53,126 nucleotides of DNA, taken from positions 1 through 53,126 of the forward strand of contig JAAYDA010000021.1 of the NCBI GenBank assembly GCA_012729505.1. Reading direction: 5' to 3'. This document shows positions 1 to 53,126 of the stretch, in pieces. Position 1 is the stretch's first letter; each line of letters opens with the position of its first letter. The notes below the pieces were generated by a model that was given only the letters and a program-made list of their open reading frames with translations, searched no databases and was not told where the DNA came from. A program made the position numbers and the translations under genes. This DNA is from Syntrophomonadaceae bacterium (GTDB lineage Bacteria; Bacillota; Syntrophomonadia; Syntrophomonadales; DTU052).

Positions 1-351
1 CCAATTGTTGAATCTTATACACGAGACCTCATCCTCCTTTGGCGGGAGTGGACGTTCTTCGGAACATCCCTTTGAGGTCTCTTTTCTCTTCTTGACCCCT
101 TTTTACCTACTTAAACTTTACAGTACCCAGCAATTGGATCGTGTCAAGATTAAGTGGGTAAGCTCCCGCCGTTTTGCTTGTTGTTCCGGATATATTGTCC
201 ACTGGAGCAGGAACTATATGGACGGATGTTGAATCCTGCAAATTGTTCAATTTGACTAAGTTCATAGAGTCGGCAGAAGCACATTGCCTAAGAGGTTTTT
301 TTGCCGGACTGAGCATTGGATAAACTTGAATTTGCGGGAGAGGATCAGAAT
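1..351. other. gene-free leader with a nested hairpin
   Basis: I see no convincing gene here. The notable content is a nested structure at 23-81. The outer arms 23-31 (gagacctca) and 73-81 (tgaggtctc) pair perfectly over 9 bp. Inside are a small ctcc/ggag hairpin (34-48) and a hairpin at 50-69 whose plus-strand RNA has a cUUCGg tetraloop. A pyrimidine-rich run follows (82-91). It could be the terminator of a gene left of the window or a structured leader. TTGACC at 92-97 is a weak -35 candidate. Confidence 0.4.
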
Positions 352-1278
352 TTGGATAAATATATGATTATAGTAAACCCCATATCTGCTAATGGCAAGA
401 CCGGGCGGATTTGGCCGGGGATTGCCGCGGAGCTGAGCAGACAGGGATTAAATTATGACTTTCAACTGACTTCAGGCAGCAAAGATGCTACCCGGTTAGC
501 CAAAAAGGCTTTACAAGACGGTTATCGGACTGTTGTGGCAGTAGGTGGCGACGGTACTATAAATGAAGTGGTAAATGGCTTCTATGATGAAAAGGATGGC
601 AGCCTGATTAACTCCGACTCTCGCCTGGGCATTATCGCCAGCGGCACTGGCCGGGATTTCATAAAGAGTCTCGGTTATCCTGCCGGTTTCAAAGAGACCG
701 GCAAGATTCTGGTTCGGGGACAGTGCCGGCCCATAGACATTGGGCAGGTAAAGTATCAGGGGTATGGTAAAGAGGAGGAGTCCAGTTTTTTCATTAATGT
801 GGCCGGTATGGGCATGGATGGCGAGACTGTTCACAGAGTCAACCACACCAGTAAAGCCTTGGGAGGAAAGATATCATTCCTGGGGGGAACGATTATGACT
901 TTGGTTCAGTACCGCAATCGCGAGCTTACCTTGGAAATTGACGGAATGGTACGTTATCATGGGGCGGCGACTCTGGCAGTAGTTGCCAACGGCCAGTACA
1001 TTGGGGGAGGTATGCGGATAGCACCCCAGGCTAAGCTGGACAGCGGTTACTTTGACATCATAATTGCTAATGAACTGGGCAAATTAGAAATGATAGCCAA
1101 CCTGCCCCGCCTATATCGGGGAACTCATCTGGATCATCCCAAGGTATACGCCATGAAGGGCACCCATATTCGGTGTACTTCCCGGCAAAAAGTGCTTCTC
1201 AATGTGGATGGAGAGCAGCCGGGAATTCTTGATGCCGAGTTTAATATGGCCCCCCATAGATTGCAGGTTATTTGCTGA
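352..1278 (+). CDS. diacylglycerol/lipid kinase, DgkB/YegS/BmrU family
   Basis: This is a soluble ATP-dependent lipid kinase that probably phosphorylates diacylglycerol or a related lipid at the inner membrane face. The N-terminus carries the family strand-loop NPISANGKTG (about residues 9-18), then the nucleotide-binding VGGDGT (about 64-69) and ASGTGRDF (about 97-103). The length of about 308 residues is normal for the family. An upstream in-frame TTG at 316 exists, but TTG 352 has a good Shine-Dalgarno (gggagagga, 336-344) 7 bases before it and gives the expected short N-terminus, so I prefer 352. The substrate cannot be read from sequence. Confidence 0.85.
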   Translation: MDKYMIIVNPISANGKTGRIWPGIAAELSRQGLNYDFQLTSGSKDATRLAKKALQDGYRTVVAVGGDGTINEVVNGFYDEKDGSLINSDSRLGIIASGTGRDFIKSLGYPAGFKETGKILVRGQCRPIDIGQVKYQGYGKEEESSFFINVAGMGMDGETVHRVNHTSKALGGKISFLGGTIMTLVQYRNRELTLEIDGMVRYHGAATLAVVANGQYIGGGMRIAPQAKLDSGYFDIIIANELGKLEMIANLPRLYRGTHLDHPKVYAMKGTHIRCTSRQKVLLNVDGEQPGILDAEFNMAPHRLQVIC

Positions 1279-1303
1279 GAAAAGGATATTTCCTGCTACA
1301 TAT

Positions 1304-1627
1304 GTGAATAGGGAGGTAATTGGTGGATACCTTTGCAATTGCTGCACCTGCTGCTGTCTGGGGATGGCCTCACTTTTCAGAGGAGTACCGCGGATGGCCC
1401 ATTCCGGATACAAGCCTGTAGTTGAAGCCGTTTCCTGTTCCGGGTGTGGTATGTGTGCCGAGATTTGCCCATTTGGAGCCATTGCTTTGCAGGAGGACCT
1501 GCCCCAAGTCAATGGGGAAGATTGCATGGGATGCGGACTTTGTGTCAGTCATTGCCCTGCTGATTCCATATCATTGCTTCTCGCCCCCGAACGGGGAATA
1601 CCTCTGGATGTGGAGCTGTTAGCCTGA
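1304..1627 (+). CDS. short two-cluster [4Fe-4S] ferredoxin-like protein, possibly N-terminally truncated
   Basis: The C-terminal half has two ferredoxin motifs, CSGCGMCAEICPFGAI and CMGCGLCVSHCP, enough for two [4Fe-4S] clusters. Before them is an unusual cysteine cluster, CNCCTCCC (codons at 1334-1357). Inference: it is an electron carrier, or the tail of a larger iron-sulfur protein in which a CxCCxCC motif precedes a ferredoxin domain. The start is unclear. The frame is open back to 1202, inside the lipid kinase gene. GTG 1304 lies just after that gene but lacks a ribosome binding site, and ATG 1364 would lose the Cys cluster. The best Shine-Dalgarno (gggaggt, 1311-1317) points to GTG 1323 in another frame, which gives only a 32-codon peptide. 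Confidence 0.6.
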   Translation: MNREVIGGYLCNCCTCCCLGMASLFRGVPRMAHSGYKPVVEAVSCSGCGMCAEICPFGAIALQEDLPQVNGEDCMGCGLCVSHCPADSISLLLAPERGIPLDVELLA

Positions 1628-1761
1628 CGGTCTTCACAGACAAAGGGCTATAAGCTTAGAGTTTGATTGCCTTTCTATGTAACCACCAGAAAACATAGCC
1701 GGACAGAAGGAAAATAATAGAATTTAGAGAAATAATATCTATCTTTGGTAAGGAGAACAAG

Positions 1762-2373
1762 ATGTTATTGGATATTGACAAGAGATTTTTAGCGGCTGCA
1801 GTTATTGCCGTACTAATCAGCTTCGGGCTGGGTTATCAGTATGGGCTGTGGACTGAGAATAAACAGGCGGTTCAAACGAGTCTGGCTAATCCGGAGCAGG
1901 CTGCCCCGTTAGAGCAGGATCAGGATGCGAGTAAGCGGGTGTTTGTTTATGTGGTGGGAGAGGTGAGCAACCCCGGGGTAGTGGAGATGCAGGAAGGGGA
2001 TCGGGTCTTTCAGGCGATAGAACAGGCTCGGCCGACAGAACAAGCGGATCTGGCGGCCGTTAATATGGCAGCCCCGCTGGTGGATGGGGAAATGATAGTT
2101 GTCCCTAAAATTGGCGAGGTCCAGTCTGAGAGGGAGCTGGGTCAGGCTGGTATTGGGCCGGACGGAAGTGGAAAAGGGATGGTAAATATTAATAAAGCAA
2201 CGGCTGAGGAGATGGACCGGCTGCTGCCGGGTATTGGCCCGGAAATGGCCCGGCGCATCGTGGAGTATCGCGAGAAAAACCGAGGCTTCAGCTCAATTGA
2301 AGAGATTAAAGAAGTTTCTGGAATAGGAGAAAAACGGTTTGAGGACATGAAGGATCTGATCTGTATACGGTAA
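1762..2373 (+). CDS. comEA: competence protein ComEA, DNA receptor
   Basis: This is a membrane-anchored double-stranded DNA-binding protein of the natural transformation machinery that hands DNA to ComEC. Residues 9-28 form one N-terminal transmembrane helix. Residues 58-117 fit an SLBB domain (FVYVVGEVSNPGV), and 140-203 form the C-terminal helix-hairpin-helix domain with LLPGIGP and VSGIGEKR turns. The length of 203 residues is normal for Firmicutes ComEA. ATG 1762 follows aaggag by 9 bases. It lies 25 bp before comEC in the usual order, so co-transcription is likely. The comG pilus genes that transformation also needs are not in this window. Confidence 0.93.
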   Translation: MLLDIDKRFLAAAVIAVLISFGLGYQYGLWTENKQAVQTSLANPEQAAPLEQDQDASKRVFVYVVGEVSNPGVVEMQEGDRVFQAIEQARPTEQADLAAVNMAAPLVDGEMIVVPKIGEVQSERELGQAGIGPDGSGKGMVNINKATAEEMDRLLPGIGPEMARRIVEYREKNRGFSSIEEIKEVSGIGEKRFEDMKDLICIR

Positions 2374-2398
2374 GGATTATTTAACCGGTTAAGATGAT

Positions 2399-4735
2399 AT
2401 GGTTATTTCGCATAAAGAAAGTGAACAGCTTTCCTTTTCCTATATTCCGATAGTGGCCTTGCTGGGGCTTGCAGGCGGAATCGGAGTGTGTGAGTGGGGC
2501 AATCTATGGTGGCTGTTGGGAATATTGATGTTGTTGGCGGCCGTCGGCATATGGAAGGAACAGCTGTTGGTGCTGGTCCCGCTGCTTTTTCTGGTAGGCG
2601 GCTTTGCTTACTGGAATGTGGTGCATCCGGTCCATCCGGACCGGGGAGAAGGATATCTGCCGGCCACAGAGTTGATAGTGCTGGAGAGACCTCAGACCCG
2701 GGATGATCAATTGCGTTTTTTGGGTTGGCTTCCTGAAGAAAATCTGAAGGTCAGGGTCTTTCTGGGAGATGGTCTGAAGGTGAGCAAGGGCGACGTTTTG
2801 AAGGTAAGGGGATCTTTGCGGGAGCTAAAGGGAGCATCCAACCCCGGTGAATTTGATTACCGGGAATTCTGGGCTCACCGCGGGGTATTCTTTAATCTGA
2901 TCATCAAGGATGCTTCAGCAGTTGAATATAAGGGCAATCAATTAAATATCGGACAGATCTGGCTGGAAAAAGTTATTGGCAGTGGAAGCCGGGCTATCCG
3001 GGCCAATATGACCGATGAACAGGCGGTACTGCTGGAAGGAATGTTATTTGGCTTTCAGGGCGAAATCAGTGATGAACAGTTCAGCGATTTTCAAAAATCC
3101 GGGCTGGTTCATATCTTTTCGGTTTCCGGATTTCATGTGGGCTTTATTCTCCTGATCGGTATTTGGGCCGCCAACCGCCTTAGCAACCATAAGGGTTATC
3201 GCTTCATGATGGTGGCAGGTCTGCTGGTTCTCTACGGCTTTATGACGGGATGGCCTTCCCCCATGATAAGGGCGTCTCTTATGGCTGTTCTAGGGCTTAC
3301 AGCACATTATTTGGGGAGAGATGAAGACTTGATCACATCTCTGGCGGTGGCCGGGCTGGTGATCTTGCTGATAAATCCCGCCAATCTTTTTGAGATTTCC
3401 TTTCAGCTTTCCTTTACTGCTACTGTCGGCATAATTCTTTTTTATCCTCGCCTGAAAGAGATCTTTCGTCCCCGTAACAAATGGCATGAGCTGGCTTTGT
3501 TAAGTCTGGCGCCTCAGGCAGCGTCTTTGCCCATAGCCTGCTATTATTTCAACCTGGTTAGCTTAATCTCTGTGGCTGCTAATATTGTTCTGGCCTATGC
3601 AGCCGGAGGCGCAGTCATTCTGGGGTTTTTAGGAGTGGCAGCCGCTCAGTTCAGCCAGTGGCCGGCTGCTTTTTTCATGATCCCCGCCGGTTTTTTGACG
3701 GCATTGGTCCAATGGGGTGCCAAGCTATTGGGAGGGATTCCGGGCGGTTTTTTATGGGTAGCCAAGCCTGAGGTCTGGATGATAATCCTTGCTTATCTGG
3801 GGATGGCATTTTGGTGGCTGCAGCCGGGAAAAGGATTAAGGTGGCTCCTGGGAAAGAGTAAATCTGACGGGGAAGGAAATGATCATGATTTCCGGGCCAT
3901 GAAACGGGAGCAGACCTTGGGAATCTGCCTGCTCTGCCTTTTTGCCATCCTCATTGTTATCCCCGGGCATATGCGCAATCCGGGAGCATTACGAGTAGTA
4001 TTTCTGGATGTAGGCCAGGGTGATTCCATTTTTATAAAGACTCCGGGGGGATACACCATTTTGGTGGATGGGGGAGGCTCGGAGTTTACTGATGTAGGGC
4101 AAAAGGTGGTTTTGCCCTATCTGCGCCGGCAAGGCATCAGACGGCTGGATATGATTGTAGCCACTCATCCTCATACCGACCATTTAGAGGGGCTGAAAAG
4201 TGTATTGCGGGAGCTTCCGGTCGGAGTTGTGGTGGCCGGGAGAGGATGCTTTGCCAATAACGAAGAAGCGGGAGGCCGGCTATTGGTTTTGGAAGGGGCG
4301 CGTTTTTTGTCACCTGATTCTTTGACCCGAATGTGGTTATGGGCACCTTATGAGGATGAAAGCCCTGAAATTGGCAATGAAACTTCGGTCATCTGTAAAA
4401 TAGGGATGGGAGATGTTGACTTTCTCCTTACCGGGGATGCCGGAGTATTCCAGCTTGAATTGCTGCTGGAAAAACAGTATCTCAACCTGAGTTCAAATGT
4501 GCTGAAAATGCCTCATCATGGCAGCCGGTACTCCTGGTCTTCGGGATTTATTGAGGCGGTTGATCCCGGATATGGTGTAGTATGTGCCGGGGCCGGTAAT
4601 ACCTTTGGCCACCCTGATCCTCAGGTTATGGAGGGTATGCGGACAAGGGGATCGCAAGTCTTTCGCACGGATATTGACGGGGCGGTAACTTTTTTGACCC
4701 GGGGACAGAAGATGAGAATTGAATTATTTAAGTGA
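2399..4735 (+). CDS. comEC: DNA internalization channel ComEC/Rec2
   Basis: This polytopic membrane protein carries single-stranded DNA into the cytoplasm during transformation. The 778 residues hold the three usual parts: an N-terminal DUF4131-type region with hydrophobic helices, the central competence membrane domain (about 210-480), and a C-terminal metallo-beta-lactamase-like domain. The last starts near FLDVGQGDS (about 535) and has the metal-binding THPHTDH at about 587-593. It follows comEA directly. No strong Shine-Dalgarno precedes ATG 2399, so translation may be coupled to comEA. The frame is intact. Confidence 0.93.
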   Translation: MVISHKESEQLSFSYIPIVALLGLAGGIGVCEWGNLWWLLGILMLLAAVGIWKEQLLVLVPLLFLVGGFAYWNVVHPVHPDRGEGYLPATELIVLERPQTRDDQLRFLGWLPEENLKVRVFLGDGLKVSKGDVLKVRGSLRELKGASNPGEFDYREFWAHRGVFFNLIIKDASAVEYKGNQLNIGQIWLEKVIGSGSRAIRANMTDEQAVLLEGMLFGFQGEISDEQFSDFQKSGLVHIFSVSGFHVGFILLIGIWAANRLSNHKGYRFMMVAGLLVLYGFMTGWPSPMIRASLMAVLGLTAHYLGRDEDLITSLAVAGLVILLINPANLFEISFQLSFTATVGIILFYPRLKEIFRPRNKWHELALLSLAPQAASLPIACYYFNLVSLISVAANIVLAYAAGGAVILGFLGVAAAQFSQWPAAFFMIPAGFLTALVQWGAKLLGGIPGGFLWVAKPEVWMIILAYLGMAFWWLQPGKGLRWLLGKSKSDGEGNDHDFRAMKREQTLGICLLCLFAILIVIPGHMRNPGALRVVFLDVGQGDSIFIKTPGGYTILVDGGGSEFTDVGQKVVLPYLRRQGIRRLDMIVATHPHTDHLEGLKSVLRELPVGVVVAGRGCFANNEEAGGRLLVLEGARFLSPDSLTRMWLWAPYEDESPEIGNETSVICKIGMGDVDFLLTGDAGVFQLELLLEKQYLNLSSNVLKMPHHGSRYSWSSGFIEAVDPGYGVVCAGAGNTFGHPDPQVMEGMRTRGSQVFRTDIDGAVTFLTRGQKMRIELFK

Positions 4736-4741
4736 AGAGAA

Positions 4742-4815
4742 GAGAGAGGAGTGAGGGGAAAGGCGAAAGGGGAGCGGGGGAAGTGTGAGGTGAAAGGCGT
4801 TAGGCGGGAGGAGTA
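4742..4815. repeat. short degenerate heptamer repeat tract, (w)rAGGsG type
   Basis: Directly after the comEC stop lies a G/A-rich tract of degenerate 7-base units such as agaggag, aaaggcg, aaagggg and ttaggcg. It is a smaller, more decayed version of the array at 7925-8180 behind spoIIP. It is non-coding; open frames across it are composition artefacts. Confidence 0.6.
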
Positions 4816-4833
4816 GTGACACGGGGACGGCTG

Positions 4834-4870
4834 CGGAAGCACAAATCTCTTTGGTGAGATTTGGCTTCCG
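4834..4870. repeat. long hairpin, related to the one before murJ
   Basis: Arms cggaagc and gcttccg (7 bp) flank caaatctc and gagatttg (8 bp), with one bulged A and a tttggt loop. There is no T-run, so it is not a standard terminator. The left arm sequence ggaagcrcaaatctctt recurs at 8262-8278, also downstream of a heptamer tract, so the two look like copies of one element. Confidence 0.6.
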
Positions 4871-4968
4871 TCTGGCCGCGCTGGAACTCACTATGTGCCT
4901 GCCGTTTCCAATAACACAAGCCGGGTTATATGTTATAAACTAGTAGTATGCAGGTTATGAGGGAGTGA

Positions 4969-5952
4969 ATTGCTATTAAAGACATTCCGAATGTTCTGTT
5001 GCTGTGGGGGCCGGAGGATTATTTAATTGAACGGCGGGTTGCTGAACTTGTGCAGATTATGGCAGAGCAGGATCATAATGACCCTGAGGTTATCTCTCTT
5101 GATAGCACTGAACCCCAACTGCGGGAGCTTGATCAGCTTCTGTCTGAGGTGCCGCTTTTCGCTTTTCGCCGGATGATTTTGGTCAGACATCCGGTTTGGC
5201 TGGAGAAACCCAAAAAAGGAGGCCCTAAAGACTTCGAAAGAATTTTGCAGGGGCTTTCTGAGCGGGTTTTGGATCAGCTGCACTTGGTTCTCACTGTAAA
5301 TGAACTGCCTAATAATAAAAAAATATTAGAGGCAATCAAAACTGCCGGAGCAGTGGAAGAAGTTCCCGGGCTAAATCCTGGTCAACTGGGAAAGTGGGTG
5401 AACAGCGAGCTGGAGAAGAGAGGGATGAAAATTAACCGGGAGGCACTCAATGCTCTTGCCAAAAGCAACCGGGATATGTACTACCTGCTGAATGAAATTG
5501 AGCGTCTGGCCTTGTGCAATCCTGGTCAGACCATTACCGTACAGGAGTTAACCGGCGTTGAGCAGAATATTACCGACCTGAATATTTTCAAATTGACTGA
5601 TGCCCTGCTCCGCAAAAATACCAAGCAGGCTTTGAAGGCTCTAAATCTTCTGCTGGACAAAGGGGAACCGGTCACATTAATAATTCACATGATTTCCCGA
5701 GAGATACTGTTTTTGGGCAAGGTTCAAGCTTTGGTGGCCCGGGGGGATACATCTGCCGCCATAGCCAAATACCTGGGGAAACAGCCGTTTAGAGTTGATA
5801 AGATGAAAGGTTCAACTATTGCTCCACGGGAAATGGCACAGATTTTCTCTCGATTGGCCCAGGTAGATTTCGCCATTAAGAATACGTCCCAGGATAATCA
5901 GCTATTGCTGGAAACCTTGGTTATTGACATATGTGAAATGGGGCGGAGTTGA
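4969..5952 (+). CDS. holA: DNA polymerase III subunit delta (clamp loader)
   Basis: This subunit of the clamp loader opens the beta sliding clamp. The N-terminus VLLLWGPEDYLIERRV matches the HolA strand-plus-EEYLI pattern, and the length of about 327 residues is normal. It sits between comEC and rpsT, as in many Firmicutes. The start is unusual. The first standard codon in frame, TTG 4999, would cut into the conserved first strand. The frame is open only back to ATT 4969, just after an in-frame TGA at 4966, and ATT 4969 lies 3 bases after GAGGGAG (4959-4965). I infer ATT initiation with moderate confidence. Confidence 0.85.
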   Translation: MAIKDIPNVLLLWGPEDYLIERRVAELVQIMAEQDHNDPEVISLDSTEPQLRELDQLLSEVPLFAFRRMILVRHPVWLEKPKKGGPKDFERILQGLSERVLDQLHLVLTVNELPNNKKILEAIKTAGAVEEVPGLNPGQLGKWVNSELEKRGMKINREALNALAKSNRDMYYLLNEIERLALCNPGQTITVQELTGVEQNITDLNIFKLTDALLRKNTKQALKALNLLLDKGEPVTLIIHMISREILFLGKVQALVARGDTSAAIAKYLGKQPFRVDKMKGSTIAPREMAQIFSRLAQVDFAIKNTSQDNQLLLETLVIDICEMGRS

Positions 5953-5989
5953 TATAGGATTCCGGGTGAACTCTTACAGTCAAAATGAA

Positions 5990-6031
5990 ATAAAAAAATA
6001 AAGCCTGCTTATTTCTGATATGCAGGCTTTA
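5990..6031 (-). terminator. intrinsic terminator of rpsT
   Basis: Arms aaagcctgc (6000-6008) and gcaggcttt (6022-6030) form a 9-bp perfect stem. Read on the minus strand it is followed by a T-run (complement of 5992-5999). It lies between convergent holA and rpsT and may serve both. Confidence 0.85.
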
Positions 6032-6035
6032 AGTA

Positions 6036-6302
6036 CTAGAGGGCCAGGCTATTTAGCTTTTTGGTCATACGTGATTTGATACGGGCCGCTTTGTTCTTAT
6101 GAACAATGCCCCGGCTTGCATTTTTGTCGACGATAGATGAAGCTGCAATCAGTCTTGCTTCGGCTTCGGTTCTATTTTCATCGGCAATAGCCGCTTCGAA
6201 TTTCTTAATGGTAGTTTTCATATTCGATTTCTTGGACATATTGCTAAGCTTACGCTCCTGGGCTTTCCGTGTGCGTTTTATGGCCGACTTGTTCTTTGCC
6301 AA
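6036..6302 (-). CDS. rpsT: 30S ribosomal protein bS20
   Basis: This small basic primary 16S rRNA-binding protein of the 30S subunit begins AKNKSAIKRTRKAQ and is 88 residues long, both typical of bS20. The start is a TTG (6302) with a strong ggaggtgg site just upstream on the minus strand. It has its own promoter and terminator and is transcribed against its neighbours, an arrangement often seen beside holA. In other bacteria this protein can inhibit its own translation; nothing here tests that. Confidence 0.95.
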   Translation of the reverse strand: MAKNKSAIKRTRKAQERKLSNMSKKSNMKTTIKKFEAAIADENRTEAEARLIAASSIVDKNASRGIVHKNKAARIKSRMTKKLNSLAL

Positions 6303-6338
6303 CCTGCCACCTCCTTTAATACATAGGATAACAGGAAT

Positions 6339-6367
6339 AGGATATCATCAATAAAATCAAAATGCAA
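6339..6367 (-). promoter_or_regulatory. sigma-A-type promoter for rpsT
   Basis: On the minus strand: -35 TTGCAT (complement of 6362-6367), a 17-base spacer, and -10 TATCCT (complement of 6339-6344), 37 bases before the TTG start. Confidence 0.55.
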
Positions 6368-6433
6368 CGGTTTGCATAGTTTTTTGGAGATTAGGCATTA
6401 TAAAAACAGCTACCGCTTGAAGGAGGTGGAAAA

Positions 6434-6763
6434 GTGCTGGGTACAGTGGTTCGTTTTGTGGTGTCAGCTTTGGTTTTAATGCTGGTTGCATGGGTACTGC
6501 CGGGCATTGAGGTCGCAGGTTTTATGGGAGCGATAATTGCCGCCATAGTCATTGCGATTCTTGGCTACGTGATTGAGCTGGCGTTAGGTGATCGCATTTC
6601 ACCGCGGAGCCGGGGAATAGTAGGCTTTGCAGTCTCGGTTGTAGTAATATATGCGGCACAGTATGTGATTCCGGCTTACCTGTCAGTTTCGCTCCTGGGC
6701 GCAATTTTGTCAGCCTTTGTAATAGGACTGATAGATGCGTTTGTACCGACAGAGCTTAGATAA
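6434..6763 (+). CDS. small membrane protein, YvlD / phage-holin-4 family
   Basis: The 109-residue protein has three to four hydrophobic segments (about 5-25, 28-50, 62-82, 86-105) with the VSALVLMLVAWVLPGIEV start typical of the YvlD/Phage_holin_4_2 family. These proteins are membrane-embedded and poorly characterised; some Bacillus members belong to envelope-stress operons. The GTG start is preceded by gaaggaggtgg at ideal spacing. It is monocistronic, with a terminator just downstream. Despite the family name there is no phage context. Confidence 0.8.
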   Translation: MLGTVVRFVVSALVLMLVAWVLPGIEVAGFMGAIIAAIVIAILGYVIELALGDRISPRSRGIVGFAVSVVVIYAAQYVIPAYLSVSLLGAILSAFVIGLIDAFVPTELR

Positions 6764-6793
6764 CTCCCAATCATCTACAGATTGCATTACATC

Positions 6794-6822
6794 AAAGTTC
6801 CAACATTTGTTGGAACTTTTTT
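6794..6822 (+). terminator. intrinsic terminator
   Basis: Stem aagttccaac / gttggaactt with a 4-base loop, running into a T-run (6817-6822). It ends the YvlD-like transcript. Confidence 0.9.
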
Positions 6823-6885
6823 GCGGTTCTACCTTCCGAGGGAGTGGAATATTCATTCATCAAACCAGCGAGTGGAGGGGAGAAT

Positions 6886-7923
6886 ATGATGGCCGGAAAA
6901 TTTATTGCCGCAGGAAAATGGATGTTCCGAGGAGGTGTAGCCTTAGCAGTTATCTTTTTTAGTCTGGGCCTGGATCCGGCTCCCGGTCTTCGCACGCTTC
7001 AAACCTGGACAGCCTTCAGTGTTAACAGTACTCAGCTTCTTCAAGGGCTGGATGTTTCGCCCCGGGGGGCCGAATTTATGTTTAGGCAAAATGTGGCCGG
7101 ATTGGGCGTCCCTTCGATTTCTGGATTCTCATTGGAAAGTCTGTTAAGCTCGACCGGACTGGCCATTAATGAGCCTCTGGAGATGATGGAGTCACATATT
7201 CAGCCTATTAATTCTCTTCAGGCCTCTATTGCTGCCATGACAGAAGCAGAAGCCCCGGATGACAATCTTTCTGACAATTACGACGAAGAAGTGTCTGACG
7301 AACCTGCGGCAATCAATGAGAATTATCCTCCGATAGCCATTTACTGTACTCACAGTACTGAGACTTACTACCCTGATGATAATTTAACCCATGCGAAGGG
7401 TGAACGCGGCTTAATTAATGAGGTAGGGCTCAGCCTGGCAGCTAACATGAGCCGGCATCATTTTCCGGCCATCTTTGTTGATACCATACATGATTTGCCC
7501 AAATATGATCAATCCTACATAAGATCGCGTGAAACGGTGAATGAGTTGTTACAAGAGAATCCCACCTGGGGAGTGCTTATAGACGTGCACCGTGATTCCA
7601 TACCTGGCAAAAAAGACGCGGCAATAGCTGAGATTAATGGGAAAAAGGTTGCCGAAATTCTGATTTTGGTAGGCAGTGATCAGCGTAAGTCCAATCCTTA
7701 CTGGGAAGAAAACCTGAATTTCGCGGAGGAGCTGTCCCGAGAAGCTAATCGCATGTATCCAGGGCTGATAAAAGGGATAAGGATTAAGCCCGGAACTTAT
7801 AATCAGGATCTGCATGCCCCCTCCATACTTCTGGAAGTGGGCAATGAGTACAACAGTCTTGAGGAAGCTAAAAACGCCACAGATCTTTTTGCAGAAGTTT
7901 TGGCGGTAGTGTTAATGGAGTGA
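6886..7923 (+). CDS. spoIIP: stage II sporulation protein P, peptidoglycan hydrolase
   Basis: SpoIIP acts with SpoIID and SpoIIM during engulfment of the forespore, cutting peptidoglycan as amidase and endopeptidase. One N-terminal membrane anchor lies at about residues 12-30. An acidic low-complexity linker (about 120-145) precedes the catalytic domain, which begins IAIYCTHSTETYYPDD and includes GLINEVGLSLA, IDVHRDS and LLEVGNEYN. ATG 6886 follows ggaggggaga; the longer frame to 6844 lacks such a site. At about 345 residues it has normal length. It implies that the organism makes endospores. Confidence 0.92.
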   Translation: MMAGKFIAAGKWMFRGGVALAVIFFSLGLDPAPGLRTLQTWTAFSVNSTQLLQGLDVSPRGAEFMFRQNVAGLGVPSISGFSLESLLSSTGLAINEPLEMMESHIQPINSLQASIAAMTEAEAPDDNLSDNYDEEVSDEPAAINENYPPIAIYCTHSTETYYPDDNLTHAKGERGLINEVGLSLAANMSRHHFPAIFVDTIHDLPKYDQSYIRSRETVNELLQENPTWGVLIDVHRDSIPGKKDAAIAEINGKKVAEILILVGSDQRKSNPYWEENLNFAEELSREANRMYPGLIKGIRIKPGTYNQDLHAPSILLEVGNEYNSLEEAKNATDLFAEVLAVVLME

Positions 7924-7924
7924 A

Positions 7925-8180
7925 GGGTAAGGGGTAAGGGGTAAGGCGATAGGAGATAGGAGTAAGGCGAAAGGAGAGAGGAGTAAGGCGATAGGGGTAA
8001 GGGGTAAGGCGATAGGAGATAGGAGTAAGGGGTAAGGGGTAAGGCGATAGGGGTAAGGCGATAGGAGTAAGGGGTAAGGCGATAGGCGAGATAGGAGTAA
8101 GGGGTAAGGGGTAAGGGGTAAGGCGATAGGGGAAAGGCGAGAGGGGTAAGGGGTAAGGGGTAAGGCGATAGGCGAGAACG
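7925..8180. repeat. heptanucleotide repeat array, about 35 units of wrAGGsG type
   Basis: Directly after the spoIIP stop is about 255 bp built of 7-base units such as taagggg, taaggcg, ataggag and atagggg, varying in order and with a few length slips. One strand is almost all purine plus T. Frames on the minus strand translate to a Ser/Pro/Tyr/Leu pseudo-repeat and are artefacts. It resembles the short tandem heptamers known from other bacteria, such as cyanobacterial STRRs, and is not a CRISPR: it has no constant repeat or unique spacers. A shorter relative follows comEC. Confidence 0.85.
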
Positions 8181-8332
8181 GGGGACGGGAAAGATCATAC
8201 AGGTGGAATTAAGGATGTGGGAGTAGGAAGTTCGGCGCAGGGCGTCGAACTTCCTTGCTTGGGAAGCGCAAATCTCTTAAATTAAGATGAGTTGGGCTTC
8301 CGCTTATATAGACACATTTTGGAGTTGAGTTA
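8181..8332. repeat. two hairpins between the heptamer array and murJ
   Basis: Arms ggaagttcg (8226-8234) and cgaacttcc (8245-8253) form a 9-bp perfect hairpin. A second, imperfect one spans 8262-8302 (ggaagc ... gcttcc), and its left arm ggaagcgcaaatctctt matches the hairpin at 4834-4870. A shared acgggg(g)acgg precedes both copies. Neither is followed by a T-run. Confidence 0.5.
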
Positions 8333-9904
8333 ATGGCTGGGAAGAAGACAATCGCCAAAGTAGTGGGAATGCTGATGGTAACTATGTTCCTTGCCCGTAT
8401 ATTGGGGTATGTGCGGGACATGGTTATCTATTCCAGCTTTGGGCAGACCTACATAACTGATGCCTATAATGCAGCGTTTTCGGTGCCGGATTTCATTTAT
8501 ATGCTCCTGGTGGGAGGGGCTTTGAGTTCTGCCCTGATACCGGTGTTATCCGGGTATTTTGCCAAGGGAGATGATAAAGAAGGCTGGAAGCTGGTCAGTC
8601 TGGTTTTAAATTGGACCATAGTTTTGTTGATAATATTGATCGGATTAGGGCTGGTTTTCACACGTTCCCTGATTCTGCTTCTCGTCCCCAAGCTTCCGCC
8701 GGAGACTATCAGCCTGGCTGTGACTCTAACCAGGGTCATGCTGTTCCAATCCTTCTTTATGGGGTTGAACGGTATTTCTATGGGGATATTAAATACTCGT
8801 CAACATTTTACCATGCCGGCGGTGGGAGGAATATTCTACAATCTGGCCATAATTGCCGTGGGATTGCTTATGATGGAGTATTGGGGGATAATGGCCTTTT
8901 CCGTAGGAGTAGTAGTAGGTTCGGTACTGAACTTTGCTATTCAGGTTCCGGCTTTGAAAAGAGCCGGATTTATCTATTATCCGACCTTTAATCCAAACCA
9001 TCCGGGATTGAAGCAGATTCTCCTGCTGATGCTTCCTATTATGATTGGATTGTCAGTGACTCAGATAAACCTGTTTGTAAATCAAAATTTAGCCTCGGGT
9101 TTGGCGGAAGGTTCGATTTCTGCGTTGCGGCTGGCTCAGCGTATTATGCAGCTTCCCATCGGGATATTCGGTGTATCGGTGGCAATGGCGGTTTTCCCCA
9201 CCATGTCTGAACAGGTAGCCAATAAAAATATTGGGGAATTTAAAAGATTGTTTTCTCTGGGCTTGAGAGCGATTTTCGTTATTACGATACCGGCAGCTTT
9301 AGGCTTGATGGCTTTACGGGAGCCGCTCATTGCTTTGTTTTTTCAGCATGGGCAGTTTGACGCGGGGGATACCCTGGCCACGGCCCAGGCACTTTTCTTT
9401 TATTGCTTCGGTCTGTTCGCCTATAGTGGACTGCAGCTGGCCAATCGAATATTCTATTCACTACAGGATACTATTACTCCGGTGGTAACTGGCTTAGCAT
9501 CCATTGCCCTTAATATTATCCTCTCCATTCTGCTGGTGCAGGTTATGAGTCACCAGGGATTGGCCTTGGCATATTCTATTGCCGGTGTCTTCAATTTAAT
9601 GCTGCTGATCCTTCTGGCCAGGAAGCGGATGGGGCAGATTGGAGGGGGCCGGATGATCTTTAGTTTTCTGGCAGCTTGTCTGGCCGGGGGACTCATGTAT
9701 ATTGGAGTAAGATTGGGGATAAATGCAATTACTCCCTGGTTGGCTTTTACACCGAAGCTTAATGCTTTTATAATAGTTTTGGCAGGAACGTCACTGGGAA
9801 TCATAATTTACGGTATAATTATTTCTATCTTCCGTCTGGAGGAAACTCAGTTGGTATTAAGCTTGTTTAAAAATCGCCTGCCCAATCTTAGATTTAGAGT
9901 TTAA
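8333..9904 (+). CDS. murJ: lipid II flippase MurJ
   Basis: This MOP-superfamily membrane protein flips lipid-linked peptidoglycan precursor across the membrane. The 523 residues contain about 14 hydrophobic helices. The N-terminal ARILGYVRDMVIYSSFG and later LRLAQRIMQLPIGIFGVSVAMAVFP are typical MurJ/MviN stretches (quoted only in part as signatures). ATG 8333 is preceded by ggagttgag. It stands alone between the repeat region and lepA. A related role in O-antigen or spore polysaccharide export is less likely given the conserved motifs. Confidence 0.9.
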   Translation: MAGKKTIAKVVGMLMVTMFLARILGYVRDMVIYSSFGQTYITDAYNAAFSVPDFIYMLLVGGALSSALIPVLSGYFAKGDDKEGWKLVSLVLNWTIVLLIILIGLGLVFTRSLILLLVPKLPPETISLAVTLTRVMLFQSFFMGLNGISMGILNTRQHFTMPAVGGIFYNLAIIAVGLLMMEYWGIMAFSVGVVVGSVLNFAIQVPALKRAGFIYYPTFNPNHPGLKQILLLMLPIMIGLSVTQINLFVNQNLASGLAEGSISALRLAQRIMQLPIGIFGVSVAMAVFPTMSEQVANKNIGEFKRLFSLGLRAIFVITIPAALGLMALREPLIALFFQHGQFDAGDTLATAQALFFYCFGLFAYSGLQLANRIFYSLQDTITPVVTGLASIALNIILSILLVQVMSHQGLALAYSIAGVFNLMLLILLARKRMGQIGGGRMIFSFLAACLAGGLMYIGVRLGINAITPWLAFTPKLNAFIIVLAGTSLGIIIYGIIISIFRLEETQLVLSLFKNRLPNLRFRV

Positions 9905-9916
9905 TGGAGGATTATT

Positions 9917-11716
9917 GTGGATAATATCAGGAACTTCTGCATCATTGCTCATATTGACCACGGAAAATCAACTTTGGCGGATCGCCTGATGGAGTATACC
10001 GGGGCTCTTACCCAGCGAGAAATGCGGGAACAGTTCCTTGATACACTGGATCTGGAACGTGAACGGGGCATTACCATAAAGCTGACTCCGGTCAGATTGG
10101 AGTATACCAGCATTGCCGGAGAAAAGTACATTTTTAATCTGATCGATACTCCCGGTCATGTTGACTTTTCCTATGAGGTATCACGCAGCTTGGCGGCCTG
10201 TGATGGAGCCTTGCTGGTGGTGGATGCCTCTCAGGGAATTGAAGCGCAGACTTTGGCTAATGTTTACCAGGCTATGGATCTGGATCTTGAAATAATTGGG
10301 GTTTTAAATAAAATAGACCTGCCTAATGCTGAGCCGGAGAGGGTTATGGAGGAAATCGAAGATATTTTAGGAATTGATCCGGATGAAGTGATACTGGTTT
10401 CGGCTAAGTTGGGACAGGGTATCCAAGATGTTCTGGAAGCGGCTGCGGCCAAGATTCCTCCTCCGCGGGGAGAAGCGGAAGGACCGCTGAAGGCTTTGAT
10501 TTTTGACTCCTATTTTGATTCCTATCGGGGAGCAATAAGCTATATACGCGTCTTTGACGGACAAGTCAAAAAGGGCGATATTATTCAGATGATGTCCACA
10601 GGCAGAGAGTTTGAAGTATCGGAGGTAGGCGTTTTCGCTCCGCGTATGAAAGGGGTATCGGTGCTGAAGGCAGGAGAGGTAGGTTATCTGGCGGCAGGGC
10701 TGAAAAATGTTTTGGATACACGTGTCGGTGATACAATCACTTTGGCCGGTAATCCGGCCGGCCAGCCGTTGTCCGGTTATCGTCGGATAAAACCCGTTGT
10801 GTATTGCGGCTTATATCCGGTTGAAAACAGTGAGTTTGAAAAATTGCGGGATGCTCTGGAAAAGCTGCGGTTAAACGATGCTTCCTTGCAGTTTGAGCCG
10901 GAAACTTCAGAGGCATTGGGTTTTGGCTTCCGGTGTGGTTTTTTGGGATTACTGCATATGGAGATAATCAATCAGCGGTTGGAGCGGGAATATGACCTGG
11001 AGCTGATTGTTACCGCCCCCAGTGTGGTATACAAAATCATCCTGGAAAATGGTGAGGTTCGTGATGTTGATAATCCGGCTCACTGGCCATCGGCGGGTGA
11101 GACCAGAGAAGTACAGGAGCCCTATGTGCAGGCTACTATTATGGTGCCGGATGAGTTTATCGGCAGTATTATGGAGTTGTGCCAGGAAAAGAGAGGTACC
11201 TTTAAGAACATGGAGTACCTCTCGCTTCATCGGGTTATGTTGATGTATGAGCTGCCTTTATCAGAGATTATTTATGATTTCTTTGACGCTCTGAAATCCA
11301 GAACTAAAGGGTATGCTTCCTTTGATTATGAAATTATCGGTTATCTTCCATCAGACCTGGTCAAGCTGGATATAATGCTGAATGGGGAGCCTGTAGATGC
11401 TCTGTCCTTTATTGTACATAAAGAAAAATCCTATGCCCGGGCCCGGCTCATTACAGAGAAATTGCGCAAAATCATTCCCCGGCAGTTATATGAAGTGGCG
11501 ATTCAAGCCTCGATTGGCAGCCGAATTATAGCACGGGAGAGCGTCAAGGCCAGACGTAAAGATGTCTTGGCTAAATGTTATGGCGGTGACATCACCCGCA
11601 AGAAAAAGCTGCTGGAGAAACAAAAAGAGGGCAAAAAACGCATGAAACAAATTGGGCGGGTAGAAGTCCCCAAAGAGACGTTTATCACTGTATTGAATAT
11701 GGATGACAGCAAGTGA
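9917..11716 (+). CDS. lepA: elongation factor 4 (LepA), ribosomal back-translocase GTPase
   Basis: This translational GTPase binds stalled or misassembled ribosomes. Motifs: G1 AHIDHGKST (11-19), G3 DTPGH (about 76-80), G4 NKID (about 131-134), and a C-terminal LepA-specific domain ending in lysine-rich [19 protein letters not shown]. The 599 residues are the usual length. The GTG start at 9917 follows atggagg. The stop codon overlaps the hemW start (GTGA), so the two genes are probably translationally coupled, as often seen upstream of hrcA. Confidence 0.97.
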
Positions 11717-12855
11717 TCACGACGGGACTGTATATTCACTATCCTTTCTGTGTCAGGAAATGCTCTTACTGCGACTTTTATTCTGTTCCCTTTCATAGAG
11801 AGAGCAGCGAAGCCTACCTGCAGGCATTAATGCAGGAGTTAAGCCTGACGGCGGAGACCCGGAGGGGAGTGATAAAAAGCATTTACCTGGGCGGGGGTAC
11901 CCCCAGCCTGATTGAACCTGCTTTTATCGAAAGCCTCCTGGCTGGAATTCAGCACAGCTTCGAAGTTGGACCGGAATGTGAGATAACAATCGAAATGAAT
12001 CCGGGGACCTCAGACCCGGACCGGCTGAAAAGCTATAAGAGAGCCGGCATCAATCGAGTCAGTCTGGGTGTACAGTCATTGCATAATGAAGAATTGCAGA
12101 TTCTGGGGAGGGTTCATTCCCGTGACCAGGTGCTGCAGGCGGTCGAATGGATTAATCAAGCGGGATTTGAAAACTATGGACTGGATCTTATTTACGGAAT
12201 TCCCGGACAGACAATGACCAAATGGCTGGCGACTTTACAGGGGGCGGCAGATCTTAAGCCCCGCCACCTCTCATGTTATCTTCTTCAAATGGAAAATACA
12301 GTTCCTCTGGAAGCCGCTCTTGCCGAAGGCCGCTGGAAAAGGCCGGATGAAGAAGAGGAAGCAGACATGTATTATGCTATGCTTTCATTTCTGCATACTC
12401 ACAATTATCAGCACTATGAAATTTCGAATTTCTGCAGTCCCGGTTTTTCTTGTGTTCATAACCTGAATTACTGGGAAGGCGGCAGTTATATAGGCTTGGG
12501 TGCCGGAGCCGTCTCTTTTTGGGAAGGGCAGCGATATGAGAATACCCCAGAAATCAGCGCCTATATTGAAAACTTAAGCCGGGGCGCCGGCCCTCCTTAC
12601 CAGGTACTGGAGTCTTTGGATGGGACTGCATTGGCGGCAGATGCCATGATAATGGGTCTCAGAATGACCCGGGGCATCAATATTACTCATTTGTCCCGCC
12701 GTCTGGGCCTGGATGTGATGGAATTGTTTCATCAGTCAATCAGCATCGGATTAGAGGAAGGCTTGTTGGAGCTTAATGGCCCATGGCTGCGGCTGACCCA
12801 GCGAGGATACTTCCTGTCCAATCGAGTCTTTATTCAGATGTTAGATGTTCTCTAG
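11713..12855 (+). CDS. hemW: radical SAM heme chaperone HemW
   Basis: This oxygen-independent coproporphyrinogen oxidase-like protein is now regarded as a heme chaperone. The radical SAM cluster motif CVRKCSYC lies at residues 13-20 (Cys 13, 17, 20), followed by the glycine-rich YLGGGTPSL and the family C-terminal domain. It lacks the N-terminal extension of true HemN, which favours HemW. At 380 residues it has the expected length. The GTG start overlaps the lepA stop by 4 bases. It precedes the hrcA promoter, the standard lepA-hemW-hrcA order. Confidence 0.93.
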
Positions 12856-12960
12856 TATTTCAGAAAAGCATGAATGGGTATGAGGCTGAATTCAAGTCAT
12901 TTTACCTGGACTATGGGGAATAATTGACCTAAAGGGTGGGAAATCCCCCAGCAAGGTTGC

Positions 12961-12989
12961 TTGACAAAGCCATCTGCTGATGCTATTTT
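12961..12989 (+). promoter_or_regulatory. sigma-A promoter of the hrcA-dnaK operon
   Basis: A perfect -35 TTGACA (12961-12966), a 17-base spacer, and -10 TATTTT (12984-12989) put the transcript start just before the CIRCE element, where bound HrcA would block the polymerase. Confidence 0.8.
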
Positions 12990-13004
12990 TTTATTAATGA
13001 TTCA

Positions 13005-13031
13005 TTAGCACTCGACCAAAGAGAGTGCTAA
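13005..13031 (+). promoter_or_regulatory. CIRCE operator (HrcA binding site)
   Basis: TTAGCACTC (13005-13013), 9 bases, GAGTGCTAA (13023-13031): a perfect match to the CIRCE consensus TTAGCACTC-N9-GAGTGCTAA. It lies between promoter and hrcA, so the operon should be repressed by HrcA and induced by heat or misfolded protein. Confidence 0.97.
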
Positions 13032-13044
13032 CAGGGTGATTTTA

Positions 13045-14070
13045 ATGAATATAGATGATAGAAAAAGAATTATATTAGAGGCTGTTATCAAAGATTATGT
13101 AAAAACAGCCGAGCCGGTAGGGTCCAGAGCTATCGCCAAAAAGTACAACTTAGGAGTTAGCCCGGCTACCGTTCGCAATGAAATGGCAGACCTGGAGGAA
13201 ATGGGATTTCTGGAACAGCCTCATACCTCATCGGGCCGCATTCCATCGGAAAGCGGTTTTCGATATTACGTTGATTATATGATGGTTAAAGACCAGTTAA
13301 CCAGACAGGAAGAGAGCTTTCTGGAACAAATTCTTACCCAGAAGATTGAAGATATCTCTGCTGTCATCCAAAGGACGGCGGACATTTTAGCCAAGTTCAC
13401 CAATTATGCTTCCATAATGGTTGCGCCTCCGGCTACCACTGATAATTTACGCCATATTCAGCTGGTTCCCATTGGGCATAGCCAGGCATTGGTCATAATG
13501 GTAAGTGATGTTGGTGGTGTGGTTCATAAACGCATCGATCTTCCTGAATCCATAAGACCGGAAGATTTAGAGCAATTATCCCAGCTTTTCAATTCCAATT
13601 TACATGGCAATCCCAAAGATATTAGTCGTACCATGTTAAGCAGTCTGCGGACGGAGCTCCTTTATCGCCGCCAGGTGATTGAGCGGGCTTTAGAGGCAAT
13701 TGAAATGGCTATGGGAGGCGGTTATCAGCAAAAGGTCTTTATAAGTGGTGCCCTTAACATTGTAAATCAACCGGAGTTTAAGGATTTTGATAAATTAAGA
13801 AATCTTCTCTTGGTATTGGAAGAACATGACCTTATTCGTAATCTGCTGAGTGAAAGCAGCTTGAAGGAGGTCAGGATTAAAATAGGCAATGAAAATGAAG
13901 CGGAAGAGATTAAAGAGTTAAGCTTGGTTTTCTCTTCTTATGAAGTAGAAGGCCGGGAAAAGGGCAGAATAGGATTGATTGGCCCGGTGCGCATGGAATA
14001 TTGGAAAGCTTCCGCCTCGGTAGAAAAGGTTCGGGATATAGTCCAGGATGTAATAAAGAAGATAAATTGA
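13045..14070 (+). CDS. hrcA: heat-inducible transcription repressor HrcA
   Basis: HrcA binds CIRCE and represses chaperone operons. Its activity usually depends on chaperonin (GroEL) availability. The N-terminal winged helix includes DYVKTAEPVGSRAI and VSPATVRNEMADLE. A GAF-like central domain and the C-terminal GLIGPVRMEYWKA motif follow. I chose ATG 13045, preceded by agggtgat; GTG 13036 is an in-frame alternative. It is the first gene of the operon, directly after its own operator. The next gene is an archaeal-type chaperonin, so which chaperonin modulates this HrcA is an open question. Confidence 0.95.
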   Translation: MNIDDRKRIILEAVIKDYVKTAEPVGSRAIAKKYNLGVSPATVRNEMADLEEMGFLEQPHTSSGRIPSESGFRYYVDYMMVKDQLTRQEESFLEQILTQKIEDISAVIQRTADILAKFTNYASIMVAPPATTDNLRHIQLVPIGHSQALVIMVSDVGGVVHKRIDLPESIRPEDLEQLSQLFNSNLHGNPKDISRTMLSSLRTELLYRRQVIERALEAIEMAMGGGYQQKVFISGALNIVNQPEFKDFDKLRNLLLVLEEHDLIRNLLSESSLKEVRIKIGNENEAEEIKELSLVFSSYEVEGREKGRIGLIGPVRMEYWKASASVEKVRDIVQDVIKKIN

Positions 14071-14082
14071 TGAGGAGATTTC

Positions 14083-15615
14083 ATGGCTGATAAGGTCAAC
14101 CTGGGTCAGGAAATAGACGACCGGTTTAAAACTCTGGTAAACAACACCACCGCTGCCCGGGTGGTGTCACAGGCGGTTGAGGGTACCATTGGACCTAAAG
14201 GACTGGATACCATGATGGTCGACAGCTTCGGTGATGTGGTAATTACTAATGATGGGATTACTATCCTTCGGTTGATGGAGATTAATCACCCGGCGGCCCA
14301 TATGATAATCAATGCTGCCCGCTCCCAGCAGGATGAAGTAGGAGATGGCACAACTACAGCTACCATTATGGCTTCGGCTATGATTTCTGAAGGGCTGAAC
14401 CAGGTCTTGAAAGGTGTGCCGGTGGCCAAAGTCCTGGAGGGAATAGCCCAAGCCACTGCCTATGGGGCAGAGGAGATCCGAAGATGTTCACGTCCGGTGG
14501 AAGGCTGGGATGATCAGGTTCTGTTTCAGGTGGCTAAGGTGGCTGGACGAGGGAATCTTGAATTGGCAGAGCTGGTGGTGAAGGCAGGCGCGATTATAGG
14601 TATTGATCAACTGCAGGAACCCGGATATAAATTTGCCGAGGCGGTTATGGCAGTTGAAGGGGGGAACAGTGAGGTAGTACTGGGAGTTATAGTCAACCAG
14701 AAGCCGGTGAATCGTGAAATGCCCAATCGAGTTGATTTTGCTAAAATTCTGGTGATTGATGATGCCCTCAAACCGGAAGATTTAGAAGAGGGTGCTCTGC
14801 GGACCGAACTGGGCTTCAGAAAGTATTTGGAACTGAAAGATATCTATCATCACAATCTCCTGAAGATAAAGGAGATGAGAATAGGCTTGGTGCTGGCAGA
14901 TCGCAGTGTGGATGATATGGCGGAGGAGATTCTGACTGATGCCGGCATTATGGTGGTACAGCGAGTGAGTCGCCGGGAACTGGAACGGGTTTGTGAACAT
15001 ACCGGGGCTCGTATGATAAAAAGGAACGCCTTAAACCGGACCCCGGAGCAATTAGAAAAATATCTGGGTCAGGCTGAGCTGGTGCAGTATCAGGAGGATC
15101 TGGAAAACATAAGAATTATAGGGGGGCAGGGCCAAGGCACTGCCACTATCTTAGTGGGCGCAGCCACCTCTGAAGTAGTTGAGGAGCGGGAGCGCATGGC
15201 CAGGGATGCGGCGGCTGCCGTTCAGGCGGCTTTGAAGGGTGGAGTGGTACCGGGAGGAGGCGCCCTCGAAGTGTGGGTGGCATCATCTTTGGCTAAGCTG
15301 GCTCATGAAGTCCAGGGAATGACTTCTTACGGAATTCAATGTGTCAAGGAGGCCTTGGAAAAGCCTTTTTCATGTATCATAAATAATGCCGGCTTGAATT
15401 CCCTGGAGAAATTGGTGGAGTTAGCTGCGGTGCAGCAGGCTGCCGGAGATTGTAGATGGGCAGTGAATTGTGATGACGGCCAGGTAATAGACCTGGAACA
15501 AATGGGAGTCTGGGACCCTGCTCTGGTGAAGACGAAGGCTTTAGAGGCGGCCAGTGAGGTGGCTATGGCCATATTGAAAATAAATACGGTTATTAAGAAG
15601 CGGGAGACTGGGTAA
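14083..15615 (+). CDS. group III (archaeal-like, bacterial) chaperonin
   Basis: This is a 60-kDa ring chaperonin of the thermosome/TCP-1 type, not GroEL. Signatures: GTIGPKGLDTMMVDSFGD (35-51), ITNDGITIL (54-62), DEVGDGTTTATI (84-95) and VVPGGGALE (about 388-396). These match archaeal thermosomes (GPKGMDKMLVD, DEVGDGTT) far better than GroEL. Length 510 is slightly short, and the tail (VIKKRETG) lacks a Gly/Met repeat. It is in frame, with tgaggag before ATG 14083, between hrcA and grpE. Established knowledge: archaeal-like chaperonins in dnaK operons are described from a few Firmicutes, notably Carboxydothermus hydrogenoformans (group III). Here it should be under HrcA/CIRCE control and fold substrates passed on by DnaK. 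Confidence 0.92.
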   Translation: MADKVNLGQEIDDRFKTLVNNTTAARVVSQAVEGTIGPKGLDTMMVDSFGDVVITNDGITILRLMEINHPAAHMIINAARSQQDEVGDGTTTATIMASAMISEGLNQVLKGVPVAKVLEGIAQATAYGAEEIRRCSRPVEGWDDQVLFQVAKVAGRGNLELAELVVKAGAIIGIDQLQEPGYKFAEAVMAVEGGNSEVVLGVIVNQKPVNREMPNRVDFAKILVIDDALKPEDLEEGALRTELGFRKYLELKDIYHHNLLKIKEMRIGLVLADRSVDDMAEEILTDAGIMVVQRVSRRELERVCEHTGARMIKRNALNRTPEQLEKYLGQAELVQYQEDLENIRIIGGQGQGTATILVGAATSEVVEERERMARDAAAAVQAALKGGVVPGGGALEVWVASSLAKLAHEVQGMTSYGIQCVKEALEKPFSCIINNAGLNSLEKLVELAAVQQAAGDCRWAVNCDDGQVIDLEQMGVWDPALVKTKALEAASEVAMAILKINTVIKKRETG

Positions 15616-15700
15616 GCACACGCCGCTTATAGAGGTGGGGGTCTTAGGGCGGGTTAGTCATCGGATAGACTAAGGATTGATTTTAGGTGAGGTGACAGCT

Positions 15701-16261
15701 TTGACTGGTGAATGGGATCTCAAGGACGCTGTAGGGGGCGAAGCGACCTCCTTTAGTGAGCCTGAGACAACTGAAGAAAAGGATGAAATTACCATGCTTA
15801 AAGAACAATTGCAGGAACAAACTGCCAAGGCTGAAGAGAATTACGACCGCTATATGAGGGCCTTAGCAGATGGAGAGAATCAGCGTAAACGCTGGCAAAA
15901 GGAGAAAGATGAGCTCCTGCGTTTTGGCAATATGTCCTTGCTCCGCAAAATGCTTCCCTTGGCGGATGATTTTGCTCGGGCGCGGCAAGCCATTGATCAG
16001 GGGGGAGATATGGCTTCATTCCAAAAGGGGGTCGAAATGATTGAAAAGAGGTTGATGGATTTATTTGAACAGGAAGGGGTCCAAATGATTCCGGCCCTGA
16101 ATCAGGAGTTCGATCCTAATTTCCACGAGGCTTTCAGTGTCGATGAAAGTGGCGGCAAGCCTGACGGAACCATCGTACAGGAAATGCAGACCGGCTATAT
16201 TTGTAATGATCGGGTGCTGCGGCCCAGTCTGGTGGTAGTGGCTCAATCAGGGGCCAAATAA
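15701..16261 (+). CDS. grpE: nucleotide exchange factor GrpE
   Basis: GrpE releases ADP from DnaK as a dimer with a long coiled coil. An acidic N-terminus leads into heptads from about residue 25 (TMLKEQLQEQTAKAEENYDR), then the beta-domain signature NPNFHEA-like DPNFHEAFS and GYICNDRVLRPSLVVV near the end. The start is TTG 15701, preceded by aggtgaggtga; the frame runs further to TTG 15677 without a good site. At 186 residues it has normal length. A small hairpin ttagtc/gactaa (15655-15674) lies in the gap after the chaperonin gene. Confidence 0.94.
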   Translation: MTGEWDLKDAVGGEATSFSEPETTEEKDEITMLKEQLQEQTAKAEENYDRYMRALADGENQRKRWQKEKDELLRFGNMSLLRKMLPLADDFARARQAIDQGGDMASFQKGVEMIEKRLMDLFEQEGVQMIPALNQEFDPNFHEAFSVDESGGKPDGTIVQEMQTGYICNDRVLRPSLVVVAQSGAK

Positions 16262-16326
16262 GCCCTTATTAAAATTCTTAATAGTATAGAAACATATTTA
16301 GAAAGATGAAGTTGGAGGTGCATGTA

Positions 16327-18138
16327 ATGGGCAAAGTGGTGGGCATTGATCTGGGAACTACAAACTCCTGTATCGCATTTATGGATGGTAATGATGCCAC
16401 GATTATCCCCAATTCCGAGGGGGAAAGAATAACTCCATCGGTGGTGGCTTTTTCCAAGACAGGAGAAAGACTTACCGGCCGGGTAGCCAAAAGGCAGGCG
16501 GTTACTAATCCTGATCGCACAATTAGTTCAATTAAGCGGCATATGGGAACCGATTTTACGGTAAAGATAGATGACAAAAAGTATTCTCCTCCCGAGATAT
16601 CAGCTATGATTCTGCAAAAACTGAAAGCAGATGCAGAGGCTTATTTAGGAGAGCCGGTTACTCAGGCGGTCATTACTGTCCCTGCTTATTTTACTGATTC
16701 ACAAAGGCAGGCTACTAAAGATGCCGGAAGAATAGCCGGGCTGGAAGTACTGCGGATCATAAACGAACCTACGGCAGCCAGCCTGGGCTATGGTCTGGAT
16801 CGGGAAGGAAGTCAGACCATTTTAGTATTTGACCTGGGCGGCGGAACCTTTGACGTGTCGATCCTGGAGATCGGCGGAGGAGTATTCGAGGTTAAAGCTA
16901 CCAGCGGAAACAACCGTTTGGGTGGCGACGATTTTGATGAGCGCATCATAAATTATCTGGTGACGGAGTTCAAAAAGTCAAATGGGGTTGATCTTACTGC
17001 TGACAAGATGGCCAAACAGCGTCTGAAGGAAGCAGCTGAAAAAGCTAAGCATGAATTATCAACATTAACCTCTACTGACATAAACATACCTTTTGTTACG
17101 GCCACCTCGGAAGGTCCTCTGCATTTGGATCAGCAGCTGACCCGGGCCAAGTTTGATGAGCTGACGGCTGACCTGGTTGAAAAAACAATGGGACCTTTGC
17201 GTCAGGCTCTTAAGGATTCGGGCTTGACCGCTGCCCAGATTGACCGGGTGATTCTGGTGGGCGGATCTACTCGTATGCCTTCGGTACAAACCGCCATCAA
17301 GAATTTCCTGGGCAAAGAACCGTACAAAGGCATTAATCCTGATGAAGTAGTAGCTGCCGGGGCGGCCATCCAGGGAGCGGTATTGGCCGGTGAGGTGAAA
17401 GATGTGGTGCTCCTGGATGTGACTCCTTTGACTCTGGGGATCGAGACTTTGGGAGGCGTATTCACTAAAATGATTGACCGGAACACGACTATCCCAACTT
17501 CGAAGAGTCAGATATATACTACGGCTGCTGATGGCCAGACTTCGGTTGAAATTCATGTTTTACAGGGTGAGCGGACTATGGCTAAGCAAAACGTGACATT
17601 GGGGCGCTTTCACCTGGAAGGTATTCCGGCCGCACCCCGGGGAGTGCCCCAGGTTGAGGTTACCTTTGACATAGATGTTAACGGAATAGTGAACGTTTCC
17701 GCCAAGGATTTGGCTACCAATAAAGAGCAGAAGATTACCATTACCTCTTCCTCGGGTCTGACCAGTGAAGAAATCGAGAAGATGGTCCGGGATGCCGAGA
17801 AGTTTGCCGACGAGGACCGGGTGGCCCGGGAAACGGCTGAAGCTCGCAATGAGGGCGACAGTATGGTTTATCAGGCGGAAAAAGCTATCAAGGATTTTGA
17901 AGAGAAGATAGACTCTGATCTGATCGGCAAGCTCAAGGATGCCAAGGAAGAGTTGGCGAAGGCATTGGCGGGTGAGGATACAGAGCTTATTAAGAGCAAG
18001 ACCGAAGCAGTTACTGCCGCCCTTTACGAGGTGACTGCCAAAGCATATGAACAGAATCCTCCCGGGGATGACTCCGGAGGTTCTGCAGATGGGGTTTATG
18101 ATGCGGATTTTGATGTGACGGATGAAGGAGATAAATAA
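16327..18138 (+). CDS. dnaK: molecular chaperone DnaK (Hsp70)
   Basis: Hsp70 ATPase with N-terminal [12 protein letters not shown] (about 5-16), the [13 protein letters not shown] adenosine site (about 140), [11 protein letters not shown], the [14 protein letters not shown] linker/substrate-domain start (about 360) and a C-terminal helical lid. It has 603 residues. ATG 16327 is preceded by ttggaggtg; an upstream in-frame ATG at 16306 is less likely. Like other Gram-positive DnaKs it lacks a segment of the Gram-negative ATPase domain, judging by length. A terminator-like hairpin follows it, separating it from dnaJ. Confidence 0.97.
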
Positions 18139-18177
18139 AATATCCCCTGCAAAATAAGTGGTTTTCCGTAATAATTC

Positions 18178-18238
18178 GGGCTCAGCCTCGGTCTGGAAGG
18201 GTCGCCGGGCCCAGCCAGATCCGGGCTGATCCCTTTTT
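18178..18238 (+). terminator. intrinsic terminator or attenuator between dnaK and dnaJ
   Basis: Arms 18178-18196 (gggctcagcc...) and 18215-18233 (...gggctgatccc) pair over about 19 positions with a few mismatches, and TTTTT follows (18234-18238). It should terminate part of the transcripts before dnaJ, lowering dnaJ relative to dnaK. Confidence 0.75.
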
Positions 18239-18281
18239 CATAAGGTCTTATCTATTTATTTTTCCGAAAGGTGGTTTTGTT

Positions 18282-19400
18282 GTGGCAAAACCGGACTATT
18301 ATGAGACCCTGGGAGTATCCAACAGCGCTTCCGAGGACGAGATCAAAAAGGCTTATCGCAGCTTGGCACTGAAATATCATCCTGATGTGGCTGAGGACAA
18401 AGAAGCAGCCGCAATAAAAATGAAGGAGATTAATGAGGCTTATGCGGTATTAAGTGATGCGCAAAAACGCCAGCAATATGACCAATTTGGACATGCGGCC
18501 TTTGATCCCAGCCAAGGAATGGGAGCGAACGGATTTGACTTTGACATCGGCGGCGTCGGCGATATCTTTGATATGTTCTTTGGCGGCGGCGGCGGCCGTC
18601 GGCGGCGTACCGGCCCCCAACGAGGTTCTGACCGGGAAATCCAGATCCTGATTGATTTCGAGGATGCGGCTTTTGGCACGCAGAAAGAGGTGCAATATCC
18701 GCGCATGGAGGATTGTGATGTTTGCGAGGGCAGTGGAGCGGAGCCCGGGACTTCTCCGAAAACATGTCCTGCCTGTGATGGCAAGGGTCAGGTGCGCAGT
18801 GTGCAGAGTACTCCCCTGGGGAGATTTGAAACAGTCCGGCCCTGCACTCGTTGTGCCGGTAAAGGTAAAATTGTTGAAAAGCCATGTAAAACCTGTAATG
18901 GACAGGGCAAGGTGCGGCGCAGCCGTCACCTGAAATTACGCATTCCGGCTGGTGTTGACAGCGGTGCCAAGCTTCGTATGCAGAGTGAAGGGGAGCCGGG
19001 AATTAACGGAGGCCCTCCGGGTGATCTCTATGTTTACATTGAAGTGAAACCCCATAAAATCTTTGAACGGCGCGGATCTGACATATATTGCGAAGTTCCC
19101 ATATCATTTGTGCAAGCCGCGTTGGGGGATGAAATAGATGTGCCGGTTTTGGATGGCAGCGGCAGTATAAAAGTGCCGGAAGGGACTCAGACCGGGTCCA
19201 GCTTTACCCTGAAAGGAAAAGGCATCCCTCACGTGCGAGGGCATAGGCGCGGAGACCAGATCGTATTTGTAAAAGTTACAGTTCCTAACAAGCTATCTGA
19301 GAAACAAAAGGATCTTTTGAAAAAGTTCAACGAAGAGGAAGAGAAGAAAAAGGATCGTAAAGGGATATTCGACAAGGTAAAGGATGCTTTTTCGGGATAA
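18282..19400 (+). CDS. dnaJ: co-chaperone DnaJ (Hsp40, type I)
   Basis: DnaJ stimulates DnaK ATPase and delivers substrates. The J-domain occupies residues 4-70 with HPD at 33-35. A Gly/Phe-rich stretch (about 78-112) precedes four CxxCxGxG zinc repeats (about 146-215: [32 protein letters not shown]). Two C-terminal substrate domains complete 372 residues. The start is GTG 18282 after gaaaggtgg. It lies 143 bp after dnaK with a terminator-like hairpin between, so its level may be set separately. Confidence 0.97.
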
Positions 19401-19414
19401 AGTAAGACTTGATT

Positions 19415-19436
19415 AGATGGAGTTTTAACTCCATCT
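19415..19436. repeat. perfect hairpin after dnaJ
   Basis: agatggagtt / aactccatct, 10 bp with a 2-base loop. There is no T-run, so it may stabilise or process the transcript rather than terminate it; prmA continues in the same direction. Confidence 0.5.
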
Positions 19437-19509
19437 GAATCTTAGTCGCACGGATAAAATACGGAGGCTGCAGGCCATCAGGCCGCATTATCTGATGGGG
19501 GTGAAGATA

Positions 19510-20421
19510 GTGGAATGGAGTGAAATCAGGGTCTCGACAGATGAACCCTGCGCGGATTTTGTCGCAGGGTTGTTTCATGAGTGGGGTGCAGGGGGAGTGA
19601 TAATTGAGGATCCTGCTGCTATTCGGTCGTTTATTGCTCAGGGGATCTGGGATGCTCACAGTTTTGATGATGAGTATTTGAAGGGCGAATACCTGGTGAT
19701 TAGGGCTTTCTTCCCCTCACCTTATGAGCTTTCACAGGAACAGATGGACAATCTTCGTGAGAAGACGGGTCAGAATTGCATAGTAGATGTTTTGACGGTA
19801 CGGGATGAGGAGTGGGCTGATAATTGGAAGGCCTTTTATCATAGTACCCGGGTGGGATCACATCTGGTAGTCAAACCTTCCTGGGAGGATTGCGTGGTTC
19901 ACGATGGGGATATAGTGATTGAGCTGGATCCGGGCATGGCCTTTGGAACCGGGACCCATATTACAACTCGTCAGTGTCTGGAGCTTTTGGAACAGGCCAT
20001 GGCAGGTGGGGAGAAGGTCCTTGATGTTGGCACCGGCTCCGGTATTCTGGCTATTGCTGCCGCTAAGCTGGGAGCACAGACGGTAAAGGCAGTTGATATC
20101 GATCCGGTCGCCATCGAAGTGGCCCGGGAGAATATTAAAGCCAACGGAGTCCTGGGGGCAGTTTCTTTGGAGCAAAGGGATCTGGCTGTTCTGACAGGAA
20201 TAGAAGCTGATACAATTACCGCTAATTTGACTGCGCCGGTTATTAGAAATCTGATAGAGAATCTAACCAATTTGGTTCGAGCTGACGGGCTAATAATCGC
20301 AGCCGGAATTGGCCGGGAGCAATGGCCGGAACTGAAAGAGATTATGGAAAGAAACGGTTTGACTATAGAGAAGATTTTAATCGAGGAAGACTGGGTTGCT
20401 GTTGCGGCACGGAGGTCTTAG
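19510..20421 (+). CDS. prmA: ribosomal protein L11 methyltransferase
   Basis: This SAM-dependent enzyme trimethylates ribosomal protein L11. The N-terminal domain begins MEWSEIRVSTDE, the usual PrmA opening. The Rossmann SAM motif LDVGTGSGILAIAAAKLGA lies near residue 172, followed by AVDIDPVA and ITANLTAPVI in the NPPF-like position. The start is GTG 19510 with ggggg 8-12 bases upstream; the ATG at 19495 would overlap that site. At 303 residues it has normal length. Its stop TAG shares its G with the GTG of rsmE, indicating tight coupling. Confidence 0.92.
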   Translation: MEWSEIRVSTDEPCADFVAGLFHEWGAGGVIIEDPAAIRSFIAQGIWDAHSFDDEYLKGEYLVIRAFFPSPYELSQEQMDNLREKTGQNCIVDVLTVRDEEWADNWKAFYHSTRVGSHLVVKPSWEDCVVHDGDIVIELDPGMAFGTGTHITTRQCLELLEQAMAGGEKVLDVGTGSGILAIAAAKLGAQTVKAVDIDPVAIEVARENIKANGVLGAVSLEQRDLAVLTGIEADTITANLTAPVIRNLIENLTNLVRADGLIIAAGIGREQWPELKEIMERNGLTIEKILIEEDWVAVAARRS

Positions 20422-21170
20422 TGAGGCGCTTTTATGTGGCTCAACAAAATATCACGGATACGATAGTTAGCATAACCGGTGAGGAAGCCCACCACATAGC
20501 CAATGTGCTGCGGATGCATCCCGATGAATCCATTATAATATTTGATGGTTCCGGCTGGGATTACGAGATCAGGCTGCAATCTATTTCGAGCCGGCTGGTT
20601 ACGGGTCATATCATATCCCGCACTTTGAATTCCGCTGAACCTCCCCTATCGATTACTCTGGTGCAAGGTCTGGCCAAAGGTGAAAAAATGGATTTTATTA
20701 TTCAGAAAGCAGTAGAGGTGGGAGTGAACCGGATTATTCCTATTCACTGTGATTATTCGGTGGTCAGGCTGGAAGGGAAAAAGCCGACCGCCAGAGTTGA
20801 ACGCTGGAACCGAATGGCAATAGAGGCTTGTAAACAGTGTGGACGCAGCCAACCCCCTCCAGTGGAAATGGTATCTGGGCTTGAAGACGTTTTGAAAAAA
20901 ACAGCAGACCGGCCCCGGATAATTTTCTATGAGCAGAGTAAGGAACGGGGATTGAATGATATTATTAACCAACATCGCCGGCTTTTCCTGGAACAGGGCT
21001 TGACTGTATTTGTTGGCCCGGAGGGAGGCTTCTCTCCGGCAGAGGTCCATAAAGTACAAGAAGCCGGGGGATGGATAGCGGGGTTGGGGCCCCGGATTCT
21101 GCGAACCGAGACTGCCGGCTTGGTGGCATTATCTATCCTTATGTGGGAGTTAGGGGATTTGAGGGCATAA
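20421..21170 (+). CDS. rsmE: 16S rRNA m3U1498 methyltransferase RsmE
   Basis: This SPOUT-class methyltransferase modifies U1498 of 16S rRNA. It begins MRRFYVAQQNI and carries EEAHHIANVLRM in the N-terminal PUA-like domain. The C-terminal SPOUT knot has FVGPEGGFSPAEV and LGPRILRTETAGL, both strongly conserved. The start is GTG 20421, overlapping the prmA stop by 1 base, with cggaggt upstream. At 249 residues it has standard length. The order dnaJ-prmA-rsmE-mtaB is conserved in Firmicutes. Confidence 0.93.
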   Translation: MRRFYVAQQNITDTIVSITGEEAHHIANVLRMHPDESIIIFDGSGWDYEIRLQSISSRLVTGHIISRTLNSAEPPLSITLVQGLAKGEKMDFIIQKAVEVGVNRIIPIHCDYSVVRLEGKKPTARVERWNRMAIEACKQCGRSQPPPVEMVSGLEDVLKKTADRPRIIFYEQSKERGLNDIINQHRRLFLEQGLTVFVGPEGGFSPAEVHKVQEAGGWIAGLGPRILRTETAGLVALSILMWELGDLRA

Positions 21171-21173
21171 GAT

Positions 21174-22592
21174 ATGGAAAATGGCTTTAAGCAGAAGGAG
21201 GCAGATCAAATTATAACTGAAGATGAAAGACCTTTTGCTTCGGCGTCCGGGTTCGATGCCGAAGGCGTCGGGGACAGACATCATTTTCAGACCACTGATC
21301 AAGGCCTCAGAATAGCCTTTGCCACTTTGGGGTGCAAGGTAAATCAGGTGGAGATTGAGGCTCTCCGGGAGGAATTTGTTCAAAACGGATATCAGCCGGT
21401 TGAATTCACTGATACCGCTGATATTTACGTAATTAATACCTGTGCGGTAACTGGTGCGGCGGAGAAAAAGTCCCGGGCCATGATGCGCCGGGCCAAGAGG
21501 AAAAACCCCCTTGGTCTGGTGATTGTAACCGGATGTTATGGTCAGGTGGCAGCCCAAAGCATATCTGAGCTTCCTGAAGTGGATCTGGTGGTATCCAATA
21601 ACGACAAAGAATATCTTCTTGACATGCTCAACCGGTATTTGCGAAATGAACAGCCGGTATGTGAGAATCAGCCGCGCCCGTTAAGAACGGTGAAATATAC
21701 CTTTCATCATCCCCGTACCCGGGGGTTCGTCAAAATCCAGGATGGATGCGACAGCTTTTGCTCTTACTGTATCGTACCCCTGGCCCGCGGACGGATCAGG
21801 AGCAAGCTGCCCCATCAGGTTAGGGAAGAGGTTCGGAACCTGGCAGCCATGGGCTATAGGGAAATTGTATTAAATGGAATCCATCTTGGCAATTATGGGA
21901 AAGATTTAGAAGGATGGAAACTATCGTCGCTGTTAAGATCTATTCTGGAGGAGGTACCGGGAAACTATCGAATTCGCTTGGGATCCCTGGAACCCAATGA
22001 GGTTGATCAGGAGCTGATAGAAATAATTCAAAGAGATAATCGTTTCTGCAAACATCTGCATATACCTTTGCAGAGTGGAAGCGATAAAATATTAAAATCC
22101 ATGAATCGATCCTATACCTCGGATCAATATCTGGATTTACTGCAGGAGCTGTTTCGGGTTGATCCGAAAATGGGTCTTACCGCTGATGTGATGGTTGGTT
22201 TTCCTGGTGAAGGACGGCAGGAATATGAGGATACCCTGGAATTAGTTCAAAAAAGTCCTCTTAACGATTTGCACGTTTTTCGTTATTCATCCCGCCCCGG
22301 GACCAAGGCTGCTGTTATGCCGGATCAAATTAATGAAAAGGCAAAAGCGGAGCGCAGCCATTCGCTTATTAAAGTGGGCCGAAATCTAAGAGAAAAATTT
22401 CTCGATAGCCTGATAAATTACGATTTATCGGTATTAACCGAAGAAGTTGCCGATATGGGAGTTAAAGGCTTGAGTGAAAACTATGTGGAAGTACTTTTGC
22501 CTTCCGGAGTGGAATTGAATCAGCTTCATCAGATCAGGATCAGGCAACGTCAGGAATCGACATTACTTGGCGAAGTTGTCGAACAGTTTTAG
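21174..22592 (+). CDS. mtaB: tRNA t6A37 methylthiotransferase MtaB
   Basis: This radical SAM enzyme adds a methylthio group to t6A37 of tRNAs reading ANN codons. The UPF0004 domain starts LRIAFATLGCKVNQVE (about 44-59). The radical SAM motif CDSFCSYC is near residue 192, with a C-terminal TRAM-like domain. The first 43 residues before the conserved start are an acidic extension not usual in the family; no alternative start with a ribosome binding site exists nearer. A 7-bp inverted repeat (cttcggc/gccgaag, near 21238-21264) lies in that extension. It follows rsmE by 3 bp. Confidence 0.92.
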   Translation: MENGFKQKEADQIITEDERPFASASGFDAEGVGDRHHFQTTDQGLRIAFATLGCKVNQVEIEALREEFVQNGYQPVEFTDTADIYVINTCAVTGAAEKKSRAMMRRAKRKNPLGLVIVTGCYGQVAAQSISELPEVDLVVSNNDKEYLLDMLNRYLRNEQPVCENQPRPLRTVKYTFHHPRTRGFVKIQDGCDSFCSYCIVPLARGRIRSKLPHQVREEVRNLAAMGYREIVLNGIHLGNYGKDLEGWKLSSLLRSILEEVPGNYRIRLGSLEPNEVDQELIEIIQRDNRFCKHLHIPLQSGSDKILKSMNRSYTSDQYLDLLQELFRVDPKMGLTADVMVGFPGEGRQEYEDTLELVQKSPLNDLHVFRYSSRPGTKAAVMPDQINEKAKAERSHSLIKVGRNLREKFLDSLINYDLSVLTEEVADMGVKGLSENYVEVLLPSGVELNQLHQIRIRQRQESTLLGEVVEQF

Positions 22593-22600
22593 AGCTTCCG

Positions 22601-22677
22601 GCTTGTTTCATGTCAACGAAAATATTACAATAAAATAGGACGTATGTTGCCATATATAGCCTATGCATGGCAACATA
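22601..22677 (+). promoter_or_regulatory. possible promoter with an 11-bp inverted repeat before the HIT gene
   Basis: TTGTTT, 17 bases, TACAAT is a weak promoter match. Downstream is tatgttgccat (22643-22653) / atggcaacata (22667-22677), a perfect 11-bp dyad. It could be an operator, or the weak terminator of mtaB (only TTT follows). Confidence 0.4.
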
Positions 22678-22767
22678 TTTCGAGGTTATCAGTGTAGACA
22701 ATTCGCGGTATTCAATAGAGGAGATTTTCGGTTATCGTTGAATTTATGAAATGTAGGGGGTGAAAGA

Positions 22768-23121
22768 TTGGCTGATTGCCTTTTTTGCAGGATGATCGAC
22801 AAAGAGCTTAACGCCTCTGTCGTTTATGAAGATAAATACGTGTTTGCTATTAATGATATTAATCCCCAGGCACCCGTTCATGTGTTGATAATGCCCAAGC
22901 AGCACATATCCAGCTTAGATGACGCCACTGAGCAAAATCTGGAATTATTAGGCCATATACAACTACGCGCCCGGGAAATAGCCCGACAATTAGGTTTGGA
23001 AGGACATTTTCGTCTGACTACCAATTGTGGAGAGAAAGCCGGGCAAAGAGTTTTTCATTTGCATTACCACCTTCTGGGTGGCGATTTGCTTGACGTTGGG
23101 GTGGGCCAAGGAGTAAAATAA
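22768..23121 (+). CDS. HIT family (HINT-like) nucleotide hydrolase
   Basis: This histidine-triad protein likely hydrolyses nucleoside phosphoramidates such as AMP-lysine. The triad HLHYHLLGG has His 97, 99 and 101. The N-terminal CLFC (4-7) is part of the common zinc site of this subfamily. At 117 residues it is a typical HINT length. TTG 22768 follows tagggggtgaaaga. It precedes rpsU closely, a common Firmicutes arrangement. The physiological substrate is not known. Confidence 0.9.
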   Translation: MADCLFCRMIDKELNASVVYEDKYVFAINDINPQAPVHVLIMPKQHISSLDDATEQNLELLGHIQLRAREIARQLGLEGHFRLTTNCGEKAGQRVFHLHYHLLGGDLLDVGVGQGVK

Positions 23122-23161
23122 AGGGGTATGCTAATGGCTATCGGAGGAGGGGAGGGAGACA

Positions 23162-23347
23162 ATGAGCGAAGTTAAAGTTGGAAAAAATGAATCTTTAGAT
23201 AGTGCGATAAAGAGATTTAAACGTTCCTGCCAACGTGCAGGTATCATGCAGGATATGCGTAAACATGAGCATTACGACAAACCCAGTGTCAGAAGAAAGA
23301 AGAAGGCCGAAGCCGCCAGGAAAAAGAAGAAGAAATTAGGGAGGTAA
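23162..23347 (+). CDS. rpsU: 30S ribosomal protein bS21
   Basis: This small, very basic 30S subunit protein helps mRNA binding and initiation. It has 61 residues, beginning [20 protein letters not shown] and ending in a lysine/arginine run ([18 protein letters not shown]), both characteristic. ATG 23162 follows ggaggggagggaga. It lies 3 bp before yqeY and shares its terminator. Confidence 0.97.
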
Positions 23348-23350
23348 ACG

Positions 23351-23803
23351 ATGTCCCTAAAGGAGTCTCTATCCCACGATTTGAAAGCGGCCATGAAGCA
23401 AAGAGATGAAAAATTAAAGGTTTCAGTGATTAGATTGCTGAAGGCAGCTATTCAATACGAAGAAAAGGATAAACGCCGCGAACTGAGTGATGAGGAAGTT
23501 ATAGAGGTTACTGCCCGAGAAATCAAAAAACGGCAGGAGTCGATTCCGGATTATCAACGGGCCGGCAGGGAAGAGACAGTTAAACAACTAAATGAAGAAA
23601 TAGAATTTCTTCGTACCTACCTCCCCCAACAGTTGACTGAGGAAGAGATCCGCAGCCTGATTGTGAAGGCTATTAAGGATACCGGCGCCCAGGGGACCAA
23701 AGACATGGGTAAGGTTATGAAAGTAGTCATCACCCAGACCAGAGGCCGGGCTGACGGGAAATTAGTTAACAACCTGGTAAAGCAATTACTTGTAACAGAC
23801 TGA
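23351..23803 (+). CDS. yqeY: GatB/YqeY domain protein
   Basis: This 150-residue protein is homologous to the C-terminal tRNA-recognition tail of GatB/GatE amidotransferases. It begins MSLKESLSHDLKAAMKQRDE and has IKKRQESIPDYQRAGRE and YLPQQLTEEEI, as in YqeY. Its function is not settled; a role in tRNA-dependent reactions is assumed. It overlaps no gene, follows rpsU by 3 bp and ends the long lepA-side gene run. In Bacillus the next conserved genes are yqfA-yqfC-yqfD, which here begin only at 28.3 kb. Confidence 0.93.
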   Translation: MSLKESLSHDLKAAMKQRDEKLKVSVIRLLKAAIQYEEKDKRRELSDEEVIEVTAREIKKRQESIPDYQRAGREETVKQLNEEIEFLRTYLPQQLTEEEIRSLIVKAIKDTGAQGTKDMGKVMKVVITQTRGRADGKLVNNLVKQLLVTD

Positions 23804-23838
23804 AGCCTGGCAGACGATTCTGACCGGGCTTCATTTTT
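23802..23838 (+). terminator. intrinsic terminator after yqeY
   Basis: gaagcc...gggcttc with an inner tggcaga/ttctgacc stem, then ATTTTT. It overlaps the yqeY stop codon. Confidence 0.85.
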
Positions 23839-23858
23839 CTAGTGAAGGGATGATTTAG

Positions 23859-23975
23859 ATGTCTTTTATGAACCGGGGAATGCAAAAGAAGAACCAGCGA
23901 ACTGCTTTATACGTCATCGTTATTCTAGTCATTCTCAGCTTCCTTCTCACCATAATCATGCCAATTTTTGTGTAG
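23859..23975 (+). CDS. 38-residue single-pass membrane peptide
   Basis: ATG 23859 opens a 38-codon frame: a basic polar head (MSFMNRGMQKKNQR) followed by one strongly hydrophobic helix (about residues 16-36) and an immediate stop. A moderate site (gaaggga, 23844-23850) lies 8 bases upstream. It is flanked by its own terminators on both sides, which argues for a real transcription unit. I do not recognise a family. The pattern fits small membrane proteins such as regulators or toxin-like peptides, but no antitoxin gene or antisense RNA is evident. Confidence 0.5.
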   Translation: MSFMNRGMQKKNQRTALYVIVILVILSFLLTIIMPIFV

Positions 23976-23987
23976 TAAAAAAGAGGA

Positions 23988-24028
23988 GACAGGTTTTTTG
24001 ATGGTCAAGAAACCTGTCTTGTTTTCTT
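23988..24028 (+). terminator. intrinsic terminator after the small membrane peptide
   Basis: gacaggttt (23988-23996) / aaacctgtc (24010-24018), then ttgttttctt. A strong stem followed by a U-rich tract. Confidence 0.85.
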
Positions 24029-24063
24029 GCCGGTTAATAATTTTGGGTATCCTTCAGCAGTAA

Positions 24064-25056
24064 GCTGAATTTCATAGCCGCCCGTTTTATTTATCCGCCT
24101 GGAACATCTGGGGGCATCAACCCCTGGCCCGGAAAATAAACGGCGCCTATTACTATTACCTCTACAACGGCCACGGGGATGTCATCGCCCTCACCGATGA
24201 AAACGGAAACCTGGTCAATACCTATGAATACGACGAATGGGGAAATATTCTGAGCCAGACAGAACAAATAGCCAACCCCATCAAATATGCCGGGGAATAT
24301 TATGACGAAGAAAGCGGACTGTATTACCTGAGAGCCCGGTACTACGACCCGGTGCTGGGCCGGTTCATAGCCAATGACCCATATGAGGGAAATCTCACCG
24401 ATCCTTTAAGCTGGAACCCTTATATCTATTGTGCCGACAATCCCCTTATCTACATCGATCCGGATGGAAAGTGGCTTGTGGGTGTGATAGGGTCTGTGGT
24501 GGGAGCGATAGCCGGTTCAGTAGCAGTGGCCGCAGGAACTGCCAAGGTAGCTGATGCCATTACCGGAACCAAATCCTCCAGCAAAATATACAAGGATACC
24601 AAAGCTTATCTAACCTCCAGCGAAGCTAAAAAAGCTTATATGTATACCGTGGTCGCAGTAGGCACCGGCGCGGTGGGAAAAGGAAGCATCGAAGGAGTTG
24701 CCTACGTAAAACAGGTGATGGAGAAACTTCGTTCGCATCCTATTGTGCGTACAATAGAAGAACAAATAATCACCTTCAGTTACCGTCATCTGGATAAAAT
24801 TATTGCAATCCAGGAAACAGCCGATGATTTGGTCAAACCCGGTGCTCCCCAGACCCTTTTGGGAAAGGGGAAGGCAGTCTATAATGCAACCGCTCCCCAC
24901 GCAAAAGCAGCCGCTAATTATGTGAAAGAAGCCGTGCCCAAGAAAATAAACCAGGTAAAACAAACTTATGTACAGTTCAAAACCATGGTGGAAAAACAAT
25001 TGGGCAAGGCTCAAGTCTTTATTCAGCAGAAAGGTGAACAGATCAAAGGCTTGTAA
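24064..25056 (+). pseudogene. 5'-truncated RHS/YD-repeat protein with variable C-terminal domain
   Basis: From the stop at 24061 the frame stays open to 25056 but has no credible start, and the thousand-residue RHS barrel is missing. What remains is the end of the RHS core: YYYLYNGHGDVIALTDENGN, YEYDEWGNIL, ESGLYYLRARYYDPVLGRFI and the closing NPYIYCADNPLIYIDPDG. After DPDG comes a unique tail of about 190 residues with a Gly/Ala-rich hydrophobic start and a lysine-rich helical end. I recognise no toxin fold in it. In intact RHS proteins this tail is a polymorphic toxin. The next gene is placed where an immunity gene would be. Probably an orphan toxin-immunity cassette left from a larger locus. 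Confidence 0.8.
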
Positions 25057-25137
25057 ACGATGCGGTAAAATCAGTCCCGCGGGGTTACACTCTGTAATGA
25101 CTAGCGGAAAAATCAATAGCAGTGAGGAGGCCAAAGT

Positions 25138-25635
25138 ATGGAGAACGAGTTCCTGTTTGAGATGGTAGAAGAATATTTCAAAATACATAACACCGGGCCC
25201 CGAAAATGGAACTTTCATACCTTCTGGTACTGGAAGAACCTGCCTCTCAAGCGGCTCAAACAGGCCAGAGAATACTTCGCACCTTATGACGAAACCCTGG
25301 AACGACCATTGTTGGTCATGACCGACAACGGTTTTGGTAAACTATTTAGAGGAATTCTAATCACTAATATTAAGTTTTATTATCATTTAAATCTAAACGC
25401 CAATTTGCTCTTTGGGATTAAAACTACGAAAGGAATTATTTCTTTGGCCGATATGTACAGTATCGATATCCAATACCCTAAAAGTGCTGGGGCCTGGCTG
25501 CTGGTAAACGGGGAGAAAGAAGCTTATATCGCCGGCTATTCAAAAGGTATAGTGGACGAGGATGAAGCCACTCCTTTCAAAAAGGCGGTGAACCATGTAC
25601 TCCAGGCCCTTCATCATAGGGAGCCGAAGGAGTAG
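25138..25635 (+). CDS. unrecognised protein, candidate RHS immunity protein
   Basis: 165 residues with a strong gaggagg site 9 bases before ATG 25138. There is no signal peptide and no membrane helix, so it is likely cytoplasmic. The middle (about 60-125: LLVMTDNGFGKLFRGILITN, then an ISLADMYSIDI strand and AWLLVNGEKEAYI) alternates like the beta-sandwich of bacterial PH-like domains, but this is only an impression. It lies 81 bp after the RHS tail in the same direction, the normal position of a cognate immunity gene. Confidence 0.6.
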   Translation: MENEFLFEMVEEYFKIHNTGPRKWNFHTFWYWKNLPLKRLKQAREYFAPYDETLERPLLVMTDNGFGKLFRGILITNIKFYYHLNLNANLLFGIKTTKGIISLADMYSIDIQYPKSAGAWLLVNGEKEAYIAGYSKGIVDEDEATPFKKAVNHVLQALHHREPKE

Positions 25636-25654
25636 AGGATAGAACCGGGACTAG

Positions 25655-25691
25655 ATGGACCAAGGCCGCCGTGTTGGCGGCCTTGGTCTAT
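25655..25691. terminator. strong inverted repeat between convergent genes
   Basis: gaccaaggccgcc (25658-25670), gtgtt, ggcggccttggtc (25676-25688): 13 bp perfect, extendable by three weaker pairs. It lies between the convergent immunity-like and anti-sigma genes. Neither strand has a clear T-run, so factor-independent termination is uncertain. Confidence 0.45.
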
Positions 25692-25732
25692 GCCATGGAA
25701 GAAAAACAATCAATAACTCTTGTATTGAGCGC

Positions 25733-27667
25733 TTATGGTGTGTATAGAGAGCGAACCTGGACATTTCCTCCGGCCACGGCCTTCTCCACCCACAGGTTTT
25801 CCCCGGCCCAGAAAACCTTCTGGGCGTTACTCAAAAAGGGACTTTGGACAAAAGTCTTTTTTGACACGTCGTAGAGCTTGACTGTCATTTGCGAATCTCC
25901 GAAATAGCGAATGGCGGCGCAGTCTTGCCGGCCGTTGAAGCTGATGTCCATTACCGCTGCTTCACCTTCCTTGATGGTCTGCCGGAACACTTCCCGGTTT
26001 TCTTTGAAATCGTGGGCGTGGACGGTGAAAGAATCGGGTTCCTGAATGGTGTAGAGCAATAACTCCTTTTCCGGGCTATAGGCCAGGGATGACAGCCGCC
26101 TCATATTATCTCCTCCCGAGGGGGTCAGGCCGTCCACCTTTAACAATAATTCAGGGGCTTGGCCCTTATCACGGATGTAGACTCCATCCTCCCGGCCCAG
26201 AACTTCAAATCCATCCTCCAGGGACATTTCACCTTCAATCTTATAGCCTTCCTTATCCTTGACCAGATAGAAGCGGGTTTTGCCCAAGGAGTAATAGCCA
26301 TCGGCATTGTAGGCGGTGGTTATCTGGGCGTCCACATACGTCCGGCCCTTTTCTGCTCCGCTGCCGATTATGCTGTAAGCCACCGGATGGGGGTTGGAGA
26401 TAGTCAGAAATCCGGACGGATTCTTCATTAAGCTTCGGGCAAAGTCGTCATCGCGGTTGATAGAGGCCTGGAGCCAGTGAGCGATGGTATCTTCAGCCAT
26501 GAGGGTTTGGGGGCTTAGATTGATGCGGGTAACCCGCAGGGAAGTTTTTTCATCGTGGCCTCCTTTCAGAACGTAGAGGGTTCCGGAATCCGTTCCCCAC
26601 ACCGGATTATAGAAAGAATACATGCCGCTGAAAACCAGGCTCTGTTGGCCGTGGTCGGGATTAAGCTCTTCCAGCCATTGCTCTTCGTCGGTGTGGCGGA
26701 AGGGATAATTGGCCGTCAGTTTGCGTTTATCAGAGAAATCTTTTACCGAACAAATATAGACATCGGAAAGGTCGGTTCTAAGGGTTGCAGCAGCGCTCAA
26801 CTCCTTTTCTTCCCCATTCATCTTGACATAGGCGATATACAGTCCATCGGGGGAAGGCGCCGGGAAACGCCCCTGATCCACTGCCATTTCTTCGCCGGCA
26901 GCAGTTCTTATCATGATATTTCCGGCTCTGGTGAATACAATATCTTGACTATCCGGGATATACGAGGCATAAGAGCCGGAGCAGAGCTTGCGCAAGGTGG
27001 TGCCGTCGCGGTTAATGGAATAGATATCAAGGCTTTTTTCCTCAAAACCATGGTCTTTAAATTCGATTTGGCGGCGGGTAATAAGCAGACTTTGATCATC
27101 TCCGCACCAGGAGGGCTCAAAATAATAAAGGTCGGAATCGTTTCCTTCGATTAATGTTTGAGTCTTTTTGGTTTTCAGATCATATAAATAGATGCCCCGG
27201 CTGTTTACATATGCTGCGGTCTTGCCATTGTGGGACAAGGCGCTGAAGGTGATTTCTTTGCCGGTGATCTTTTTAAAATCCGCCATATTATCTGCTTCCA
27301 GAGGCATGGCAAAGGTCCCTTGATCCGCCACCGGGAGATAAAGGTTTTGATTGCCGATCACCGGAGGCCCAAAACTACCGGAAAAGATATCTATCATCGA
27401 TACTTGATTAGTAACCTTCAGATCAGCGGCCAGGACTGTGCCCGCCGAGTCTCCGCCGGGGTCAGCCACGCTCCACCAGATCAACAGAGCCGCCATCGAT
27501 GCCAATACCAGTCCGAAGGCCAGGACCGGTCTGCGCCTGGTTGAATTTTTTTGGGGGGGGAATTCATTCTGCAGCCGGGCTTTTAAGCCGCGGTTCACCG
27601 GGATTTCTTCCCGTAAGGCTTCTATCTGCCGTCCCAGTTCATCTAACTCTGGGTGTTTTCCAAACAT
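25733..27667 (-). CDS. membrane anti-sigma-like protein with a TolB-like extracytoplasmic propeller
   Basis: Residues 1-45 are cytoplasmic, 46-66 form one transmembrane helix (VLAFGLVLASMAALLIWW), and about 560 residues lie outside. These show repeated TolB/propeller-type strands such as FSALSHNGKTAAYV, FPAPSPDGLYIAYV and LSSLAYSPEKELLLY. The gene overlaps the end of the ECF sigma gene by 25 bp, the classic sigma/anti-sigma arrangement, so I infer that the short cytoplasmic part holds the sigma factor. That part lacks the HxxxCxxC zinc motif of common anti-sigma domains. The outer domain presumably senses an envelope signal or ligand. An alternative is a lipid-independent surface protein co-expressed with sigma. 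Confidence 0.65.
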   Translation of the reverse strand: MFGKHPELDELGRQIEALREEIPVNRGLKARLQNEFPPQKNSTRRRPVLAFGLVLASMAALLIWWSVADPGGDSAGTVLAADLKVTNQVSMIDIFSGSFGPPVIGNQNLYLPVADQGTFAMPLEADNMADFKKITGKEITFSALSHNGKTAAYVNSRGIYLYDLKTKKTQTLIEGNDSDLYYFEPSWCGDDQSLLITRRQIEFKDHGFEEKSLDIYSINRDGTTLRKLCSGSYASYIPDSQDIVFTRAGNIMIRTAAGEEMAVDQGRFPAPSPDGLYIAYVKMNGEEKELSAAATLRTDLSDVYICSVKDFSDKRKLTANYPFRHTDEEQWLEELNPDHGQQSLVFSGMYSFYNPVWGTDSGTLYVLKGGHDEKTSLRVTRINLSPQTLMAEDTIAHWLQASINRDDDFARSLMKNPSGFLTISNPHPVAYSIIGSGAEKGRTYVDAQITTAYNADGYYSLGKTRFYLVKDKEGYKIEGEMSLEDGFEVLGREDGVYIRDKGQAPELLLKVDGLTPSGGDNMRRLSSLAYSPEKELLLYTIQEPDSFTVHAHDFKENREVFRQTIKEGEAAVMDISFNGRQDCAAIRYFGDSQMTVKLYDVSKKTFVQSPFLSNAQKVFWAGENLWVEKAVAGGNVQVRSLYTP

Positions 27668-28137
27668 GATGCCACCTTCTTTCTTATTTCTTCCAGGGTC
27701 CGGTAGACTCTCATCTTTACCGTTCCCGGCTTCATTTCCAGGACTTCCGCCATCTCTTTAAACTTCAGCCCGCAGAAAAAGCGCAGGTTGACTACTTCAA
27801 ATTCATGGCTATCCAGCCTGCTGAGGACGGATTTCAGGCAGGCTGTCTCCAATTGATGCTCCAGGTTGTCGAGGACGGTTATAAATTCTGGTTTTTCAGG
27901 AACCTCTCCGGGAATCTCCCGGCCCGAACGCCGAAAAAAATCGACGGTGCTATTCCGGGCGATGGTTACCAGCCAAGCCTTGTTATTAGGCCGGTTCCGG
28001 TCAAAGTGACGATAAGCTTTGAGGAATACTTCGCTGACGATATCGTCGGTATTCCAGGTGCTGCCCGTTTTACAGTAGACATAACGATAAATATCATCAT
28101 AAGTTTGTTGGTAAAACTGGAGAAAATCATCGGCCAA
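27643..28137 (-). CDS. ECF-type RNA polymerase sigma factor
   Basis: 164 residues with only sigma regions 2 and 4. Region 2: YDDIYRYVYCKTGSTWNTDDIVSEVF and KAWLVTIARNSTVDFFRR; region 4: the helix-turn-helix FKEMAEVLEMKPGTVKMRVYRTLEEI. The TTG start at 28137 follows ggtggtg on the minus strand. It is transcribed with the downstream membrane anti-sigma-like gene, which overlaps it. Most such sigma factors activate their own promoter; the 190-bp gap to yqfC must hold it, but I could not identify a convincing motif. Confidence 0.88.
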   Translation of the reverse strand: MADDFLQFYQQTYDDIYRYVYCKTGSTWNTDDIVSEVFLKAYRHFDRNRPNNKAWLVTIARNSTVDFFRRSGREIPGEVPEKPEFITVLDNLEHQLETACLKSVLSRLDSHEFEVVNLRFFCGLKFKEMAEVLEMKPGTVKMRVYRTLEEIRKKVASCLENTQS

Positions 28138-28290
28138 AGAATTTCACCACCCTCTATAATCATTAACGATCCCACGCCAAGAAAGTAACATCAAAGGCAA
28201 CAATTTTTCTTAAATAAATCTTATCAAAGATTAAAGGCGGCTTAAGAGTTCCAAACCGGATTTTTAAACAGACCGTAACCGTATCACTAA

Positions 28291-28319
28291 TCATTTATGC
28301 AACAAGTCGGGCATAAATT
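28291..28319 (+). promoter_or_regulatory. possible sigma-E-type promoter for yqfCD
   Basis: tcattta (28291-28297), 14 bases, CATAAATT (28312-28319). The -10 half resembles the mother-cell sigma-E consensus (CATAcanT); the -35 half is weak. Expected, because yqfD is sporulation-linked, but not proven. Confidence 0.3.
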
Positions 28320-28342
28320 GTTAACGGATGGGAGGGGAGATT

Positions 28343-28624
28343 TTGCCCAGAAATCCGGGGGATAAGATCGAAAAGCTTATGGGTGATATGTTGGATTTGC
28401 CTAAGGATTTAGTGCTGGAGCTGCCACGACTTATTATTATCGGCAACAAAGAGCTTTACCTCCAGAACCATAAGGGAATAATCGATTACAGTCATGAGTT
28501 GATTCGGATTAACCTGGTGCGCGGTTATCTGGAGGTTCAGGGTGAGAGTTTGCAAATCCGCACTATTATACCGGATGAGATCACTATTGCCGGAAAAATC
28601 AGCGGAGTTAAATTTATCGAATAG
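28343..28624 (+). CDS. yqfC: sporulation protein YqfC
   Basis: This small YabP/YqfC-family protein of 93 residues has the pattern LVLELPRLIIIGNKELYLQNHKGI and a C-terminal IRTIIPDEITIAGKISGVKF, typical of YqfC. In Bacillus it is mother-cell expressed and pairs with YqfD. I chose TTG 28343, 5 bases after ggaggggaga; ATG 28328 in the same frame would place that site inside the gene. It is followed after 20 bp by yqfD. Confidence 0.88.
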   Translation: MPRNPGDKIEKLMGDMLDLPKDLVLELPRLIIIGNKELYLQNHKGIIDYSHELIRINLVRGYLEVQGESLQIRTIIPDEITIAGKISGVKFIE

Positions 28625-28644
28625 TTCATTGGCAGGAGGGTTTA

Positions 28645-29862
28645 ATGAGCAGCAACCGTTGGATCGAGTATTTGGGAGGCATAATAACTGTAAGAGTATG
28701 GGGGCCGTATCCGGAGAAAATTATTAATCTGGCTTTATCCAGAGGGATATATTTATCCGATGTTGAGCGGGATGGGGAGTATCTTTCTTTTAGCATTCGC
28801 CGTAACGCCATTAAACCTCTGGAGAATTTGGGAGAGGAATTCGGCTATGAAATAGAGATATTAAAAAAACAGGGGCTTCCCTTTTATTCCCGGGTGCTTC
28901 GAGAAAGATGGATGCTGATAGCAGGAGGCTTTATATTTGTCCTGGCATTGTACATCCTGTCGTCTTTCGTCTGGTATCTTGAGATCAGAGGCACAGTGGA
29001 GGTCAAACCGACTCAGGTTGCCGAGAGTGTGGCTCGCCATGGTCTTAAGCGCTGGGCTTTCAAAGGAGGCCTTGACAAGACCCGTATTGAGGAAGGTATT
29101 CTTCAGGATATTCCCCAGTTGTTTTATGCCCAGGTAGATATAAAAGGAGTAAAGGCTGTTGTTAAAGTGGTGGAGAAAATCTTTCCCGAGGAGGAAATGT
29201 CGGGTCCATGTCATGTGGTGGCTGGTCGGGGGGGAATAATAGAGGAAATGATGGTTCTGGATGGAAATCCTTTGGTAAAGATTGGAGACACAGTGGGAGC
29301 GGGCAACATTCTGATTTCGGGGGCCGTTACCACTGAGAGCGGAGAATCCGAAGGGATAGTGCCGGTTACCAATTTAGTCCGGGCCCGGGGGATGGTTAAA
29401 GCCCGAGTATGGTACGAAGGTTATGGTGAAGCACCCCTGATGAAGGAAATAATTACATTGACGGGGAAAAGGACAGAAGGGATAACCATTGAGTATCCGG
29501 GAGGAAAGTGGTGGCTGAAAAGTCCTGATCAAAGGGTGACTTCTTTCTGGGTGGAAAAGAAGACTTATGAAGTTGGTTCCCCCTGGGGAAAGGTGGCTTT
29601 GACTCGTGAAGTGCGGTCAGAAACTTTAAAGAGTACGGAGGAAGTGTCATCCGCTAAAGCACTGGAAACAGCCACAAATCAAGCTATGGAGAATCTGCGC
29701 AAGCTTACCGGTCAGGCTGAAAGAGTTATTAATACTCAGGTGCGGAAGATTTCTTCCCCCAGTGAGCAGCTAATCAGGGTAAAGGTGGAGGCAGAGGTTC
29801 TGGAGGATATCGGCAAGATTCAGCCGATAAATATTGAACAGGAATGGCCTCAGACTTATTAA
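28645..29862 (+). CDS. yqfD: sporulation protein YqfD
   Basis: Membrane protein of 405 residues. A short cytoplasmic N-terminal domain begins WIEYLGGIITVRVWGPYPEK, one transmembrane helix lies at about 91-110 (LIAGGFIFVLALYILSSFVW), and a large extracytoplasmic part follows. The family is needed for efficient sporulation and is restricted to spore formers; its biochemical role is unknown. ATG 28645 follows ggcaggagg. It is in an operon with yqfC. A 350-bp gap with repeats separates it from phoH. Confidence 0.92.
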   Translation: MSSNRWIEYLGGIITVRVWGPYPEKIINLALSRGIYLSDVERDGEYLSFSIRRNAIKPLENLGEEFGYEIEILKKQGLPFYSRVLRERWMLIAGGFIFVLALYILSSFVWYLEIRGTVEVKPTQVAESVARHGLKRWAFKGGLDKTRIEEGILQDIPQLFYAQVDIKGVKAVVKVVEKIFPEEEMSGPCHVVAGRGGIIEEMMVLDGNPLVKIGDTVGAGNILISGAVTTESGESEGIVPVTNLVRARGMVKARVWYEGYGEAPLMKEIITLTGKRTEGITIEYPGGKWWLKSPDQRVTSFWVEKKTYEVGSPWGKVALTREVRSETLKSTEEVSSAKALETATNQAMENLRKLTGQAERVINTQVRKISSPSEQLIRVKVEAEVLEDIGKIQPINIEQEWPQTY

Positions 29863-30212
29863 GACCGCGAGTTTTAACAGCATATCCTTGTAAGGCGGAA
29901 AGGGACATGCACAGTCATTTGTGATATAATGGCCAGAAAATGGCCATTATATAGTTTTCTCAGGCGCGTGCGAAATTTTGGCCTGTGTTGTTGATCAGCG
30001 ATAATGCTATCCCCACAATTGGGAGCAAGTGGAATTCACCCCGAGTCGGAGGTGGGAGCCAACATAACATTTTCCCTGATCATTGATAGTGCGAAATTTT
30101 GGCCTGCGGCCAAACGCACATGCTTCTATGATATAATGACCAGAAAATGGGCCGGAAATAGCCATTATATCGTCTAAGATTGTAACAACCCATTTGGCAG
30201 GAGGTTTGATGT
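29863..30212. repeat. intergenic region with duplicated palindromic promoter-like elements
   Basis: Two related elements flank this gap. The first, 29923-29951, is a perfect 12-bp palindrome (atataatggcca, gaaaa, tggccattatat). The second, 30130-30170, keeps atataatgaccagaaaatgg and ends gccattatat. Each contains the extended -10 TGATATAAT (29922-29930; 30129-30137). An 18-base direct repeat gtgcgaaattttggcctg occurs at 29968-29985 and 30089-30106; the second copy folds into a hairpin (tttggcc/ggccaaa, gtgcg/cgcac). The second promoter probably serves phoH. No coding sequence seen. Confidence 0.6.
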
Positions 30213-31202
30213 TTGTCGGCAAAAGAAATCCATTTATTTATTAACGATAACCAGGAGGCCGCGATCTTTTTCGGATCCAAAGATGAAAATTTTAAGCATT
30301 TGCTAAAATTAACCCCGGCAGAAATATCTGCCCGCGGGGGAGAAATCTTTATCCGGGGCGAGGAAGCTGATGTGGATGAGGCTGAGGCTTTGATAAACCA
30401 GGTGCTGGATATTGTCAAAAGCGAAAAGCAGTTAACTGCTGGGGATATTAATTACGCTCAATCCCTGGTTAAAAAAGGAGTAACCATCAAACACAAGGAT
30501 GTTGTATCAGGCACCATCCTTACAACTTCCCGGGGGAAAGCGATTAAAGCCAAAACTCTGGGGCAAAAGAAGTATGTGCAGGCCATGGAAGAGAATGATA
30601 TAGTATTTGCTATTGGTCCGGCGGGTACGGGAAAAACCTATCTGGCTGTAGTTATGGCGGTACGCGCTCTCCGCAATAAGGAAGTGCAGCGAATCGTCCT
30701 GGTGAGGCCGGCGGTGGAAGCCGGTGAAAAACTGGGCTTTTTGCCGGGAGATTTGATCGATAAGGTAGACCCTTATTTGCGCCCTCTTTATGATGGATTG
30801 TATGACATTCTGGGATTGGATGTTGCCCAGCGTCATATGGAAAGAAATGTGATTGAGGTAGCTCCTCTGGCTTATATGCGGGGGCGAACCTTGAATGATG
30901 CTTTTATAATTCTGGATGAGGCCCAGAATACTACTCCTCAGCAGATGAAAATGTTTCTTACCCGGCTGGGCTTTGGAGCGCGGGCAGTAATAACCGGGGA
31001 TATTACCCAGGTTGATTTACCCAAGGAGGAGTTCTCCGGTCTGATTGAGATTCAAAAGATACTTACGGGGATCGACGGCATAGTTTTTGAGTATCTTACC
31101 CGGGAAGATGTGGTCAGACATCCTTTGGTTCAGAGGATAATCGACGCATATGAAGAATACGACATAACACAGGAAAATGCAGGGGCAGGGGAACAAAAAT
31201 AA
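30213..31202 (+). CDS. phoH: PhoH family ATPase
   Basis: This is the PhoH-like P-loop ATPase usually found next to ybeY and thought to act in RNA metabolism. It has an N-terminal KH-like part (about 1-75), Walker A AIGPAGTGKTYLAV at about 132-145 and Walker B FIILDEAQNTTPQQMKMFLTR near 230-250. It is about 329 residues. TTG 30213 follows ggaggtttg; the nearby ATG at 30208 is out of frame and stops quickly. It begins the phoH-yqfF-ybeY-dgkA-cdd-era operon. Confidence 0.93.
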   Translation: MSAKEIHLFINDNQEAAIFFGSKDENFKHLLKLTPAEISARGGEIFIRGEEADVDEAEALINQVLDIVKSEKQLTAGDINYAQSLVKKGVTIKHKDVVSGTILTTSRGKAIKAKTLGQKKYVQAMEENDIVFAIGPAGTGKTYLAVVMAVRALRNKEVQRIVLVRPAVEAGEKLGFLPGDLIDKVDPYLRPLYDGLYDILGLDVAQRHMERNVIEVAPLAYMRGRTLNDAFIILDEAQNTTPQQMKMFLTRLGFGARAVITGDITQVDLPKEEFSGLIEIQKILTGIDGIVFEYLTREDVVRHPLVQRIIDAYEEYDITQENAGAGEQK

Positions 31203-31203
31203 T

Positions 31204-33390
31204 ATGTTATCATTTTTGCGCAGCTATGTGAAAAAACCTAGAATAAGTGCCACAAGCCGCCAGGTATTCCTCTATCTGGGGTTTTATCTCTTGGTGACAT
31301 TGGTGCTTTTTTCTAATTTCATGAGCACTCAGCTGGCATTGAAACCGGGTCAAATCAGCCCCCGCAACATCAAGTCGCCTCATGCGGCTATTATTACCGA
31401 TAAAGCCAAGACTGCGGAGCTTCAAAAGGAGGCAGAGGCGAAGGTCAGAAAGGTCTACCAGGAGGATCAAGAGGCTTTAGGCCAGGCCCAGCTTGATTTA
31501 ACCGGTTTTTTTAGTCAGATTAAATTGGTTCAGGAGGATGAAAACCTCAGTTCCAGTGAAAAGGAAGAACGGCTGGAGTCGTTTCTGGCCGGGATCATAA
31601 CTGATAAAGGGCTGGAAGGATATGATGCTGAAAAGCTGGCTGATTATCTGGAGAATTCAACTGAATCAAATCTGGAAGAAGTAAGCAGTGGAGCTTTCGG
31701 GGTTCTGAATACCATAATGTCTCAGCCCATTACTGAGGAAGTTTTGTCTAACATTAATCAGCAGATTAAGGAGCGTTCGCAGAATCTGGGTTATCTGCCG
31801 GTGGCCCGGGATGTGGTTGAGATTTCAGTGGTGCGGGCTTTACGGCCTAATTTGATTTTTAATAGCGTGGCTACCCAAGAGGCCATTGAACATGCGAAAG
31901 CGCAAGTGCTGCCGGTACAAAGAACTATTCAGCAGGGGCAGATGATTATTCGCGAAGGTGATCCGGTTACTCAGGAGCACATCGATATTCTGGAACAGTT
32001 AGGAGTACAGCGATCCACCGCGTTTGGAGTTACTCTGGGAGGAATCGCTCTCCTGGTCTTAATGATTTTTGCGATTTCCGCTGCCTATCTTAACATGTAT
32101 CATCCTCGGATTTTCAAACAGGGCCGTCTGATGACGCTCTTTTGCCTCATTTACCTATTAATAATAGTAATAGCCAAAGGAATGACTATGATTGAAATTG
32201 GGGGAATGCCGGAGATCACGGTTATGATTTCTTACCTTATCCCAGTTGCGGCCGGGTCTATGCTGGTAGCTATTCTCCTTGACAAACAACTGGCATATTT
32301 CTTTACTTTTATTGTGGCCATTGTGGTAGGGTTGTTTACTCAGGGTAATCCGATTCCTTATGTAACCACTGCTTTTGTAAGTGGCGCCGTCGGAGTGCTG
32401 TGGGTGACCAGACTGAATCAAACCGGTGATTTGGCCAAGTCCGGTCTTTATATTGCCGGTGCCAATATAGTATCGGTATTGACTATGTCTTTGCTGTTTA
32501 CGGGACTGGATTCGGGATTGGTGATTACGGCCATTTTCTTTGGGGCTTTGAATGGGTTTTTGTCGGCTATTCTGACCATTGGACTTTTGCCATATTTGGA
32601 GACGATGTTTTCCTTAACCAGCATGGTTAAACTACTGGAATTGTCAAATCCCAACCAGGAACTATTGAGGAGACTGCTGGTGGAGGCACCGGGGACTTAC
32701 CACCACAGCATAATGGTGGGGAATTTGGCTGAATCAGCGGCGGAACGCATCGGCGCTCAGACTTTGTTGGTGCGGGTAGGAGCTTATTATCATGATATAG
32801 GTAAACTGAAAAGGCCATATTTTTTCGTGGAAAACCAATTGAGTCACGAAAATCCCCACGAGAAAATTGCTCCCAGCCTTAGTGCTTTAATTATTACTTC
32901 CCACATAAAAGATGGGGTTGAACTTGCCCAGGGAAAACGTCTTCCCTCGCCAATAATTGATTTTATCCAACAGCATCATGGAGACAGCCTGGTAAGATAT
33001 TTTTTTAATCGAGCTTTGGAAGAGGACAAAGGGGGCAAAGTAAATGAAGAAACTTTTCGCTATGAAGGCCCCAGGCCGCAAAGCAAGGAAGTCGCTCTGG
33101 TGATGCTGGCTGATTCGGTTGAAGCTGCGGTTCGTTCCCTGCCGGAGCCTACTCCGGGAAGGATTGAGGGTATGGTTCGCCGCATAATAAAGGAGAAGCT
33201 TAATGATGGACAATTGGACGAATGTGACTTAACCTTCCGTGATTTAAACATTATCGCCGAAAGTTTTTCCCAGGTATTAACCGGGGTTTTTCATAACAGA
33301 ATCGAATATCCTGAGACTCTGGCCCGGGAATTTGAGAAAGGGAGAAATGACGTTGAAGACAGCAATAATAAACCAGCAGACGAATTATAA
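31204..33390 (+). CDS. pgpH: cyclic-di-AMP phosphodiesterase, 7TM-HD type (YqfF/PgpH)
   Basis: Membrane-bound HD-domain enzyme expected to hydrolyse c-di-AMP. One N-terminal helix (about 20-40), a large extracytoplasmic 7TMR-HDED region (about 45-275), about seven helices (280-480), then the cytoplasmic HD domain with the metal motif HHSIMVGNLAE, YYHDIGKL, ITSHIKDG and FIQQHHG. ATG 31204 lies 1 base after the phoH stop; an in-frame ATG 31177 overlaps phoH. At about 728 residues it has normal length. The order phoH-yqfF-ybeY is conserved in Firmicutes. Confidence 0.93.
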   Translation: MLSFLRSYVKKPRISATSRQVFLYLGFYLLVTLVLFSNFMSTQLALKPGQISPRNIKSPHAAIITDKAKTAELQKEAEAKVRKVYQEDQEALGQAQLDLTGFFSQIKLVQEDENLSSSEKEERLESFLAGIITDKGLEGYDAEKLADYLENSTESNLEEVSSGAFGVLNTIMSQPITEEVLSNINQQIKERSQNLGYLPVARDVVEISVVRALRPNLIFNSVATQEAIEHAKAQVLPVQRTIQQGQMIIREGDPVTQEHIDILEQLGVQRSTAFGVTLGGIALLVLMIFAISAAYLNMYHPRIFKQGRLMTLFCLIYLLIIVIAKGMTMIEIGGMPEITVMISYLIPVAAGSMLVAILLDKQLAYFFTFIVAIVVGLFTQGNPIPYVTTAFVSGAVGVLWVTRLNQTGDLAKSGLYIAGANIVSVLTMSLLFTGLDSGLVITAIFFGALNGFLSAILTIGLLPYLETMFSLTSMVKLLELSNPNQELLRRLLVEAPGTYHHSIMVGNLAESAAERIGAQTLLVRVGAYYHDIGKLKRPYFFVENQLSHENPHEKIAPSLSALIITSHIKDGVELAQGKRLPSPIIDFIQQHHGDSLVRYFFNRALEEDKGGKVNEETFRYEGPRPQSKEVALVMLADSVEAAVRSLPEPTPGRIEGMVRRIIKEKLNDGQLDECDLTFRDLNIIAESFSQVLTGVFHNRIEYPETLAREFEKGRNDVEDSNNKPADEL

Positions 33391-33823
33391 GTGGGAAAAA
33401 GGTGACGAGAGCCTGATTCGCAAGGCGGTGAATCAGGTGGGAAAAATGTGTAAGATGCCGCCTACTACAGAGGTTAATGTTGTCATTCTGGATGCTAACG
33501 ATATTCGTGAATTTAATTACGTTTACCGGGGGATGGATGAGACTACCGATGTCCTGTCTTTTGCTATTAACGAACGGTCTGATGATGAACCGGAATACGA
33601 AAATCCCGAAGCTGACAATATGCTGGGGGATATTCTGATATGTTTGGAAAGGGCTTGTAGTCAGGCCAAAGAATATGGTCATTCTTTGCAAAGAGAATTA
33701 GCTTTTCTTACGGTTCACGGGATGCTGCATCTTCTGGGATTTGATCACGAGGATGACAATGAAAGGGCATTGATGAGGTCCCTGGAGGAAAAGGCCATGG
33801 AAGGGCTGGGCTTGACAAGATGA
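33347..33823 (+). CDS. ybeY: endoribonuclease YbeY, rRNA maturation
   Basis: Zinc-dependent endoribonuclease involved in 16S rRNA 3' end processing and ribosome quality control. The metal motif HGMLHLLGFDHEDD lies near residues 124-137, and YRGMDETTDVLSF is the usual YbeY signature. I chose ATG 33347, which follows gaaaggga; the longer frame starts at 33332 within yqfF. It overlaps the 3' end of yqfF by 44 bp and the start of dgkA by 4 bp (ATGA). It has 158 residues. Confidence 0.93.
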   Translation: MTLKTAIINQQTNYKWEKGDESLIRKAVNQVGKMCKMPPTTEVNVVILDANDIREFNYVYRGMDETTDVLSFAINERSDDEPEYENPEADNMLGDILICLERACSQAKEYGHSLQRELAFLTVHGMLHLLGFDHEDDNERALMRSLEEKAMEGLGLTR

Positions 33824-34200
33824 AATCCCGCGGTTTTGCGGAAAGTCTGAGAAATGCCCTTAATGGGTTGCGTACCGCCCTGCGGAATGAACGCAATCTC
33901 AAGATACACTTCGCAATGACTTTGGTGGTAATTTTCGCCGGTCTGCTGCTGAGATTGACTTTAATGGAATGGTCTTTTATCGTAATAGCTATTGTAATGG
34001 TGTGGGCCACGGAGCTGCTGAATACTTCTATCGAGGGCATCGCGAATCAGGTATCATCTCAATTCAGCCCGGAAATTGGACATGCCAAGGATGTGGCGGC
34101 CGGTGCGGTTGTGGTGGCGGCCCTGGGTGCGGTAATCATCGGGATACTGGTTTTTGGGCCCAAAATATTATATTATCTTGGAGGAATAACTTTTGACTGA
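33820..34200 (+). CDS. dgkA: undecaprenol/diacylglycerol kinase, DgkA family
   Basis: Small three-helix integral membrane kinase. In Gram-positives this family phosphorylates undecaprenol for cell-wall carrier recycling. Residues 10-30 carry NALNGLRTALRNERNLKIH, and the catalytic signature ATELLNTSIEGIANQVSSQ with the invariant Glu is at about 66-84, with KDVAAGAVVVAALGAV after it. It has 126 residues. The start overlaps the ybeY stop as ATGA and the stop overlaps the cdd start by 8 bp. Confidence 0.93.
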   Translation: MKSRGFAESLRNALNGLRTALRNERNLKIHFAMTLVVIFAGLLLRLTLMEWSFIVIAIVMVWATELLNTSIEGIANQVSSQFSPEIGHAKDVAAGAVVVAALGAVIIGILVFGPKILYYLGGITFD

Positions 34201-34585
34201 CCATGAGTTGCTTACAATTGCCCTTGAGGCCAGAGACAAAGCTTATGCACCTTATTCGGGATTTAAGGTAGGCGCGGCCCTGCTGGACAGGGAGGGGCGT
34301 GTATATGCAGGGTGTAATGTGGAGAATGCTTCCTATGGCCTGACTATATGTGCGGAGAGGGTGGCCGTAGCCAAGGCCATATCTGCCGGGAGCACAAAAT
34401 TTGATAAGATACTGGTAGTTGACGGAGATGGAATAATTACTCCCTGTGGGGCATGTCGTCAGGTATTATACGAATTTGCTCCCCATATAAAAGTTATTTG
34501 TGCCGGCAGTTCCGGTGAGATGATGGAATATGACCTTGAAGATCTGCTTCCCCATAGTTTCTCGCTTCAGCAGAGGGAGGTTTAA
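34193..34585 (+). CDS. cdd: cytidine deaminase
   Basis: Zinc enzyme of pyrimidine salvage that deaminates cytidine and deoxycytidine to uridine forms. Motifs: AYAPYSGFKVGAALL (about 17-31), NVENASYGLTICAERVA with the catalytic CAE (52-54 region), and the zinc-binding PCGACRQVL. At 130 residues it is the tetrameric short form. TTG 34193 follows ggaggaataac and overlaps dgkA. It lies 0 bp before era; deoC further downstream suggests nucleoside salvage grouping. Confidence 0.95.
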   Translation: MTDHELLTIALEARDKAYAPYSGFKVGAALLDREGRVYAGCNVENASYGLTICAERVAVAKAISAGSTKFDKILVVDGDGIITPCGACRQVLYEFAPHIKVICAGSSGEMMEYDLEDLLPHSFSLQQREV

Positions 34586-35470
34586 ATGACAGCTAAATCA
34601 GGTTTTGTCAGTGTAGTAGGCAGGCCCAATGTAGGAAAATCCACTCTGATTAACAGCATAGTTGGTCAAAAGGTAGCGATAGTATCTGATAAACCCCAGA
34701 CTACCCGGAATCGTATTCAGGGAATATACACTGAGCCGCGGGGACAGGCCATTTTCATAGATACACCGGGAATTCATAAACCAAAGCATCGTTTGGGTGA
34801 ATATATGGCCGATGTTACTTCGCGGGCTCTGCGTGAAGTGGATGTTGTTGTCTATGTCGTGGATTTATCGGCATCTGTCGGTACCGGTGAAGAATATATC
34901 ATCAAGAATCTGATCGGAATTGATACTCCGGTTTTCCTGGTGCCTAATAAGCTGGATCTGGTTAATGAAGAAGCTGTTTTCCGGCTTATCCAGGATTTTT
35001 CTGCCCGGATGAATTTTGCGGAAGTGGTACCGATTTCTGCAGCCAAAGGCAATAATCTTGACAAGCTGAAGGAGCTTCTGTTCTGCTATCTGCCGGAAGG
35101 ACCCCTTTATTATCCGGAGGATGAGTACACTGACCAGACGGAGCGGTTTATCGTGTCGGAGTATATTAGGGAGAAGGCTCTTTACTTGACCAGAGAGGAG
35201 ATTCCCCATTCTCTGGCGGTGGAAATCGAGGAATTTGAGACCCGCAACAATCTGATTTATATCAGAGCGGTTATTTATACAGAGAGGGATTCTCAAAAGG
35301 GCATCATTATCGGCAAGGGCGGCTCAATGCTGAAAAAAATCGGAGAAATGGCCCGCCGGGATGTGGAGGAGCTTTTAGATTGTCAAGTCTATCTCGAATT
35401 ATGGGTCAAGGTCAAAAAGGATTGGAGAAATAGCGAGATTCAGCTTAAAAATCTGGGTTATAGGAGATAG
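34586..35470 (+). CDS. era: GTPase Era, 16S rRNA assembly factor
   Basis: Essential GTPase that binds 16S rRNA 3' end during 30S assembly. G1 GRPNVGKST (12-20), G2/G3 QTTRNRIQGI and DTPGIHKPKH, G4 NKLD near 125, and a C-terminal KH domain with IIGKGGSMLKKIGEMAR. It is 294 residues, the standard size. ATG 34586 follows gagggaggt and starts directly after the cdd stop. It pairs functionally with YbeY upstream. Confidence 0.97.
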   Translation: MTAKSGFVSVVGRPNVGKSTLINSIVGQKVAIVSDKPQTTRNRIQGIYTEPRGQAIFIDTPGIHKPKHRLGEYMADVTSRALREVDVVVYVVDLSASVGTGEEYIIKNLIGIDTPVFLVPNKLDLVNEEAVFRLIQDFSARMNFAEVVPISAAKGNNLDKLKELLFCYLPEGPLYYPEDEYTDQTERFIVSEYIREKALYLTREEIPHSLAVEIEEFETRNNLIYIRAVIYTERDSQKGIIIGKGGSMLKKIGEMARRDVEELLDCQVYLELWVKVKKDWRNSEIQLKNLGYRR

Positions 35471-35480
35471 GGGGTATTCA

Positions 35481-36140
35481 ATGGATATCAGACCGCTGAT
35501 TGATTCTACCCTTTTGAAGGCTGAAGCTACTCATCAAGATATCGGGAAATTATGCCGCGAAGCCTGCCAATTTGGTTTCGCGGCTGTTTGTGTTAATCCC
35601 TTCAGGCTTCCCCTGGTGGTTAAAATGCTGGAAGGATCTGCTGTTGCTGCCTGTACTGTGGCTGCATTTCCGCTGGGCGCCATGACTCCTTCCGCAAAGG
35701 CTGAAGAAGTGGAGCGGGCTTTGGAGATGGGAGCCGATGAGGTGGATATGGTGTTGAATATCGGGGCGGTCAAGGATGGAGATTTTACCGGCGTGGCCCG
35801 GGAGATTAATCTGGCGGTCAATAAAGTGGCTAAAGGGAGAGGCCTGCTCAAGGTCATCGCAGAAACGGCTTTGTTAAACAGAGATGAACTGCAAATGGTG
35901 TGTCGTATTGCCCGGGAAGAGGGGGTCGATTTCATCAAGACTTCTACCGGGTTTAGCAGCCGGGGGGCCAGCAGGGAGGATGTCAGGCTGATCCGCGCCT
36001 TTGCGGGAGAGGATATTCGCATAAAAGCTTCGGGTGGAATCAGGGATTACCAATATGCGGTACAGTTGATCCAGGAGGGCGCTGATCGCTTAGGTGTCAG
36101 CAATGCTGCTAATTTGGTCAGGGATTACCTGCAGGAATAA
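35481..36140 (+). CDS. deoC: deoxyribose-phosphate aldolase
   Basis: Class I aldolase that splits deoxyribose 5-phosphate into glyceraldehyde 3-phosphate and acetaldehyde in deoxynucleoside breakdown. TIM-barrel landmarks: DSTLLKAEAT at the start, EVDMVLNIGAVKDGD, LKVIAETALL, the Schiff-base lysine in VDFIKTSTGF (about residue 153), and KASGGIRDY. It is 219 residues. It lies 10 bp after era, a place where it is absent in Bacillus, so it is an insertion into the era-recO order. Nearby cdd fits the same pathway. Confidence 0.95.
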   Translation: MDIRPLIDSTLLKAEATHQDIGKLCREACQFGFAAVCVNPFRLPLVVKMLEGSAVAACTVAAFPLGAMTPSAKAEEVERALEMGADEVDMVLNIGAVKDGDFTGVAREINLAVNKVAKGRGLLKVIAETALLNRDELQMVCRIAREEGVDFIKTSTGFSSRGASREDVRLIRAFAGEDIRIKASGGIRDYQYAVQLIQEGADRLGVSNAANLVRDYLQE

Positions 36141-36168
36141 GAAAGCCAGAAAGGTTGTACACTGATTT

Positions 36169-37194
36169 ATGATGAACAGAATTGCGGCGTTGCTGTTGAT
36201 TATTGCTTTTGTGGCTATAAAGCTTATTAGCCAGGGGATCATCTCTTATGAACAGCCCTTGATATCAAAAGCGGCGGACTGGTATGGGGCCTATGTCTCC
36301 AAGCGGGTCGCGGTGGAAATAATTAGACCCGGAGCAATTAGGCCGGGGATTTTTTCTCCTGATGACCAGTATTTGCCGGATGGGAGCAAGTGGCAGAGCA
36401 TAGGATGGGCAACCCTTTATCAGCAGGAGATCGATGCTGATAAACTGTTAGTGGTGGCAGTAACTCCAGATGCCGAGAACTATGATCAACTGATAAACAA
36501 GTGTGTGGAGCAGCGGGCCAGACTGGTGGTGGAAAGCTCCGGAATAGATGCCTGGCATACGACTTCGGCAGGTTATAAAGGGCTGAAGCAGCTGACTGAG
36601 CAGGCCTTAAGAGCGGTTGTTTTTGACGGAGGTCATCATCTTCCTACTTTGGGATTAACGCCGGATCTGATTATTGTTCCGGTGACTCAGGGCTATGCCG
36701 CACATGCTTATATGCGGGATGCGGTCAAGGTCGAGAAGCTTCTGGCTTTGATGGAGCAAGAGCATATTGATTGTCCGGTGGCGGCTGTTTCGCGTTGGGG
36801 ATTGGTTAAGACTCCCTCTTCAATGAACCAGATTGCCATGGAAGCTTTACGGCAGCTGCCCCCTGCCTCAATCGCTATTGACCAGAAGGGCGCTGTCCTT
36901 GCCCCGCGTCTGACTATGCGGGGGAAGGCGGCATTTATGTATGAATCAGTTGCCGATGAAAAGAGTTTGCAGATGGTGCGGAAAAAGCTGGTGGAGCATG
37001 GTGCTGAACGGCTCTACATTGCCTTCAATTACAGCTTGGTTACCGATGAGGATGCTGATGGGTTTATAAAGGGGCTGGAGCATTACGGCCTTCAAGTCAT
37101 GCTGATGAATGAGCCGCGCAATCTTGTAGGTGCTATAGTTGGGGGGACCTTTGATGTACAGAGGGACAGAGGCTTTAGTATTAAAAGCATTTGA
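36169..37194 (+). CDS. unrecognised exported or membrane-anchored protein
   Basis: 341 residues with one hydrophobic N-terminal segment (about 4-23, IAALLLIIAFVAIKLISQGI) that acts as signal peptide or anchor. I do not recognise the rest. It has alternating alpha/beta pieces (LLVVAVTPDAENYDQLI, LRAVVFDGGHHLP, PDLIIVPVTQG, RLYIAFNYSLV), suggesting a Rossmann- or barrel-like extracytoplasmic domain, and no clear catalytic motif. No strong ribosome binding site precedes ATG 36169. Its 3' end overlaps recO by 41 bp, so the two are probably co-expressed. Confidence 0.7.
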   Translation: MMNRIAALLLIIAFVAIKLISQGIISYEQPLISKAADWYGAYVSKRVAVEIIRPGAIRPGIFSPDDQYLPDGSKWQSIGWATLYQQEIDADKLLVVAVTPDAENYDQLINKCVEQRARLVVESSGIDAWHTTSAGYKGLKQLTEQALRAVVFDGGHHLPTLGLTPDLIIVPVTQGYAAHAYMRDAVKVEKLLALMEQEHIDCPVAAVSRWGLVKTPSSMNQIAMEALRQLPPASIAIDQKGAVLAPRLTMRGKAAFMYESVADEKSLQMVRKKLVEHGAERLYIAFNYSLVTDEDADGFIKGLEHYGLQVMLMNEPRNLVGAIVGGTFDVQRDRGFSIKSI

Positions 37195-37909
37195 TCTGCG
37201 GGAAGCGGACCAGATATTGACGGTCTTTTCCCGGGATCTGGGAAAAATACCGGTGGTGGCCAAAGGGGTAAAAAAGCCTCAGAGCAGTCTGCGGGGAATG
37301 GTACAGCCTTTTTGTATGTCGCAGTTTTATTTGACTCGATCAGGTGAGATGTATCTGATGACCCAGGGCAAGATTATAAGGTTCTTTGGCAACATACGCG
37401 AGGATTTGGACAAGACCCTGCAGGCTCTTTACATACTGGAGCTGCTGGATAAGAGTCTGGCCGATTATGATCCTCATCCCAGGCTGTTCAAATTGACGGC
37501 GGAGGTCTTTAATTATTTGGAGGATAACCCGGCTTCTCTTATCCTTTTGAATTTTTTTGAGATCCACCTTCTTAATATGCTGGGATTTTCTCCGGTCTTG
37601 CACCGGTGCAGCAATTGCGGACAAACTGAGGATTTGTCGTTTTTTAGTTCATCCAGTGGCGGAGTCGTATGTGGCAGGTGTGCGCCAAGCCTGAAGGCGG
37701 ACGCGATTATGCCGGCTGTTCAGGCGGTGTTGAACACATTAAGCCGGTCGGGTATAAATATTTTGCCTCGCCTGCGCATAACCTCTGCTGTTCAGAAGCA
37801 GGTTGAGAGGGTCCTGGAAGGCTATCTGGAATATTATCTGGAAAGAAAGCTTAATCTAAAAAATGTGATGCGGACTTTAAAAGGTTTTTCGAATGGAAAG
37901 GATAATTGA
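37154..37909 (+). CDS. recO: DNA repair protein RecO
   Basis: Recombination mediator that loads RecA on SSB-coated DNA with RecR. The OB-fold N-terminus MYRGTEALVLKAFDLREADQIL is characteristic, and CSNCG...CGRC (near 153-175) is the zinc-binding part. The length of about 251 residues is normal. ATG 37154 follows ttggggggac; the frame runs on to 37139 without a better start. It overlaps the preceding unknown gene and is followed by the glycyl T-box. Confidence 0.93.
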   Translation: MYRGTEALVLKAFDLREADQILTVFSRDLGKIPVVAKGVKKPQSSLRGMVQPFCMSQFYLTRSGEMYLMTQGKIIRFFGNIREDLDKTLQALYILELLDKSLADYDPHPRLFKLTAEVFNYLEDNPASLILLNFFEIHLLNMLGFSPVLHRCSNCGQTEDLSFFSSSSGGVVCGRCAPSLKADAIMPAVQAVLNTLSRSGINILPRLRITSAVQKQVERVLEGYLEYYLERKLNLKNVMRTLKGFSNGKDN

Positions 37910-37954
37910 CAATTCAACCTGTGCATTGCTAAACTTGAATCAAATTTGATATCT

Positions 37955-38167
37955 GTGATGATAGAGGGAGTAGGCTGGGGGAATCTTAAAGAGAGCCGGG
38001 AAGGGTGAGATTCCGGCAGTGGAACCGGGCTGAAGGGCGCTCTGGAGCAGCGGGAGGAAAGCCTTTTTAAGGTTAGTAAACCCCGTCATTGAGAGGGCAT
38101 TTATGCCAATCAGGGTGGAACCGCGGGCCAAGCTCGTCCCTGCCAGGGAGCGGGCTTATTTTTTTTG
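37955..38167 (+). promoter_or_regulatory. T-box riboswitch (glycyl) controlling glyQS
   Basis: The T-box core AGGGTGGAACCGCGGG is at 38112-38127, a near-perfect consensus. Upstream is a structured stem I region with gggagtaggc (37966-37975) and gggtgag (38003-38009) motifs; GGC at 38015-38017 is a candidate glycine specifier codon. Downstream the terminator arms (about 38130-38142 and 38143-38157) run into a T-run (38159-38166). Uncharged tRNA-Gly should stabilise the antiterminator. Confidence 0.93.
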
Positions 38168-38180
38168 GGGAGGAATTGAA

Positions 38181-39107
38181 TTGGCTTTAACATTTCAAGA
38201 GGTAATCCTGACTCTTCAGACGTATTGGGGTGACAGAGGGTGCATTATTCAGCAGCCTTATGATGTGGAGGTGGGTGCCGGGACCATGAACCCTGCCACC
38301 TTTTTGCGTGCGCTGGGACCGGAGCCATGGAATGTGGCTTATGTTGAACCATCGCGCCGGCCAACTGACGGTCGTTATGGGGAAAATCCCAATCGTCTGC
38401 AGCATTATTATCAGTTCCAGGTAATTCTCAAACCTTCTCCCGATGATGTGCTGGAGTTGTATATGGATAGTTTGCGGCAACTGGGTATTGAGATCGAAAA
38501 ACATGATGTCAGGCTGGTAGAGGATAACTGGGAGTCTCCGACTCTGGGGGCCTGGGGACTGGGCTGGGAGGTTTGGCTGGACGGTATGGAGGTGACTCAG
38601 TTTACGTATTTTCAACAGTGTGGAGGAATCGACTGCAACCCGGTCTGTGCGGAGATTACGTATGGTATTGAACGTCTGGCCATGTATATTCAGAACAAGG
38701 CCAGTGTTTACGATATCGAATGGATAGATGGCATTACTTATGGGGAGATTCACCATCAGAGTGAAGTAGATTATTCTAATTACAATTTTTCGGCTGCTGA
38801 TGTTCAGACTTTGTTGACTATGTTTCAGTTGTCGGAAGGAGAGGCTCTCCAAACCCTTGAAAAGGGTTGGGTTCAGCCTGGTTATGACTATGTCCTCAAA
38901 TGCTCACATCTGTTCAATCTGTTGGATGCGCGGGGCGCCATTAGTGTTACTGAACGAACTGCATATATTGGAAGAATTAGAAACTTGGCCCGAACCGCGG
39001 CCCGAGAGTATCTGCTTCAGCGGGAAAAATTGGGATTCCCGCTATTGAAAGATGAAGCTCGCCGTGAAGCACTGGGTTTGGTTAAAGGGGTGAATGCCAA
39101 TGAATAG
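38181..39107 (+). CDS. glyQ: glycyl-tRNA synthetase alpha subunit
   Basis: Catalytic alpha subunit of the bacterial alpha2beta2 enzyme that charges tRNA-Gly. It begins [20 protein letters not shown] and has motif stretches [17 protein letters not shown] and [17 protein letters not shown], with the class II core [20 protein letters not shown]. It is about 308 residues. TTG 38181 follows ggggaggaattgaa; the longer frame back to 38103 runs through the T-box and is not translated. glyS overlaps its end. Confidence 0.96.
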
Positions 39108-41166
39108 AGATTTGTTATTGGAAATAGGTACGGAAGAAATGCCGGCTATGCTCATACCGGAAGCATTGGAGGAATTGAAAAAACAGATTGAAAAGGAACT
39201 GGCTAACGCCCGATTGGAGTATGACTCCATTTGGATAGGGGCGACTCCCCGGCGGCTGGCCTTGATTGTAAAGGGGATTCCTGTCATGCAGCCTGATGCT
39301 ATCAAGGAAATCAGGGGTCCTAAAGCAGCTCAGGCTTATGATGCCGATAACCGGCCTACCCCAGCTTTGTTGGGCTTCGCCCGCGGGCAGGGGGTAAATG
39401 TTGAAGATATCGTAGTCAAGGAATTAGGGAATACAAACTATGCAATTGCCACTAAAAAGGAAGCTGGACAAGCTACCCTGAATGTATTGTCCGAGACTTT
39501 GCTCCAGGTTATCGAAGGGATTCCTTTTCAGAGGTCTATGCGGTGGGGATATTCGGAGATTCGCTTTATTCGTCCCATTCGTTGGATGACGTCTATGTTT
39601 GGCGGTGAAGTTGTTTCACTGGAGATTGAGAATGTTAAGGCTGGAAATGTGACTTATGGGCATCGGTTTTTGTCTCCCGGGCCAATTTTGCTGGGGGGGG
39701 CGGAGGATTATGTGGAAGCTCTTCGTAAGGCTTATGTCTTGGTAGATGTGGAAGAGCGCCGCGATTGGATATGGGAGCAGGTTCAAAGGGTGGCGGCGGA
39801 TTATGATGGCGGGATCATCCAAGATGACGATCTATTGGAGGAGGTTACCTTCCTGGTTGAGTATCCCACGGCTTTTGCAGGGAAGTTTTCGGCGGATTAT
39901 CTCATTATTCCCTCCGAGGTTCTGGTGACCAGCATGAAGGAGCATCAGCGTTATTTTCCGGTGGTGGATGCTGATGGTGAGCTGATGTCTATATTTATTG
40001 GGGTTCGAAACGGAATCGCGGAGAACATTGAGGTGGTTGCCCAAGGTAATGAACGGGTTTTGAAGGCACGCTTGGAGGACGCTCATTTCTTTTTCCGTGA
40101 GGATACTAAGATCCCTTTGGAAACGAAGGTTGAACTTCTTAAAAATGTAATTTATCAAGCTCGTTTGGGGACGGTATGGGTAAAAACCCAGCGCTTGCGG
40201 GGGATAGCAGATTTTGTGGGCCGGGAGCTGGGCTTTACAGAAATGAACCTGATTGATCGTGCCGCTCTGTTGTGTAAAGCTGATTTGGAGACTAGCATGG
40301 TAGGTGAATTTCCGGAGCTGCAGGGGATTATGGGGCGCCATTACGCGATTATTGATGGGGAGGATCCCTTGGTGGCTCAGGCCATAGCTGAGCATTATCA
40401 GCCCCGATTCGCAGGGGACCAGATCCCGGCTTCTCCTGCCGGTATAGCCGTTTCTCTGGCCGAGAAGTTCGATAACCTGGTGGGTAATTTCGCTATTGGG
40501 GTCAAACCTTCCGGTTCTCAGGATCCTTATGCTTTGCGTCGCCAGGCTTTGGGGATTGTGGCTATGGTTCTGGAGGGACGGCTGACCCTGAACCTGGAAG
40601 GGGTGATCCGGTACACTTACAGGGAATTTGCAACCGATCTGGATTTGAGTGAGGATCAGGTGGTGGATGGGGTTCTGGATTTTATCATGCAAAGGCTGCG
40701 CGGGGTATTAAGTGAGTCGGGACTTTCTTATGATGTTGTCGATGCGGTGCTGGAAAATCGTGGCCCGGATCTGCTTTTGATCCAAGATCAGGCCAGGGCT
40801 TTGGCATCACTAAAAAAACAGCCATATTTTAATGATCTGATGGTGGTATTCAATCGTCCCTTCAATTTATCACGCCAGACAGGTGATCAACAGGTACAGC
40901 CGGATTTCTTTGTGGAGCAGGTGGAGCAGGATTTATATGATGGGCTATTAAAACTCGACCAAATGGCTCGGCCTTACTTGGAAAAGAGGGATTATTTGGG
41001 CTATTTTGAGGCAATAGCCGGTCTTCGTCCTTCACTCGACGACTTTTTTGCCAAGATTATGGTTATGGTTGAGGACCAGGCTATACGTGACAATCGCCTG
41101 GGCCTATTGAAGATGGTTGTAAAGTTGTTTTTGCCGGTAGCCGATTTCTCGAAAATAATTGGATGA
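39100..41166 (+). CDS. glyS: glycyl-tRNA synthetase beta subunit
   Basis: Beta subunit, needed for tRNA-Gly binding. It begins [16 protein letters not shown], the standard opening, with [14 protein letters not shown]-like [12 protein letters not shown], and [17 protein letters not shown], then an HD-like middle and the C-terminal anticodon-binding domain. It is about 688 residues. ATG 39100 has ggggtga 6 bases upstream; ATG 39094 is also possible. It overlaps glyQ by 8 bp (GTGAATGCC region), so the subunits are coupled. Confidence 0.96.
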
Positions 41167-41262
41167 AATCTCTTTGACAGGTGTAAGAGGATTAATTAAT
41201 CTATATAGTATATATGATTTGTTGTTTTCAAGGGGAATAAGTATAGCATATTGAGGTGGATG

Positions 41263-41916
41263 ATGTTCGATCTAAACCAGAGACAAGAACGGATAATCGA
41301 GATCGTTCAACAAAACGGGCCGATTACCGGTGAGAAGATCGCAGAGACCTTGTCGGTGACCAGGGCGGCGTTGAGGCCTGATTTGGCTATTTTGACCATG
41401 TCGGGGTATCTTGAGGCCAAGCCGCGAGTGGGCTACACCTACAAGAGCGAGGGATTTCATAATGCCATTCGGCGCATACTGAATCAATACCGGGTTAAAG
41501 ATTGTAAATCTCTGCCGGTGGTTATTTCAGAGAGTTCCAGCATATACGATGCTATAGTAACTCTTTTTACGGAGGATGCCGGGACCATTTATGTGGTTGA
41601 TAAGGATAATTATCTGAATGGTGTTGTTTCCCGCAAAGATTTGCTCAAGACTACTCTGGGGCAAACCGATCTTTTTAAGGTGCCGGTCAGTGTTATCATG
41701 ACACGAATGCCCAACGTTATTACCTGTACCTTGGAAGAGACTGTTGTGGAAGCGGCCAAGAAGATTGTGGATCATGAAATCGACAGTCTTCCGGTAGTCA
41801 GGGTCTTTGTGGGTGATTTTGGTCAGGAGAGACAGGAAGTGGTGGGGCGCATAACTAAGACCAATATTGCTCGGCTATTCTTAGATCTCGCATACAAAAC
41901 CAATAAGGAGGGCTAG
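41263..41916 (+). CDS. ccpN: HTH-CBS transcriptional repressor, CcpN/YqzB family
   Basis: The N-terminal winged helix (NQRQERIIEIVQQNGPITGEKIAE, TRAALRPDLAILTMSGYLEAKPRVGY) is followed by two CBS domains (about 75-205) that likely bind an adenine nucleotide. CcpN in Bacillus represses gluconeogenic genes under glycolytic conditions. ATG 41263 follows ttgaggtgg. It stands 3 bp before the PPDK regulatory gene, the same pairing as yqzB-yqfL, with ppdK next, so local control of PEP/pyruvate interconversion is likely. Gene symbol is by family and position. Confidence 0.85.
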   Translation: MFDLNQRQERIIEIVQQNGPITGEKIAETLSVTRAALRPDLAILTMSGYLEAKPRVGYTYKSEGFHNAIRRILNQYRVKDCKSLPVVISESSSIYDAIVTLFTEDAGTIYVVDKDNYLNGVVSRKDLLKTTLGQTDLFKVPVSVIMTRMPNVITCTLEETVVEAAKKIVDHEIDSLPVVRVFVGDFGQERQEVVGRITKTNIARLFLDLAYKTNKEG

Positions 41917-41918
41917 TT

Positions 41919-42740
41919 TTGACTGCGGAAACTCCAGGTGTTTACATAGTTTCTGACTCAATTGGTGAGACGGCGGAGATGGTTGTTAAAGCTGTGACCA
42001 GCCAGTTTAACTCAGGCAAAATCGAAATTCGCAGGATACCCAACGTGGCCGATACAAATACCATAGACAGGGTGATTGAACAGGCGGTTGAGAGCAAAGC
42101 TTTAATAGCATATACTCTGGTTTTGCCAGAACTCAGAGACTACCTGCATGAAAAGGCAACCTCAGCAGGCCTTATCTGCGTGGATATTTTATCACCGGTT
42201 ATGGATGCGGTTCAACGTTCCACGGGACTTACTCCCCATCTGGAACCTGGCATTCTGCGTAAAGTTGATGATGTATATTTCCGCCGGGTGGAGGCTATTG
42301 AATTTGCGGTTCGGTATGACGACGGAAAAAACCCCCGGGGATTATTGTTAGCCGATATTGTGCTGATAGGAATATCCCGGACTTCTAAGACTCCGCTTTC
42401 CATGTATTTGGCTCATAAGCGGATCAAAGCAGCTAATGTTCCTTTAGTACCCGAAGTCAGCCCACCCGAAGAGCTGTTTCAGGTGGAAAGGAAAAAGATA
42501 ATCGGATTAGTGGTGGATGCTCAGCAGCTACTGACGATTCGAAAGGAAAGGCTTAAAACTTTGGGTTTGATGTCTGATGCCAATTATGCCAATGAGATGA
42601 GAATCATTGAGGAGATGGAATTTGCTCACAAGATTATGCGCCGGGTAGGATGTCCCGTAATCGATGTTACTAACAAGGCTGTCGAGGAGACGGCCAGTAA
42701 AGTACTAGAAATATACTATAGGGGGTTAAGTCATGTCTAA
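41919..42740 (+). CDS. PPDK regulatory protein (bifunctional kinase/pyrophosphorylase, DUF299)
   Basis: ADP-dependent kinase and phosphate-dependent pyrophosphorylase that inactivates and reactivates pyruvate phosphate dikinase on a threonine next to its catalytic histidine. It starts GVYIVSDSIGETAEMVVKA and has the nucleotide loop IGISRTSKTPLSMYLAHKR (about 148-166) and PLVPEVSPPEELF. It is 273 residues. TTG 41919 follows ggagggc. It overlaps ppdK by 8 bp, which fits this partner rather than PEP synthase. Confidence 0.92.
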   Translation: MTAETPGVYIVSDSIGETAEMVVKAVTSQFNSGKIEIRRIPNVADTNTIDRVIEQAVESKALIAYTLVLPELRDYLHEKATSAGLICVDILSPVMDAVQRSTGLTPHLEPGILRKVDDVYFRRVEAIEFAVRYDDGKNPRGLLLADIVLIGISRTSKTPLSMYLAHKRIKAANVPLVPEVSPPEELFQVERKKIIGLVVDAQQLLTIRKERLKTLGLMSDANYANEMRIIEEMEFAHKIMRRVGCPVIDVTNKAVEETASKVLEIYYRGLSHV

Positions 42741-45387
42741 AAAGTATGTAGTCTTGTTTAAAGAAGCTGATGGCAGTCAAAAAGCACTCCTCGGAGGAAA
42801 AGGCGCGAATCTGGCTGAAATGACCCGAATAGGATTGCCGGTGCCTCCAGGGTTTACTATTACCACCGAAGCTTGTAACGAGTATTACCGCAGCGGGGGG
42901 CAGCTTCCTTCCGGATTAATAGAGGAAGTATTTATAGCTTTAAAACAGGTCGAGGAGATTACCGCTAAGAAATATGGCGATATGGAGAACCCCCTTTTAA
43001 TTTCGGTTAGATCAGGGGCAGCCGTTTCCATGCCCGGCATGATGGACACCATCTTAAATTTGGGATTGAACGATCAGACGGTGGAAGCAATAGCCGGATT
43101 AACCAAGGATGAGCGGTTTGCATTAGACTGTTACCGCAGATTTATACAGATGTTCAGCAGCGTAGTTTTGGATGTTGAGCACGCCCTGTTCGATTCAGTT
43201 ATGGAGCGATACAAAGAGCGGCTGAAGCTGAGCTATGACTTTGAGATTCCGGCAGAACAGATGAGGGAGATCATAAATGAATTTAAAGAAATAGTAGCTC
43301 GCACTATTCACAACGAATTTCCTCAAGATGTGGCCAAACAATTGGAGATGGCCATCGTTTCAGTATTTGCCAGCTGGAATACCCCTCGCGCCATAGTATA
43401 CCGCAGGGCAAATAAGATTTCTGATGATCTGGGTACGGCGGTAAATATTCAATCTATGGTATTCGGCAACATGGGTGCTGATTCTGGAACCGGCGTAGCT
43501 TTTACTCGCAATCCTTCTACCGGAGAACATAAGCTGTATGGCGAGTTTTTGGTAAACGCTCAGGGTGAGGACGTAGTGGCAGGTATTCGGACACCATTTC
43601 CAATCAATATGCTTCAGGAACAGCTTCCTGCTATTTATCGGGAGTTTGTTGATATTTGTGCCATCCTGGAAAACCACTACCGGGATTTGCAGGACATTGA
43701 GTTTACCGTGGAAAAGGGCAAGCTCTACATACTTCAGACCCGTAATGGAAAACGCACGGCTCATGCCGCGGTGCGCGCGGCGGTAGAGATGGTGGACGAA
43801 GGGATAATTTCCAAAAAAGAAGCTCTGATGAGAATTGAAGCAGATCAATTAGATCAGCTGCTTCATCGGCAGATTGATACTAAGGCCAACATGGAAATAA
43901 TCGCCAGGGGCCTGCCGGCTTCGCCGGGGGCGGGCTCAGGGAAAGTCGTCTTTGATGCTGATGAAGTTGAAAAGGCTGCCTCTGAAGGTGAGAAAGTAGT
44001 CCTGGTTCGTAATGAGACTACACCGGATGATATTCACGGCATTATCAAGGCTGAGGGGGTTCTGACCTCCCGGGGAGGCATGACAAGTCATGCGGCGGTT
44101 GTTGCCAGAGGGATGGGGAAGCCCTGTGTCTGCGGCTGTGAGAACGTGAAAATATCTCCAGATTTAACCGAGTTTACCGTCGATGAGCTAGTGGTCAAAA
44201 AGGGTGATATCATATCCATTGACGGAACCACCGGCAATGTGATGCTGGGTGAGGTTCCTATGATTGACCCGGTTATGAGTTTGGAATTTGAGACTCTGTT
44301 GAAATGGGCTGATGAAGCAAAGAAGCTGTCGGTCCGGGCCAATGCCGACACTCCGGAGGATGCCCTTAAAGCTCGGGAATTTGGAGCTGAGGGAATTGGA
44401 CTCTGCAGGACTGAGCACATGTTTATGGCTCAGGAGCGGCTGCCAATAGTTCAGGAGATGATAATGTCCGATACGGTAGCGGAGAGAGAAGCGGCTCTGG
44501 CCAAGATTTTGCCTTTCCAAAGAGATGACTTTTATGGGATATTCAAAGCCATGGAATCGCTGCCGGTTACCATCCGTTTTCTGGATCCCCCCTTGCATGA
44601 ATTCTTGCCGAATGATAAAGAATTAATGCTGGAAATTGCCGAATTGAAGTTTAAGAATGGTCCTGCTGAGGAGATTAAGGCTAAAGAATATCTGCTGAAG
44701 AAGGTTAACAGTCTGCATGAAGTCAATCCTATGCTGGGACACCGGGGAACCCGCTTAGGAATAACTTACCCTGAAATCTACCGGATGCAAGCCCGAGCAG
44801 TATTTGAAGCGGTAGTCAGCTTAAAGAAGGAAGGTCTGGATATCCTTCCGGAGGTAGAGATACCTTTAGTAATGGATAGAGCAGAGCTGGCAATTATGAA
44901 GGAAGAAGTCCTCAATGTTTATCAGGAGGTTGTGAAGGAGACGGGGTTAGAGTTTGAATTTAAGGTAGGTACCATGATCGAGCTGCCGCGAGCTTGCATG
45001 ATGGCTGAGGAGATTGCGGAAGAGGCCGAGTTTTTCTCCTTTGGTACCAACGATCTTACCCAGACTACTTTTGGCTTCAGCCGTGATGATGCTGAAGGCA
45101 AGTACATACCAATTTATATGGAAAAGAAGATTATTAAGGAGAATCCATTTGCCGTCCTGGACCGCCAGGGAGTAGGCGGCCTGATGAAAATTGCCGTTGA
45201 GAAGGGACGCCAGGTTAAACCGGATATACTTATCGGAATATGTGGCGAACATGGAGGAGAGCCCAGCTCGATTGAATTCTGTCATATGCTGGGGCTTGAA
45301 TATGTTAGCTGTTCGCCTTATCGTGTTCCAATTGCCCGCCTGGCAGCAGCCCAGGCGGCGATTAGTAACCAAGGCCAATCGAAATAA
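42733..45387 (+). CDS. ppdK: pyruvate, phosphate dikinase
   Basis: Interconverts pyruvate, ATP and phosphate with PEP, AMP and PPi. The nucleotide-binding N-terminus has LGGKGANLAEMTRIGLPVPPGF-type sequence, the phosphohistidine domain TSRGGMTSHAAVVARGMGKP has His at about 453 with the regulatory Thr two residues before it, and the C-terminal PEP barrel has EGIGLCRTEHMF and the catalytic GICGEHGGEP. It is 884 residues, full length. ATG 42733 follows taggggg. PPi-linked PEP metabolism is common in anaerobes. Confidence 0.97.
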   Translation: MSKKYVVLFKEADGSQKALLGGKGANLAEMTRIGLPVPPGFTITTEACNEYYRSGGQLPSGLIEEVFIALKQVEEITAKKYGDMENPLLISVRSGAAVSMPGMMDTILNLGLNDQTVEAIAGLTKDERFALDCYRRFIQMFSSVVLDVEHALFDSVMERYKERLKLSYDFEIPAEQMREIINEFKEIVARTIHNEFPQDVAKQLEMAIVSVFASWNTPRAIVYRRANKISDDLGTAVNIQSMVFGNMGADSGTGVAFTRNPSTGEHKLYGEFLVNAQGEDVVAGIRTPFPINMLQEQLPAIYREFVDICAILENHYRDLQDIEFTVEKGKLYILQTRNGKRTAHAAVRAAVEMVDEGIISKKEALMRIEADQLDQLLHRQIDTKANMEIIARGLPASPGAGSGKVVFDADEVEKAASEGEKVVLVRNETTPDDIHGIIKAEGVLTSRGGMTSHAAVVARGMGKPCVCGCENVKISPDLTEFTVDELVVKKGDIISIDGTTGNVMLGEVPMIDPVMSLEFETLLKWADEAKKLSVRANADTPEDALKAREFGAEGIGLCRTEHMFMAQERLPIVQEMIMSDTVAEREAALAKILPFQRDDFYGIFKAMESLPVTIRFLDPPLHEFLPNDKELMLEIAELKFKNGPAEEIKAKEYLLKKVNSLHEVNPMLGHRGTRLGITYPEIYRMQARAVFEAVVSLKKEGLDILPEVEIPLVMDRAELAIMKEEVLNVYQEVVKETGLEFEFKVGTMIELPRACMMAEEIAEEAEFFSFGTNDLTQTTFGFSRDDAEGKYIPIYMEKKIIKENPFAVLDRQGVGGLMKIAVEKGRQVKPDILIGICGEHGGEPSSIEFCHMLGLEYVSCSPYRVPIARLAAAQAAISNQGQSK

Positions 45388-45462
45388 GGCGTAAATAGTA
45401 TGGTTGAAGCTCCCCAAGCTTTATATGACAAAAGGTTTGGATGATTTTGTATAAATGAAGAT

Positions 45463-45507
45463 GGGTACTGTTTCTTAATATCTTTTAAGAGATAGTACTC
45501 TTTTTTT
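45463..45507 (+). terminator. intrinsic terminator after ppdK
   Basis: gggtactgtttcttaa pairs with ttaagagatagtactc (one G-T and two weaker positions), followed by seven T. It ends the ccpN-yqfL-ppdK unit, probably also glyQS read-through. Confidence 0.85.
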
Positions 45508-45641
45508 ATTTAAATGTAAAAGAAACTTGACGAAATGAGATAATATAACTGTTGAATAAACAGAGTTGTTTTTTCTATCTGCACTTATCTAAGTGATTTC
45601 CTGATTTCCAATCTAACAGCCATTACGCTATATATGGAAAT

Positions 45642-45959
45642 CTACCTTATAAGCCACCCATAATCCTGCCTGCAATCCACAATATAGTCAACGTACACCG
45701 TCTGCTCCTTGACTTGGTACAAAATGAGATACCATTTCTCAATGAACATCTTGTGGTATTTGTTTGGCGGAATAAACTCGGCCTCCAGAAATGGGAAACG
45801 CTTCGGTATTTGATGCAGGGAACGGATGGCGTCCATCAGGTCGTTTTTGATTTTGCGAGTGGCGGTGGGACTTTTCTGTGCCAAAAAACGGACATGGCCC
45901 GCTAGCATTTGGCGGGCGCGATCGGAAACAATCACCTTATACTGAGGCTTCTTTTCCAT
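45642..45959 (-). CDS. RelE/ParE-superfamily toxin
   Basis: 105 residues. The pattern KPQYKVIVSDRARQMLAGHVRFLAQKS, a central FPFLEAEFIPPNKYHKMFIEKWYLILYQV and VYVDYIVDCRQDYGWLI fit the RelE/ParE toxin fold (mRNA interferase or gyrase poison). The start is ATG 45959 with gaggtggagc just upstream; the longer frame to 46004 is not needed. It overlaps the antitoxin gene by 23 bp, antitoxin first, the usual type II order. The target (ribosome or gyrase) cannot be told. Confidence 0.85.
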   Translation of the reverse strand: MEKKPQYKVIVSDRARQMLAGHVRFLAQKSPTATRKIKNDLMDAIRSLHQIPKRFPFLEAEFIPPNKYHKMFIEKWYLILYQVKEQTVYVDYIVDCRQDYGWLIR

Positions 45960-46227
45960 GCTCCACCTCGTCAATAATGCTATCCAGGTAGCTGTCCAGT
46001 TCATCCGGCGTTACTCCGGCGCGTCCGGCCAGGCGGTCTTCCTCAACGGACAGCAGTTCTTCCCGCAGCTTCAGCATTTTCTCCCGGCGGGTAAACGTCT
46101 CTATATCCATGACCACGAGATCGCCCTCGCCGTTCTTGGTAAGATACACAGGTTCACCGGAGGTTTTACACAAAGTCGCAATTTCATTGTAATTCTGCCG
46201 GATACTTGCGGACGGTTTAATCTGCAT
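45937..46227 (-). CDS. Phd/YefM-family antitoxin
   Basis: 96 residues beginning MQIKPSASIRQNYNEIATLC, with KTSGEPVYLTKNGEGDLVVMDIETF, the classic Phd/YefM DNA-binding domain; the C-terminal acidic half (DELDSYLDSIIDEVEHG) would wrap the toxin. ATG 46227 follows aaggagttg; the longer frame to 46260 lacks a site. It is first in the operon, with its own promoter. It probably represses this promoter together with the toxin. Confidence 0.9.
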   Translation of the reverse strand: MQIKPSASIRQNYNEIATLCKTSGEPVYLTKNGEGDLVVMDIETFTRREKMLKLREELLSVEEDRLAGRAGVTPDELDSYLDSIIDEVEHGKEASV

Positions 46228-46260
46228 GGTATCAACTCCTTGTAGTAAAATTCTAATCAT

Positions 46261-46289
46261 ATTATAGCTCTTTTGTGCTATGCAATCAA
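46261..46289 (-). promoter_or_regulatory. promoter of the toxin-antitoxin operon
   Basis: On the minus strand: TTGATT (complement of 46284-46289), 17 bases, TATAAT (complement of 46261-46266). A short dyad atagc/gctat spans the spacer and -10, a possible autorepression operator. Confidence 0.75.
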
Positions 46290-46786
46290 CTGCTTTGGTT
46301 AGAACCTTTCAATTTCCTGCGGCCGTCTTATACCTAACGCTATTTTCAAATAGTCGTTGTAATTCTTCCCGCGTGGGGGTGGCTCGAGTTAATGGCTGCT
46401 TTGGCATAGGTTATTTCTGAATGGTGAAAGCTGGGGCAATTCAATTTTAATGGCAGTTACCCGGGCTGCATTAAGAAGTAAACCATAGATTTTTCCACAA
46501 TTTAACTGAAAACTAATTAAAGGTCCTCACCTCGGGGATCTATTTGCTTGGATCAAGCTATTTTGGGATTCATCGGCGATTTAAACTTTCTATTCTCTTC
46601 CGGCAAATTACACCATCTTGTCCTCAGTTTGAGTAAGATTGACCATTTATTTCGACATCCCGGCTAATGACGGTTTGTTATGGCCCTGGTCTTTTGTATC
46701 TCGACTGACTGGTCAGAGCAGGTTTGTCTAAAAGGAAGCAGACCCGGTACGATATAGGCAACCAATTTGGAGGGAGGGATAGATTT
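46290..46786. other. gene-poor intergenic region
   Basis: About 500 bp with no supported gene. A minus-strand frame 46407-46309 encodes 32 residues with a protein-like look (LTRATPTREELQRLFENSVR) but no ribosome binding site; it may be a remnant of a lost gene. No riboswitch pattern was recognised upstream of the LysM gene, including no c-di-AMP (ydaO) consensus. Confidence 0.4.
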
Positions 46787-47719
46787 TTGTTTAATAATCG
46801 AATAAGAAGGAGTATTGCACCTCTTCTGGTGGGGGCCTTTCTGCTGGCAGGCTTGTTGATGCCAACAGCAGCGGCTTATGCGGATTATGGAGATCGTCTG
46901 TTAGGGCATGGAACAAGAGGAGAGGATGTGCGCCAGCTCCAGCAGGATTTGAGTGGGCTTGGGTTCAGTACATACGGAGTAGATGGAATATTTGGCGCCC
47001 TTACCCAGAATGCCGTATTATCTTTCCAGAAAGCCAATAACCTTCAAGTGGACGGTATAGCCGGCCCAATAACGAAAAGCAAATTGACCGAGCTTATGTC
47101 TCAGAAGAAGACTATGTATCTGGTGCAGAAAGGTGACAGCCTTTGGTTACTGGCCAACAGATTCGGGACTACTGTGAATGCCCTGAAGCAGGCCAACAGC
47201 CTGACGTCGGATACCATTTATGCAGGACAGCAGCTGCTTATCCCTAATGGCGGCGGCAGTACAACGACGACTCCCGCCACTCCTAGCAGGGGAGACAGTA
47301 GATATGGGCAATTAGTGGACTGGTCCAAGGTCAATAGCATGTTTAAAGTAGGTTCGGTAGCAACGGTTACTGACCTGGATACCGGTACAACCTGGCAGGT
47401 TAAGCGTATGGGGGGAAGCAAACATGCGGATTGTGAACCCTTGACAGCGCAAGACGCTGCTAAGATGAAGTCGGTCTGGGGAGGATCGTGGAGTTGGGCG
47501 CGGCGAGCTATCGTAATTAACATTGATGGTCAGTCAATTGCCGCATCCCAACATGCAATGCCTCATGGCAGTGCGACTATATCCAACAACAATTTTCCGG
47601 GCCATTTCTGCATTCATTTTCTTAACAGCATGACCCATGGCGGCAACCAGTGGGCACCGTCTCCGGCCCATGTTGATTCCGCCCATCAGGCCGCAGTTCA
47701 AAAAGCTGCCGGCAGATAA
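46787..47719 (+). CDS. secreted peptidoglycan-binding LysM protein with a conserved C-terminal domain
   Basis: Signal peptide at 1-30 (RRSIAPLLVGAFLLAGLLMP, cleavage after AYA likely). Then a PG_binding_1 domain (about 35-95: GTRGEDVRQLQQDLSGLGF, DGIFGALTQNAV), a LysM domain (about 107-150: YLVQKGDSLWLLANRFGTTV) and a Thr/Pro linker. The C-terminal domain (about 172-305) has HADCEPLTAQDAAKMKSVWG, GSWSWARRA and FPGHFCIHFLNSMTHG. I recall similar domains in clostridial wall proteins but know no activity; conserved His/Cys suggest an enzyme. TTG 46787 follows ggagggaggga; the longer frame to 46724 would hide the signal peptide. Confidence 0.85.
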   Translation: MFNNRIRRSIAPLLVGAFLLAGLLMPTAAAYADYGDRLLGHGTRGEDVRQLQQDLSGLGFSTYGVDGIFGALTQNAVLSFQKANNLQVDGIAGPITKSKLTELMSQKKTMYLVQKGDSLWLLANRFGTTVNALKQANSLTSDTIYAGQQLLIPNGGGSTTTTPATPSRGDSRYGQLVDWSKVNSMFKVGSVATVTDLDTGTTWQVKRMGGSKHADCEPLTAQDAAKMKSVWGGSWSWARRAIVINIDGQSIAASQHAMPHGSATISNNNFPGHFCIHFLNSMTHGGNQWAPSPAHVDSAHQAAVQKAAGR

Positions 47720-47726
47720 GTTTAGA

Positions 47727-47787
47727 ATTGGACCCAAAAGAACCGAGGTTGACTGCTATGTCAATCTCGGTCTTTTTTGGGTCCAAT
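47727..47787. terminator. long bidirectional terminator
   Basis: A stem of about 27 bp, nearly perfect: attggaccc...accgaggttgac / gtcaatctcggt...gggtccaat, loop tgctat. The inner part is followed by TCTTTTTT on plus and TTCTTTT on minus. It separates the convergent LysM and hydF genes. Confidence 0.9.
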
Positions 47788-47798
47788 CTATAAACGGC

Positions 47799-49013
47799 TT
47801 ATCCTTGGAAAGCCCGGTCTGCTAAAGGGAATGGCTTTAGAGCCCGATCCAGAATGCCATTGGCGTGAGCAAGAAAGATCCCATAATTAACTACGGGGAC
47901 TCCTTGCTCTCGTGCTACGCGGATACGATGCAGCATCTGGCGGCGATTTAACATACAGGCACCGCAGTGAATGACGAGTTTAAACTCTTGCAGGTTTTCA
48001 GGATAGCCTATGCCACTGGACCACTGGATATCCAGTTCTTCTCCCACCTGCTGGTTCAGCAGACGCGGAATCTGGTATTTGCCGATATCATCGGCCTGAC
48101 GGTGGTGAGTACAGGCTTCCGCAATCAGGACTTTATCTCCGGGCCGCAATGAATTTATCGCCTTGGCTCCTCTGGCCAGCTCCGGTAAATCTCCTTTATA
48201 GCGGGCAAAAAGAATGGAAAAGGAAGTCATTTCAACGTCTTTCGGAGTAATGGCCGCTACCCCGGCAAAAGCCTGGGAGTCGGTAATTACTATTCTCGGT
48301 TTTTGAGTCAGCTTATCCAATGCTTCCTGTAACTGTGTTTCCCGAACCACAACTGAAACCGCCTCATGATCTAGAATATCTCTGATAGTTTGTACCTGGG
48401 GCAGAATAAGCCTGCCCTTTGGTGCGGCCGAGTCAATAGGAACTACCAGAACACATATATCACCAGGATTAATCAAGTCTCCCAGAATGCTTGGTTCTTC
48501 GAAACTCAAAGGGGCTTCCTGAGTGATCCGCTCTATAAGCTTATCAATACCTTGTCCGGTTACTGCACTCACTTTAATCAGGGGCATCCCCAGCCGCTTT
48601 TCCATAGGTATGGTGTCGGCATCAACCAGGTCCGATTTGCTGACGACTCCTATCAAAGGTATCTGGCGGCTTTCGATTTCATTTTTGATGTCCAGGTCGA
48701 ACTCGGTTACCCCGGCCAGGGGATCGATGACCAGCACGGCCAGATCCGTCTGATTTAATACCTCGCGGGTTTTTTTGATGCGCTGTTCTCCCAAATCTCC
48801 GGTATCATCAAGTCCGGCGGTATCTATAATCATGCAGGGCCCAACGGGCAGTATCTCCATAGCCTTGAAAACCGGATCAGTGGTGGTTCCCGGAATAGGG
48901 GAAACCAGTGCAATATCCTGGTTGGTCAGAGCGTTGATCAGACTGGATTTTCCACCGTTACGCCTGCCCACTATGGCTATATGCAGGCGGTTGCTCTTGG
49001 GAGTCTCCTGCAT
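47799..49013 (-). CDS. hydF: [FeFe]-hydrogenase maturation GTPase HydF
   Basis: Scaffold on which the 2Fe subcluster is assembled and passed to the hydrogenase. GTPase domain: G1 VGRRNGGKSSLINAL (15-29), PIPGTTTDPV, G3 DTAGLDDTG. The C-terminal iron-sulfur ligands are EACTHHRQ and, about 50 residues on, VIHCGACMLNRRQM. The length of 404 is normal and the frame is intact. It is the last gene of the minus-strand maturation operon, 18 bp after hydG. Confidence 0.96.
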   Translation of the reverse strand: MQETPKSNRLHIAIVGRRNGGKSSLINALTNQDIALVSPIPGTTTDPVFKAMEILPVGPCMIIDTAGLDDTGDLGEQRIKKTREVLNQTDLAVLVIDPLAGVTEFDLDIKNEIESRQIPLIGVVSKSDLVDADTIPMEKRLGMPLIKVSAVTGQGIDKLIERITQEAPLSFEEPSILGDLINPGDICVLVVPIDSAAPKGRLILPQVQTIRDILDHEAVSVVVRETQLQEALDKLTQKPRIVITDSQAFAGVAAITPKDVEMTSFSILFARYKGDLPELARGAKAINSLRPGDKVLIAEACTHHRQADDIGKYQIPRLLNQQVGEELDIQWSSGIGYPENLQEFKLVIHCGACMLNRRQMLHRIRVAREQGVPVVNYGIFLAHANGILDRALKPFPLADRAFQG

Positions 49014-49031
49014 ATCTTCACCTCATTTCGG

Positions 49032-50441
49032 CTAAAAATATAAATCGCGCTGCCCTTTTTCAATCAGCTCCAGATACTCCCGAGTTTTCTCCCGTACCTT
49101 CTCGCTGGCAATATACTGCAGGTGTTCTGCGATCACTTTTTCCCCCAGGGCCTTGTTCTCGGGTCCGGCATAGTCTTCCAGGTATTCCTTAAAGGTGATG
49201 ATGGCATTGGGCTGACATACGTTAACAATCTGGCCGGTCTTGGCCAGGGCCATAAAACGGTCCCCGGTTCGTCCGCTGCGATAGCAGGCTGTGCAATAGC
49301 TGGGAATATAACCGCTGCAGCACAGACTGTGGATGAGTTCCTCGGGGGTGCGCTCATCTTCTACCTGGAACTGAGCCGTATTAGGTATTTCGGTTTTCGT
49401 ATCTTCCGTTTCTTCCTTATAATAACCGCCAATTCCCACACAGGATCCGGCACTGATCTGACTTATGCCCAGGGCGAACAGCTCATCCCGGTAGCCTGGC
49501 TGTTCCCGGGTAGACATCAACATGCCGGTGTAGGGTACCGCCAAACGGATAACCGCAATGATCTTTTTAAAATCATCATCTGTAACCAGATAGGGGAAGT
49601 TATTGAGGCTAACCCCTTCTGCCGGCCTTAATCTGGGAACGGAAATGGTGTGACAACCCACTCCGAAAACTTCCTCCAGATGCAGGCTGTGCATTAGAAG
49701 CCCCATAACTTCAAAGCGGTAATCGTAAAGCCCAAAAAGGACTCCCAGGCCGACATCGTCAATACCCCCTTCCATTGCTCGGTTCATAGCGGTCAGATGC
49801 CACAGATAATCGGATTTAGGACCTGCTCTGTGCATTTTCTCATAGGTTTCTTTATGATAAGTTTCCTGAAAGAGAACGTAAGTACCGATGCCTGCTTCCT
49901 TAAGCTGACGATAATTATTGACGGTGGTAGCGGCGATGTTAACGTTGATTCTGCGGATGTTGCCGTGTTTTTCCTGAACACTGTAAATGGTCTTCATGGC
50001 TTCCAGGACATATTCAATGGAACAGTTTTTTGGATCTTCGCCGGTCTCCAGCGCAATACGCTTATGGCCCATATCTTCCAGGACCTTGACTTCCCGGGCT
50101 ATTTCATCCATGGTCAGCTTGCGACGTACCATTTCGGGATTTGACCGTTTATAGCCGCAGTAAACACAATCGTTAACACAGTAATTGCTGATGTAAAGGG
50201 GGGCAAAGAAGACCATCCGCCGACCGTAAATCTTCTCTTTAACCTGCCTCGCGACGGTGAATATCCTTTGCTAAAGCGCCGGATCATTAACTTGAATCAG
50301 GGCGGCTACTTCCCAAGGGTCAAGGCCCTGAGCCTGAGCGGCCTTGTCAATGATGGCGTTAATCTGGTCGTTGGACAGGCTGCGATTAGTGTCCAGCAGT
50401 TCCCATATCTCCTGGTCATTTATAAAATTAATGGCTGTCAT
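49032..50441 (-). pseudogene. hydG: HydG, [FeFe]-hydrogenase maturase, with an in-frame TAG at codon 57
   Basis: Radical SAM tyrosine lyase that makes CO and cyanide for the H-cluster. From ATG 50441 (ggaggt 9 bases upstream) to 49032 is one frame of 470 codons, the normal HydG size, broken only by TAG at 50273-50271. Before it: FINDQEIWELLDTN ... WEVAALIQVNDPAL; after it: QRIFTVARQVKEKIYGRRMVFFAPLYISNYC, continuing the family alignment without a frameshift. Radical SAM motif CVNDCVYC and C-terminal CTACYRSGRTGDRF are intact. The TAG falls where I expect a variable residue. It may be a nonsense mutation (CAG to TAG is one change), a sequencing error, or read-through. TAG ends many other genes here, so general recoding is not supported. 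Restart at ATG 50216 would lose 75 residues. Confidence 0.85.
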
Positions 50442-50466
50442 ACTGAAATACCTCCCTTAAATACAA

Positions 50467-51504
50467 TTACTTTATGGGGGTAAGGCCGTGGCCCGGGTCT
50501 ATGGCAACATACCGCCCCAGTTCGTTAATCAACTCCAAGGTGGCCTTATACAGATCCCAAGGAGTGTCTGTTACTTCAGCTTTTTGCGGGTAGATTTCAT
50601 ATAGTTTGCGATATTCTAATGGAGTTATGTTTGGCATCAATACATTGGCGCCTCCGGTCAGGCCCAGCCGCCGGCCATCCCTTTCCAGGCTGGATAAAGC
50701 GGTAGTGGCAGGCAAATGCGCCCGGGGCAGCATCAATCGGCTTAAGGCCAGGACTTTCAAAGCTAAGGGAACTCCTCCCGCCTGTTTCACACCCAGAGGA
50801 GTGGCGGGATGGGGAATAAAAGGTCCCACTCCTGCCATCTCCAGCTGCAGGTGCCTCATCAGCATCAAGTCATCCGCCAGAATTTCAGCAGTCTGTCCGG
50901 GTAATCCGATCATAAAACCTGAGCCTACCTGATACCCAAGTTCTCTCAGCTCAAGCAGACATCTTAACCGGATGTCAAGGCTGGTTCCGGGATGGAAAAG
51001 GCTGTAAAGCCCGGGATTCGAGGTCTCAAACTTAAGCAAATACCTGTCGGCGCCTGCCTCGCGCCAGGCCCGGTAATCTTCGGCTGGCCTCTCGCCCATA
51101 GCCAGGGTGATGGCCATACCGGTCTTTTTTATTTCCCGCACCATATCGGCCATAACTTCCCGGGTGTAGAAAAAATCGTCGCCTGATTGCAGGACTATAG
51201 TTTTGAGGCCCATAGCCGCAGCCTCACGGGCGGTTTCAACAATCTCATCCGGGGGGATACGGTAACGATGGATTTCTTCATTGGATCGATTCAATCCACA
51301 ATAACGGCAGCTACGGATGCAATAATTAGAGAACTCTATAATGCCTCGGATATGAACCGTGTCTCCTACCTGTCGGTGACGCACCTGATCGGCCTCCCGT
51401 CTCAAGTTCTCCAAAACTTGGGGGTGATCATCACCCAGGAGCATATTTAGTTGTTGTTTAACCACGGCTTGATCCGGGTCCTGCAGTAACTGATAACAGT
51501 TCAC
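50467..51504 (-). CDS. hydE: [FeFe]-hydrogenase maturase HydE
   Basis: Radical SAM enzyme of H-cluster assembly that acts on the iron-cysteine-CO-cyanide synthon from HydG. The motif FSNYCIRSCRYCGLNRSN has the CxxxCxxC cluster ligands near residues 62-69, followed by the GLKTIVLQSGDD and AITLAMGERPAEDYRAWREAG stretches typical of the HydE/BioB-like barrel. It is 345 residues and intact. It lies 25 bp before hydG in the same operon. Confidence 0.95.
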   Translation of the reverse strand: MNCYQLLQDPDQAVVKQQLNMLLGDDHPQVLENLRREADQVRHRQVGDTVHIRGIIEFSNYCIRSCRYCGLNRSNEEIHRYRIPPDEIVETAREAAAMGLKTIVLQSGDDFFYTREVMADMVREIKKTGMAITLAMGERPAEDYRAWREAGADRYLLKFETSNPGLYSLFHPGTSLDIRLRCLLELRELGYQVGSGFMIGLPGQTAEILADDLMLMRHLQLEMAGVGPFIPHPATPLGVKQAGGVPLALKVLALSRLMLPRAHLPATTALSSLERDGRRLGLTGGANVLMPNITPLEYRKLYEIYPQKAEVTDTPWDLYKATLELINELGRYVAIDPGHGLTPIK

Positions 51505-51525
51505 CGGGCACCTCCCAGGGGATTA

Positions 51526-51768
51526 TTATTTGGTTAAGGCACTTTTGACCTTGGTTCCTGGAATAGCACCGAGCCGACCGGTTAAGGATCCCAACTCATC
51601 GGTACTGCCGTCTACAATCAAAGATATTACTGAAATGCCGCGTTGACGATAAGGGAGTCCCATGCGTCCCACAATTATATCGCTATGATCTGAGAGTACC
51701 TGGTTTATCCGCGGCACAGCTTCTAAATCCTCGATTACTATTCCTACTACTCCTAATCGATTTGACAT
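51526..51768 (-). CDS. iron-only hydrogenase system regulator, TM1266 family
   Basis: 80-residue ACT/NikR-like small protein, beginning RLGVVGIVIEDLEAVPRINQ, then IVGRMGLPYRQRGISVISLIVDG and GRLGAIPGTKVKSAL, matching the putative regulators that accompany hydE/hydG/hydF. Its mechanism is unknown. ATG 51768 has a good cggaggtgtg site. It is the first gene of the minus-strand maturation operon, and the promoter must lie in the 600-bp divergent gap. Confidence 0.9.
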   Translation of the reverse strand: MSNRLGVVGIVIEDLEAVPRINQVLSDHSDIIVGRMGLPYRQRGISVISLIVDGSTDELGSLTGRLGAIPGTKVKSALTK

Positions 51769-52369
51769 GGCTCACACCTCCGAAAAAATGAAAGCTTACC
51801 CTGTGTTACCCCCAGAATAAGCTTGGACATGGACTATTATCACACCTCCCCCTTAAACTCAGGTAAAACCTTGTTCTCAGGTATGCGGTTTGTACAGGCC
51901 TGGGGTCAGACAAATCCTTCCCGCAGGCTAATATAATTACTGTAAGGTGTCAATTCCCATTAAAATCATTTTACCGGCTCGCAATTATTTTCACAAGTTC
52001 TAAAACAGTACAAACTTTAGTTAATTTTTGTCGAAACAATCTATCGGTGTGTTGTTTTGTTTGGCAATTGTATTTGGAAGCTTGGTGATCTTAATTATTT
52101 CCATTAGAGGCAATGGCACCGCTTATTAATTTTTATCATCACTCCTTGGATGTCGTACCGCCTCGATATGATTGCGGCGGTACAACATCCTTTTTTATTG
52201 TGTTTATTTTAACGAGTTCTGTATTTATAAAACCTAGGAATACTTCACATAACAAAAAGGACTAATAAATCTTCTGTAGAAAGTAATAAATTTATTGGTC
52301 TATCGCAAAATAATACTACTCTGTGCATATTGGGTTTCTAATTTTTATCAAGGGAAGGAGGTGGAAATA
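51769..52369. other. divergent intergenic region between the maturation operon and hydrogenase genes
   Basis: AT-rich, about 600 bp, no supported gene. On the minus strand TTGACA (complement of 51948-51953) is a -35 candidate for the maturation operon, with an imperfectly spaced TATTAG. A strong plus-strand terminator lies at 52148-52196. AATAAATTTATT (52285-52296) is a perfect 12-bp palindrome. I found no clear Rex site. A minus-strand 11-codon frame after aaggagtg (near 52137) is noted but unsupported. Confidence 0.5.
52148..52196 (+). terminator. intrinsic terminator with no gene in front of it
   Basis: ggatgt, c, gtaccgcc (52148-52162) pair with ggcggtac, a, acatcc (52176-52190), 14 bp with one mismatch, followed by TTTTTT (52191-52196). 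No gene precedes it on this strand, so it should end a small RNA or an attenuated leader. Confidence 0.85.
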
Positions 52370-52816
52370 ATGGCTGTAATCAATACCATCATTAACCGAT
52401 ACAAGGAAATTCCCGGCGGTATAATTGAAGCTTACCATGGGATTCAGGAGGAATTCAGCTTCATACCGGAAGGAGCAATTTTGGCGGCGGCCAAGGCCTT
52501 TGGGATTCCCGTAGCCGAAGCTTATGGGGTAGCAACTTTCTATTCCTATTTTAAGATTGGGGAGCGGGGAAATTGTGTTATCAGATTATGTGAAAGTTCT
52601 CCCTGTCACATAGCCGGCGCAGCTGAGGTTGTTGCGGCTTTAGAAAAGGAGTTGGGGATCGAAATGGGGCAGACTACTCCTGACGGTAAGTTTACCCTTG
52701 AATTCACTCAGTGTGTGGGACAGTGCCAGGCGACCCCGGTTATTACCATCAACAGTCAGCCTTTTGCTGATGTAACCGCTGAAAAAATTCCCGGCATTTT
52801 GTCACAATATAAATAA
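52370..52816 (+). CDS. NuoE-like [2Fe-2S] subunit of NAD-linked [FeFe]-hydrogenase (HydC-type)
   Basis: Thioredoxin-fold [2Fe-2S] subunit of 148 residues. Cluster ligands CESSPC (Cys 74, 79) and CVGQC (Cys 115, 119) have the NuoE spacing; the N-terminus (YKEIPGGIIEAYHGIQEEFSFIPE, AYGVATFYSYF) is typical. ATG 52370 follows a perfect aaggaggt. In anaerobic Firmicutes, next to hydrogenase maturation genes, this is usually the small subunit of a HydABC (NADH-dependent or bifurcating) hydrogenase. A formate dehydrogenase or complex I partner is possible, since the catalytic subunit is outside the window. Confidence 0.88.
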   Translation: MAVINTIINRYKEIPGGIIEAYHGIQEEFSFIPEGAILAAAKAFGIPVAEAYGVATFYSYFKIGERGNCVIRLCESSPCHIAGAAEVVAALEKELGIEMGQTTPDGKFTLEFTQCVGQCQATPVITINSQPFADVTAEKIPGILSQYK

Positions 52817-52833
52817 TGAGGGGAGGGGACCTT

Positions 52834-53000
52834 GTGGCTGAAGAACTTAGGATCGTGCTTCGTAATTACGGCAAAATCGATCCACTGAACATTGAAGATT
52901 ATCTTAATGCCGGAGGGTATAAATCTCTGGAAAAGGCACGGAATATGGGGCAATTATCGGTTATAGACGAAATTAAGAGCTCCAATCTGCGTGGACGGGG
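52834..53000 (+). pseudogene. NuoF/HydB-like gene cut by an insertion sequence
   Basis: GTG 52834, after ggggagggga, starts a NuoF-like subunit: ELRIVLRNYGKIDPLNIEDY, then LEKARNMG and EIKSSNLRGRG. The family continues GAGFPTG with the NADH/FMN site, but here the sequence changes at about 53001 and a stop follows at 53041. The remaining fragment has about 56 native residues of some 500-600. The rest of the gene may lie beyond the insertion. As it stands the hydrogenase could not take electrons from NADH through this subunit. Confidence 0.85.
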
Positions 53001-53126
53001 TATACTGCTCCCAGGTAGTGAGACACTAGTCGGGAAAAAATAAGCTAAACTATTAGTATGGAAAAGAGAAATCGCTACACAGCCGAATTTAAAGCCAAAG
53101 TGGTCATGGAACTCTTGAAAGAAGAG
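53001..53126 (+). mobile_element. left end of an IS3-family element (partial, runs off the window)
   Basis: The end sequence tatactgctccc resembles the IS150/IS3-type terminal repeat (tgtactg..ccc). It interrupts the NuoF-like frame exactly at the conserved Gly-rich motif. A transposase frame starts 57 bases inside. The right end and any target duplication are outside the window. Confidence 0.75.
53058..53126 (+). CDS. IS3-family transposase OrfA, N-terminal part only
   Basis: ATG 53058 opens a frame that is still open at the window end: KRNRYTAEFKAKVVMELLKEE. This is the start of the IS3/IS911 OrfA helix-turn-helix (RxYSxEFKxKVVxEALK pattern) that binds the terminal repeats. OrfB and the programmed frameshift cannot be seen. 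No obvious ribosome binding site precedes it, common for these genes. Confidence 0.8.
   Translation, partial: MEKRNRYTAEFKAKVVMELLKEE

Follow-up and report, generated by a model that had tools for sequence, protein, structure and literature searches.

The window analysed here, a 53,126-nt stretch of a Syntrophomonadaceae genome, carries hrcA, a chaperonin gene (CPN), grpE, dnaK and dnaJ in this order (Table 1). The neighbours of the chaperonin gene were assigned with Pfam and NCBIfam models, which bear out the position given in an earlier note on this DNA, between hrcA and grpE and first after hrcA. The chaperonin ORF encodes 510 amino acids, starts with ATG 12 nt behind the hrcA stop, and is preceded by GAGGAG (14072-14077), a likely ribosome-binding site; no groES gene is adjacent to it. 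The hrcA gene is present in a single copy in the genome, and its translation more likely begins with the ATG at 13045, which follows AGGGTG, than with the listed GTG. For grpE, a TTG located a few codons inward, behind AGGTGAGGTG, may mark the true start, and for dnaK, the second in-frame ATG, slightly downstream, is a plausible start.

The perfect CIRCE that the earlier note had placed in front of these genes is there, without mismatches, and is the sole match within the window (chance expectation, 0.01). The promoter claimed in the same note fared less uniformly: a TTGACA-17-TATTTT site, with a TG preceding the -10 element, does lie upstream of CIRCE, but promoter-like sites in the scan overall were no more numerous than in shuffled sequences. 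Because the site is located 15 nt before CIRCE and the scan as a whole does not exceed chance, its support is mainly positional.

Table 1. Features of the chaperonin locus in the window
Feature	Position	Strand	Evidence
Sigma-70-like promoter, TTGACA-17-TATTTT	12961..12989	+	consensus scan, 10/12 matches
CIRCE operator, putative HrcA site, perfect inverted repeat TTAGCACTC-N9-GAGTGCTAA	13005..13031	+	0 mismatches
hrcA, heat-inducible repressor	13036..14070	+	TIGR00331, 321 bits (cut-off 197); PF01628, 201 bits
Group III (archaeal-like) chaperonin gene	14083..15615	+	PF00118, best natural PDB match 5x9u, tree clade, catalytic residues
grpE	15677..16261	+	PF01025, 164 bits
dnaK	16306..18138	+	TIGR02350, 908 bits (cut-off 823)
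dnaJ	18282..19400	+	TIGR02349, 464 bits (cut-off 377)

The chaperonin gene was confirmed to be an intact Group III gene that encodes neither a GroEL nor a thermosome. In the Pfam search, the protein matched PF00118 with 370 bits, almost from end to end of the profile. Among the NCBIfam models, those of thermosomes (300-306 bits) scored above those of GroEL (174 bits or less), with the protein staying below the own cut-off of every model, which for the thermosomes is 400-671 bits. The top natural match in the PDB was the Group III chaperonin of Carboxydothermus (5x9u/5x9v, 7.8e-137), preceded only by 9rwq, an ancestral reconstruction. In a phylogenetic tree of 41 sequences, the 37 Group III rows (the window protein, 35 relatives and the Carboxydothermus protein, Ch-CPN) share one side of a branch with an SH-aLRT support of 95, the remainder being just two thermosomes and two GroELs; the tree was built by a quick method and has long inter-group branches, so that it does not resolve the order of Groups I, II and III. 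D57, R156 and D375 of the window protein align with the catalytic residues D56, R155 and D373 of Ch-CPN (PMC5635000), and this Asp/Arg/Asp triad is invariant in the alignment of all 36 Group III sequences including that from the window.

Thus, the profile scores, the PDB match and the phylogeny that the earlier note had proposed, in which the protein groups with Ch-CPN apart from GroEL and thermosomes, all uphold its reading of the gene as thermosome-like, group III rather than GroEL. Both motifs quoted there, GPKGLDTMMVD and DEVGDGTTTAT, are present, and the gene is intact as stated, with an ORF that is uninterrupted in the assembled sequence.

A search of the same genome, an assembly of 80 contigs (G000), for groEL and groES, also suggested in the note, identified an intact pair coding for GroES (95 aa) and GroEL (540 aa) behind a perfect CIRCE of its own (locus L002). 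The third perfect CIRCE of the genome precedes htpG, which encodes Hsp90 (G000:C17:37012-37038; L004 1501-1527). A perfect CIRCE is found directly before htpG also in the relatives G426, G033, G036 and G056 (L118, L122, L123 and L133); in this phylum, htpG seems to be a standard member of the HrcA regulon. Another perfect CIRCE was seen beside a ClpB-like gene in G293 (L126 1501-1527). The genome of the window further encodes a second full-length DnaK (L140, G000:C4), accompanied by a DnaJ-like gene and a small MerR/CbpM-like gene and without a CIRCE.

Near full-length Group III genes were detected in 118 of the 399 sampled species of the phylum (~30%; genomes at least 95% complete), a hand count of search rows, with the caveat that the gene of G005 is frameshifted and that of G001 is a remnant. 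By this count, and by the 195 already counted in 2017 (PMC5635000), the statement in the earlier note that such chaperonins in dnaK operons are known from few bacteria is outdated. In all 58 loci inspected in which the Group III gene is intact or almost so, hrcA directly precedes it, and a perfect CIRCE precedes hrcA in 57 of these, the exception (L028) coming from a 76% complete draft. This layout agrees with the published statement that Group III genes are located in the dnaK operon, with one exception (PMC5635000). A review (PMC5904260), citing Techtmann and Robb 2010, describes both the type I and the type III chaperonin genes of Firmicutes as HrcA-regulated. The operon layout with a Group III gene is already published and is not rare. 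At least ten Group III-bearing relatives also have a CIRCE ~400-430 nt before their groEL match (G026, G028, G058, G013, G019, G007, G024, G018, G017, G021 and G039).

Among the 118 holders of a Group III gene, a separate GroEL match was lacking in just two, G293 and G426. G293 was rejected as a genome with Group III and without GroEL: its groES-groEL genes, behind a CIRCE, run off the contig end. Neither groEL nor groES was found in G426 and G056, two drafts (94-96% complete) with a Group III gene; the absence is most simply explained by missing contigs and, if real, would call for another HrcA modulator. No chaperonin at all was found in G193 and G305 (97-99% complete members of the phylum), and G416 matched solely through a C-terminal fragment located at the end of a contig; all three are fragmented drafts that probably miss contigs. 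In G288, a single case, the Group III gene stands with CIRCE-hrcA and a dnaJ (L088, L138), and grpE-dnaK are located elsewhere, adjoining a MerR-type regulator that resembles HspR; here, the Group III gene goes with hrcA rather than with dnaK.

Within the class to which the window belongs, 25 genomes without an intact Group III gene were searched with HrcA. An hrcA gene was detected in 24 of them, and CIRCE-hrcA-grpE, usually also dnaK, are kept wherever the contig reaches. Clear eroded remnants of the Group III gene lie between intact hrcA and grpE in three of the four genomes of the sister genus: a frameshifted 5' portion of about 190 codons and a 3' stub in G001, a middle piece recognised via its similarity to the G001 remnant in G002, and both gene ends in G004. 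The deletions differ among the three, and therefore erosion continued after the species split. The fourth genome, G003, was not counted as a proven remnant, given that the gap between its hrcA and grpE holds Ns, and two apparent mismatches in its CIRCE were rejected as mutations, being N letters as well. Elsewhere, the reading frame of the gene shifts near residue 344 in G005, a genome on a single contig, which could be a sequencing error, and the gene of G061 is broken near residues 105-111. The operon of G010 (L047) reads hrcA-grpE-dnaJ, without dnaK in between; a partial dnaK is found on another contig of this fragmented draft.

When the intact and lost states were mapped on the HrcA tree, parsimony yielded 13 changes of state, of which at least 7 are forced by well-supported branches. 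We infer that these changes are losses rather than gains, given that remnants are present, that the site is constant and that the gene is intact in the outgroups. By eye, the HrcA branches of the losing lineages are not visibly longer in this tree than those of their keeping sisters. Most members of the class and 30% of the sampled species of the phylum retain the gene, which is therefore useful to most holders. A limited literature search found no description of the recurrent decay of a Group III gene in a retained regulon.

The earlier note had raised the question whether an archaeal-type ring can serve as the HrcA thermometer. In such a circuit, the folding of HrcA would need the Group III ring, which unfolded clients would titrate on heat shock; the location of the Group III gene directly 3' of hrcA in every intact locus examined would fit, as would its remaining beside hrcA in G288 although grpE-dnaK have moved. 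However, groES-groEL are intact under their own CIRCE in the same genome, CIRCE and hrcA outlast the repeated loss of the Group III gene, with grpE and dnaK kept in the gene-losing relatives, and HrcA shows no visible lengthening of the branches of the losers, so that the idea is not supported and this mode of regulation is very unlikely. Somewhat less improbable, if still unlikely, would be a circuit that reads the combined load on GroE and the Group III chaperonin, with both rings acting on HrcA. The presence in one genome of two chaperonin genes, each behind a CIRCE, and the known status of HrcA as a client of GroE in other bacteria (PMC8533110) are compatible with this scheme; the apparent persistence of the circuit after the loss of one of the rings argues against it. 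The likelihood is a shade lower again for a mixed arrangement, in which GroE and the Group III ring would together set HrcA activity in this lineage, and the ring alone would do so in the rare relatives without GroEL, for which G426 and G056 would be the candidates.

A different kind of explanation, the recent acquisition of an archaeal thermosome gene by the operon, would account for the thermosome-like sequence, and one published view traces Group III to an ancient archaeal transfer (PMC12696368). Yet the window protein branches inside the Group III clade, close to members of its order, and is 59% identical to the nearest relative in the order, the thermosome matches being far weaker; the operon site is the same as in the relatives. 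As a recent event, the transfer is refuted by the tree and the synteny, and its probability is practically negligible.

We therefore favour, with a probability of roughly 0.86, the reading that the window encodes an accessory heat-shock chaperonin that is controlled by HrcA and independent of GroES. In this reading, GroE is the likely modulator of HrcA, and the Group III ring would be one of the outputs of the circuit rather than the sensor. The hallmark of Group III is a double eight-fold ring with ATPase and folding activity. For this organism, we infer from homology co-transcription, heat induction and ring formation along the following lines. A single HrcA-repressed promoter would drive hrcA, the Group III gene, grpE, dnaK and dnaJ, with HrcA on the CIRCE holding expression low. 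On heat shock, HrcA would release the operator, and HrcA, the Group III ring, GrpE, DnaK and DnaJ would be made together; GroESL and HtpG would likewise be produced, each under the control of its respective CIRCE. The Group III ring would be an ATP-driven double-ring chamber with a built-in lid, which would bind unfolded clients with the lid and fold them without GroES. GroE would still tune HrcA activity as in other bacteria; it is the likely modulator here, since GroESL is present and the circuit survives in relatives that have lost the Group III gene. In Campylobacter, GroE stimulates and binds HrcA, and the same has been reported for Bacillus and Chlamydia (PMC8533110). That DnaK hands clients to the Group III ring is a speculation already present in the literature (PMC5635000, PMC5220055).

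Taken alone, the gene adds one more member to a known family, at a site already known for it. The relatives amount to a natural experiment: across one small class, breakage or removal of the Group III gene has recurred, and CIRCE, hrcA, grpE and dnaK have stayed, as has groESL in the gene-losing relatives where the assembly permits a check. Repeated loss with the regulon kept speaks for an accessory role of the Group III ring and for an HrcA switch that is independent of this ring. Close pairs of genomes with intact and lost genes would allow a comparison of clients or heat tolerance.

The closest characterised counterpart is Ch-CPN of Carboxydothermus hydrogenoformans (5x9u, 5x9v; PMC5635000), with which the window chaperonin shares the clade, the catalytic residues and the operon type; among the 504 aligned residues, 226 are identical (~45% along the whole protein). 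Among the Group III traits listed for this protein are the absence of the nucleotide-sensing loop and an Arg (Arg155 in Ch-CPN) in place of the Group II Lys (PMC5635000). In our alignment, both proteins have the same gaps relative to the thermosome, namely, a short nucleotide-sensing-loop region and a 3-residue deletion in the lid, both described for Ch-CPN (PMC5635000). Of the lid residues termed strictly conserved in that work, Leu237, Phe243, Tyr246 and Phe253, the first three are kept in the window chaperonin (L239, F245 and Y248), whereas the position of Phe253 is occupied by Tyr255; since Tyr is found there in 19 of the 36 Group III sequences, this position is not strictly conserved among them.

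Compared with the archaeal thermosome (Group II; 1q3r, 6xhi), the window chaperonin has the same type of built-in lid, and thermosome models are its top NCBIfam matches, but it belongs to another clade and lacks the extra residues of the thermosome in the nucleotide-sensing region and the lid. With the Group I system, GroEL/GroES of the same genome, it shares the PF00118 family and an upstream CIRCE; GroEL, in contrast, requires GroES, falls in a distinct clade and is 32-37% identical in two separate pieces. Finally, the locus has the genes, the order and the operator of the Bacillota-type hrcA-grpE-dnaK-dnaJ operon under CIRCE, and differs from it by the extra gene between hrcA and grpE, an arrangement already published (PMC5635000, PMC5904260).
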